Shown one piece after another: positions 1 to 46,139 of a DNA stretch of 46,139 nucleotides. The translations under genes were made by a program, and so were the position numbers. The stretch lies in NCBI GenBank assembly GCA_903922465.1, contig CAIXTV010000141.1, positions 1 to 46,139 of the forward strand, given 5' to 3'. The stretch is from an uncultured bacterium (GTDB lineage: Bacteria; Bacteroidota; Bacteroidia; Bacteroidales; CAIXTV01). The notes beneath the pieces are model-generated. The model had not been told where the DNA came from, ran no database searches, and saw only the letters and a program-made list of their open reading frames with translations. Position 1 is the first letter of the stretch; the number at the start of each line of letters is the position of its first letter.

Positions 1-161
1 GGTCTAGCGTCCTATAAATAAGTCCTCTTTATAGAAGGTGAAAATAATTAAATGATTTTCAGATTACTCAGAATTTTTGCTTAGTCCCCAAAAGATACTT
101 GTGACCCATTTTTTCTCAGTACATAAGGTTTGATTGCTCATGACTATCCCTCCCATGTAGC

Positions 162-198
162 AAAAACCCGTCAGCTATTAAATACCTGACGGGTTTTG
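162..198 (-). terminator. Intrinsic terminator downstream of the 3573-residue protein gene
   Basis: A perfect 12-bp inverted repeat (163-174 AAAACCCGTCAG with 186-197 CTGACGGGTTTT) encloses an 11-nt loop. A-tracts and T-tracts lie on the two sides, so it can end transcription from either direction. It sits about 75 bp past the stop codon of the minus-strand giant gene. Positions 1-161 beyond it hold no gene I can support. Confidence 0.85.
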
Positions 199-273
199 AG
201 ATGTTTAGAAATAAAATAATTAGATTCTAATGATTACATATAACTTAATTATACAATCATCAATCCTGTTAAT

Positions 274-3200
274 TTATTTCTTTCCTGGATACTCAGCAGC
301 ATTTCCGGCAGTAATTCTAGGTTCAAATAAATTGAAATCAACTGCATCAACCCAGCCACCACCGTCGAAATCAGAAGTGTAGAAACCCGTAGAACCTGCG
401 GTTAATTCTGGCTCAAAGATGTTAAAGTCAGAGGCATCAATCCATCCGTTTTGATCAAGATCACCTAAATAAAAAGCAAATAAATCTGGACTATGCGATA
501 CCTGTACCTGTGGGTCTGAACCATATGCTTGAAGTGAAGCTGTTGTGAAATCCCAATCAATTGTTTCTGTGTTAAATGGAACTGCAATTGAAGTCCAAGT
601 TGAAAGGTGATTGCGATTGCTAACTTTAATATAATAATTACCTCCATGGGTTGGTGAAACATTAAAGGTTGCAAAGCCGGTAGGTGATAAATCGATACCT
701 GTTACGCTAACTCCAATAGGAGCGTATGGTGGATTTTCTTCAAATAGATTAATATCAATCCTGTCAACAATTCCCTGCCCAAAACCATAGTATGGCTCTC
801 CTGTATTGCCATCAAAAGCTTCGTTTAAAGTGTTGGAAGTTGAGTTGAACAAACCTTCTAAAAATAGGTGTAGATTAATTGTTCTGAACAATAAGAATTC
901 ATCCGCACCAAGGGTTGGGAAAGTACTTCTTAATTCACCATCGATATCATCAGGTACAAGAGCAACAACATTCTTGCCTTTATGATTTAAGAATGGATTG
1001 TTGCTATGTAAATTATTAGTAGCAGTATCGGTAAATAAAGGATCAATTGAAACTGAACTTAGATTCCTTCCGCTTGCTGTGCGCAATGCTGCAAGATTGG
1101 CTACATTGCCCGGATTATAATTTCCATTAGGATCTCCACCCCAGTTTGCAAAATATGATCCTGTTGCTAATAAATCGTTGTTATTTGCAGAATCGACGGC
1201 CGTAACGGGTGCTAATACACCAAATGCATAACCACCGCCGGTATTCATAAAGATATTATTATAAATATTTACACCTGAACTTGCAGGAGCCTGACAGTAG
1301 AAAGCAAAGCTCGTTGCTGGATCACCACTCTTGAGATTTACCGAATTATGATAGTATTTCAGGTTTTTCCCATAATTATTAGAAATTCCATAGGTACTTG
1401 CCAAACCCGATATACTTACAAAGTTATTTGCAACTAATCCATTACCTGTCGTACTATTATTATTGTACATTCTAATTCCATAAATAGTGCCACCACCTGA
1501 ACCGGCATATAAATTAACTTTGTTCTTTGATAATATTTCATTATCATTATAACCTGATTCAATACCGTAGTAAAGACCTGCTCCGGTTCTGTTAGCAACG
1601 TCATTGTTTGTAATAAGGTCACCGTCTTGGTAGTAAGCCTGAATTCCAAATTGCCAGGACTCACGTATAATATTATTTCTGATAATATTTCCTACTTCTT
1701 TTCCACCTGAATAATATCCAAACCAGTAAATACCATAAGCGCCATTTCTGATAAGGTTATTCTCGATAATATTATAATTTTCATTAGTTGTCACAGCTTG
1801 TCTTGAGTAAATACCGGCAGCAGTACTTGCAGTTGCAGTTGAACTCAAAATCACATTATTTGCAATGATGTTGTTATTTGCACTATTATAAAAATCAATT
1901 GCAACAGCATAAACAGTAGAATAGTTTTCAATAGTCATTTTTCTGATTCTGATCCATTGCGCACCATTCAATTGAAGAGTATAATTGTTTGTAGAACTAT
2001 TTGTAGCATCTCTGAGTATAACACTGGTACTGTCACCACTTTCCGATTGGAAAGTAATAGTATTAACTGCGTCTGTTCCACCATAAGATTTAAGAATAAC
2101 CTGTCCGCTATAAGTCCCCGGTTTTACGTTAAAGATGACCGGAGCACCAACACCTGCAGAGTCTAATTTGCCGGTAACCTGGGTAAATGATGTAAAGTCG
2201 GCTCCACTTGTACCAATAGTATAGGTTCCTCCGAAACGGACATACACAACACGGCTAACCGTATCATTTATTGCCCATACATCAGTTGCACCATTTGGAT
2301 TATAAGTCCATGCTTTAATAGTGGGTCTGCTTGGCATACCAAAGTTATGGTTATTAATTGTAATTGGTGAGGTGATTTGACCTTGAGCAAGATTCCCAAT
2401 CCATGCATAAGGTGTTTGCGTAACCCCATTAATAGACCAACCAATAGTTGCTGAAGTTAGATGGTTTGTTCCGAAGTTTTTAATACGAACAACTACATTG
2501 GCAGAAGCACTTGAGAAAACAGTATCAGGACCTACTACCTGGAATGCACCTGCATCGATAGGGGGAATGTTCTGAACATTTACCTGAACAGGAACTTTTG
2601 TACTTAAACATCCACCAGAAGTAGGTGATATAACTTGGATTTCTCTGAAGTTAGGGCTTGCTGTGCTTCCAGTAATATTTAAAAATCTAAGTTTAGTTGT
2701 TGTAACCAATAGGAAAGTAACACTATCCTGAACGCTTAGATTATAATAATTATAGAAATCAACAAATGCTGTTCCATCCCAATATTGGAAAGTACAATTG
2801 GTCATGGTACTACTACTGCTCTTATAGAAAACAACTTTATTAAAAGAAATCGGATTGTTCCATGAGTACATGATCCAACCATTTGTAGAAACCCAGCCTT
2901 GTGGTGAACCAGTTGCAGCAGGGATAATATTATCATTATAATTAGATGGACCACTTGTTCCTGTTCCACCCGATGATTGGGATGCAGTTGCCATTAAAGC
3001 ACTGTTTGTTGTTCCGCTAAGGCCTGGAGAAGAAGCAGCATAATAGGTAACATTGTTATATAAAACAGGTGTTGTGTAACTTGTTCCGCTTCCTACAGGA
3101 ATGGTATCAGTTACATTTTGGAACCATTGAACGTAATTTGCCGATGAACCGCTCAGAGAAGCAGTAGCAGTATAGTTTACACTTACTGGACTAACCACTG

Positions 3201-6200
3201 TAGGAGGTGGAGGAGTAAATTTAGAAATCACGGTTTTAATAACAGTATCATTAATTGAAATCGTATCACCGCTTAATTCTGTCCATGCTTTGATAATATA
3301 AGTAATATCAGCAGTAGGAGCAGGGAGACTGGCTAAAGTAGAGAAGTTGAAATTATTAGTCTGATTTGGTGTGAAAGCCATGTTGACTGATTGTGAAACA
3401 ACACCGGCATAATTATCATTAATAACATATTTAGCAGTCACAGCCCCTGATGAAAGTGAATTAAGACCTTCATTTCTGATATTAAGACTTACTTCCTGAT
3501 TGTTTAATGTGCAACCCGTGCTTGGATTTACAATAGCCAATGTAGACGCATCGAATGCACTATGATTGCCTATTATTGCATTGATTGCAAATCTTCCGAA
3601 TTGGGTTGTAGATACTAAGTTAATAGTGGTTCCATTGCTGTAATAATAAGCGCCAACTCTTGTTGGGGCTTCAGTCTGACATCCAATTGGATTATAGGAT
3701 ACGGTAAGGCCTGCCATTTGAGCAACTCCAACGTAAACATAATTGTTAGTAGTGCTTGAAGCAAAAGGATGAACAAAGTTAAAGCTAACCCATGTGTTGA
3801 GGTCCGAAGCCTGAATAACTTTATGGTAAGAAGTATCCAATATAGCACCGGCTGCACTCATTACAACTCCGTATAATGTTTGTCCAACTGTTGCAGAACC
3901 TATGATATAAGCTTTTGAAGAATAAACCAATTTAGTTCCGTTGATATAGTACTTAGCCATTGCATAACCGCTATTTACACCAAAACCAAAACTACCTGTG
4001 ATGGAAGAAGTATCAGCATAAGCAAACTCATTTGCATTGGTTTGCATTAAGAAGTTTTTCTGATTATTTGCCAAAACATCATCACTTGGAACATTAACAT
4101 TTACATTATTATTACCAGAAACCGAAGGCGTGAAATTGTCAAAAACAATCGTATCTACTTCACCGGGGGCAATAGTTGATATAAATTTAGAGTCACTAAA
4201 AGTATTTGCACCTGTTATACTTAGCCCAATATTTTTACTGACTTGAGTAAGAAGTCCGGAGTTGCGAATCAATGCTACTACTTTATGAGGAGCACCACCC
4301 GATAAAGGAAGTTTACCTAAAGTATAAATAGCACTTACTCTTAAATCGTTGTCGGGTACCAAATACTCATCAGCACCAATACAAGGTGTTGCAAAACGTG
4401 CATCACCATCAATATCATCAACAACGCTTGTTGACGATCCTGTATGATATAACTCAAACTGGCTGTCTATATGTACATCTGAAGTGCTCATAAAGATAGG
4501 AGCAACATTCAATGAATTGGAATCAAGTAAGCTAGCTGCTTCCCAATCGGTAAAATTAGCCCGGTCAAGACCATTGTAATAACCAAATACAGAAGAACCA
4601 AAGTTGAAATAATCATTATTATTCAGGCGGGCAAAAGTAGAACTTGATGCAACCCATAGTGTATATAATTTAGGAGCAGTACCCAACATAGTATTAGATA
4701 AAATATTATTCCTGAAATCCATATTATATACCGTTGCACTAAGGCTAACCGCACATGATTGAGCCGCAACTGCGGTATTATAAAGAGAGCCTGATAAATT
4801 AATTGTATTATGAAGAATTGAATGGTTATATCCACCATACACTTGTATCCCGGAAACGTAATAAGGGGTAGAAGTACTCGTACTTCCAATATTCGTAAAG
4901 TCATAAATCATGTTATTAATCAAACTGATATTATGAGGATTTTGGTAAACATATATCCCGATCGTAGCGGTTGTTGTATTAGTTCCGATAAATGATAGAG
5001 TATGAATTCTGTTTTTGCTAACTATTATTGATGTATCGGAATAAGTCAAGGAAATTCCATAAACACTTTGTGAACTATTTGTACTTGCCAAATTGTAAAT
5101 ATGATTTTGAGATACCGTTCCGTTAGCTATATACTGTAAATTGATGCCTGTGCTACCAACATATTCAGATGAAACATCTGAACCTATAGTGTTACTAAGA
5201 ATATTAATGTTGGTATTGGGGGTTGTATATCCAGCAATATAAATACCTGTATTAACTTTTTTAATAATATTATTTTGTACAGTAATATTATTGTTTCCAC
5301 CGGTAGATGTTGTAAGACTTGTTGTACTTGTACCTGAAACAATGATTCCATAAATATTAGCAGTGAAACCAGTACCTCCCATAAGGGTGCAGTTTTTAAT
5401 GATATTATCTGTTGATCCAGATCCAACACCTAAACTGGCAATCCAAACCGCAGAAGTTTGTGCTGTAGTACTGGTATTTTGAATTTTTAAGCTGTTTCCA
5501 CTTAAATTTAATCCGTCAATAGTGACCCTGTCTGCTCCATGTAATTTGATGACAGATAATGGGATATTCCCGGAAATAGTACGAGCAGCACCACCAGAAG
5601 GATAAATGGTCATAGTATAATTACCAGAACCGGTTTCTGTCCATTGATTGAGAATAGCCATAGAAGGTTCAGTAATATCACTGATAATTTTCAAGCTAAC
5701 ATTACCTGATAAACCAACTGTATTTGCTGCGGTAAAAGCTGTATAGAGATCAGGGAAATCTCCACCGCTTCCAACGGTATAAGCACCGGTCATACTGCCA
5801 AGAATGTTGCTTTCGCCCGTAGGAGCAGTAATATTAGGGATTTGAGCAATTCCATCAAGCATAATTTGTGTACACTCAGCATCCGCATTACCGCTAGCAA
5901 GGGTTGTTATATCATAAGTTAACCAGAAATAGTTTACTCCAGTATTTAAAGTTTGATTGCCATTAATAATAAATGTTCCTGAAGGGCTAACAATTGAATC
6001 TCCATATCGTATAGTGGTTGCAAAAGTTGGCAAGCTACCTGTATACCATACTTTAGCTTTTGTAAGATAAGAAGGGGTTGTTGTCCCATTAGTGTTGAAA
6101 GTCAATGAAGTTAAATTAATGGGGCTCATGTCGCCACTGGTATATATTCTAACGCCAATGATTTTTTGATTTACTCCACTTGCATATATGTAGGCTGGGT

Positions 6201-9200
6201 ATTGAACTGTAGTGCTTGAGTCGTATGCCATCGGAAGGCCAGGGATACCGTCAAATTCGTCAGCTCCCATATCGTAATGTGTTGCTCCTCCATGTATTGA
6301 TCCAACAGGGCCGGGACGAAGGTCGCCATCAAAATCAGTGCTAAAACCTACAATGTCAGCTCCTGTTGATTCCACAGCAGAAGGTGTAGCACTGCTAACA
6401 TGAAGATCGGTAGGAGAAAGGAAGTTGACGACTGAAGCTATTGAATTAGAGTCTTTTTGAGTAGTAGCTTTCCAGGTAGAGAAGTTTACCTGATCTACCC
6501 CATAATAACCAATAGTCGTTCCACTTGTGTAGTAACAGTTTTTGTCCATAGTCAAGTTCGTACTTCCTGATGCCATATATGTTGCATATGTTTTGGGCGA
6601 AACACCAGTTGTAGCATTTGAGAAAATATTATTTCTGATATCCATATTAGACCCGGATGAACTTAAATAGAAACAAGCAGAAAGAACACCTGTATTTGGA
6701 TTTGCAAAGGATCCGGTAAAATGAACAGAATTATTGTATAACTTTAAATATTTGTTAGGTCCGCCAGAAACATAGATTCCTCTTATATAAACAGAAGATG
6801 TATTTCCGTAAGTAATAAAATCATAAAGCATGTTATTATCAATCGTAAGATTGGTATTTGTAGTACTTGCATCATAAATGCCAAAAGTGAAATATGATGT
6901 AGCTGCGGAGGTAGCGGGTCCAAAGCCATAAATTTTATTTTTTGTAATTCTGGAGTTGGTGACACTTCCGGTTAAATACATTGCATATTTACTACCATCA
7001 TATTTCATATTCTTAATGGTATTGCTTGAAAATAAAGCATTATTAATAGTCCCACTCAAGTAAACACTGTAATTTGTAATATAATCGGCAGCAATATCTG
7101 AGCCAAAAATATTTCCAATCATATTGAAATTATCAGAAGAAGGGGAAGAGGCATTAAATAGAAGACCATAATATCCTTTTTCAATTTGGTTATTTTGTAG
7201 GGTATTATAATCAAAGTCGGTAGCTCCTACTGAAGTTGAATTTATAGTAGTACCCCCAATATACATTGCTGAAATGGTAGATAGAGTGTTTATATTAGCT
7301 TTGATAATACAGTTCTTAATGGTATTGTATTGTGCTCCTAAAGCATCACTGATCATGTAAATAGAAGTTGTGGTCCCAGTGGTGGCTGTATTTTGAACAG
7401 TTAGATTACGAGAAGTGCCACCCGGGGCATTTGAACCATCTAAAGTAATATAGTCAGCACCAACCCATTTCAATATACTGCTGGTAGAGTTCCCTGTAAT
7501 ACTTACAGTTTGTCCAACATTAGGTTTAATAGTAAAGATGTTGGTAGCATTACTCCCAAGATTAGGATTTAAAGTAATTGGGAATGTTTCAGAAGCTGAA
7601 TAAGTAGCATCATCAAGGAAGTATGTCACTGGAGCAGTGAGAATAGAATTGTTAAAGTAGTTAACAGCGGCTGTCAATGTATTGAATGGTGCAGCTTGTG
7701 CAACTCCAACATGAAAATTACCATTTAATGCAGGAAGTATAGAATATGAGTTTATTGTTCCTGTAAGTGGAAAAGCAGTAGATGTTAATGCAATATTTGT
7801 TGGTGCAGCAGCGAAAACTCCTGAATTGATTGAAATATTAGGTACTCCAACTAAATCTTGAGCTACTACAAAGTATTGAATGGTGTTACCAACATTAACG
7901 ATTGATTGCAATTTAGAATAATCTATGGTAAAGCTAAATGGACTTGTAGCACTGGTGGTCTCAACATATTTCCATCCGTTGTTGGCGCTGGTATTACCTG
8001 CATAAGTATTTGCATCAGTTGATTTTTTAAAATATAAACGTGGCTTATATGGGCTAGTAGTGTTAACACCTGTAGCATCACTTATATTGGCAAAATTATT
8101 CAGCACATAAGTAGTACTGTCAACTGTATTAAGAATATTAGTATAAAATAAGGCAGGGCCGGTTAAGTCGTTATTGGGGAATGTGCCTTCATCGGCTCCA
8201 ATATCGGGAGCTGTTCCTGTTCCGATATAACCAAAATTACCCTGACGAATATCACCGTCATAGTCGTTAGTATAACCTGCAATATTGATAGCGCCGCTTT
8301 CAATTTGAGTAGATACGGCTGTGCTGATATGCAAATAATTTGGATTGGATAACGTAGTAGCAAGGAAAGTTGGATTTTCAGTAACCGATAACACATCTCT
8401 CGGATACACTTTGGTTTTGAAATCTGACAAGTTGATATAAGTAGATGCAGAATCTTTAAATATCACATTTTTTGGTCCGGGAGTGCCAGCCCAAAATAAG
8501 TTATTATTAGAAGTTGAAGCATAATAGGCCATTGACATAGGATATCTTAAATATCCACAAGTATAACCAGATCCTTTATATGTGGAATTATTTACGATTA
8601 TGTTATTTCTCAGGTTTAGCGTTGATGGAATTGAATTAACAGAAGTATTTACATAAATACCCGCAGATGTAAAATTGGTTCCTGAACTGGTTGTATTCAA
8701 ATTTACTGTATTATAATAAACATTATAAAAGGTAGTAGCAGAAGTGGTAGCAAAAGTCATCCCGGATACACCAAGATAATTTGGTGCAATTGTAGCTGTT
8801 AAAGGGGCATGTAAATTACCAATGTAATTATTATAAATATTTATAATTGTTCCACCATTACCATAAATTCCATGAACATTACCTGTTGAGCCTGTTGCGA
8901 TTAATGAATCGATTCTGTTGTTATGAAAATTTACACCTGCATTAGCACATTGAATGTTGGCACCATACACATAATTGCTTGCCCCTGTTGTAGTAATTTT
9001 ACTAACAGTATTGTTATAAATTTCAAGAGGGTAGGTACTTGAAACACTGCTTGGTGTTCCTAAAGCATAAATACTCCCAGCCATAGTTATATTCCTCCAG
9101 ATATTATTAGCAATTACTGAGCCTGAACCCGAGTTGGCGTCTCCACAATTTGCAAGTTGCATAAATTGAATAGTACTACCGCTGGAATTGGAATTAATAT

Positions 9201-10995
9201 TGGAGAAAACATTATTAGTAATAATCTTTTTGGGATAGTATGGGCCAGTTCCTGCTTGCAAAGACATAAATGTCGCAACACCTGAACCAGCAGTGGTGGC
9301 CGTGATATTAGAAAAGTTGTTATAGCAGATACTATCAACTTCCAAAACGCCTGAACTCCCTCCACTGCAACTAATAAATGATAATGCTCCTGCAGAAGCA
9401 GTTCTTGTCAAAGTGCCAATAATACTGTTTGACATAACTTTTAATGTAGTTTGCGCGGCTCCGGTATTATAAATAAAATTTAATGCGGCAGAATGATTCA
9501 AAGTTAAATTATTCCATGTATTATTATTTAATGTTATAGAATTAAATGAGGCTGTATTACCGATAAAATAATTGGCTGAACTTGCTGTCGATGTATGGGT
9601 AATATTATTGAAATTATTATTATTTATACTTAAATCGGCAGTATTTGTTCCACCTGTATTATAGATAAAATAATTTTGAGCAGAGTTACCAGTTGTTGCA
9701 TTGTTAAATGAATGACTAATGCTATTATTATTGATATTAAGGGAGGTAGTAGTAGCTCCTGTGTTATAAATAGGGTAGACAGTGCCAGTTGTTGCTTTGG
9801 TAGTATTATTTGCAAAAGTATTGTTGTTGATATTCAAATAAGAACTCGAAACGGAATTATTCCAAATACCATACCAGGCACTTGATGTAGCAGAATTATT
9901 GGTACAATATTGGAAAGTGTTGTTGTTAATGTTAATATTATTAGATGCCGATACATAGGTAGTCCCAGTAGCCCCATTTTCGATACAACTAACTTGTGTT
10001 GTAGTACCCCCTCCATTTAAAGTGATTGTATTTTGGTTAATATCTGTACTCGAGCTAATACCGGGTTGGATATAAATACCTCTAAGAATATTTACATGAT
10101 TTACCCCAACGCCAGTATTATTATTGACATTGTTATAAGAAGCGTTAAGATAATATTGATTTTGTGCTCTGACACCAGCTGCTGGATTAGTTGCACTTGC
10201 TGCGCCTCCAAAGTCCCAAATATTATTACCAGTTGCAAGTGAACTTCCGCCTATATTATTGTATTGGTCAGCAAAGCTAAAAGGAGCAGCATCACCATAA
10301 CCTGACAGGGCTATCCCGTAATTGCAATTTTGAATTGTATTTGTAATGAATATATTGTAAGAGTTTGTTCCTGAGGTCGAATTAATAGTTAGTGCAATTG
10401 TGTCGGCAATATCAGTTGCATTAATTACCATGATTCCTTTTGATCCTTCAAATGAAGGACCTACTGTCCCTGTGTTACCAGATGCATTGTTTACTCTGCT
10501 AAGCGTTATAAAACAATTTTTAATAGAATCATTTTGGCAACCATTGGAAGCAGATGCTTTAAATAATGCAAAACCATATTCCATAGTTGCTGGGTTAGTA
10601 GTGTTTGGATCATAAAGGTCGATTCCGTCGATAGTAACGTAATCGGAACCTATAAATGCCCAAATTCCATCTTGGTTAGGTGAGCCTGGGGTTTTTGTAC
10701 CAGTATAAGCAGTGATTTTTGGATTGACACCGTCACCCGATTTACGGAAGATAATTCGATTGGATACTGTTCCAGTTGCAGTGAGCCTTAGGGGACCGCC
10801 TACAAGGGTTTCGGTGTAACCAATCTGTACGTTGAAAGTAACGCCACCTGTTCCAACACCACTCGCATTCAGCGTGTCTATTGCTTGCCTGAATGTGAAA
10901 TCGGCCGGAATGGAATAATTCCCAGTCATTGGTGGACCTGCGTAAGTTGCATAACTTAGAAGTAAAGCAACTAAAAACATAAGGATTTTTTTCAT
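274..10995 (-). CDS. Giant secreted beta-helix/CARDB/Ig modular protein with dockerin-like C-terminus
   Basis: A 3573-residue protein with a signal peptide (about residues 1-19, cleavage after YATYA). Four right-handed beta-helix blocks are seen at about 20-935, 1095-1580, 1740-2212 and 2920-3365. They are rich in N/T/S ladders, and each closes with a D-x-D-G-x-x-R ... GADE signature. Between them lie a segment like the BNR-associated N-terminal domain (about 1590-1720), CARDB-like domains (about 2213-2310 and 2810-2915), a CHU-type Ig-like domain (about 2598-2660) and a discoidin-like domain (about 2670-2790). The C-terminus (about 3365-3573) is a beta-sandwich followed by two calcium-loop repeats, GDLDQNGWIDASDFN and SDFDGGGWVDAVDFN, resembling type I dockerin; no T9SS type A domain is present. 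It is likely a cell-surface or released adhesin-like protein. No catalytic residues of a polysaccharide lyase were recognised. The substrate is unknown. Confidence 0.9.
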   Translation of the reverse strand: MKKILMFLVALLLSYATYAGPPMTGNYSIPADFTFRQAIDTLNASGVGTGGVTFNVQIGYTETLVGGPLRLTATGTVSNRIIFRKSGDGVNPKITAYTGTKTPGSPNQDGIWAFIGSDYVTIDGIDLYDPNTTNPATMEYGFALFKASASNGCQNDSIKNCFITLSRVNNASGNTGTVGPSFEGSKGIMVINATDIADTIALTINSTSGTNSYNIFITNTIQNCNYGIALSGYGDAAPFSFADQYNNIGGSSLATGNNIWDFGGAASATNPAAGVRAQNQYYLNASYNNVNNNTGVGVNHVNILRGIYIQPGISSSTDINQNTITLNGGGTTTQVSCIENGATGTTYVSASNNININNNTFQYCTNNSATSSAWYGIWNNSVSSSYLNINNNTFANNTTKATTGTVYPIYNTGATTTSLNINNNSISHSFNNATTGNSAQNYFIYNTGGTNTADLSINNNNFNNITHTSTASSANYFIGNTASFNSITLNNNTWNNLTLNHSAALNFIYNTGAAQTTLKVMSNSIIGTLTRTASAGALSFISCSGGSSGVLEVDSICYNNFSNITATTAGSGVATFMSLQAGTGPYYPKKIITNNVFSNINSNSSGSTIQFMQLANCGDANSGSGSVIANNIWRNITMAGSIYALGTPSSVSSTYPLEIYNNTVSKITTTGASNYVYGANIQCANAGVNFHNNRIDSLIATGSTGNVHGIYGNGGTIINIYNNYIGNLHAPLTATIAPNYLGVSGMTFATTSATTFYNVYYNTVNLNTTSSGTNFTSAGIYVNTSVNSIPSTLNLRNNIIVNNSTYKGSGYTCGYLRYPMSMAYYASTSNNNLFWAGTPGPKNVIFKDSASTYINLSDFKTKVYPRDVLSVTENPTFLATTLSNPNYLHISTAVSTQIESGAINIAGYTNDYDGDIRQGNFGYIGTGTAPDIGADEGTFPNNDLTGPALFYTNILNTVDSTTYVLNNFANISDATGVNTTSPYKPRLYFKKSTDANTYAGNTSANNGWKYVETTSATSPFSFTIDYSKLQSIVNVGNTIQYFVVAQDLVGVPNISINSGVFAAAPTNIALTSTAFPLTGTINSYSILPALNGNFHVGVAQAAPFNTLTAAVNYFNNSILTAPVTYFLDDATYSASETFPITLNPNLGSNATNIFTIKPNVGQTVSITGNSTSSILKWVGADYITLDGSNAPGGTSRNLTVQNTATTGTTTSIYMISDALGAQYNTIKNCIIKANINTLSTISAMYIGGTTINSTSVGATDFDYNTLQNNQIEKGYYGLLFNASSPSSDNFNMIGNIFGSDIAADYITNYSVYLSGTINNALFSSNTIKNMKYDGSKYAMYLTGSVTNSRITKNKIYGFGPATSAATSYFTFGIYDASTTNTNLTIDNNMLYDFITYGNTSSVYIRGIYVSGGPNKYLKLYNNSVHFTGSFANPNTGVLSACFYLSSSGSNMDIRNNIFSNATTGVSPKTYATYMASGSTNLTMDKNCYYTSGTTIGYYGVDQVNFSTWKATTQKDSNSIASVVNFLSPTDLHVSSATPSAVESTGADIVGFSTDFDGDLRPGPVGSIHGGATHYDMGADEFDGIPGLPMAYDSSTTVQYPAYIYASGVNQKIIGVRIYTSGDMSPINLTSLTFNTNGTTTPSYLTKAKVWYTGSLPTFATTIRYGDSIVSPSGTFIINGNQTLNTGVNYFWLTYDITTLASGNADAECTQIMLDGIAQIPNITAPTGESNILGSMTGAYTVGSGGDFPDLYTAFTAANTVGLSGNVSLKIISDITEPSMAILNQWTETGSGNYTMTIYPSGGAARTISGNIPLSVIKLHGADRVTIDGLNLSGNSLKIQNTSTTAQTSAVWIASLGVGSGSTDNIIKNCTLMGGTGFTANIYGIIVSGTSTTSLTTSTGGNNNITVQNNIIKKVNTGIYIAGYTTPNTNINILSNTIGSDVSSEYVGSTGINLQYIANGTVSQNHIYNLASTNSSQSVYGISLTYSDTSIIVSKNRIHTLSFIGTNTTTATIGIYVYQNPHNISLINNMIYDFTNIGSTSTSTPYYVSGIQVYGGYNHSILHNTINLSGSLYNTAVAAQSCAVSLSATVYNMDFRNNILSNTMLGTAPKLYTLWVASSSTFARLNNNDYFNFGSSVFGYYNGLDRANFTDWEAASLLDSNSLNVAPIFMSTSDVHIDSQFELYHTGSSTSVVDDIDGDARFATPCIGADEYLVPDNDLRVSAIYTLGKLPLSGGAPHKVVALIRNSGLLTQVSKNIGLSITGANTFSDSKFISTIAPGEVDTIVFDNFTPSVSGNNNVNVNVPSDDVLANNQKNFLMQTNANEFAYADTSSITGSFGFGVNSGYAMAKYYINGTKLVYSSKAYIIGSATVGQTLYGVVMSAAGAILDTSYHKVIQASDLNTWVSFNFVHPFASSTTNNYVYVGVAQMAGLTVSYNPIGCQTEAPTRVGAYYYSNGTTINLVSTTQFGRFAINAIIGNHSAFDASTLAIVNPSTGCTLNNQEVSLNIRNEGLNSLSSGAVTAKYVINDNYAGVVSQSVNMAFTPNQTNNFNFSTLASLPAPTADITYIIKAWTELSGDTISINDTVIKTVISKFTPPPPTVVSPVSVNYTATASLSGSSANYVQWFQNVTDTIPVGSGTSYTTPVLYNNVTYYAASSPGLSGTTNSALMATASQSSGGTGTSGPSNYNDNIIPAATGSPQGWVSTNGWIMYSWNNPISFNKVVFYKSSSSTMTNCTFQYWDGTAFVDFYNYYNLSVQDSVTFLLVTTTKLRFLNITGSTASPNFREIQVISPTSGGCLSTKVPVQVNVQNIPPIDAGAFQVVGPDTVFSSASANVVVRIKNFGTNHLTSATIGWSINGVTQTPYAWIGNLAQGQITSPITINNHNFGMPSRPTIKAWTYNPNGATDVWAINDTVSRVVYVRFGGTYTIGTSGADFTSFTQVTGKLDSAGVGAPVIFNVKPGTYSGQVILKSYGGTDAVNTITFQSESGDSTSVILRDATNSSTNNYTLQLNGAQWIRIRKMTIENYSTVYAVAIDFYNSANNNIIANNVILSSTATASTAAGIYSRQAVTTNENYNIIENNLIRNGAYGIYWFGYYSGGKEVGNIIRNNIIRESWQFGIQAYYQDGDLITNNDVANRTGAGLYYGIESGYNDNEILSKNKVNLYAGSGGGTIYGIRMYNNNSTTGNGLVANNFVSISGLASTYGISNNYGKNLKYYHNSVNLKSGDPATSFAFYCQAPASSGVNIYNNIFMNTGGGYAFGVLAPVTAVDSANNNDLLATGSYFANWGGDPNGNYNPGNVANLAALRTASGRNLSSVSIDPLFTDTATNNLHSNNPFLNHKGKNVVALVPDDIDGELRSTFPTLGADEFLLFRTINLHLFLEGLFNSTSNTLNEAFDGNTGEPYYGFGQGIVDRIDINLFEENPPYAPIGVSVTGIDLSPTGFATFNVSPTHGGNYYIKVSNRNHLSTWTSIAVPFNTETIDWDFTTASLQAYGSDPQVQVSHSPDLFAFYLGDLDQNGWIDASDFNIFEPELTAGSTGFYTSDFDGGGWVDAVDFNLFEPRITAGNAAEYPGKK

Positions 10996-11065
10996 GTTGA
11001 TTTGATTATTGATTAATATTAAATTTGATTGATTAATTTAAGAGTTGAATTTATTTAGGGGCGAG

Positions 11066-11073
11066 CAAGATTA
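11066..11073 (-). promoter_or_regulatory. Candidate -7 box for the 3573-residue protein gene
   Basis: On the minus strand TAATCTTG matches the Bacteroidota -7 consensus TAnnTTTG with one mismatch. It is followed by a C-rich stretch resembling that after the -7 box of the neighbouring giant gene. It lies about 70 nt before the start codon. No clear -33 box was found, so the call is tentative. Confidence 0.35.
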
Positions 11074-11203
11074 TTTATTTTGATAAAAAAATAATTGATA
11101 ATTGTAAATTTATTTCTATTAAGAAAGGGTTTGTTTTTCATGCATATAATATTTGATTGGTATTGACCTTTCTTGTTAGATTCAATTGTAATTGCTACTA
11201 ATT

Positions 11204-14200
11204 CTATTTGTTTATCACCATTTTTTTAGTCAAACGTTTGCCTTTATAATTTAATGAGTAATAATAAATACCTGATGCGAAATTTTGAATATTTACTGTA
11301 ATCTGGTTCGCTCCGCTTTGAGCATTAATTTCTTCAGTGTATATTTGCTGACCAAAAATATTGTTAATGCTAAACTTTACTTTGGACGCTGTTGGAAGGA
11401 AGTAATTGATAAAAGTGTTATCAAAAGCAGGATTGGGAATATTTTGACCAAGATTAAACCCGTAAGGGTTTACTTCATCAATTCCAACTAGATAGGCAAT
11501 AATGCTTTTGCAGGTTTTATCATTAGCAGTATCTACATCAAGTGGAAGAATAGTGCGTGCGCAGAGGTTGAACACCTGTTGTGTCGGAGCAAAAGTTGAT
11601 GTAAAGTTATAGTTGGCCTCAAGTCCAGGGGCAATAGAACCAGTGAAATTTTCAACTACAGGAGTAGTTGGAACACCACTGTTTATTAACCAATAAGTCA
11701 CTGGGAAGTTTGATATATTACTGTTGCCATAATTATGGATTTTTATTTTTGCTACCGCCTGAACGCCCATCCAAACTGTATCAGTGGAGGGGTTGAAAAC
11801 AATTTGGGTAACAGCAGCATCAAAAATCTGATTCCAGAGTTTTATATTGTCTAAATGAAAGTCATAATTATTTACATCTCCGACTGGACCATCCTGGGCC
11901 TTAATAGCAAGTTTCAACAATTGTCCACTATAAGCACTAAGTGATACACTAAAATGTTGAAGGTTTTTGGTTAAACCAGTACTTCGTGTCAATGCAAAAA
12001 TATTATTCCAGCTAGTACCACAATCCGTCGATATCAATACTTTTACCGAATCATCAGTGCCCATTGTATCCGCAAGATTTATATCTCCTGTTTCAGTAAC
12101 AGCAGCATCAAAATCGAGCATAGTTCTATTCGTAGCAAAGAATTTAGGACCAACTAACCACTCATTTCTCCCTGTTCCAAACAAATTAACCCGTGCTGTT
12201 ACATTTGTGGTAGAGCCAATACCGCTCTGATTTGTCCACGCAGAAGCCGCACCGGAAGGGGTATTTATACCGGCTCCTTCGCTCCAATGTGGGAATACGG
12301 TGCTTAGATTGTCACCTGTATAACCTGTGAAATTTATGGTGTCAGGTAAAATAGTGGTACCAACTGCTGTGAGTACACTTGAAATAAAATGGTCATTTGA
12401 AGCATCTCCATCGTTAGCCATAACAGTGTAGCAATTGAATATATAGCTTCCAGCTGTAGACATATTTGCTGTATTAGTGACTGTAACAGTCATCTCAGCT
12501 CCTACTGCAAGGGAATCAGTACTAATAACAAGAGGTCCCAATAAGGCAGGGTTTGCACCTTGCATGTTAGCATAAACAGAAACTGGATTTTGATTGAAAA
12601 GCAAGGTTTTGATACCGTAATTCTTTATTCTTACTTTAACAATTTCAATTGGACCAAAACAAGATGTAAATGTCGGATTTACAAGAGCAGTAGCTCCAAC
12701 ATCCCGAGCAGGTCTTCCTTTAAACGATTTACAGTTATTATCATTAAAAGTGTTGTTGTCTCCTGATAATGTAGTATAAGCGCATAAATTATTATTATAA
12801 CCGGGGAGGCAAGTAATGCTTGGGAAATTTACTTCCGCATCCGCTCCAGGAGCAAGATTTCCATTCCATATAACACTTCCAAGTGAAGTAGAATTAAATG
12901 AAGCTGTAACTTGAACACTCGTTAGGTTTGTTGTCCCGAAATTATGTAACTTAGCAATTACTGGCAACATATCTCCTTCATTATATATTGAATCGAAAGG
13001 TTGAGCAAAGCCAATGATGCCTGCATCTTTTGGGATAGGATTATAAATCATTACCGCATAATCTTCAGTTTCACCATAAGCATAAGTTCCGCATGGTTGA
13101 GTGTTTGTTTGATTGCCATCTTGCCTAGCAACAACTCTCATGCGGGTATAACCTACAAGTGCACCAGCAGGAATACTAACATTAGCATTGAGGGGATTAT
13201 TTAAAGTAAATTGGCCATTATATATTCTTTCAGTTCCGGTAGTGTCAAAAACACCATCCATGTTAAAATCAACAAATGCTTTCACCCAAACATTGGATGC
13301 GTTGGATGCATTGAAAATAATACTGGTAGAAAACGGAACAATAGAGCCCTTAGCAAGAAATACGGGTGGAAGTGATGTCGTAAAATCAGAATAGGTTTTA
13401 TTTGCATTAGCATTACCAAGCATTGCAGAAAAAGTTCCGTTGTTAATGTTGCTAATTGTTACATTGCCAATGTCTGCGTATAACGTAGATGTCGCTGCAG
13501 AAACGCAATAATTCGGGTGGTCGGCAATCTTAGATGCGGTATCATTACTCAAAATATTATCACATCCAAGAGCGGTAAATGCTAACAAGTGAAAAGTTTG
13601 ATATGCAGATAAGTCGGCAGTGGTGATAAAAGTGTAATTGGCAGAAGCCCCTGCTGCAATAGTTCCTGTGTATGTCTCAGAAATAGCAGGATTATTATCA
13701 ACCCTATACTTTAAGGGAATGCCGGTTTGAGCAGTAGTGCCATAGTTTTTCAATGTAACGGTAACTTGCTCGTTACTGCTAAGTGTTGCTGAAGATGAAG
13801 GATCTACAATTTGTGTAACACCTACATCACAGGAAGGTGGAGTGGCAACATTTACAACAACCGGAATACGAGGACTACTACATCCGGGCAATCCAAAATT
13901 GAATTTAATATTGGGACGGTAGTTTTGTGTTGCTCCCAAATTTAACGAACAACCTGCAGTTGAATCAGCAGCCTGTTGCCAGGTTTTCCCCGCTACTTGC
14001 GAAGAATAAATAGCAGAATTTACGGAAGAACTACTATTATCAAAGCAAAGATTTACCAGTATGTTACTTACCCCATCCCAATAAAAAGGATGTTGGAAAT
14101 TAATAGTTTGCCATCCAATATCAGGAACCGTATAGCTCCCTGAATAAACACTGGTGAAACCTGTGAGATCAAAACTGTAAAGACTAACGGAAGAAGTGTT

Positions 14201-17200
14201 TTTAATTCCTATATTCAGGTTATTGATGAATGCAGGAGAATTAGTTGAAAAATAAAATGAGAAAGCATTCATTAGCCCAACAGAACCTCCAGCTGATAGA
14301 ATTTCACTTGCAGTGAAAATCATTTGTGTTCTACCATCTTGTCTTGAAGTAGTGAATGGATAAATCGATGGCGTAGTTCCTGTTCCAACTGTTGCAGAAG
14401 AACTCAGATTATAACTAACTGCTTCGCCGTAATAAGTTGTAGTATTATATAATATAGGGCTAGTGAAATAGCTTCCCATGCCTGTGTTAGTGCCGCCTGT
14501 TGGGGTGTTATACCAATAAATAGTATCGTTTGAAATTGCATGTAAAGTTGCTGAAGTTGCATAAGGAATAGTTGTTCCACTAATAGTTGGAGAGGGAGGG
14601 ATATAGTAAAAGGTAAAGTTATTCTGGATGGTATCATTTAAATGAATGGTGTCACCTGCTAAAGTAATATAAGCAGTAATATGAATAATACTATCGATAT
14701 TAGTATTGTTAACTCCAGGATTAAATGGGGTTGTAAATGTAAATGTAATGGAATCGTTCGAGGCAAGAGTACCGGTTAATGGTTGTGTTATAGGAATACC
14801 ATTATTTATTCTGTAAGTAATATTACATCCCGATGTTATTGCACTTGTCCCATTATTACGAACTTTAACTTTTACTTGTTCGCTGTTATTAGTACAACCA
14901 CCTATTGGGGAAACAAATGACATTAATGCTGCTTCAATAGGAATTATGCGCAAACAAGCTTTAACTGGAGTCCTGTCAGATTCGCAACCATTAAAGTTGC
15001 CAACTTTCCAATTGTAAAAATAGAAATAATATTGGTTATTAGTAGAATAATTTGTACCTGTGATGGTTAACATTCCTGGAATGGTATAAGGAAAGGAAGC
15101 CCCAGAAGTATTACGGTACATTCCTGGATTGAGGAGATATGTAAATCCTAATTTATAGGAATTTCCTATGGGAACATTAAAATTAATGGGAACAGTTTCT
15201 TTAAGTCCAGGTGAAACGGTAGTAATACCTGCATAAGAAGCCTGAATTGATCCTGAGCTGTTAAATAGAGCAATTGTATAAGCTGTCCCAGGCATACCAG
15301 CAGGAAAGATATCAACACTTTTAATAGTTATTCCTAGTGGATTTAATACATTGAAATTAGTAAGCCAATATGTTGAAGTATTAGTAGAAGTAGTACCAAT
15401 GGTATTATCAGCTGGCCCAACATAAGACTCTGAGCCTGCAGCAGCACTTGCCCAATAGGTTGTTGTGTTAGTTAAATATGGGATGGTAAAAGTATTTCCT
15501 TGTCCTAATAATGTAGGTGAAGTTTGGGAAGCATACCAATAAATGGTACCTCCTGCAGATGAAGCAGTAAGGTTAGCTGGATGACCATATACTGTGGTGT
15601 CATTAACGCCAACTGGAACTAAAGGCTTAAATTTAGAAGTAATAGAATAATTACTTACTGTGTCGTTAACATGAATAGTGTCATTTTGCAGAGTCACCCA
15701 TGCTTTAAAATTAAATATTGAGTCTCCTCCAAGGTTAGGGATGTACATGTTAATAGGGGTGGAGAATGTATAAGTTATGGTATCAAGGCTAGCAATAGTA
15801 TTGGTGACATTCTCAGTAACAGGATTTGCATTATTAACTTTATATGTTGCTGTTAAACCCCCGCTAATGTTTGTTGCTCCGTAGTTTTTAATTTTAACTT
15901 TGACTTGCTCAGTTCCTAATCCGCAACTTTCTGAAGGAGAAACAATACTTACCATTTTGGCATCCTTATTAGAAAGTGTGACATTTACGGTAACAGGAAC
16001 CCTTGGACTTTGGCAACCACCTCCTGCATTACTGAACACTTGTATTTCTCTGAAATTAGGACTTGATCCTGCTATGTTATAAAATCTTAAACGTGTTGAA
16101 GTCACGGTAGGAAATGTTACACTGTCTGTAATAGCTGTACCAATATAACTATAAAAATTATTCCAAGCCACACCATTCCAATATTGAAATGTGCAACCAG
16201 TTGTTGGACGGTTATCTTTATAAAAAATAACTTTGTTGAACATCACAGGGTTGTTCCAATCAAACTCTATCCATCCATTTGTAGTTACCCATCCCCAAGG
16301 AAGATTTCCGTATGCTGGTAAAATCCCATCATTGTAGTTTTGAGGACCATAACTGCCAGTCCCTCCTCCTGATTGAGTAATATTTGCGGTTAAGGCAAAA
16401 TTACCAAATCCACCTCCCGCTGTAATAGCAGCAACATAATAAGTTGTCGTATTAAACATTATTGGTGTAGTATAAGAAGGACCGATATTAAAAGAACTAG
16501 TATCAGTTATGTTTTGGAACCATCGTACTGATTCTGTTGAGTTGGCGTAAAGTGTGGCAATTTGACCTGAAAGTATGCTGGATCCAGTTGTCACTGGTGA
16601 TGTCGGAACATGTGAGGATAATACCATTTTCATACATGAATCATTCCCGAAAACTGGGTCACCGGTAAGGCTAGTCCAACTCATTATATTGAATACTGAA
16701 TCATTGGTAGTAACACCAAGATTAAGGGGAGAATTAAAAGTAAAAATGATTGAATCGCCAGCAGCGATGGTACTTGTTACTGGTTGACTAACATTTATTA
16801 ATGTTCCTAAAACTTTATAATGAGCAACAAGGTTTCCATTTATTGCAAGAGAACCATAGTTTTTGATTTTTATTCTTACAGAATCTTGTGTCAAACCACA
16901 GCCAGTCGAGGGAGTTGTAATTGCAGAAACACCTGCGTCAAGGTTTGGAACAATACTAATATTGATATCATCAATATTAGTAGAATAATAGGAGGGAGCA
17001 CTGTGAATAAACCAGCCAAAATAATAGGTTCCGCTTGCTGCCGGCGAAAATGTAACACTGGATTTCATATAAAAAGTATTATTGAAATTGGCAAGTGTTG
17101 TTAAGGTTGTTGACATAGCTGAAGGAGTATTCGAATTTCCCATTTTTAAATCAAGGCTCTGTGGATAATTGGTGCTTGTTCCACGATACCAAAATTCAAC

Positions 17201-20200
17201 TTTATAATTCTCACCTGCAGTGAGGGTGAAGCATCTTGAAAACAACCAATCATTAGCTGTATTAGAATTACTGCCATAATACTGTGCACTATTAGTACCG
17301 GAATGGGCATAATACAAATAATTATAAGGAAATGTCCATGTTTTACCATCGCCATTTACATCCAGTTTTGTCCATGAAGCATTATCGTCATATACTTCAA
17401 AACCCATTGTATAAGGAGCAGAATATAAATTATACCCATTGAAGATTGTTGTATTCATCAAACTGTCATTTAATGCATACCCATCAAGATTCATGGAAAG
17501 GAAAGTGCTGAAATTATGGTTTCCAACTGCTGAAAAATTAGCTGGAACCGTAAAATAATGAGTATAAAAAGAATCTGGGGGGATAGCACTTGTGTTTTTA
17601 TTCATTACCCAAGTTCCATTGTCAAGTTTATAGAAAAGACGCAAAGAATCGATTGGGATAGTTAAAAATGATTGGTTCTTTACCTTAATAATTGGATATT
17701 CGGTTGCTGTAAGACTACATCCGCTTTGAGGAGCGACAATTTGAACTAGTGAAGCATCCCAGGGAACTGGAGTATATTCATCAGCTCCAATATCAGGAGT
17801 TACTGGATTTCTAGTGTTGCCATCAATATCATTCGTCACATCAGAAACAGGGATTCCTTTGGCATCTACTGCATTGATAAAAACATGAAGATTATCAAAG
17901 GAGGGATAGGAGGGGTTTACGGAAATTGAATTAGTATCAAGTCCAGTGACAGCTTTCCATGTTGCTAAATCAGTTCTGTCAGATCCCCAGAATCCAATTT
18001 TAGATCCTGTTGTAAATAGATTATTATAATTAGCTAAAAGTCCGGTGCCAGGGGAAACGTAAAACGCATACCCACCTCCATTATTTACTATATTATTATT
18101 TCTAATATTTATACTACTAATTCCATTATTCACTAAAACAGACCTGCTCAGGGAAGGATTCGTACAAGTAATATTAAAACTGTTATAAAATATATTGTGA
18201 TAACTAGAATAGCCTATGCTTAATCCAGTAGCAGAATTTCCCGAACCTCCACTAATACTAACGAAATTATTAGCTATTAATCCTTCCTGTCCCAAGGTAG
18301 CATAACAAGATTGCAAATAAATTCCGATACCTCCGTTAGGAGAAGAAATCGATATTTTATTTTGGAGAATTTTGAGTTTATTCTGACAATTATAAGAATA
18401 TAGTCCATAGAACCCACTATACAAAGTGGTGGTATTTATTGTATTGCCTGTAACTTCTGGGGCATTCTGATAAATTAAATACATGCCCTGATAATACATG
18501 TCAGTGAAAACATTATTGATGATTCTTGTGCCAGATTCAAGATTGCTAGCATTGCCCCCTCCCCAGTAAATCCCGACAGACCCATTTATAAACTGGTTGT
18601 TCATTATCCAGTTATTTGAATCAATAGAAGTGGTTCCATTTATTGAATATATGTGAGCAATATTTGTTGAAGCATTATTTGTAACTGGAGCCAAAAAGAT
18701 ATTATCAATTATCCTATTATTGGAAGATCCACCTGATATATCAATATTTTTGGCATAGGATATTCCTTTGTTATAAATGGTTATTTTTTTTATTGTAACA
18801 TAATCAGCTCCGACAAATTTAATAATGTAATTGTCGGCAGTCGAAGTAGAAGAATCTGTAAGTACAACACTTGTATTATCACCATTCGCAGATTGGAAAG
18901 TAATTGTGTTGGTTGGAGAAGAACCGGAAATGGGAGGTAAAATAATTCTTTCGTTATAGGTACCTGCATTTACATTAAATATTGTAGGACCCATTATCCC
19001 GCAATTGTTGAGTGCATTAACGGCTGAAGAAAAATCAGGGTAATCTGCACCAACTCCTCCAATTGTATAGCTCCCATTAAATAAAGAACTACATGCGTAA
19101 AAAGAAATTGTTGCTGTGTCATTTAGGTTATTCATGTCAGACAGATTATTTGGTAATTCAGTCCAAACCTTCAAAGTATGTTGTCCTGGTTGGAAACTTG
19201 GATTATCAATTGCAAATTGAGGTAAGTAAATGTCCTGAAGTAGATTTCCATTCCATGCAATTGGAGACGAAGCAATTCCTCCATCAATAGCATATCGAAT
19301 TTTTACAGAATTAAGAGGAGTTGTGCCAAAATTACGTAGAATAACTTTAATGTCCATCGCTAGATTAGCTAAAACCATAGATGTGGGCGATGTTATTTGT
19401 GAGATCCCCGCATCGATATTATAATTTGAAGGAGTAAATCCAAGTTTAATATTTGATCTGTTTGCATTTAGATATAAATTTATACTATTTGGTGGGTTAT
19501 TGTCATCATAATAATATAAATGATTGTTAGAGCCAGAGATATTGTAATAGAAATTTGCATAGGGAGCCAAACCAGTTCCCCCAAGGTTTGTTTCTGTAAG
19601 AATTAAAAGATTGTCAGAAGTATAATTAAATTGATTTTGGAAAATAATTTTTCTCCATCCTGTATCAGGAAAGTTTACCGTTCCGTCAAATACAAGAGTA
19701 GCACTACTAATTATGTTATTCCAGTTATCAGTTAATAATGAAGTAGCATTTATGCTTTTTAAATAAATTTTTATCGGTAAATCAACAGATGAAACAGTTG
19801 CTACCCTCCATTGCAAAGCTTTAATTAGTCCAAATTTATTAATTTCACTTTGAAACAACAATTGTCCATCTCTTTTATATCCATAATTTGATGATGTTGG
19901 GAAGTATGTATTCCCTGTATAGATATCAATAACGCTTACTTCTACATCGGGTTGTTTGATGAGGAAGGATTTTTGAACAGTGGTATTAGTATTGCCTACC
20001 GCATCTTTTGCCCATACATAGTAGGTTATATTAGTTCCATAAGGATAAGAAGGAATGGGTGCATTGTAAAGACTTCCCACGTGAGTCATTGCAATTGAAT
20101 CCCAATTACCCAGCCCTAGTTTGTAGAATACCTTAGCGCTTGCAATGCCTGAGGCATCAGTAATGGTAGCATTAATATTAAAAGGTCCTGTAGAAAACAC

Positions 20201-20869
20201 TGAATCTTGCAATATCGGAGAATTCAAACTAATTGATGGAGGAATATTTTCAACTACTGCAACAGAAATCTTAACATCATCAATCAGCCAGCCATAAGCC
20301 CCACTTGAACCTAATGTGCCTCCATCTGTCAATCGAAAGCGTAAAGCGACATTGTTGGTGTCTTTTGCAACTGAGGAAATGTCGAAAACTTCTTTTTTCC
20401 ACCAATTACTCGCCGGCAATAAACTATTGTTTGTGAAATCCCATTCACTATAGGATCTAGAGTCAAAACGATCATTATAAATCCCAAATACTGAAGAACC
20501 GCCCAAATACATAGTATTGGTAAGTTTAGTCCAGTTCCCCCCATTAATCGAAATTTCAATTTCAGCTCTATCCATATAGTCAATTTTGGCTATATGTACA
20601 AATTCAAGCAACACAAATTGTTTCCCATCAGTATTAAAAGTATCCGATAGTAAAAACATTGTATTCGCTCCTGAGATAACAGCACATGAATCAGCTTTTA
20701 AGCCCGAATAATGATAATTAGAAGTGGCTTTCCAATGCGGTACACCTCCAGTTAAAGATGATGTGAACTTATAGGGAAGCGTCTCAAAACCCTCGCTTAT
20801 TAGGGTTGTTTGCGATTTAAGAGTCCCTGATAAAATGAGTAAGCTTACAAAAAAAAGTATTCTTTTCAT
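11204..20869 (-). CDS. Giant secreted modular protein with T9SS type A sorting domain
   Basis: A 3221-residue protein with a signal peptide (about 1-19, ending LKSQ). In order it has a MAM/jelly-roll-like domain (about 20-205), an Ig-like segment beginning PPSISL (about 210-310), a CARDB-like domain, and a beta-helix block (about 600-1030, opened by SYTIGGVGADYPDF and closed by the DIDG...GADEY signature). Another MAM-like domain follows. Then come three tandem super-modules (about 1310-1630, 1638-1965, 1978-2340), each a CARDB domain, an Ig-like domain and a variable domain closed by GC-x-S/E-x-R-x-PV. The first contains a discoidin-like domain nearly identical to that of the downstream giant protein. 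A GEVED domain (about 2515-2615) and more CARDB and MAM-like domains come next. The C-terminal 90 residues (GQNIPNPAFDNT ... KKMVINK) form a T9SS type A sorting signal. The expected role is a surface-anchored or secreted adhesin; the ligand is unknown. Confidence 0.92.
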   Translation of the reverse strand: MKRILFFVSLLILSGTLKSQTTLISEGFETLPYKFTSSLTGGVPHWKATSNYHYSGLKADSCAVISGANTMFLLSDTFNTDGKQFVLLEFVHIAKIDYMDRAEIEISINGGNWTKLTNTMYLGGSSVFGIYNDRFDSRSYSEWDFTNNSLLPASNWWKKEVFDISSVAKDTNNVALRFRLTDGGTLGSSGAYGWLIDDVKISVAVVENIPPSISLNSPILQDSVFSTGPFNINATITDASGIASAKVFYKLGLGNWDSIAMTHVGSLYNAPIPSYPYGTNITYYVWAKDAVGNTNTTVQKSFLIKQPDVEVSVIDIYTGNTYFPTSSNYGYKRDGQLLFQSEINKFGLIKALQWRVATVSSVDLPIKIYLKSINATSLLTDNWNNIISSATLVFDGTVNFPDTGWRKIIFQNQFNYTSDNLLILTETNLGGTGLAPYANFYYNISGSNNHLYYYDDNNPPNSINLYLNANRSNIKLGFTPSNYNIDAGISQITSPTSMVLANLAMDIKVILRNFGTTPLNSVKIRYAIDGGIASSPIAWNGNLLQDIYLPQFAIDNPSFQPGQHTLKVWTELPNNLSDMNNLNDTATISFYACSSLFNGSYTIGGVGADYPDFSSAVNALNNCGIMGPTIFNVNAGTYNERIILPPISGSSPTNTITFQSANGDNTSVVLTDSSTSTADNYIIKFVGADYVTIKKITIYNKGISYAKNIDISGGSSNNRIIDNIFLAPVTNNASTNIAHIYSINGTTSIDSNNWIMNNQFINGSVGIYWGGGNASNLESGTRIINNVFTDMYYQGMYLIYQNAPEVTGNTINTTTLYSGFYGLYSYNCQNKLKILQNKISISSPNGGIGIYLQSCYATLGQEGLIANNFVSISGGSGNSATGLSIGYSSYHNIFYNSFNITCTNPSLSRSVLVNNGISSINIRNNNIVNNGGGYAFYVSPGTGLLANYNNLFTTGSKIGFWGSDRTDLATWKAVTGLDTNSISVNPSYPSFDNLHVFINAVDAKGIPVSDVTNDIDGNTRNPVTPDIGADEYTPVPWDASLVQIVAPQSGCSLTATEYPIIKVKNQSFLTIPIDSLRLFYKLDNGTWVMNKNTSAIPPDSFYTHYFTVPANFSAVGNHNFSTFLSMNLDGYALNDSLMNTTIFNGYNLYSAPYTMGFEVYDDNASWTKLDVNGDGKTWTFPYNYLYYAHSGTNSAQYYGSNSNTANDWLFSRCFTLTAGENYKVEFWYRGTSTNYPQSLDLKMGNSNTPSAMSTTLTTLANFNNTFYMKSSVTFSPAASGTYYFGWFIHSAPSYYSTNIDDINISIVPNLDAGVSAITTPSTGCGLTQDSVRIKIKNYGSLAINGNLVAHYKVLGTLINVSQPVTSTIAAGDSIIFTFNSPLNLGVTTNDSVFNIMSWTSLTGDPVFGNDSCMKMVLSSHVPTSPVTTGSSILSGQIATLYANSTESVRWFQNITDTSSFNIGPSYTTPIMFNTTTYYVAAITAGGGFGNFALTANITQSGGGTGSYGPQNYNDGILPAYGNLPWGWVTTNGWIEFDWNNPVMFNKVIFYKDNRPTTGCTFQYWNGVAWNNFYSYIGTAITDSVTFPTVTSTRLRFYNIAGSSPNFREIQVFSNAGGGCQSPRVPVTVNVTLSNKDAKMVSIVSPSESCGLGTEQVKVKIKNYGATNISGGLTATYKVNNANPVTENVTNTIASLDTITYTFSTPINMYIPNLGGDSIFNFKAWVTLQNDTIHVNDTVSNYSITSKFKPLVPVGVNDTTVYGHPANLTASSAGGTIYWYASQTSPTLLGQGNTFTIPYLTNTTTYWASAAAGSESYVGPADNTIGTTSTNTSTYWLTNFNVLNPLGITIKSVDIFPAGMPGTAYTIALFNSSGSIQASYAGITTVSPGLKETVPINFNVPIGNSYKLGFTYLLNPGMYRNTSGASFPYTIPGMLTITGTNYSTNNQYYFYFYNWKVGNFNGCESDRTPVKACLRIIPIEAALMSFVSPIGGCTNNSEQVKVKVRNNGTSAITSGCNITYRINNGIPITQPLTGTLASNDSITFTFTTPFNPGVNNTNIDSIIHITAYITLAGDTIHLNDTIQNNFTFYYIPPSPTISGTTIPYATSATLHAISNDTIYWYNTPTGGTNTGMGSYFTSPILYNTTTYYGEAVSYNLSSSATVGTGTTPSIYPFTTSRQDGRTQMIFTASEILSAGGSVGLMNAFSFYFSTNSPAFINNLNIGIKNTSSVSLYSFDLTGFTSVYSGSYTVPDIGWQTINFQHPFYWDGVSNILVNLCFDNSSSSVNSAIYSSQVAGKTWQQAADSTAGCSLNLGATQNYRPNIKFNFGLPGCSSPRIPVVVNVATPPSCDVGVTQIVDPSSSATLSSNEQVTVTLKNYGTTAQTGIPLKYRVDNNPAISETYTGTIAAGASANYTFITTADLSAYQTFHLLAFTALGCDNILSNDTASKIADHPNYCVSAATSTLYADIGNVTISNINNGTFSAMLGNANANKTYSDFTTSLPPVFLAKGSIVPFSTSIIFNASNASNVWVKAFVDFNMDGVFDTTGTERIYNGQFTLNNPLNANVSIPAGALVGYTRMRVVARQDGNQTNTQPCGTYAYGETEDYAVMIYNPIPKDAGIIGFAQPFDSIYNEGDMLPVIAKLHNFGTTNLTSVQVTASFNSTSLGSVIWNGNLAPGADAEVNFPSITCLPGYNNNLCAYTTLSGDNNTFNDNNCKSFKGRPARDVGATALVNPTFTSCFGPIEIVKVRIKNYGIKTLLFNQNPVSVYANMQGANPALLGPLVISTDSLAVGAEMTVTVTNTANMSTAGSYIFNCYTVMANDGDASNDHFISSVLTAVGTTILPDTINFTGYTGDNLSTVFPHWSEGAGINTPSGAASAWTNQSGIGSTTNVTARVNLFGTGRNEWLVGPKFFATNRTMLDFDAAVTETGDINLADTMGTDDSVKVLISTDCGTSWNNIFALTRSTGLTKNLQHFSVSLSAYSGQLLKLAIKAQDGPVGDVNNYDFHLDNIKLWNQIFDAAVTQIVFNPSTDTVWMGVQAVAKIKIHNYGNSNISNFPVTYWLINSGVPTTPVVENFTGSIAPGLEANYNFTSTFAPTQQVFNLCARTILPLDVDTANDKTCKSIIAYLVGIDEVNPYGFNLGQNIPNPAFDNTFINYFLPTASKVKFSINNIFGQQIYTEEINAQSGANQITVNIQNFASGIYYYSLNYKGKRLTKKMVINK

Positions 20870-20910
20870 GAAATTAATGATTTGGAAATGTTGTCTGGAG
20901 ATATTGGGCG

Positions 20911-20918
20911 CAAAAATA
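20911..20918 (-). promoter_or_regulatory. -7 box of the 3221-residue protein gene
   Basis: On the minus strand TATTTTTG is an exact match to the Bacteroidota -7 element TAnnTTTG, about 42 nt before the start codon and followed by GCGCCC. The -33 region is a T-rich tract without a clear TTTG. Confidence 0.6.
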
Positions 20919-20947
20919 CCAAATTAAATTTGAAAAAAAAAATCATA

Positions 20948-20963
20948 TGTGATAAAAATCACA
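20948..20963. promoter_or_regulatory. CRP/FNR-type operator-like palindrome
   Basis: TGTGATAAAAATCACA is a perfect palindrome arm for arm (TGTGAT / ATCACA) and matches the classical CRP consensus TGTGA-N6-TCACA exactly. It lies about 30 bp upstream of the -7 box of the giant gene, next to where the -33 box would sit. That is a plausible position for an activator touching RNA polymerase. The identity of the regulator is inferred only from the site. Confidence 0.55.
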
Positions 20964-21319
20964 AGCGATGTTTTATTTTGAGTGTTTGTAGAAAACATTT
21001 GTCGAAATCATTAATGGTTGTAAAGCTATAAACCAATGAAATATAATGCTTTTCTGAAAAATATTTGTTTCCATCTGTCTAAAATGCATCTTCATAAAAC
21101 TAAAAAAAATATAAAACACAACAAGCAAAATAAAATCACTTAGATTTAAAAGTAGCAATAAATATTTCGAAAATACAATTAGAAATAATCCTATTAAGTA
21201 AAATTAAAATTAATATCCTTTCTAAGCAGAAAACTCCAAGTATGAGTTCCCTTTGCAATTCTCCTCTAAGCACCTGATAATTTGCAAAAAAAAATCCTTT
21301 CTCCATTCACAACATAAAA

Positions 21320-21382
21320 ACTAACCCTTAAAACCTAACACTTAACCCTTAAAACCTAACACTTAAAACTTAACCCTTAACC
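21320..21382. repeat. 7-bp tandem array, 9 units (degenerate)
   Basis: Nine consecutive heptamers of the types CTTAAAA, CCTAACA and CTTAACC run without a phase break. The array follows a degenerate copy of the 107-bp repeat flank (about 21258-21312, sharing CACCTGATAA-tTTGCAA and CCATTCACAAC). It is the same family as the larger array at 22628-22816. Confidence 0.85.
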
Positions 21383-21452
21383 CTTTATGGGATACTGCCT
21401 GTTATTTATTATTACGTGTGCAAATCGTTTTCAGAAACGTTACGAATATTTT

Positions 21453-21570
21453 GCAGAAGCATACAATTCTCCTCCTGATTCGTACTCTTTTTCTCGCGAT
21501 GCGTACGTTTTTTTTCGCGGTGCATAAAAATCTGTTCGCGATTCATACGTTTTTTTTCGCGAATTTCATA
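21453..21570. repeat. 21-bp-period array with CGCG phase marks
   Basis: CGCG occurs at 21495, 21516, 21537 and 21558, exactly 21 bp apart. The intervening sequences are related (ATGCGTACG-T8 and ATTCATACG-T8 are the closest pair). The pattern extends two degenerate units upstream (CCTG at 21474 and CAGAAGC at 21453). It is CpG-rich against an AT-rich background. No open frame with a start codon uses it convincingly. Confidence 0.8.
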
Positions 21571-21639
21571 TTTTCAGAGTATGTATAGGGTATACATGGG
21601 AGTATAAAATAAATTGTGTAAACAGGTTTTAAAGCAAAA

Positions 21640-21685
21640 ATGTCTTGTGCCGAAATGGAGCATAGCGAAATGAGGCACAAGACAT
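21640..21685. repeat. Long inverted repeat (12-bp perfect stem)
   Basis: ATGTCTTGTGCC (21640-21651) pairs perfectly with GGCACAAGACAT (21674-21685) across a 22-nt loop that contains CGAAATG-like direct repeats. A-rich and T-rich tracts lie on the two sides, so it could act as a terminator in either direction. No adjacent gene needs one, and it lies inside the repeat region. Confidence 0.7.
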
Positions 21686-21702
21686 GTTTTGAAAATTATT
21701 AT

Positions 21703-21809
21703 TAAGTTTAAAATGCCAGTTGAAAGAGTGTTTTGCTATTCCCCTCAAAAAACCTGATAATATGCAAGAAAAATCCTCTCCACATTCACAACTTAACACT
21801 TAACACTTA
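21703..21809. repeat. 107-bp direct repeat, copy 1
   Basis: This segment is identical to 22540-22646 (offset 837 bp). It begins TAAGTTTAAAATGCCAG and ends at the entry to a 7-bp array (CACTTAACACTTA). The perfect identity of an apparently non-coding stretch suggests recent duplication or gene conversion. Confidence 0.9.
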
Positions 21810-21815
21810 AAACTT
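21791..21815. repeat. Short 7-bp array, about 3 units
   Basis: ACTTAAC, ACTTAAC and ACTTAAA follow copy 1 of the 107-bp repeat. It appears to be a small member of the same array family that reaches 27 units after copy 2. Confidence 0.75.
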
Positions 21816-21838
21816 GTCAATGCCTGAAATAGGTTGAC

Positions 21839-21862
21839 CGTTAATATGTGCAATTATTAACG
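21839..21862. repeat. Hairpin CGTTAATA / TATTAACG
   Basis: An 8-bp perfect inverted repeat with an 8-nt loop lies just before a GTGTAAACA word that also occurs at about 21616, upstream of the long hairpin. It marks a second, degenerate copy of a larger repeated block. Confidence 0.5.
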
Positions 21863-22031
21863 TGTAAACAAGAAAAAAACGCAAGACATAACCAGTTTAA
21901 AATGAGCGTTTCAGAAAGATGATAAGGAAGTTTAATCCCCTCCTGAAAATATCAATCCTCCTCAAAACCAAAATTCTTTTTCACATAAACAATTGATAAA
22001 ACTGCAGGTCCACTAAAGGGGTCTCAAAATT

Positions 22032-22492
22032 GTATTAACATCCTACACAATAGTATCACCATTTTACAACAAAGTATGACCATTTTACACAATAGTATGG
22101 GCATTTTATACCAAAGTATTTTCATCCTACACAATAGTATGGGCATTTTACAACAAAGTATTTTCATCCTACACAATAGTATGGGCATTTTACAACAAAG
22201 TATGACCATTTTACACACTAGTATGGGCGTTTTATACCAAAGTATTTTCATCCTACACAATAGTATGGCCATTTTACACCAAAGTATGACCATTTTACAC
22301 CAAAGTATGACCATATTACACAATAGTATGGGCATTTTATACTATAGTATGGGCATATTATGCAATAGTATGGGCATTTTACACCAAAGTATGACCATTT
22401 TATACAATAGTATGGGCATTTTACAAAATTACGCCACCATTTTAAGAGATAGTATTACCTTCCTACAAAATAGTATAAATAGTATAATTTGC
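22032..22492. repeat. 21-bp tandem array, about 22 units
   Basis: The word GTAT recurs every 21 bp from 22032 to 22473, missing only in the degenerate unit at 22431. The unit is roughly GTATG-RSC-ATTTTACA-MMAAW, with interleaved variants (GGC, GACC, TTTC after GTAT; ATTTTA or ATCCTA in the centre). Read on the plus strand it gives a heptapeptide pattern S-[MI]-x-I-L-x-[NQ], with open frame 22076-22594. The I and L codons vary only synonymously (ATT/ATC/ATA, TTA/CTA), which hints at past or present coding. There is no clear ribosome-binding site, the in-frame stop upstream is at 21986, and the frame runs on into the 107-bp repeat. I call it a repeat array with undecided coding status. Confidence 0.9.
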
Positions 22493-22539
22493 AAAATGCA
22501 AATAATGTATAAATCCCGCAAAATAGTATTTTTCTCAAC

Positions 22540-22646
22540 TAAGTTTAAAATGCCAGTTGAAAGAGTGTTTTGCTATTCCCCTCAAAAAACCTGATAATAT
22601 GCAAGAAAAATCCTCTCCACATTCACAACTTAACACTTAACACTTA
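22540..22646. repeat. 107-bp direct repeat, copy 2
   Basis: An exact copy of 21703-21809, joined on the left to the 21-bp array tail and on the right to the 27-unit 7-bp array. Confidence 0.9.
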
Positions 22647-22816
22647 CCACTTAAAACTTACCACTTAACACTTAAAACTTACCACTTAAAACTTACCACT
22701 TAAAACTTAAAACTTACCACTTAAAACTTAAAACTTACCACTTAAAACTTAAAACTTAAAACTTACCACTTAAAACTTACCACTTACCACTTACCACTTA
22801 AAACTTAAAACTTACC
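22628..22816. repeat. 7-bp tandem array, 27 units
   Basis: Exactly 27 heptamers run in one phase. All begin ACTTA and end in AA, AC or CC, giving three unit types in irregular order, mostly ACTTAAA and ACTTACC. The array ends about 90 bp before the start of the SDR gene and just before its promoter. Confidence 0.95.
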
Positions 22817-22837
22817 ACTCCCCACCCCCTTTTCTGC

Positions 22838-22867
22838 TTTGTAATTCAAAAAAGACTCGTATATTTG
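22838..22867 (+). promoter_or_regulatory. Promoter of the SDR oxidoreductase gene
   Basis: A TTTG -33 box (22838-22841) and a TATATTTG -7 box (22860-22867) are separated by 18 bp, close to the usual Bacteroidota spacing. The start codon is 40 nt downstream. The promoter lies directly after the 7-bp array. Confidence 0.65.
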
Positions 22868-22907
22868 AACACTCAATACAGCAATTTGTTACACTTACAA
22901 AAACACG

Positions 22908-23693
22908 ATGAATAAAATCGCATTAATCACAGGCGCATCAAGTGGCATTGGAAAAGAATTGGCGCATATTTTTGCAGCAAATCAAATCGACTTAATTCTT
23001 GTTGCCTGCAGCGAAGAAAAACTAATTATATTAGCCGATAAACTAAAACTACAATATAATATCGAAGCCCACTACAAGTTAGCCGACTTGTCCGACATAA
23101 AACAAGCCGAACAATTATATCGTGGACTTAAAGCTGAAAATATTAACATCGATTATCTTGTGAATAATGCGGGTTTTGGAAATTATGGCTTCTTCCCCGA
23201 AACCGATTGGAAAAAAGAACACCAAATGATCAATCTTAACATCACTGCCCTCACCTATTTCTCCAAAGTATTTTCAAAAGATATGATATCAAAAGGGCAG
23301 GGGCGCATCCTGAATATAGCATCAATGGCCGCGTTTCAACCCGGTCCCCTAATGTCAGTTTATTACGCAACCAAAGCTTATGTGTTATTTTTAAGCGAAG
23401 CACTTAACAACGAATTGAAAGGCACAGGTGTAACTTGCACCACTTTATGCCCAGGGCCAACCGACACAGGTTTTGTTGATGCTGCTAATCTGAACAATTC
23501 AAAACTATTTAGCAATAAAAATATTCCGGGAGCATACGAAGTGGCTTTATATGGCTATAAGGCTATGATGAAAGGCAAAGCCGTAGCAGTCCCAGGTTTC
23601 ATGAATCGACTAATGGTAATTAGTAGTTCAATGGCACCACGAAGCATAGCCCTGAAAATCGTCAGGAAAATGCAGGAAGAAAAGAAAAAATAA
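22908..23693 (+). CDS. SDR-family NAD(P)-dependent oxidoreductase
   Basis: A 261-residue classical short-chain dehydrogenase/reductase with a Rossmann fold. The cofactor motif TGASSGIG is at 8-15, the NNAG motif at 86-89, the structural Asn about 111, and the catalytic Ser about 139 with Tyr152-x3-Lys156 (YYATK). Its overall shape resembles the DltE/YdfG-like group that reduces small carbonyl substrates, but the substrate cannot be read from sequence. It has its own promoter after the repeat region and is separated by about 45 bp from the L,D-transpeptidase gene. Confidence 0.92.
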   Translation: MNKIALITGASSGIGKELAHIFAANQIDLILVACSEEKLIILADKLKLQYNIEAHYKLADLSDIKQAEQLYRGLKAENINIDYLVNNAGFGNYGFFPETDWKKEHQMINLNITALTYFSKVFSKDMISKGQGRILNIASMAAFQPGPLMSVYYATKAYVLFLSEALNNELKGTGVTCTTLCPGPTDTGFVDAANLNNSKLFSNKNIPGAYEVALYGYKAMMKGKAVAVPGFMNRLMVISSSMAPRSIALKIVRKMQEEKKK

Positions 23694-23740
23694 CACCAAT
23701 ATTTCACCTCCATTATTTGATATCCCTAACTGTTTAATGA

Positions 23741-24523
23741 ATGACGATAAAAAATATACTAAAAGTCTCTCTTTTAATTTTGATGATGTTGACCATGCCC
23801 AGTATTTCAATTAATGCTCAGGAAAAATTTAAAGCTAATCAGCTCACTTATTCTAGAGTTAAAACCGCTTATGCTGAAAAAGAAAAAGGAGTTTTAACTC
23901 AACTTAAAAACAAAGGCTACTCAACAAGCAAATGGAGTGCACTAATTCGTATTTTTAAAAAAGAAGCACAGCTTGAAGTACTGATATCGAAAAACATTAA
24001 AGGACCATATCAGAAAGTGTTTGAATATAAAGTTTGTTCTTCTTCAGGTGTGTTAGGACCCAAACGAAAGGAAGGTGATGAGCAAGTACCCGAGGGTTTC
24101 TATCATATAAATATGTTCAATCCAGCGAGCAATTTTTATCTCTCTTTAGGGTTAAGTTACCCTAATGCTTCTGATAAGGTGCTCTCTGATAAGCAACATC
24201 CAGGAGGAAGCATTTTTATTCATGGCAATTGTGTGACTATTGGTTGCATCCCTATTACCGATAACTTCATAAAAGAACTCTATGTTATTTGTGTCGATGC
24301 ACGTGCAAACGGACAAAAAGAAATTCCAGTCCATATCTACCCTTTTCGAATGAATGATAAGCTTTTCGAAAAAGAGAAATTGATTTATGCGTCCAATAAA
24401 AAACTAATCAGCTTCTGGGAAAATCTCAAAGTAGCTTATAACGCTTTTGAGGAAAATCATCTATTACCTTCAATAACGGTAGATGCAAATGGAAAATATC
24501 TTTTTAAAGGGTCGAAATTGTAA
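23741..24523 (+). CDS. YafK-type L,D-transpeptidase (YkuD domain)
   Basis: A 260-residue protein with a signal peptide (about 1-27, ending INAQ). The YkuD domain carries the catalytic motif IFIHGNCVTIGC, with His161 and Cys169. The preceding segment S-S-G-x-LGPK-x-KEGD-x-QVPEGFYHI is typical of the YafK subfamily. These periplasmic enzymes form or cleave L,D-linkages at diaminopimelate in peptidoglycan or trim lipoprotein attachments; which of these applies here is not decided by the sequence. An overlapping ATG 4 nt upstream is in another frame, so this start is preferred. Confidence 0.9.
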   Translation: MTIKNILKVSLLILMMLTMPSISINAQEKFKANQLTYSRVKTAYAEKEKGVLTQLKNKGYSTSKWSALIRIFKKEAQLEVLISKNIKGPYQKVFEYKVCSSSGVLGPKRKEGDEQVPEGFYHINMFNPASNFYLSLGLSYPNASDKVLSDKQHPGGSIFIHGNCVTIGCIPITDNFIKELYVICVDARANGQKEIPVHIYPFRMNDKLFEKEKLIYASNKKLISFWENLKVAYNAFEENHLLPSITVDANGKYLFKGSKL

Positions 24524-24532
24524 GATAAAACA

Positions 24533-24540
24533 TATTTTTG
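24533..24540 (+). promoter_or_regulatory. -7 box upstream of the flavodiiron protein gene
   Basis: TATTTTTG matches TAnnTTTG exactly and lies 20 nt before the ATG at 24561, just after the L,D-transpeptidase stop codon. No clear -33 box was found. Confidence 0.5.
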
Positions 24541-24560
24541 CAGAAAAAAACAACTCATAG

Positions 24561-25778
24561 ATGAAAGACACCCAGGTTTTAGAAATAAGCCCCTCTGTAA
24601 AATGGATTGGAGTCCTCGATCCTGATATCAGAACCTTTGACATTGTTATGGAAACCAAATTCGGGACCACTTACAATTCCTACCTCATTAATGCTGAAAA
24701 GAAAGCTATTGTAGAAACAGTTAAAGAGAAGTTTGTCGATATTTTCGAAAGAAAACTTCGCCTTCAAATTGATCCTGTCGAAGTTGAATATATAATAGTC
24801 AATCACACCGAACCTGATCATTCAGGGAGTATCAAGCGTATGTTGGAAATGTCACCAAACGCAACTATCGTAGGAAGTGGGAATGCTATCCGCTACCTAA
24901 CTGATCTTCTCAATTGTGAATTCAAATATCTTGTTGTGAAAGATGGAGATGAATTGAGCCTCGGAAATATGACCCTTAAGTTTATAGGAGCGCCAAATCT
25001 ACATTGGCCCGATTCAATGTTTAGCTTTCTGCAGGAAGAAAACGTATTGTTTACATGCGATTTATTCGGCGCTCACTATTGTCATCAAAATATGTATGAT
25101 GATAGAGTAGGTAATTTCGACGAATCTTTTAAATATTACTTTGAAGTTATATTATGTCCTTTCAGCAGGTTTATTATTAAAGCAATCGAAAAGATACGGA
25201 AGCTAGAAATAAAAGCTATTTGCACTGGGCATGGCCCTATTCTTACTTCAAGGTGGAAACGTTATGTCGATTTGCTTGAAGAATATGCAAAAGAATATTT
25301 AATGAATCCTGTTAAACATACAATTTTCATCGGATATGTTTCAGCTTACAGCAAAACTCAAGAATTAGCAGAGAAATTAGCTGAAGGAATGCTTATGATT
25401 GATGAGGTTAAAGTCGAAATTCACGATATCGAGAATATGCCCCTTTCCCAAATTGATGCCCTTATTGCAAAAAGCACTGCTGTAGTGCTAGGAAGTCCAA
25501 CCATAAATCAAAATACACTGATTCAGCTCTATCAGACATTTGCAATGATAAACCCAATTCGTGACCGTACTAAATTGTTTACCAGCTTTGGCTCCTATGG
25601 TTGGAGTGGAGAAGCTGAAAAGATTATTACATCAGCTTTATCTCAACTCAAATTAAAACATTTTGGTAGAAATCTATTTGTGAAGTTTACTCCAAAACCT
25701 AATGATTATCAAATGTATGTTGAGTTTGGAAAAGAATTCGCCCAACAACTCATCTCAAGCAGCTGCAGTGAGCAATAG
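24561..25778 (+). CDS. fprA: Flavodiiron protein (FprA-type oxygen/NO reductase)
   Basis: A 405-residue A-type flavoprotein. The N-terminal metallo-beta-lactamase-like domain keeps the complete diiron ligand set: His82-x-Glu84-x-Asp86-His87 (in NHTEPDHSGS), His148, Asp167 and His224. The C-terminal flavodoxin domain starts near residue 254 (IFIGYVSAYSKTQELAEKL) and binds FMN. The enzyme reduces O2 to water and/or NO to N2O in the cytoplasm, so it suggests an anaerobe or microaerophile needing oxygen or NO protection. No rubredoxin domain is fused. It heads a run of four same-strand genes with short gaps. Confidence 0.95.
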   Translation: MKDTQVLEISPSVKWIGVLDPDIRTFDIVMETKFGTTYNSYLINAEKKAIVETVKEKFVDIFERKLRLQIDPVEVEYIIVNHTEPDHSGSIKRMLEMSPNATIVGSGNAIRYLTDLLNCEFKYLVVKDGDELSLGNMTLKFIGAPNLHWPDSMFSFLQEENVLFTCDLFGAHYCHQNMYDDRVGNFDESFKYYFEVILCPFSRFIIKAIEKIRKLEIKAICTGHGPILTSRWKRYVDLLEEYAKEYLMNPVKHTIFIGYVSAYSKTQELAEKLAEGMLMIDEVKVEIHDIENMPLSQIDALIAKSTAVVLGSPTINQNTLIQLYQTFAMINPIRDRTKLFTSFGSYGWSGEAEKIITSALSQLKLKHFGRNLFVKFTPKPNDYQMYVEFGKEFAQQLISSSCSEQ

Positions 25779-25804
25779 GATTGCTTTTAAACATTCATTA
25801 CTTA

Positions 25805-26650
25805 ATGACTGAAAAAAGAGGCTTTTTTTTTTACTTTATTATATGTTTTATTGGCGGATTTGTGATTTTTCACACATCTTGTAAAACCCCACGAAAAGCA
25901 GCAAGGCAGTTTATAAAGCAAATCGATAGTACCACAATACTATTAATGCCTTCATCTACTCTTATTAAAACCAATCTGAAAATAAAAGAAATAGAAAATT
26001 TCCAATATTTCGATGACGATTTAAAAGATAGCCTTTGGAATTCATTGACTTATTTCATAGAAAGTGTTAATGACAGCAACTTTCAGTCTTCATTCTACGC
26101 AGAAGTTTTGAAACAAATGAAAAGTTTTGGCTACAGAGTTTATACCCCTTCTCAAATACTCGAATTCATATCCAGCTCTCACGCAAATTCATATGTTATC
26201 GAAATTGTTCAATTAGAACTAGAGGAGTTTGCGGAATGGTTTGAAGTTGATTATGAATTTATTCAATCAGAAAGACTAAATGATTTTTCACTTAATGGAG
26301 TTACATTAAACATTTGGCTTAAAGAAACACTCCCTAATAGAGATACGACTCAGAAGGTGCTTTTTACTGATTACACAAATAAAGACAAAGTGAAAGGCCA
26401 ATATTCACTGGATTTTAATACAGGAGAGTTAAGCTATATGTTGAAATCAAAAATGTATCTGACCCAATCACATGTCGATAGTTTATGGTTGCCTTCAGCC
26501 AAGCAGGTTTCTCAGTATTTATCTGACCATTATATGAACAATTATGTTTCAAAACAGTTTAAAGATGAAACGAATTTACCCTACTATACTTATAATAAAG
26601 TAAAGCACAAGATAAAATTAGCTCGTGGAGGTAAATTTACAATTATGTAA
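25805..26650 (+). CDS. Putative lipoprotein of unknown function
   Basis: I do not recognise a family. From the ATG at 25805 the protein has 281 residues; a TTG 24 nt upstream is in frame but less likely. The N-terminus has a hydrophobic segment (about 7-22) followed by HTSCKT, with Cys26 as a possible lipidation site, though the -3 residue (His) is not canonical. The remainder is soluble and mixed alpha/beta, with many Asp/Ser/Gln and no catalytic motif that I can see. It starts 26 bp after the flavodiiron gene and ends 4 bp before the CoA-binding gene, so co-transcription is likely. Confidence 0.7.
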   Translation: MTEKRGFFFYFIICFIGGFVIFHTSCKTPRKAARQFIKQIDSTTILLMPSSTLIKTNLKIKEIENFQYFDDDLKDSLWNSLTYFIESVNDSNFQSSFYAEVLKQMKSFGYRVYTPSQILEFISSSHANSYVIEIVQLELEEFAEWFEVDYEFIQSERLNDFSLNGVTLNIWLKETLPNRDTTQKVLFTDYTNKDKVKGQYSLDFNTGELSYMLKSKMYLTQSHVDSLWLPSAKQVSQYLSDHYMNNYVSKQFKDETNLPYYTYNKVKHKIKLARGGKFTIM

Positions 26651-26654
26651 CTTA

Positions 26655-27017
26655 ATGAAATTCACAACTCTTGTTTTAGGAGCTAGCGCTAACCCTGATA
26701 GATATTCTTATCTAGCCATTCATTCTTTGGTGAGCAGAAATCATCAAGTAATTGCTGTTGGTAATAGTGAAGGGGAGGTGAAAGGTGTTCAAATTAAAAG
26801 GGCAATTCCGCATATTGAAGATCTCGATACACTGACTTTATTCATAAATCCTTCGAATCAAAAATCATATTACGATAGGATTATTCAGCAAAAGCCTAAA
26901 AGAATAATTTTTAATCCAGGAGCAGAAAATGAGGAATTAGAAATTCTTGCTATGGAAAATGGAATTGAATTCATTAATGCTTGCACCATCTTAATGCTAA
27001 CCACTGGAAATTATTAA
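26655..27017 (+). CDS. CoA-binding domain protein (YccU-like)
   Basis: A 120-residue single-domain Rossmann-like protein. The N-terminal motif VLGASANPDRYSY (7-19) and the later LFINP and FNPGAEN motifs match the CoA_binding_2 family, small cytoplasmic proteins thought to bind CoA. The ATG at 26655 gives the expected family length; an in-frame GTG 30 nt upstream lies inside the previous gene and is rejected. It sits 4 bp after the putative lipoprotein gene and 4 bp before the radical SAM gene. Confidence 0.88.
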   Translation: MKFTTLVLGASANPDRYSYLAIHSLVSRNHQVIAVGNSEGEVKGVQIKRAIPHIEDLDTLTLFINPSNQKSYYDRIIQQKPKRIIFNPGAENEELEILAMENGIEFINACTILMLTTGNY

Positions 27018-27021
27018 ACTC

Positions 27022-27945
27022 TTGAAAGCTACTTTTGATTATAAAGATTGTCAGATATGTCCACAGGATTGTGGAGTAAATCGACTTATTGGTGAAAAAG
27101 GATTTTGTAATACAGGAATGGAATTATCAGTTTCTTCTGTTGTTACTCATAAGGGAGAAGAGCCTGTCATTTCTGGTGATAAGGGGATTTGTAATGTGTT
27201 TTTCGGGCATTGTAATCTTCAATGTTTATATTGTCAGAATCATCAGATCAGTCGAAATGTAAATCATTTTGATCATAAAGACTTGGATTTGATAAAGGTA
27301 ACCCAACAAATTGTAAGAAGACTTAAAACTGGAATTACTCATTTAGGTTTTGTTTCTCCAAGTCATGTTCCTTTGCAAATGAAAATGATTATAAATAGTG
27401 TTAGAGCCGAACAGTTTGATCCAGTGATAGTTTATAATTCAAATGGATACGATGGATTACAAACTCTAAAGACACTTGAACCAGATATTGATATCTATTT
27501 GCCTGATTTTAAATATGCCGACAATGAACTTTCACTTCAATATTCAGGAGCAGGTGACTATGTCGAAAACGTGGTTAAGTCAATTTCCGAAATGATAGCA
27601 CAAAAAGGTGAGCTGAAGCTTAATGGATATGGTCTTGCTTCAAATGGTGTTATTATTAGGCATCTTGTTTTGCCTGGGCATATTCAAAATTCTATTGATG
27701 TGTTGCGCATTATTGCAAAAGAATTTGGAACAAGCATTCATCTTTCGCTAATGGCACAATATTACCCAATGCAAGCAATTAAGGAATATCCTAATATGAG
27801 TAGGATATTAAATCCCATTGAATATGATCAAGTGTTAGAAGAATTAGAAAAATTAGGCTTTGAGAATGGATGGGTACAGGAATTGGAAAGTAATTCTAAT
27901 TACTTGCCAGATTTTGAAAAAGAAGAACCCTTTGAGAGGAATTAG
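27022..27945 (+). CDS. PflA-like radical SAM protein
   Basis: A 307-residue radical SAM protein with the iron-sulfur motif Cys64-x3-Cys68-x2-Cys71 (HCNLQCLYCQN). An N-terminal cysteine cluster (Cys10, Cys13, Cys17, Cys29; CQICPQDCGVNR...GFC) is typical of the COG1313-type relatives of pyruvate formate-lyase activase. Its substrate is unknown; relatives are annotated as glycyl-radical-activase-like. The start is a TTG 4 bp after the preceding gene. This start is required because the first ATG lies beyond the conserved cysteine cluster. It is the last gene of the likely four-gene operon. Confidence 0.88.
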   Translation: MKATFDYKDCQICPQDCGVNRLIGEKGFCNTGMELSVSSVVTHKGEEPVISGDKGICNVFFGHCNLQCLYCQNHQISRNVNHFDHKDLDLIKVTQQIVRRLKTGITHLGFVSPSHVPLQMKMIINSVRAEQFDPVIVYNSNGYDGLQTLKTLEPDIDIYLPDFKYADNELSLQYSGAGDYVENVVKSISEMIAQKGELKLNGYGLASNGVIIRHLVLPGHIQNSIDVLRIIAKEFGTSIHLSLMAQYYPMQAIKEYPNMSRILNPIEYDQVLEELEKLGFENGWVQELESNSNYLPDFEKEEPFERN

Positions 27946-28048
27946 TGCTTGAAAAGTAACAAAGCCAAAAAGACCAATTATCTGGCCTCACACTCTAAAA
28001 ACATTACTTTTTCCCCTTTGGGTCATGAAATTTGAGTCCAGTGCCCTT

Positions 28049-28555
28049 TTAGTATTTTATCTTATTCTCTTCAGCCACCCACAAATCGAATGGTTTATTA
28101 TGTTTTAAATGATTCAGCTGAAATGTCGGAATGCTTCTTTTTTCTAAAGGAAGTGAAAGCTCTTGGTAGATAAATGAATCATCAAATCCTGCTTGAGCAG
28201 CATCCAGATTGTTTGCAGCAAAATAAACAACTTTAGGGCGAGCCCAATAAATAGCGCCCAAACACATAGGGCAAGGCTCACATGAACTATATAAAATACA
28301 ATTGTCTAATTGGAAAGAATTTAGGGCCTTGCATGCATTTCTAATAGCAACGATTTCGGCATGCGCAGTGGGGTCCATTGTTTGGGTAACACTATTAGTA
28401 CCTTTTGCAATTATTTCCCCATCTTTAACTATGATAGCGGCAAAAGGGCCTCCTTTTCCTGAAGCAACGTTTTCTAATGCCATTTCAATGGCTATTTCAA
28501 TATAATAAGTATGACTTTTTTCCATATTCTGTTTTCTCGTTTCAAAATTAATCAT
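28049..28555 (-). CDS. guaD: Guanine deaminase
   Basis: A 168-residue member of the cytidine/deoxycytidylate deaminase fold, with zinc ligands His65 (HAEI, catalytic Glu67), Cys95 and Cys98 (CEPCPMC). The segment CLGAIYWARPK and the downstream AAQAGFDDSFIY closely resemble the Bacillus subtilis guanine deaminase rather than tRNA adenosine deaminase. The enzyme converts guanine to xanthine and ammonia in purine salvage. A second ATG at residue 11 (28525) would give a length nearer the family's; the true start is uncertain. It is convergent with the radical SAM gene, with no clear terminator in the 103-bp gap. Confidence 0.9.
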   Translation of the reverse strand: MINFETRKQNMEKSHTYYIEIAIEMALENVASGKGGPFAAIIVKDGEIIAKGTNSVTQTMDPTAHAEIVAIRNACKALNSFQLDNCILYSSCEPCPMCLGAIYWARPKVVYFAANNLDAAQAGFDDSFIYQELSLPLEKRSIPTFQLNHLKHNKPFDLWVAEENKIKY

Positions 28556-28799
28556 TTTTATTTGTTTTAATGAAGCAAGGGGAAATAAAAAAGATAGAAT
28601 CGTGAATTGAAGTTTGCTGAAAATGGTTTTTTATTTGTGATTTAAAATTCGAGTTATTGAATGAAAGGATTTTAGTGTGATTAATGAAATCGTTTGCATG
28701 CCTATTAGAATTTTTATCATTATTTTACAGAAAGAGACTTGGGGAAACATTGTGATAATTTGGGAGTGGTTAAAATAGTTTGTGCCCATTTGAAATGAT

Positions 28800-28818
28800 T
28801 TTGATTAAACTAATCAAA
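28800..28818. promoter_or_regulatory. Operator-like palindrome TTTGATTA-AAC-TAATCAAA
   Basis: A perfect 8-bp inverted repeat with a 3-nt centre lies 30 bp upstream of a TAnnTTTG box at 28849, i.e. at the edge of the -33 region. Its size suits a dimeric DNA-binding regulator. No regulator is encoded nearby. Confidence 0.4.
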
Positions 28819-28848
28819 CTTAAAACTTTATTGTTTGCAATTTATGAT

Positions 28849-28856
28849 TATCTTTG
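28849..28856 (+). promoter_or_regulatory. Orphan -7 box
   Basis: TATCTTTG matches the Bacteroidota -7 consensus. It is nearly 380 nt from the next start codon (rpsO), so it would drive either a long leader or a small RNA. A TTTG at 28834 is too close to be its -33 box. Confidence 0.35.
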
Positions 28857-29197
28857 TGCACAGGTTTATAATGATTAAGCACTCTCTAATGTGATGATTA
28901 CATTTGGCATTCTTACTGAATGTAAATTGATATTAGGATTCTATTGTTGTAATAAAAAAGTTGTTCTTTGAGGAAAGAATTTTTATGTTATCCTCTGAAA
29001 ATATGCAATTCCCATTTGAATTTGATTTCAATTCATATAGATTATTATTCCAACTCAAGCTAAAATAAACTTGCAAACTATTTCTGTAAATGCTAAAACT
29101 AACTTAAAATGACCATATAATAAGCCAATTTTGAAATGAAAATCAGTGCTCAACAAAAAAATAATTGAAATAAATGTTTTAGGAATTCAAAAATATA

Positions 29198-29205
29198 TAT
29201 CTTTG
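29198..29205 (+). promoter_or_regulatory. -7 box of rpsO
   Basis: TATCTTTG, an exact TAnnTTTG match, lies 25 nt before the rpsO ATG within a very AT-rich stretch. No strong -33 box is apparent. Confidence 0.6.
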
Positions 29206-29230
29206 CAAACCGTAAAAAATAGAAGAAATA

Positions 29231-29500
29231 ATGTATTTAACATCAGAAAAGAAAAAAGAGTTTTTCAAAGAATTCGGTAAATCAGAATTCGACACAGGTA
29301 CATCAGAAGGTCAAATTGCTATGTTTACCTTTCGTATCAAGCACTTAACAGAGCATTTAAAAGTAAACAGGAAAGATGTTTTCACCGAGCGTTCCTTAGT
29401 TCGTCTGGTTAGTAAACGCAGAAAACTGCTCGATTATCTTAAAGAAACGGAAATTGAACGTTATCGTACGATCATCAAGAAATTAGGTATCAGAAAATAA
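29231..29500 (+). CDS. rpsO: 30S ribosomal protein S15
   Basis: An 89-residue protein of the normal family length, with S15 hallmarks: FGKSEFDTGTSEGQIA near the N-terminus, the helix HLKVNRKDVFTERSLVRLVSKRRKLLDYL, and the C-terminal Y-x-x-IIKKLGIRK. It binds 16S rRNA early in small-subunit assembly. It is followed by an intrinsic terminator and then pnp, the common rpsO-pnp arrangement. Confidence 0.98.
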   Translation: MYLTSEKKKEFFKEFGKSEFDTGTSEGQIAMFTFRIKHLTEHLKVNRKDVFTERSLVRLVSKRRKLLDYLKETEIERYRTIIKKLGIRK

Positions 29501-29527
29501 TAAAGGTCTTATATTATAACACTAAGG

Positions 29528-29554
29528 GGCAATTACCATAATTGCCTTTTTTTG
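29528..29554 (+). terminator. Intrinsic terminator between rpsO and pnp
   Basis: GGCAATT (29528-29534), a 5-nt loop and AATTGCC (29540-29546) are followed by seven T. It lies 20 bp before the pnp start, so it would attenuate rather than fully block read-through into pnp. Confidence 0.85.
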
Positions 29555-29574
29555 TATTTAAAACAAATTAAAAA

Positions 29575-31707
29575 ATGATTGGAATTACAAAGAGTTTTCA
29601 AATGGCTGATGGCACCACCATTAGCATTGAAACAGGTAAATTAGCAAAACAAGCTGATGGTTCTGTTGTCGTAAAAATGGGAGAAACCATGCTGCTTGCA
29701 ACTGTAGTAGCAAAAAAAGAAGGAGTAGAGAATAGCGATTTTATGCCATTGACTGTTGAATATCAGGAAAAATATGCGGCTGTAGGTCGTTTCCCTGGTG
29801 GGTTTTTCAAGAGAGAAGCCCGTTTATCTGAATATGAAATACTCATTTCTCGCTTGGTCGACCGTGCCTTGCGCCCCCTTTTCCCAAGCGATTTTCATGC
29901 AGAAACTCAAGTGCTAATTACTCTGATATCTGGGGATAAAATGAATGTACCAGATTCACTTGCTTGTTTAGCTGCTTCTGCTGCCTTAACAGTATCGGAC
30001 GTTCCTTTCCAAGGCCCAATCTCTGAAGTTAGAGTAGTTCGCATTGATGGAGAATATATCATCAACCCATCATTCGATCAAATTGCAACAGCTGATATTG
30101 ATGTTATGGTTGCTGCAACAATGGATAATATTTTAATGGTAGAAGGCGAACTTAAAGAAGTTTCTGAAGATAGCCTCCTTGAAGCCATGAAGCATGCACA
30201 TGAAGCTATAAAGATACAATGTCAGGCTCAGATTGAATTAGCCGAGATGGTTGAAAATAAAGGCAAAAAAAGAGAATATTGCCATGAAAATAACAACGAA
30301 GAACTTAAAAAGAAATTAATTGATTTTTGTTATGACAAGATATATGCGATAGCATCAAATCCAACCGGAAAACACGAGCGGACAGAAGCTTTCGAAGCTG
30401 TTAAAACCGCTTTTATTGATACAGTAAATGAAGAAGAACGCGATTCATTAAAATTCCTAATCAATCGTTATTTTCATGAAGTTGAGAAAGATGCAGTCCG
30501 TAATGTTGTTTTGGATGAAAGAATTCGTTTAGATGGTCGTAAGACTGATCAAATCAGACCTATCTGGTCAGAAGTTGACTATTTGCCTTCAGCTCATGGT
30601 TCAGCTATATTTACCCGCGGTGAAACGCAATCACTTACTACAGTTACCTTAGGGACTAAACTTGATGAGCAAATTATTGATGGAGCTTTTATTGAAGGGA
30701 AGAGTAAATTTTTATTGCATTATAATTTCCCTGCTTTTTCTACAGGAGAAGTAAAACCAAACAGAGGAACCAGCCGACGTGAAGTAGGTCATGGTAATTT
30801 AGCAATGAGAGCTTTGAAATTTGTTCTTCCTAAAGGCGAAGATAATGCATATACTATCAGAGTAGTTTCAGATATTCTTGAATCAAACGGTTCTTCGTCA
30901 ATGGCGACTGTTTGTGCTGGGACCTTAGCCTTAATGGATGCAGGAGTAAAAATCCTTAAACCTGTGTCAGGTATCGCAATGGGTTTAATTGCAGATACTG
31001 TTGCAAATAAATATGCTGTTCTGTCCGATATCCTTGGCGATGAAGATCATTTAGGAGATATGGACTTTAAAGTGACTGGGACTAAAGATGGTATTACTGC
31101 TTGTCAAATGGATATAAAAGTTGACGGACTTTCTTATGATGTTTTAGCAGAAGCACTTGAACAAGCTAAAAAAGGTAGGTTGCATATCTTAGGAGAAATG
31201 GAAAAAACATTGGATCAACCACGTGAAGATTATAAGCCTCACGTACCTCGTATTGTTAAAATGACCATCCCTAAAGAATTTATTGGTGCAATTATAGGGC
31301 CAGGAGGGAAAATAATTCAAGAAATGCAGAGAGAAACAGGTTCTGTTATCGTAATAGAAGAAGTTGGCGAATTCGGAATTATTGATATTGTTTCTAACAA
31401 TAAAGAATCAATTGATGCTGTTATTAAAAAGATTAAAGGCATTACTACTGTTCCTGAAGTTGGACAGGTGTATGATGGTGTTGTAAAAAACATACAGGCT
31501 TTTGGAGCATTTGTTGAAATTCTTCCTGGAAAAGATGGCCTATTACATATTTCCGAAATTGACTGGACACACTTAAAAGATGTTGAATCTGTGCTTAAGG
31601 TTGGTGATAAAATTGAGGTCAAGTTGATAGAAGTTGACAAAAAAACAGGTAAGCTTAAACTTTCCAGAAAAGTATTATTACCAAGACCAAATACAAATCC
31701 TGAATAA
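29575..31707 (+). CDS. pnp: Polyribonucleotide nucleotidyltransferase (PNPase)
   Basis: A 710-residue protein of full family length. It has a first RNase PH-like domain (about 10-145, with the [12 protein letters not shown] motif), an all-helical linker (about 150-235), a second RNase PH domain (about 315-545, with [14 protein letters not shown] near 485-497 carrying catalytic acidic residues), a KH domain (GPGG loop near 577) and a C-terminal S1 domain (about 625-695, [20 protein letters not shown]). It degrades RNA 3' to 5' by phosphorolysis. It lies between rpsO and rpoD. Confidence 0.98.
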
Positions 31708-31717
31708 TTATTGTAAC

Positions 31718-31739
31718 CTTACGGGGGATTTCACGTAAG
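31718..31739. other. Hairpin between pnp and rpoD
   Basis: CTTACG and CGTAAG form a perfect 6-bp stem with a 10-nt loop, 11 bp after the pnp stop codon and 27 bp before the rpoD ATG. It has no T-tract, so it is more likely an RNA-stability or processing structure in a pnp-rpoD transcript than a terminator. Confidence 0.4.
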
Positions 31740-31765
31740 AATAGAAAAAGAGTGATAACTCAAGA

Positions 31766-32629
31766 ATGAGGCAACTTAAAATTTCCCGGCAGCTAACCAA
31801 TCGCGATACTCCTGCATTTGAAAAATATTTGCAGGAAGTTTCGAGAGAACAGCTAATTACAGCAGAAGAAGAAGTACTTCTTTCGCAACGCATCAGGCAA
31901 GGCGATAGTAAAGCACTAGATAAGCTCACAAGAGCTAATCTACGCTTTGTTATTTCAGTTTCCAAACAATATCAAAACTATGGTTTGAGCCTCCCTGATT
32001 TAATAAATGAAGGTAATATGGGTTTAATCAAAGCCGCGCAGCGTTTTGATGAAACTCGAGGATTCAAATTTATTTCTTATGCAGTTTGGTGGATAAGACA
32101 ATCAATCATGCAAGCAATTGCTGAACAATCTAGAATTGTAAGATTACCACTGAATAAAATCAGCAGTATCAATAAAATTAAAAAAGCGTATTCACAGCTT
32201 GAGCAAGAATATCAAAGGGAACCCAATGCAGAGGAAATTGCGATTATACTTGAAATTTCCACTCAAGAAGTCATGGACTCACTTAAAAATTCCAGCAAGC
32301 ATGTTTCAATGGATGCTCCTTTGATTCAAGATGAAGATGTGAACATGTATGATTTAATTAAGAATGATGAATCTCTTGCTCCTGAGTCAAAACTTATGCT
32401 CGACTCTTTAAAAAGTGAAATTGAAAGGGCTATTAGTACTCTAACGTCTCGTGAATCTCAGATTTTAAGGTATTTTTATGGATTAAGTCATTTACCTCAA
32501 CTAACTCTAGAGGAAATTGCTGAAAAATTTGATTTGACAAGAGAAAGAGTCAGGCAAATAAAAGAAAAATCCTTGAAGAAATTACAGCAGAGTTCACGTT
32601 GTCAGAATTTAAAACCTTACTTAGGTTAA
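31766..32629 (+). CDS. rpoD: Primary RNA polymerase sigma factor (RpoD/SigA)
   Basis: A 287-residue group 1 sigma factor of the short Bacteroidota type, with no region 1.1. Region 1.2 is at about 8-40. Region 2 (about 52-125, NLRFVISVSKQYQNYGL, DLINEGNMGLIKAAQRFD, FISYAVWWIRQSIM) binds core enzyme and the -7 element. Region 3 is at about 130-205, and region 4 (about 235-275, LTLEEIAEKFDLTRERVRQIKEKSL) contains the helix-turn-helix. It would recognise the TAnnTTTG promoters noted in this window. It is 58 bp downstream of pnp and probably co-transcribed with it. Confidence 0.97.
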   Translation: MRQLKISRQLTNRDTPAFEKYLQEVSREQLITAEEEVLLSQRIRQGDSKALDKLTRANLRFVISVSKQYQNYGLSLPDLINEGNMGLIKAAQRFDETRGFKFISYAVWWIRQSIMQAIAEQSRIVRLPLNKISSINKIKKAYSQLEQEYQREPNAEEIAIILEISTQEVMDSLKNSSKHVSMDAPLIQDEDVNMYDLIKNDESLAPESKLMLDSLKSEIERAISTLTSRESQILRYFYGLSHLPQLTLEEIAEKFDLTRERVRQIKEKSLKKLQQSSRCQNLKPYLG

Positions 32630-32720
32630 AGTTTTAAAGACTCTGTCTCTGAAGTAAAAGTTTCTTTCCGAGGGCGAACTAATCTGTGTTGTTTTGTGAA
32701 ATAGTGGAACAACTAAATCT

Positions 32721-32754
32721 TTTGGTGTTAGTTACACTGTTTTTTCTAATTTTG
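32721..32754 (+). promoter_or_regulatory. Promoter of rpe
   Basis: TTTG (32721-32724) and TAATTTTG (32747-32754) are separated by 22 bp, slightly longer than usual. The ATG follows 19 nt later. Confidence 0.6.
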
Positions 32755-32773
32755 TAAAAACAAAAATAATACT

Positions 32774-33427
32774 ATGACTGCCATTATAGCCCCATCTTTA
32801 CTATCTGCAAATTTCGCGACACTTCATTCTGAAATCACTATGTTAAATCAATCAGATGCTTCGTGGTTGCATTTTGATGTGATGGATGGTGTTTTTGTAC
32901 CAAACATTAGCTTTGGGTTTGAAATAATAAAAACAGTAAGAGCCTTATCGGAGAAAACCCTTGATGTGCATCTTATGATAGTTCAACCTGAACGCTATAT
33001 TACCCGATTTAAACAAGCAGGAGCAGATGTTTTAACGGTTCATTATGAAGCATGTGATCACCTTCACAGAGTTGTTGAAGAAATAAAAGAAGCAAATATG
33101 AAGGTAGGGGTTGCAATAAATCCTCACACTCCTGTTCATCTTCTTGAAGATATTTTACCTGAACTAGATATGGTTCTTATTATGTCTGTTAATCCAGGCT
33201 TTGGAGGGCAAAAGTTTATTGAAAACACTTACAATAAAATATTGAAACTTCAAGAAATGATTTTGGAATGTGGCTCAAACACCCTAATAGAAGTTGATGG
33301 GGGAGTTAATTTGTCGAATGCAGGTGAGTTGATCTCACTTGGAGTTGATGTGCTTGTGGCTGGAAATACTGTGTTTTCAGCACCTAATCCAAAGGAAGTA
33401 ATTCATCAACTTGCTTCGTTAAAATAA
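32774..33427 (+). CDS. rpe: Ribulose-phosphate 3-epimerase
   Basis: A 217-residue TIM-barrel enzyme. Metal and catalytic residues are in place: His33 and Asp35 in HFDVMDG, His66 in HLMI, and Asp175 in EVDGGVN. The phosphate-binding VNPGFGGQKF segment is at 139-148. It interconverts ribulose 5-phosphate and xylulose 5-phosphate in the pentose phosphate pathway, in the cytoplasm. It follows rpoD with its own promoter. Confidence 0.97.
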   Translation: MTAIIAPSLLSANFATLHSEITMLNQSDASWLHFDVMDGVFVPNISFGFEIIKTVRALSEKTLDVHLMIVQPERYITRFKQAGADVLTVHYEACDHLHRVVEEIKEANMKVGVAINPHTPVHLLEDILPELDMVLIMSVNPGFGGQKFIENTYNKILKLQEMILECGSNTLIEVDGGVNLSNAGELISLGVDVLVAGNTVFSAPNPKEVIHQLASLK

Positions 33428-33475
33428 AGGTTGATAAAATTATTAAATTTCCTCAAACATTTCCTTCTCTTTTAT

Positions 33476-33483
33476 TACTTTTG
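33476..33483 (+). promoter_or_regulatory. -7 box of the topoisomerase subunit gene
   Basis: TACTTTTG matches TAnnTTTG and lies 27 nt before the ATG at 33511. No clear -33 box was seen. Confidence 0.5.
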
Positions 33484-33510
33484 CATCACTAATAAAGTGT
33501 TGAGATTATC

Positions 33511-36228
33511 ATGTGCCCTGATGACGAAAATGAATTAAATGTTCCTCTCCTAATTGGAGATGAGAATGGTGAATATACCGAATTGGAAGCAGGTTCGCTC
33601 CAAAAGACTATTCATTTATCGGGGATGTACCAAAACTGGTTTCTCGACTACGCTTCCTATGTTATTTTAGAAAGAGCTGTTCCTGATGTGAAAGATGGGC
33701 TTAAGCCCGTTCATCGCCGCATACTGCATGCATTAAATGAGCTTGATGACGGGCGTTATAATAAAGTTGCCAATATTATTGGTCATACTATGAAATATCA
33801 TCCTCATGGTGATGCATCTATTGGAGATGCTTTAGTCCAATTGGGGCAAAAGGAAATTTTAATTGATATGCAGGGTAACTGGGGAAATATTCATACTGGT
33901 GACAGTGCTGCAGCCCCCCGTTATATTGAAGCTCGTTTGTCAAAGTTTGCTAACGAAGTTGTGTTTAACCCTAAGACTACTGAGTGGAAATTATCTTATG
34001 ATGGGAGGAATAAGGAACCTGTTGCTTTGCCTGTTAAGTTTCCTTTGCTACTTGCACAAGGTGTGGAAGGGATAGCTGTTGGACTTTCTTCTAAAATTTT
34101 ACCTCATAATTTTAATGAACTTATTGATGCTTCAATAAATATTTTAGAAAAGAAAGATTTTGAAATTCTCCCTGATTTTTTAACAGGGGGCTTGATGGAT
34201 GCCACAAAGTACAATGATGGGCATAGGGGTGGAAAAGTTCGTTTGAGGGCAAAGATATCCCAAATTGATAAAAAGACTTTATTAATCTCCGAAATTCCTT
34301 TTGGAACAACCACTTCTTCTTTAATTGATACTATCATTCTTGCAAATGAAAAAGGAAAGATTAAAATCAGGAAGATTGATGATAATACATCCCAAAATGT
34401 TGAGATATTAGTACATCTAATTCCTGGGGTATCGCCTGATACCACTATGGATGCTTTATATGCTTTCACTGCATGTGAGATTTCTATTTCTCCCAATTGT
34501 TGTGTGATTCACGATGGGAAACCTCGCTTTATTACTGTGAGTGAAGTGTTGAGAATATCAACTCAAAATACTGTTGATTTACTTCAACAGGAGCTGTTGA
34601 TTCGTAAGGCAGAATTAGAAGAAAACTGGCATTTTTCCTCCCTCGAGAAAATATTTATTGAAAATCGAATTTATAGGGATATTGAAGAATGTGAAACATG
34701 GGAGGCTGTAATTGAAAATATCGATAAAGGCCTGACTCCCTTTAAACCACTGTTCCGTAGAGAAATCACAACTGATGATATTGTTCGTTTAACAGAGATT
34801 AAAATTAAACGTATTTCGAAATTTGATAGTTTTAAAGCTGATGAATTAATCAGAAATATTGAAGATGAAATAGAGGAAGTTAAAAATCACTTAGATAATC
34901 TGATTGATTATGTGATTAATTATTTTAAACAAATCAAAAAGAAATACGGAAAGAATAGAGACAGAAGAACTGAGATCAGGAATTTTGAAAACATTGAAGC
35001 AACATTGGTGGCTGCTGCAAATGAGAAATTATATGTAAACAAGGCAGAAGGCTTCATTGGAACTGGTTTGAAAAAAGATGAATTTGTTTGCGACTGCTCC
35101 GATATTGATGATGTAATTACTTTCAGGTCTGATGGCACCTTTAAGGTTACTAAAGTGGAAGATAAAGTCTTTGTTGGGGAGAACATTCTTCATGTTGATA
35201 TTTTCAAGAAGAACGATGAAAGAACCATCTACAATATGATTTATCAGGATGGAGTGCAGGGTAATATTATGGTGAAGCGTTTTGCTGTTTTAGGCGTTAC
35301 CCGCGATAAAGAATATGTGCTCACCAAAGGAAGCAAAGGTAGCAGAGTCCTTTATTTTACAGCCAATCCTAATGGGGAAGCTGAAATTGTTAAGGTTGAT
35401 CACAAACCCAAACCCAAGCTTAAGAAGTTGACTTTTGAATTTGATTTTAGTTCTATTGAAATAAAAGGTCGTAATTCGATGGGTAATATATTAACACGGA
35501 ATGCTGTTAGAAGAATTGAACTAAAAGATGCAGGTGTCTCCACTCTTGCCGCAAGGGATATTTGGTTTGATGATACAGTATTGCGTCTTAATTCGGATGG
35601 GAGAGGGACACATATTGGTGCTTTCGAAGGGAACGATAAAATTATCACCTTTACCGATAAGGCATTTATGAAATTCTATAATTTCGACTTAAATGCCCAC
35701 TTTGATGAAGACATGAAGACCATTGAGAAATTTAATCCCAATAAACCTTTTTCCTTTGTTTATAAGGATAATAAAACTTCAAAGTATTTTGTGAAACGAT
35801 TTCTTCCTGAGCCCTCCGATAAGCGTTTTGATGTTGTTGGAATTGAAAGCGGGGCGGTGCTTATTGCTATGACTTCTGATCATCTGCCTCGCATTGAGGT
35901 GGAATATCTTTTAGCTAAGACTCAGGAGAAAAAAACAGAGATTATCAATCTCTTCGATTTCGTTGAAATAATGAATCAAAAGGCTAGGGGGAAACGCATT
36001 CCTTTTGATGCTATTAAAAAAGTTAGGCTGATTGACTCTTTGCCTTATGATGAACCCCTTAAAGAGGAATCCCCAGAACCTGAAAATGAAGAAGTAAATG
36101 TAGCTGAACAAAACGATGAACCAGTTTCATTTACCATCAATCCTAAGATTATAGTTAATGAAGATGAAGATAAAGGCAAGCCTATCAATCCGAGTGACAT
36201 TCAACAAATGACCCTTGATTTCTTATGA
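33511..36228 (+). CDS. parC: DNA topoisomerase IV subunit A (ParC/GyrA family)
   Basis: A 905-residue type IIA topoisomerase A subunit. The N-terminal breakage-reunion domain contains ERAVPDVKDGLKPVHRRIL (54-72) and the catalytic tyrosine Tyr138 in APRYIEARLS. A coiled-coil gate lies at about 430-480. The C-terminal half is divergent, without a clear GyrA box, which favours topoisomerase IV over gyrase. The last about 60 residues are acidic. The protein would decatenate daughter chromosomes together with ParE, which is not in this window. Its stop codon overlaps the start of the membrane-TPR gene by 4 nt. Confidence 0.9.
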   Translation: MCPDDENELNVPLLIGDENGEYTELEAGSLQKTIHLSGMYQNWFLDYASYVILERAVPDVKDGLKPVHRRILHALNELDDGRYNKVANIIGHTMKYHPHGDASIGDALVQLGQKEILIDMQGNWGNIHTGDSAAAPRYIEARLSKFANEVVFNPKTTEWKLSYDGRNKEPVALPVKFPLLLAQGVEGIAVGLSSKILPHNFNELIDASINILEKKDFEILPDFLTGGLMDATKYNDGHRGGKVRLRAKISQIDKKTLLISEIPFGTTTSSLIDTIILANEKGKIKIRKIDDNTSQNVEILVHLIPGVSPDTTMDALYAFTACEISISPNCCVIHDGKPRFITVSEVLRISTQNTVDLLQQELLIRKAELEENWHFSSLEKIFIENRIYRDIEECETWEAVIENIDKGLTPFKPLFRREITTDDIVRLTEIKIKRISKFDSFKADELIRNIEDEIEEVKNHLDNLIDYVINYFKQIKKKYGKNRDRRTEIRNFENIEATLVAAANEKLYVNKAEGFIGTGLKKDEFVCDCSDIDDVITFRSDGTFKVTKVEDKVFVGENILHVDIFKKNDERTIYNMIYQDGVQGNIMVKRFAVLGVTRDKEYVLTKGSKGSRVLYFTANPNGEAEIVKVDHKPKPKLKKLTFEFDFSSIEIKGRNSMGNILTRNAVRRIELKDAGVSTLAARDIWFDDTVLRLNSDGRGTHIGAFEGNDKIITFTDKAFMKFYNFDLNAHFDEDMKTIEKFNPNKPFSFVYKDNKTSKYFVKRFLPEPSDKRFDVVGIESGAVLIAMTSDHLPRIEVEYLLAKTQEKKTEIINLFDFVEIMNQKARGKRIPFDAIKKVRLIDSLPYDEPLKEESPEPENEEVNVAEQNDEPVSFTINPKIIVNEDEDKGKPINPSDIQQMTLDFL

Positions 36229-38282
36229 AATGGAACAGGGCTCAAATATTAAGTCTGAGCGGAATTCTGTTTTTTTGCTTAATTATCTTTTTCCCTTCTT
36301 TGTTTAATGGCTTTACCAATTGGGATGACCCTGCTTATGTTACAAAGAATTCTTTTATCAGGGGTTTTGGTTTAGAGAACTGGAAAGCCTTTTTCTTCTC
36401 TTTTCATAATGGACACTATCATCCCTTAACCTGGATTTCGCTGGCAATAGACTATGCAATAGGAGGGAGCTCTCCTTTGGTTTATCATTTGAGCAATCTT
36501 TTGCTTCATTTACTGAATGTTTCTTTGCTTTTTGCTTTGATAATGCTTTTAACAGAAGACCTTATCATCGCCATAATTGTTAGCCTACTCTTTGCAATTC
36601 ATCCCTTGCAGGTAGAAAGTCTTGCTTGGATTTCTGAACGTAAGACCCTTTTATTCGCATTCTTTTATTTAGCTTCCTTATTCTACTATATCAAACATAT
36701 TAAGTTTGGAAAGTCAAAATATTATTATTTTGCTCTTGCATTGTTTTTCCTTTCTGTGCTTGCCAAAACCCAGGCAATTGTCTTGCTTGGCTTGTTTTTC
36801 GCAGTTGAATATCTTTTACATACAAAACCATTTTCTTCAAAAAGTCTCATCAATAAACTCCCTTTTATTGTTTTGACTTTGGTTTTTGGAGTGTTAACTC
36901 TTTTTGCCCAACAAGCAAGCGAAGCTCCATCCACTCATCTTGGTCTCTACGAGCGCTTAGCCTATTCTTCCTTCGCTTTTGTGACTTATGTTGTAAAACT
37001 ATTCATCCCGCTTCATCTTTCGGCTATTTATCCCTATCAGGCCACGTCAACTCTTTCTGGTATTTATGTTTTCTACATAATTTCTGCCCCCATCTTGCTT
37101 GCAACTATCATTTATTTCTCAATTAAGTCGAGGAAATTTGCTTTTGGAGCAGTCTTCTTCTTTCTTAACATTGTAATGTTGCTTAAGTTTTTCGATGTGC
37201 CAAAAGGTCCCTATCTTATGGCCGACCGCTATATGTATCTTTCATCAATTGGCATATTCTATTTAATAGCCCTAGGAGTGAGCATGATTTCTAAAGAAAA
37301 CTTTAAAAGAATGGGCTTAGTGATAGTGTTGTTTTTTGTGCTGATAAATTCAGCTATTTCTACTGCGAGAGTCAGTGTTTGGAAGAATAGCATCAATTTA
37401 TGGAATAATGCTTTGGCCACTTATCCCGATGCCATTCCTGCTCTTATCAATCGTGGAAATGCTTATCGCGATGCAAAGCAATATGAAAATGCCTTAGCTG
37501 ATTATAATAAGGCTGTTCAGATAAATCCTCAATATTTTGAAGTCTTCTTAAACCGTGGCTATGTGTATGATGTTATTGGAAAGGTCGACAGTGCGTTTCT
37601 CGATTATTCACAAACCATCCTCCTCAATCCAAAGTCGGCGGAAGCTTATTTGAATAGGGCAAATCTTCTGGTGAAAATCAATCAATTAGATTCTGCTTTA
37701 TTAGATATCAATCGTTCTATTTCTATTTCAGCAAACAATCCTAAGGCATACAGCATACGTTCGACCATATATTTTAAACAAAACAAGCTTAACGATGCCC
37801 TTCTCGATTTGAACCTGGCCGAAAAACAAATTAAAGATGATGATCAGTTGTATTATAATCGTGCCAATATTGAAGCTGCATTAGGAAATCTCCCATTGGC
37901 AATTGAAGATTATAACCGGGCTATTTCCATAAATCCCACCGACGAAAACATTTGGTTCAATCGTGCAACTACCCATTTTCGCATGCGCACTTATCCTGAA
38001 GCCTATCAGGATTATTCAAAAGCAATACAAATAAGAAATAAATTCCCTGAAGCTTGGGCCTACAGAGGCAATGCGTCAATAATGATGGGGAAATATGCCG
38101 ATGCCATTTCCGATTATAACAATGCTATACTACTCAGCCCTAATAATGGCCCTAGCTATGTAAACAGAGGGATTGCCAAATGCGAAAGTGGCAATAAGAA
38201 CGCAGGTTGCGACGATATGCGAAAAGCCCTTTCATTGGGAACCATCGTTGCTCAAAAACAATTGGATAAATATTGTAAATAG
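36225..38282 (+). CDS. TMTC-like membrane protein with TPR repeats (putative O-glycosyltransferase)
   Basis: A 685-residue protein. The N-terminal half (about 8-375) has roughly ten hydrophobic segments of GT-C fold type, with motifs like those of TMTC-family protein O-mannosyltransferases: FTNWDDPAYVTKN (30-42, acidic pair Asp34-Asp35 expected in the lumenal loop), HYHPLTWISL, HLLN, and FAIHPLQVESLAWISERK (about 123-140). The C-terminal half (about 395-675) is a run of about eight TPR repeats of the N-R-G/A-x-x-Y pattern. It is expected in the inner membrane, possibly glycosylating exported proteins with a lipid-linked sugar. The activity is inferred only. It overlaps parC by ATGA, so translation is probably coupled. 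Confidence 0.82.
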   Translation: MKWNRAQILSLSGILFFCLIIFFPSLFNGFTNWDDPAYVTKNSFIRGFGLENWKAFFFSFHNGHYHPLTWISLAIDYAIGGSSPLVYHLSNLLLHLLNVSLLFALIMLLTEDLIIAIIVSLLFAIHPLQVESLAWISERKTLLFAFFYLASLFYYIKHIKFGKSKYYYFALALFFLSVLAKTQAIVLLGLFFAVEYLLHTKPFSSKSLINKLPFIVLTLVFGVLTLFAQQASEAPSTHLGLYERLAYSSFAFVTYVVKLFIPLHLSAIYPYQATSTLSGIYVFYIISAPILLATIIYFSIKSRKFAFGAVFFFLNIVMLLKFFDVPKGPYLMADRYMYLSSIGIFYLIALGVSMISKENFKRMGLVIVLFFVLINSAISTARVSVWKNSINLWNNALATYPDAIPALINRGNAYRDAKQYENALADYNKAVQINPQYFEVFLNRGYVYDVIGKVDSAFLDYSQTILLNPKSAEAYLNRANLLVKINQLDSALLDINRSISISANNPKAYSIRSTIYFKQNKLNDALLDLNLAEKQIKDDDQLYYNRANIEAALGNLPLAIEDYNRAISINPTDENIWFNRATTHFRMRTYPEAYQDYSKAIQIRNKFPEAWAYRGNASIMMGKYADAISDYNNAILLSPNNGPSYVNRGIAKCESGNKNAGCDDMRKALSLGTIVAQKQLDKYCK

Positions 38283-38765
38283 CCTAATCGATTTCTGTTT
38301 TGTAATCTATTCCCCGAATTTTTATTATAAATTTCAATTGCATCATCCCTATCTACTGTGATGAAACCCATTTTATCATATCGCCTTGCTGCGATTGTTT
38401 TAACAGGCGTTCTGCATGATTATAAAACTCCCAATTCGTAATATTCCGTATTATGTATATGTAAAATTAAGCTGAGTAAAGGGGTAGGTAATTACAAATT
38501 ATCCAGCGTTCACAGTGGAAATGCAATTTTCGCTTAACGTCTCGCTTAATTTAAGATTTGTCGACCAGAGGGGGGCTTTGAAAGCTTCAATATTGTCCCC
38601 ACTCCGAAAAGTCTTTTTCTTGCCACAAAAACACTAATACTTTAAGTTTTATAAAGAAAATAAGAGTATTTTCCAATACTTTGGCAAGCCCCCCTTCTCT
38701 AAATCGCCCAAATAGAAAGCCCAAACATTTGATTTTCTTGATTTTTCATTATTAATTCTTCATTG
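38283..38765. other. Intergenic region with repeat elements and a possible gene remnant
   Basis: About 480 bp between the membrane-TPR gene and the secreted-protein operon. On the minus strand 38353-38466 reads as a coding-like stretch (NHAERLLKQSQQGDMIKWVSSQ) without a start, possibly a gene remnant. A palindromic element is at 38487-38575. An imperfect inverted repeat joins AGAGGGGGGCTTTG (38567) with CAAGCCCCCCTTCTCT (38685). Within it AGTATT-TTCC-AATACT (about 38665) forms a hairpin. Confidence 0.55.
38487..38575 (-). repeat. Palindromic flanking element, left copy
   Basis: It begins with GGTAATTACAAATTATCC, the reverse complement (one base shorter) of the palindrome at 46039-46057, and ends with GAGGGGGG. 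The CCCCCCTC at 45962-45969 is its inverted counterpart at nearly the same distance (63 versus 69 bp). The 60-70 bp between show recognisable but diverged similarity when one copy is reverse-complemented. Confidence 0.6.
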
Positions 38766-40202
38766 TTAGTTACATTTCATCATTTTCACCACCCCCACAA
38801 CTCCCTTTTCTCCCCTAACCGAAACAATATAAAATCCCGCCGCTAAACCCTCTGTTGAAATTGTATAATGGCTCTGCCTTCCTTTCAACAGTATTTCTTT
38901 TACTTTTATCCCCGAAACATCATAAATCTCCGCCACTCCATTAACTATGGCTTTCGGAAAACTCAAATTCACTTCATCTTTTGCAGGATTAGGATAAAGT
39001 TGCATATTGTTTTTTTCTTTATTTTCTTCTATCCCAGCTGACAAGCCCTTTATCCTAATAATTGGATTTACATGTTGTCCATTATAATATGTAAATTCTC
39101 CCATCAAATAATACCTGTCATTACTATCTCGTTGTATATTATAAACAAATGGATCCGATACATTATTTAATGTACTATCAATACCTAATCCATTAAAATA
39201 ATTAGTATCAATAAACCCATCTTTATCAGTCTTAACAATATTATGTCTTTCATAGCCTTGGTATGCTTTAAATTGCCCCCCAACTAAGTATCCTCCATCA
39301 GAAGTTGGGCAAACATGAATTGCTAAAGAAGGAAAACTATCTGACCAATTAAGGGAATTATAATTATTAAAAGTACTATCTAAGGAACCGTCAGGTAGCA
39401 ACCGAATTAGTGTAGATTTTGTGGTACTATTAATAAAAGTGAAGTCTCCAGCTATAATAATTTTTCCATCATTTTGGATGAAAACTGGACGTGGTAACCC
39501 CATATTAAAAATTGATGTAAACGTGCTATCATAATTCCCTAAAGTATCTATTCTGCAAATTCTGAAGGTTGAAATAGTATCATATTTTGTAAATCCACCA
39601 TATAATAATAATTTATCCGAAGAATACTTAATAATACCTGATACGCGCCAATTCGTAAAATGTTTAAAATTTGTATCTAAATTACCATCAGGTAGAAACT
39701 TCATTAAACAACGTTTTTTATTGCTAATTATATTGCAAGTTGTATCACCTCCTACCATCATACTACCATCTGAAAAGATAAATGGAAAATAAAATGCACC
39801 GCAAATATTATCTCTATGGATATTATTATTCCAGGCAGTATCTGTCTTATGCCCAGAATAATTAAACTTTTCAATATAACTATAAGAAATATTTTGCATA
39901 ATATAATCATTATTCATTCTCTTTACAAAACCAATTGATGTCTGAGATCCCACATATTGCCAAGTAAAATCACGGTTTCCATTTTCAAATATTCTTATTA
40001 TATCTGAAGTATTAGTTAAATGATCCCAAAAAAATCCATATACCATGATTTTTCCATCCGGTTCAAAAGTTAATCCATAAACATCGGTACCGAGAAAGTT
40101 AAAATTATAATCAACATTAAATGTTGTATCTAAACTAAATGCTTGCGATTGTATATTATTAGAGAATAGAAATGCTAAAAAAATTAAATAGATTTGTTTC
40201 AT
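38766..40202 (-). CDS. Secreted delta-60-repeat protein with T9SS type A sorting domain
   Basis: A 478-residue protein with a signal peptide (about 1-19, ending NIQSQ). The body contains repeats of the delta-60 type, of the form DGxxDxxF...  plus GKIxxxG (for example LLPDGSLDSTFNNYN and FEPDGKIMVYG), predicted to form a beta-propeller-like fold. From about residue 399 (MQLYPNPAKDEVNLSF) to the end is a T9SS type A sorting domain. The ATG at 40202 is preferred over a TTG two codons upstream. It is the last gene of the minus-strand operon, 27 bp after the metallopeptidase gene. Its role at the surface is unknown. Confidence 0.88.
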   Translation of the reverse strand: MKQIYLIFLAFLFSNNIQSQAFSLDTTFNVDYNFNFLGTDVYGLTFEPDGKIMVYGFFWDHLTNTSDIIRIFENGNRDFTWQYVGSQTSIGFVKRMNNDYIMQNISYSYIEKFNYSGHKTDTAWNNNIHRDNICGAFYFPFIFSDGSMMVGGDTTCNIISNKKRCLMKFLPDGNLDTNFKHFTNWRVSGIIKYSSDKLLLYGGFTKYDTISTFRICRIDTLGNYDSTFTSIFNMGLPRPVFIQNDGKIIIAGDFTFINSTTKSTLIRLLPDGSLDSTFNNYNSLNWSDSFPSLAIHVCPTSDGGYLVGGQFKAYQGYERHNIVKTDKDGFIDTNYFNGLGIDSTLNNVSDPFVYNIQRDSNDRYYLMGEFTYYNGQHVNPIIRIKGLSAGIEENKEKNNMQLYPNPAKDEVNLSFPKAIVNGVAEIYDVSGIKVKEILLKGRQSHYTISTEGLAAGFYIVSVRGEKGVVGVVKMMKCN

Positions 40203-40229
40203 GGTCAATATATTTATCCTGATTTATTT

Positions 40230-43200
40230 TTATTTACTAACAATCACCTTCCCTGCACAAAAATCTTGCCCATCAGATTTTACCTGATAATAATACACCC
40301 CATTGTTAATTTCTCGGGTGTCCCATATCCATTGCCCGTTTTTCGTACTTATGGTTTTTTGCTCAATACTCTTACCGCTATTATCATTAATAATCAGTAA
40401 AGCGCTTCCTTCCAACAAAGGAAATTCCCAGCTAAAAGCGACATAAACACTTGCTGGGTTTGGTGTCACCTTTATTTTATTATAATTTGATGCTGCTTCT
40501 TTTGAAGAAAAATTCGATATAAGATGTTTTTCTTCTTCACTTTCAACTACTAAATAATCCTTACATCGTTTATAACCAAAACATAAAATATTTTGTGCCA
40601 TCACGGATGATCTGCCAGTATTGTTATCAGCAATTTCTTGAAGTGTTTCAATTTCCAAGCTATCTAATTGCATTATTGTTTTTTCTCTTCCCGAAATCCT
40701 GCTCCTAAAATTAAGAAATTCAACGAAATTATCATACTCGGCATTGTCGTCCTTGTTTAAACTAAATAATATAGGTATTTGCTCTAAATATTCAGTTGCA
40801 AGTTCATAATTATTATCCTCAATATAACTTTCAGTAAGTGAATAATAATCATTTATACCTCCCCGTCTATTCAACCAATTCCTAACTTCTTGTTTTTGAA
40901 TAACAGAATCTAACATGCAATCAGAAATCATTAAATTTGAAATTAAAGCCATTCTTGAACTTACATTAGCTAAATTGCCTTCAAGCAAAGTGCGAACCGT
41001 GTTTGCTTCCCAATTAACTTTAATTAATCCAATCATATATCCAGGCAATGGATTTGGAATACTATCTACAAGAAAATTAATAAAATTAATAGCTTTTGTT
41101 GCATCAGGGTTTGCCAAACAAATTTCTAATAACATTGCTTGTGGTAAGACTCCCTTCACGGCTGCTTTTTTTAATGTCTCCTCTGATAAATAAGGAGATT
41201 TAGAAATTAATTCAGCTCTTAATTCCCAGGCATCTTCTGGCCAGCTCATTTCTATTTTATTCAACAGTAAATTCGTATTTCCCCCATCTATCAGATTATT
41301 ATAATTATAAAGTAAATTCAAATACATTGTTTCCTGAACATCATATTCCTCTGTTAGCGAAAATTTTGTTCCCGCGGCTAAAGGAGAATTATGACCAATA
41401 TTTATATACGAAGGACACGTATTTGTATTGTTTGCAATAGCAGTATAAACATTTGCCGTAATCAAAGTTGGATTTTGAGCATAAGTGTTTGTGTAAAAAT
41501 ATTTTATTGGTGAACAAAATAGGGAATTGTCAATATCCATGGTTAAGTGCGAAAAAAGATTTCCTGCTGCAGTAGACGTGTTGTTGTCTCCCTGATTCAG
41601 ACGAATACCCTGATCGAAGCTTGCTAATGGCACTACTGAAATATCTGTATTATTATAAGACTGATCATTACATAAAATTTGCAACCCGTTAATATTACCA
41701 CCTCTATTTCTTCCCTCAGCTCTATTTGCAATATAAAGCCCTTTTAGAGTGTCTTTATAAATTTGATTATCTGTTTTCTCACTATCACGAATTCTAATCC
41801 CAATTGACATTGGTGTTGAATTTAATGATGGATGTAATAAGTTTTCTTCAATTCGAAACCCCCAAGATTTATTTGTGAAAATCCCTTCCTGATAATCAGG
41901 AGAACCTTCAATGGAAATATTCCCAATCGAAAATTTCGATCTATTCACCCATGAATAATTAAAAGCATCAAACTCTACTCCTCTTACATTATCCTCAAAA
42001 ACCGCTTCATCTATTTTCACTACATTGCCCGAAGAGCTACCATAAGCATGTACAGCCGTATTAAAACCTTTAAAATACGACCTCTTCAAACTTTCAGGTG
42101 GGCACGATCCATTATATATGTTTGTAGCGTCGCAACTACTACCAATATTGTACCCCGCATCCATTGAATATATAGCTTGGTTTTGTGTCATATCATAGGC
42201 TTTATGAGTCTGTTCATTTAAAAAATTACATCCAGTAAAAGTAACTCCATTCACAGCCCAAAGCGTAACATGTGTTCCGAAATCATTTATTATTGGAACA
42301 CGATAGTCGTCATTTATATTAAACGTACAATTTTTAAAAGAACTTAAATTACGAAAAGGATGTCCATTAAAGGTATTCTGATACATCATAAAAGCAACAG
42401 AACGAGTATTATTTAAAAAGTTTGATCCATAAGCTTCAATAATTCCACCCATCGAATTCCAATCATCAGGATGCCATAGCATCACTGCTTCACGTGCATT
42501 TTCAATTGTCCCTCCATTTATATAAACATATCCCTGATTTGAAATCGGCACTTGTGATAAATCTTTATCTCCCCATACCTCAATACCCTGCCACAGTTGG
42601 TCAAAATATTTTTCAGTTGTTAATTTACCACCATCAATAATTAACTTTGCTCCAGGTTCAACAATTATTTTGGCTTCAGGCACAAATTGTATTTCACACT
42701 TAATGGTCAAAGTATATCCGGTCCTAACAATAATGTTTTGATAAAACTTCATGCTAAAATCCCATACTTCGTCTTTTGTAATTTCATAAGGAACTTGAGA
42801 ATATCCAGTTATGTGATCTCTTATTCCATAATTATGGTTGTGAAAATTTTCCATCATTGCTGAGCGGTGAATTATTCCCATTTGTAAAGCTGAAATATGA
42901 GTATTATCTCCTCCTCCCATTAAATTATTATTAGTAGAGCTGCATGGTATTAAACAAATATTACAACCAGAAGAAGAACAAGTTAAAGTTGTATCATAAA
43001 CATCCCACAAAAAATCAAAATCACTAATATTACAATTTTGTTCATAAAAAGGATTAAAATTATAAGTATGCCAAAGATCAAATGAATGTCCAATTTCGTG
43101 TGCCCAATGTTCTCCAAACCAATAATCATGTACATCAGATGTATCCATTTCGGGATTATGTTGATAAAAGCTTTCAATTGAACCATAATCAGAGTAACCT

Positions 43201-43487
43201 CCTGCTCCTGGATAAACTGCCCCAGTTAAATGAATATTCAGAGCTTTGGTTCTCTCAGGGTAGTTTGCACTTATGAAACTGTCAAGCAAGATATTATGTC
43301 CATAATTATTATTTGCATAATAATATGCTGAATCTGTAGTGGGGTCAGTGTAAAAATATATAGAATCAAGCACAACTCTTATTTTTGAATCATCAATATA
43401 CTCTGTCGCATATGGAACAGTCGTTAATGGATGATATATATTGATAATGGTTATTAATCCAGATAGCAATTTGTTTAAGCCTGACAA
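40230..43487 (-). CDS. Metzincin-type metallopeptidase/beta-helix protein, main body (frameshifted)
   Basis: A 1085-codon open frame; its first about 18 residues (MSGLNKLLSG...) are probably not native, because the real N-terminus is encoded upstream in another frame. Residues 130-140 are HEIGHSFDLWH, the HExxHxxxxxH zinc motif of metzincins, and about 60 residues later NNNLMGGGD could be the Met-turn. This suggests an M43/pappalysin-like peptidase. A right-handed beta-helix region follows (about 260-640), then a mostly helical region (about 730-960). A T9SS type A sorting domain ends the protein (about 1000-1085, KVTPNPASVYVAFSW ... GKVIVSK). It is expected at the cell surface; its substrate is unknown. 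The split from its signal peptide means it may be inactive in this strain unless the shift is a sequence error. Confidence 0.85.
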   Translation of the reverse strand: MSGLNKLLSGLITIINIYHPLTTVPYATEYIDDSKIRVVLDSIYFYTDPTTDSAYYYANNNYGHNILLDSFISANYPERTKALNIHLTGAVYPGAGGYSDYGSIESFYQHNPEMDTSDVHDYWFGEHWAHEIGHSFDLWHTYNFNPFYEQNCNISDFDFLWDVYDTTLTCSSSGCNICLIPCSSTNNNLMGGGDNTHISALQMGIIHRSAMMENFHNHNYGIRDHITGYSQVPYEITKDEVWDFSMKFYQNIIVRTGYTLTIKCEIQFVPEAKIIVEPGAKLIIDGGKLTTEKYFDQLWQGIEVWGDKDLSQVPISNQGYVYINGGTIENAREAVMLWHPDDWNSMGGIIEAYGSNFLNNTRSVAFMMYQNTFNGHPFRNLSSFKNCTFNINDDYRVPIINDFGTHVTLWAVNGVTFTGCNFLNEQTHKAYDMTQNQAIYSMDAGYNIGSSCDATNIYNGSCPPESLKRSYFKGFNTAVHAYGSSSGNVVKIDEAVFEDNVRGVEFDAFNYSWVNRSKFSIGNISIEGSPDYQEGIFTNKSWGFRIEENLLHPSLNSTPMSIGIRIRDSEKTDNQIYKDTLKGLYIANRAEGRNRGGNINGLQILCNDQSYNNTDISVVPLASFDQGIRLNQGDNNTSTAAGNLFSHLTMDIDNSLFCSPIKYFYTNTYAQNPTLITANVYTAIANNTNTCPSYINIGHNSPLAAGTKFSLTEEYDVQETMYLNLLYNYNNLIDGGNTNLLLNKIEMSWPEDAWELRAELISKSPYLSEETLKKAAVKGVLPQAMLLEICLANPDATKAINFINFLVDSIPNPLPGYMIGLIKVNWEANTVRTLLEGNLANVSSRMALISNLMISDCMLDSVIQKQEVRNWLNRRGGINDYYSLTESYIEDNNYELATEYLEQIPILFSLNKDDNAEYDNFVEFLNFRSRISGREKTIMQLDSLEIETLQEIADNNTGRSSVMAQNILCFGYKRCKDYLVVESEEEKHLISNFSSKEAASNYNKIKVTPNPASVYVAFSWEFPLLEGSALLIINDNSGKSIEQKTISTKNGQWIWDTREINNGVYYYQVKSDGQDFCAGKVIVSK

Positions 43488-43761
43488 TTGTTGGAGGGTT
43501 ATTAATTAAATTACCCGTACCATCAGCTCTCTGCCAAATATTAAAATTTATATGTAATGTCTTTATTACATCATTTAAATTGTGAGGTATATAATGTTGT
43601 TTGTATCTATATTGATTTAAGTAATCTAATGATAATTCAGAGCAATTAGTATTTTTAAAATTTGTACTACCATTTCCATTTGCACAGCCTAAGTATGTTT
43701 GACTATGAGCTATATTGGTAATTATAATACATAAAATGATACATTTAATTATATTTTTCAT
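43393..43761 (-). pseudogene. N-terminal fragment of the metallopeptidase gene (signal peptide and start of prodomain)
   Basis: A 122-codon open frame with a signal peptide (about 1-20, ending IAHSQ), then NFNIWQRADGTGNLINNP and IAIWINNHYQYIS, a pattern common before M43-like catalytic domains. It then runs out of sense (SINDCSICDRVY) and stops. The adjacent frame continues the expected sequence (IYHPLTTVPYATEYIDDSKIRVVLDS). The two frames differ by +1. The likely site is the TATATAT tract at 43434-43441, where restoring two bases would join them. It begins 11 bp after the preceding operon gene. Confidence 0.8.
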
Positions 43762-43772
43762 GATTTATTTTT

Positions 43773-44651
43773 TTATTTGTTAATAATCAATTTGTTGGAA
43801 TAAACTACATTATCGCATGATATTATTATGTTATAAAGACCATTTGAAAAATTGCTTGTATTTATATCTATTTTGCTGTCGTTCTTATTTTTTGTAAGCT
43901 GATTATATTTTAATTTTCCAAGCATATCAAATATCTTAATCTGATAAATTTTAAAGCTATTATTTTTAAAGCTAATCTGAATCAAATTATCTGTTGGATT
44001 GGGATACATTTCAATAGCATTTTCAAATTTTTCTTCATTTATTCTGGTAGATGGCATTTCTTTACCAAATGAAAGATTTAGTTGGATAATTGTATCCCCA
44101 TTTTGTATGTAGTTGACCGTCGACGCAGGATAACCAATCCCGGTAATAATAAGTGAATCTCTATAAAATTGATTTACTGGATTTATAAAAGCCATAACAC
44201 CATCTAACCAATCCCCATACCAACCAGTTCCCGAAGTAATAAAACTAGAATAATAACATGAATCTATTCCGAAAACCGATTTATCCCATTTTATAACCAA
44301 AGGAAAATGTTTACATTTAATTGCAATTTTTATCAGATGATAAAAATTACAGTCTTTAAATATTATTTGTTTCTTAGTATGTATGGTAGGTGGAGATGTC
44401 AAATAAAGGTTGTTTAAAGATGTAGCTGCTTCTCCAGCCCTTACTTCAAACGTGTTGTTCCAGGGAATATTAAAAATATTCTGTTCATTAAAAATGGTAT
44501 CTATCGTATCAGTCCCAAGCACATCATAGCCTAATATCAGACTATCTTTATTGCCTTGACTATCTTCAAAACAGGTTTTCAAACTTAATTCCTGTCCATA
44601 AAGTAGGGAATTAAATAACACAAAAAAGCTTATTAAAATAATTTTCTTCAT
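43773..44651 (-). CDS. Secreted protein of unknown function with T9SS type A sorting domain
   Basis: A 292-residue protein with a signal peptide (about 1-19, ending LLYGQ). The central region (about 20-205) is beta-rich, with motifs such as LILGYDVLGTDTIDTIFNE and WYGDWLDGVMAFINPVNQFYRDSLIITGIGYP that I cannot assign to a family. The C-terminal about 85 residues (AIEMYPNPTDNLIQISF ... SNKLIINK) are a T9SS type A sorting domain. It overlaps the upstream Ycf48-like gene by 4 nt (ATGA) and is followed after 11 bp by the metallopeptidase gene. Confidence 0.85.
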   Translation of the reverse strand: MKKIILISFFVLFNSLLYGQELSLKTCFEDSQGNKDSLILGYDVLGTDTIDTIFNEQNIFNIPWNNTFEVRAGEAATSLNNLYLTSPPTIHTKKQIIFKDCNFYHLIKIAIKCKHFPLVIKWDKSVFGIDSCYYSSFITSGTGWYGDWLDGVMAFINPVNQFYRDSLIITGIGYPASTVNYIQNGDTIIQLNLSFGKEMPSTRINEEKFENAIEMYPNPTDNLIQISFKNNSFKIYQIKIFDMLGKLKYNQLTKNKNDSKIDINTSNFSNGLYNIIISCDNVVYSNKLIINK

Positions 44652-45898
44652 ATCTTGATTAATTTAATCGTTTGTAAAACTTTTTGTTTTTGTTTGATAA
44701 CTAAAAAATAAATTCCTTGCGGATAATTAGGTAATTCTAAATCAATGGAGCTTGAATGAGAATCATGAGTTTTATCAATCTCAAGTACTTGTTTCCCTAA
44801 TAAATTGAAAATTGAAATATTAAAATTGTCTTTTGTTGAATATTCTTTAGTGAAAGAAAAAGTTATTTTATCATTAAATGGATTTGGTGAAATTTTAATA
44901 TTATCATTTTTTACTTTCTCATTTATACCATCATAATAACCCCATTTAAATATTCTACCATATATACCAACCACAAAACCATAATTTTGATCCAAAAAAT
45001 ATAAACCTCGGAGATCAAGTGCCGATAGGCAATTAGATGTTATATGATTACAAAATTCACCCATGCATATATCAGGTCCATCAAGATAATACAAATTACA
45101 ACTGTCCATCAATTGAAATGAAAATATTGCTTGTGGATAAACACTAAATAAGTTCGACATCCAGGTCAAACCCCAGTCATCTGTTTTTAATATTTCATTG
45201 TAACCGTTTATATATCCAGTTTTTGCGGAAGTAAACTGAATATGTGAAAAGTACCAATCTCCACTTGAAGTATAAACGGTGCTCCAGGTGTTTCCTCCAT
45301 CGGTCGTTTTGCATATTACGGCTAAGTGTGTTGTATTTTGAGCACAATAATATCCAGTATCTATTTCATTAAAGAAAATTGATGAGATGACTTTGTCAAA
45401 AGAAGAGTCGACGATCCAATCTAATCCCCCATTAAATGTTTTCAACATAATACCTTGTGAACCTTGCGGAACGGTACCCCCACCTCCAGACCCACCACCT
45501 ACTACCCAACCTGTATCAGCATTTATAAAACATAAATCAAATAAAAGATGATTTGAAAAACTAACATTTATCCAATTTATACCGCTATTTATTGTTTTTA
45601 AAATAGTTCCATTACTACCAATAGCATATCCAACTGATTGATTTATAAATTTTATTGTAATTAAATCAAAATTTGTACCCGAATAAATCGAATCCCATTG
45701 ATTTCCTCCATTTATAGTTCTTAAAATAATTCCCTGAGAACCCACTGCTATTACAGTATCTTTATTAATACAATAAACAGAAAAAAGTAGTTTTGATGTT
45801 CCTGAGTTTTGCTCAATCCATCCAATAGATTTACTCTGGCAATATGCCATTTCAGAAAGATAAAAACAGATTAAAATAAAAAGTAACAATTTTTTCAT
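44648..45898 (-). CDS. Secreted Ycf48/BNR-like propeller protein with T9SS type A sorting domain
   Basis: A 416-residue protein with a signal peptide (about 1-20, ending MAYCQ). Several repeats of the form GTILKT-x-x-GG/SG-x-x-W (for example RTINGGNQWDS, KTINSGINW, KTFNGGLDW, KTTDGGNTW) are typical of Ycf48-like/BNR beta-propellers. A glycine-rich insert GGGSGGGG lies near residues 136-143. From about residue 337 (ISPNPFNDKITFSF) a T9SS type A sorting domain runs to the end. It is the first gene of a four-gene operon and overlaps the next by 4 nt. The function is unknown; such propellers usually mediate binding. Confidence 0.88.
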   Translation of the reverse strand: MKKLLLFILICFYLSEMAYCQSKSIGWIEQNSGTSKLLFSVYCINKDTVIAVGSQGIILRTINGGNQWDSIYSGTNFDLITIKFINQSVGYAIGSNGTILKTINSGINWINVSFSNHLLFDLCFINADTGWVVGGGSGGGGTVPQGSQGIMLKTFNGGLDWIVDSSFDKVISSIFFNEIDTGYYCAQNTTHLAVICKTTDGGNTWSTVYTSSGDWYFSHIQFTSAKTGYINGYNEILKTDDWGLTWMSNLFSVYPQAIFSFQLMDSCNLYYLDGPDICMGEFCNHITSNCLSALDLRGLYFLDQNYGFVVGIYGRIFKWGYYDGINEKVKNDNIKISPNPFNDKITFSFTKEYSTKDNFNISIFNLLGKQVLEIDKTHDSHSSSIDLELPNYPQGIYFLVIKQKQKVLQTIKLIKI

Positions 45899-45961
45899 AT
45901 TAAAAATATTAAGTTTATAAATTCAATTATTTCTTGGGTTTATTTAACAATATTCTAAATC

Positions 45962-46057
45962 CCCCCCTCGGCGGCATTTGTCTCCCAAATTTAGCTACGG
46001 AGCGGCTAAGAGGCATTTGTAATGCCGCTTTGAATACAGGATAATTTGTAATTATCC
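45962..46057 (+). repeat. Palindromic flanking element, right copy
   Basis: Two hairpins share the core ATT-TGT-AAT: GGCATT-TGT-AATGCC (46012-46026) and GGATAATT-TGT-AATTATCC (46039-46057). A TTAGC/GGCTAA stem lies between 45991 and 46009. The C-run CCCCCCTC at 45962 mirrors the G-run of the left element. This looks like a REP or MITE-like element. It lies upstream of the first gene of the surface-protein operon; 45899-46139 holds no other gene. Confidence 0.65.
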
Positions 46058-46139
46058 TTTTAGTTTTCACCATCATAATCATATGATTTAAAGACTATAA
46101 AATTACAATAATTTTTTCTCCTATCGATTATATTCCCAA

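Follow-up and report, generated by a model that had tools for sequence, protein, structure and literature searches.

The window analyzed in this study, a stretch of 46,139 nucleotides from an uncultured bacterium of the order Bacteroidales (contig CAIXTV010000141.1), harbors a repeat-rich gap of approximately 2 kb (20870–22907) between two divergent genes, one encoding a protein of 3221 amino acids on the minus strand (11204–20869) and the other a short-chain dehydrogenase on the plus strand (22908–23693; PF00106, 5.5e-45). Every repeat named in a previous sequence-only reading of this DNA, namely 21-bp arrays, copies of a 107-bp block, and 7-bp arrays, was recovered in the gap by TRF and repeat finding. 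No Rfam match was obtained for positions 20600–23100 at an E-value of 0.1.

Repeat classes within the gap

Two 21-bp arrays were detected by TRF. The larger one (22025–22460, plus strand) consists of approximately 20 units at 21-bp spacing and belongs to a dispersed family, designated family 1 in the following. The smaller one (21473–21562), with approximately four units resembling CGTATGAATCGCGAAAAAAAA when read on the minus strand, clusters with an array located at a contig start (G000:C207:1-324). Between the two arrays lie a dispersed 44-bp stretch (21595–21638, plus strand), matched at 86% at G000:C231:257-300, where it also stands after a 21-bp element, and an inverted repeat without strand assignment (21636–21689), the 16-nt arms of which are 94% complementary and 22 nt apart.

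The three 7-bp arrays, all on the plus strand, had previously been counted as 9, about 3, and 27 units. The first and last counts held, with 9.1 units of the TAACACT type at 21322–21385 (TRF period 7) and 27.4 units at 22628–22819 (TRF), the latter featuring five invariant and two A/C positions and a G-free strand, whereas the middle array, an exact match to ACTTAMMACTTAMMACTTAMMACTT at 21791–21815, contains approximately four heptamers and is thus slightly longer than proposed. The two full copies of the 107-bp block on the plus strand (21703–21809 and 22540–22646) are identical, and their match extends to 113 bp at 98% (21703–21815, including the first heptamers of the middle array, and 22540–22652). 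A degenerate third copy on the same strand was found at 21252–21312, with the match reaching to 21351 (66%, E-value 8.5e-4; 83% over 42 bp).

The middle 7-bp array stops exactly where a left-end remnant of an insertion sequence (IS) begins (21815–21938, plus strand; 84% to C83:27385-27509 and 81% to C1:13329-13451). The remnant was recognized as an IS left end because the C83 copy continues into an open frame that encodes a helix-turn-helix domain of transposases (HTH_Tnp_1, PF01527, E-value 1.1e-10); from this Pfam domain and the TG end, we take the element to be of the IS3 type. The C83 contig stops at position 28371, and the right end of the IS was not found. C1 carries this IS end as well, immediately adjoining a last unit and tail of family 1.

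In the sequence-only reading, the 21-bp arrays, the block, and the 7-bp arrays had been combined into one layered system with the recurring order 21-bp array, linker, 107-bp block, and 7-bp array, and this order had been taken to suggest a repeat family with its own mode of growth. The 21-bp arrays indeed belong to families, but the four-part order was not seen elsewhere among the regions examined, and a search of the own genome (312 contigs) located the 107-bp block at no other site besides this gap. Heptamer arrays elsewhere matched only the heptamer-like end of the block when block and linker were used as the query, and the ten that were inspected had other flanks. Since the block is confined to this locus and heptamers elsewhere match only its end, the order is best explained by a local duplication of block and heptamers beside an independent 21-bp element; the doubled block would represent this duplication, and its upstream copy would have been cut by the IS. 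Considered jointly with the genome-wide pattern described below, the gap is best explained, with moderate confidence, as a patchwork of unrelated repeat classes comprising two 21-bp arrays, heptamer arrays, the 107-bp block, and an IS3-type left end.

The heptamer pattern ACTTAMM yielded 144 matches in the own genome and none for its reversed control, and was present at a minimum of 16 sites outside the window. Ten of the arrays (not all loci) were cut into units, for which 157 out of 203 adjacent-unit differences were A/C exchanges and no G occurred in 140 units, the exact search pattern being itself biased to A/C at the variable positions. Among 395 genomes of the phylum, 14 including the own genome contained a match, with 101 matches in the own genome and 16 in the next; the reversed control matched approximately 55 of these 395 genomes and was taken to be a common heptamer itself, and hence not neutral in this comparison.

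Heptamer repeats have been described before, including GGGAATC in Xanthomonas and GGGGA(C/T)T in Nostoc (PMC4692102), TAACTGA in Beggiatoaceae and five Bacteroidetes (PMC4679880), and heptanucleotide repeats in Calothrix (cited in PMC4692102). The known repeats resemble the arrays studied here in being intergenic and composed of 7-bp units in few to tens of copies (PMC4692102, PMC4679880), and those of Xanthomonas also combine a fixed core with degenerate positions (PMC4692102); the heptamer ACTTAMM, however, is unlike those given for the known systems (PMC4692102, PMC4679880). Degenerate 7-bp units, a fixed core, and many loci mark the 7-bp arrays as heptamer repeats of the ordinary bacterial kind. 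Such repeats have been proposed to arise by slippage whose step depends on the stretch of DNA that the polymerase holds (PMC4692102, citing earlier work).

A dispersed element with 21-bp units

The large array was resolved by TRF as 18.4 copies (22044–22429) with a higher order of 84 bp. Its 21-bp core pattern had 83 matches in the genome and none for the reversed control; both this repeat and the heptamer are thus more frequent than chance predicts. A query with positions 22032–22492 detected six further places in the genome, to which a query with the tail added C98 and C1. Family 1 was defined as eight loci (C141, i.e., the window, C92, C195, C216, C231/C271, C284, C98, and C1), with C231 and C271 counted as one locus; both begin within arrays of TCTAGAG-type units and may represent its two halves. 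The units differ strongly between the loci, only a single one being present at C1, and the terminus is common to all. In the window, this 3' terminus, consisting of a special unit and the tail, spans 22401–22535 on the plus strand, its extent to approximately 22535 being derived from a match to a profile that includes the window's own sequence. The 61-column core of the tail aligned across the eight loci without a single gap cell in any of the 28 pairs, the mean pairwise identity being 0.74. A resemblance between the end of the small array and the special unit of family 1 was not upheld by the profile search and was rejected.

A palindromic leader, GGATAATTTGTAATTATCC, precedes the array at C271, and a near copy of it stands before an array of another Bacteroidales bin that is publicly available (L101, G060:C120). 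These were the only two family-1 loci at which the leader was seen, none being recognized by eye before the arrays of the window, C195, and C92. In total, 19 public genome stretches matched the core pattern, of which L101 alone showed more than one match, namely five spaced 42 bp apart; the single matches in the other 18 were taken as chance. Among 59 genomes of the same order, the pattern gave two single matches outside the own genome, equal to the reversed control (two). The best match of the window's dehydrogenase in the L101 bin was 50% identical, and the gene beside the L101 array, GreA-like by eye, reached only 28% in the own genome, which places the element in two distinct backgrounds, provided that the bin, which may be mixed, is clean. 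Viral contigs contained no match to the tail pattern and, in five cases, one match each to the array pattern; a search of plasmids gave no match.

For the large array, the suggestion of a repeat family rather than a single accident was thus borne out by seven other loci of this genome and a further one in another Bacteroidales bin. The family-1 element is best explained as a series of degenerate 21-bp units, varying in number and followed by a fixed terminus of approximately 110 bp, and the large array is one copy of this dispersed and probably non-coding minisatellite. A structured RNA was also considered for the tail. RNA folding z-scores of five family-1 tails ranged from −3.31 to +0.90, with one tail folding well (−3.31), and the tail hairpin displayed neither two-sided changes nor covariation; lacking an Rfam match or covariation, this reading was rejected.

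Among the closest known systems is BrickBuilt of Porphyromonas gingivalis, a minisatellite carried within a MITE and present as 19 elements (PMC4596501). BrickBuilt and family 1 share degenerate tandem units of fixed length, an intergenic position, many copies per genome, and conserved non-repetitive flanking sequence, in family 1 the tail. In BrickBuilt, however, the unit measures 23 nt and the terminal inverted repeats are IS5-like (PMC4596501), whereas the units of family 1 measure 21 nt. A further difference is that the length of 21 bp is common to dozens of other arrays of different sequence in this genome. Family 1, with units of fixed length at eight loci and a conserved tail, can thus be called BrickBuilt-like, but its identity with BrickBuilt itself was rejected on account of the unit length (21 bp versus 23 nt).

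Arrays with periods of 21 bp across the genome

TRF was applied to 59 stretches, each representing at most the first 20 kb of a numbered contig (611,672 bp; 580,684 bp without N). Among the 121 arrays obtained, 62 were at least 63 bp long, and in 39 of these the period was 21 or one of its multiples (21n). A replicate with 20 contigs fetched later (209,423 bp without N) gave 14 out of 19. In the pooled 790,107 bp, 81 arrays had a length of 63 bp or more, and 53 of these, about two thirds, were of the 21n type, with 22 arrays at a period of 21, 11 at 42, 7 at 63, 8 at 84, 1 at 105, 3 at 126, and 1 at 231 bp; no other period was represented by more than two arrays. The 53 arrays cover 1.3% of the sample and, by scaling, correspond to roughly 260 (arrays at contig ends excluded) to 340 in the genome, contig starts having been sampled and 12 out of the 53 touching contig ends.

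The 74 shorter arrays (<63 bp) were led by period 21 (17 arrays), followed by 18 (nine) and 24 (eight), with three arrays at 20 and one at 22. Coverage per kb in the first sample was 6.70 at lag 21 and 7.66 at lag 42, versus 0.37 and 0.18 at lags 20 and 22; the replicate gave 8.37 at lag 21, 1.35 at lag 20, and 0 at lag 22. In 20 relatives of the same order (265,515 bp, one contig start each), a small sample with four arrays only, none of the four had a 21n period, and no coverage was detected at lags 21 and 42, whereas lag 126, one of the multiples of 21, had a coverage of 1.30 per kb. The L101 bin (G060) contained 5 out of 17 arrays with 21n periods, mixed with periods of 7 and 14.

The 53 arrays fell into 44 sequence clusters. 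Mean cross-similarity of the cluster consensuses was 10.10 out of 21 positions, compared to 10.11 for the reversed control and 10.01 (sd 0.04) for shuffled sequences. Four consensus pairs nevertheless reached at least 15 out of 21, versus 0.6 on shuffling (maximum of three in 30 shuffles) and none in the reversed control, which possibly indicates some relatedness among the arrays and speaks against complete independence. The mean TRF match in 21n arrays was 84%, and 808 transitions and 1338 transversions were counted between adjacent units of 30 arrays. Of the 39 arrays in the first sample, 9 were located in predicted genes, 16 were intergenic, and 14 lay at contig edges. The 21n class is best explained as mostly intergenic arrays of largely unrelated sequences sharing one exact period or its multiples.

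Tandem repeats of archaeal Borgs occur genome-wide, are virtually all unique in sequence, and are virtually absent from the hosts (PMC9879509). The genome-wide scatter and the largely unrelated sequences are common to Borg repeats and 21n arrays, the latter with 44 clusters among 53 arrays and a small excess of similar pairs. Borg units are, however, perfect, of varied length, and in about half of the cases situated in genes (PMC9879509), whereas the units studied here are degenerate (84% match), dominated by one length (53 out of 81 periods), and in 9 out of 39 cases within predicted genes.

The sequence-only reading had further pointed out that 21 is three times 7. After exclusion of 4 out of 69 21n arrays with a 7-bp subperiod, identity at lag 7 in the remaining 65 was 26.1%, within the range of other lags (25.2–31.5%), so that this connection fell away and 21n arrays as triple heptamers were rejected for want of 7-bp substructure. 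In the unbiased samples, which contained 16 heptamer arrays of many sequences, five of these were found within 200 bp of a 21n array versus 1.32 expected on random intergenic placement (P 0.0076); the five come from two contigs only, and 15 out of 124 other arrays were equally close.

Candidate causes of the 21-bp period

Seven codons span 21 bp, and it is very unlikely, though conceivable, that family 1 is a present or former gene for a small heptad-repeat peptide (NSMGILH) and that the other arrays are similar. The tail is open in the frame of the array in seven out of eight loci, its BLOSUM value in this frame is 0.65 versus −0.2 to −1.02 in the other five (permutation p 0.0425, uncorrected), and no stop codon interrupts this frame within the arrays of the window, C92, C98, C284, and C216; the nine sampled arrays within predicted genes also agree with coding. 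However, TAG or TAA is present in nearly every unit at C231/C271 and TAA at C195, the first start codon of the frame in the window lies inside the array (22076), and codon-position entropy of the family-1 tail was inconspicuous (p 0.22). Nor did 35 arrays feature an excess of open frames (31 versus 30.6 expected) or of conservative codon changes (BLOSUM p < 0.05 in one out of 35), and codon-period p < 0.05 was reached in one out of 30 arrays. By these three tests, heptad coding was rejected as a general cause.

Selection for arrays of protein-binding sites, with a nucleoid, partition, or silencing function, could account for an exact 21 in largely unrelated sequences that carry no general coding signal: a spacing of two helical turns would stack the proteins on one face of the DNA, and the spacing would be kept while the sequence drifts. 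At C98, the array units read AATAGCA instead of AATAGTA as elsewhere, and the same change is present at three sites of the tail, though not at a fourth, as if one factor read all of them. C1, on the other hand, carries this change at one tail site only. Palindromes were not enriched overall in 24 consensus units, although single units reached p < 0.05, and bending, tested only as the 10.5-bp harmonic of A+T content, gave no signal in 35 arrays. Indels were no rarer in 21n than in other arrays (p 0.5), which gives no sign of active upkeep of the register. The 16 intergenic arrays showed no bias in gene orientation (9 tandem, 4 convergent, and 3 divergent; background 91, 23, and 28). On balance, binding-site arrays are an unlikely cause.

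No ruler would be needed if one old 21-bp satellite had been dispersed and its units rewritten by mutation and homogenization until only the length was left, with the gap as an ordinary accident of slippage, duplication, and IS insertion. Family 1 already combines strongly differing units with one terminus, higher-order periods, which are typical of satellites, are present among the 21n arrays, four consensus pairs are more alike than shuffling predicts, and IS and local duplication account for the order of the repeats in the gap. This explanation nevertheless appears doubtful, given that the mean cross-similarity of the 44 consensuses equals the reversed control and that the family-1 terminus profile, built from the eight loci and self-matching by construction, matched no other array family in the sampled stretches.

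An assembly artefact, such as graph cycles at a k-mer of 21, might be suspected from the 312 contigs and the 12 out of 53 arrays at contig ends. The units are degenerate, however, with a mean match of 84%, graph cycles are not known to yield such units, and the same family is present in another public bin, making an artefact highly improbable.

The explanation that we favor, and consider reasonably probable, is that the genome carries mostly non-coding minisatellites, one family of them BrickBuilt-like, which grow in whole 21-bp steps set by a putative sequence-independent ruler, and that the gap is a patchwork. The shared terminus, the dispersal, the 21n excess, and the lack of a general coding signal are direct observations. 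Beyond these, slippage or unequal exchange would enlarge the arrays by entire units and by blocks of units, and growth in blocks would yield the periods of 42, 63, and 84 bp. The step would be fixed by something measuring the length of the DNA rather than its sequence, the simplest ruler being a span of two helical turns that a DNA-binding protein or a replication or recombination machine holds. Several observations tell against this explanation. Fresh 21-bp duplications with two copies are rare, though not absent. A test for isolated pairs in the sample returned two at lag 21, both within TRF arrays, and three further perfect tandems, short and with 2–2.5 copies, were observed at L088:476, L082:794, and L211:18470. 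This rarity implies that arrays are seldom born, or that short ones soon grow or vanish. The indel rates, the missing 10.5-bp signal, the small sample of relatives with its coverage at lag 126, the leader at two family-1 loci only, the sampling of contig starts, and the slight excess of similar consensus pairs count in the same direction.

Bacterial minisatellites are usually regarded as local slippage accidents with an arbitrary unit length. Open-access titles and abstract openings contained no mention of sequence-unrelated arrays that share a fixed period of 21 bp, which is weak evidence of absence. With 53 out of 81 arrays sharing one period or its multiples, mostly unrelated in sequence and free of a general coding signal, a physical or enzymatic cause is called for. 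What determines the length of tandem repeat units can hence be put to the test, through a comparison of sister species and a search for the protein involved. As a less probable reading, an enzyme or a chromatin-like protein may make or keep non-coding DNA in exact 21-bp tandem steps, as a sequence-independent ruler at work in this lineage. Unrelated sequences would thereby all acquire the same period, and the arrays would be the bacterial equivalent of phased satellite DNA.

Large genes of the window

Two very large genes, encoding 3573 and 3221 aa, occupy positions 274-20869 of the window on the minus strand. The C-terminal end of the second product (3221 aa) resembles a type IX secretion signal.

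Palindromes, 21-bp arrays and family 1 tails

Repeated copies of the palindrome GGATAATTTGTAATTATCC, or near copies thereof, were detected both in the window's own genome and in another public Bacteroidales bin, G060 (among the stretches compared, L125:1501-1523, L127:362-384, and L123:395-417, and also in L130, L132, and L126). In several cases, judged by eye, a second hairpin, e.g., AAGCCGAATTGAAAATTCGGCTTT, adjoined the palindrome, and the two together look like a two-hairpin repeat module; 21-bp arrays were sometimes located close to the palindrome copies.

Within family 1, the dispersed 21-bp array element, the array units of the locus on contig C98 (L147:1242-1570) and three of its tail sites carried AGCA instead of AGTA, a change that a fourth tail site, AGTAT, lacked. 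In G060, three matches to the GCAGATAATTTGCAAATTATATC portion of the family 1 tail were found at C537:7325-7385, and their 16-bp spacing indicates that this region is probably a 16-bp tandem repeat.

Heptamer arrays

On contig C114 (L219), an AACTCAT-type heptamer array paired with a 21-bp array of GATTGCAA units was present twice (3628-3906 and 14424-14719), the copies being mutually inverted and separated by approximately 11 kb. Among the window array (22628-22819) and nine other heptamer arrays, the units differed mainly by A/C changes at positions 1, 6, and 7 of a G-free strand (157 of the 203 differences). The reversed control pattern ATTCAMM matched approximately 55 (counted by hand) of 395 phylum genomes, compared to 14 for ACTTAMM, the window type, which suggests that heptamer arrays of other sequence are widespread in the phylum.
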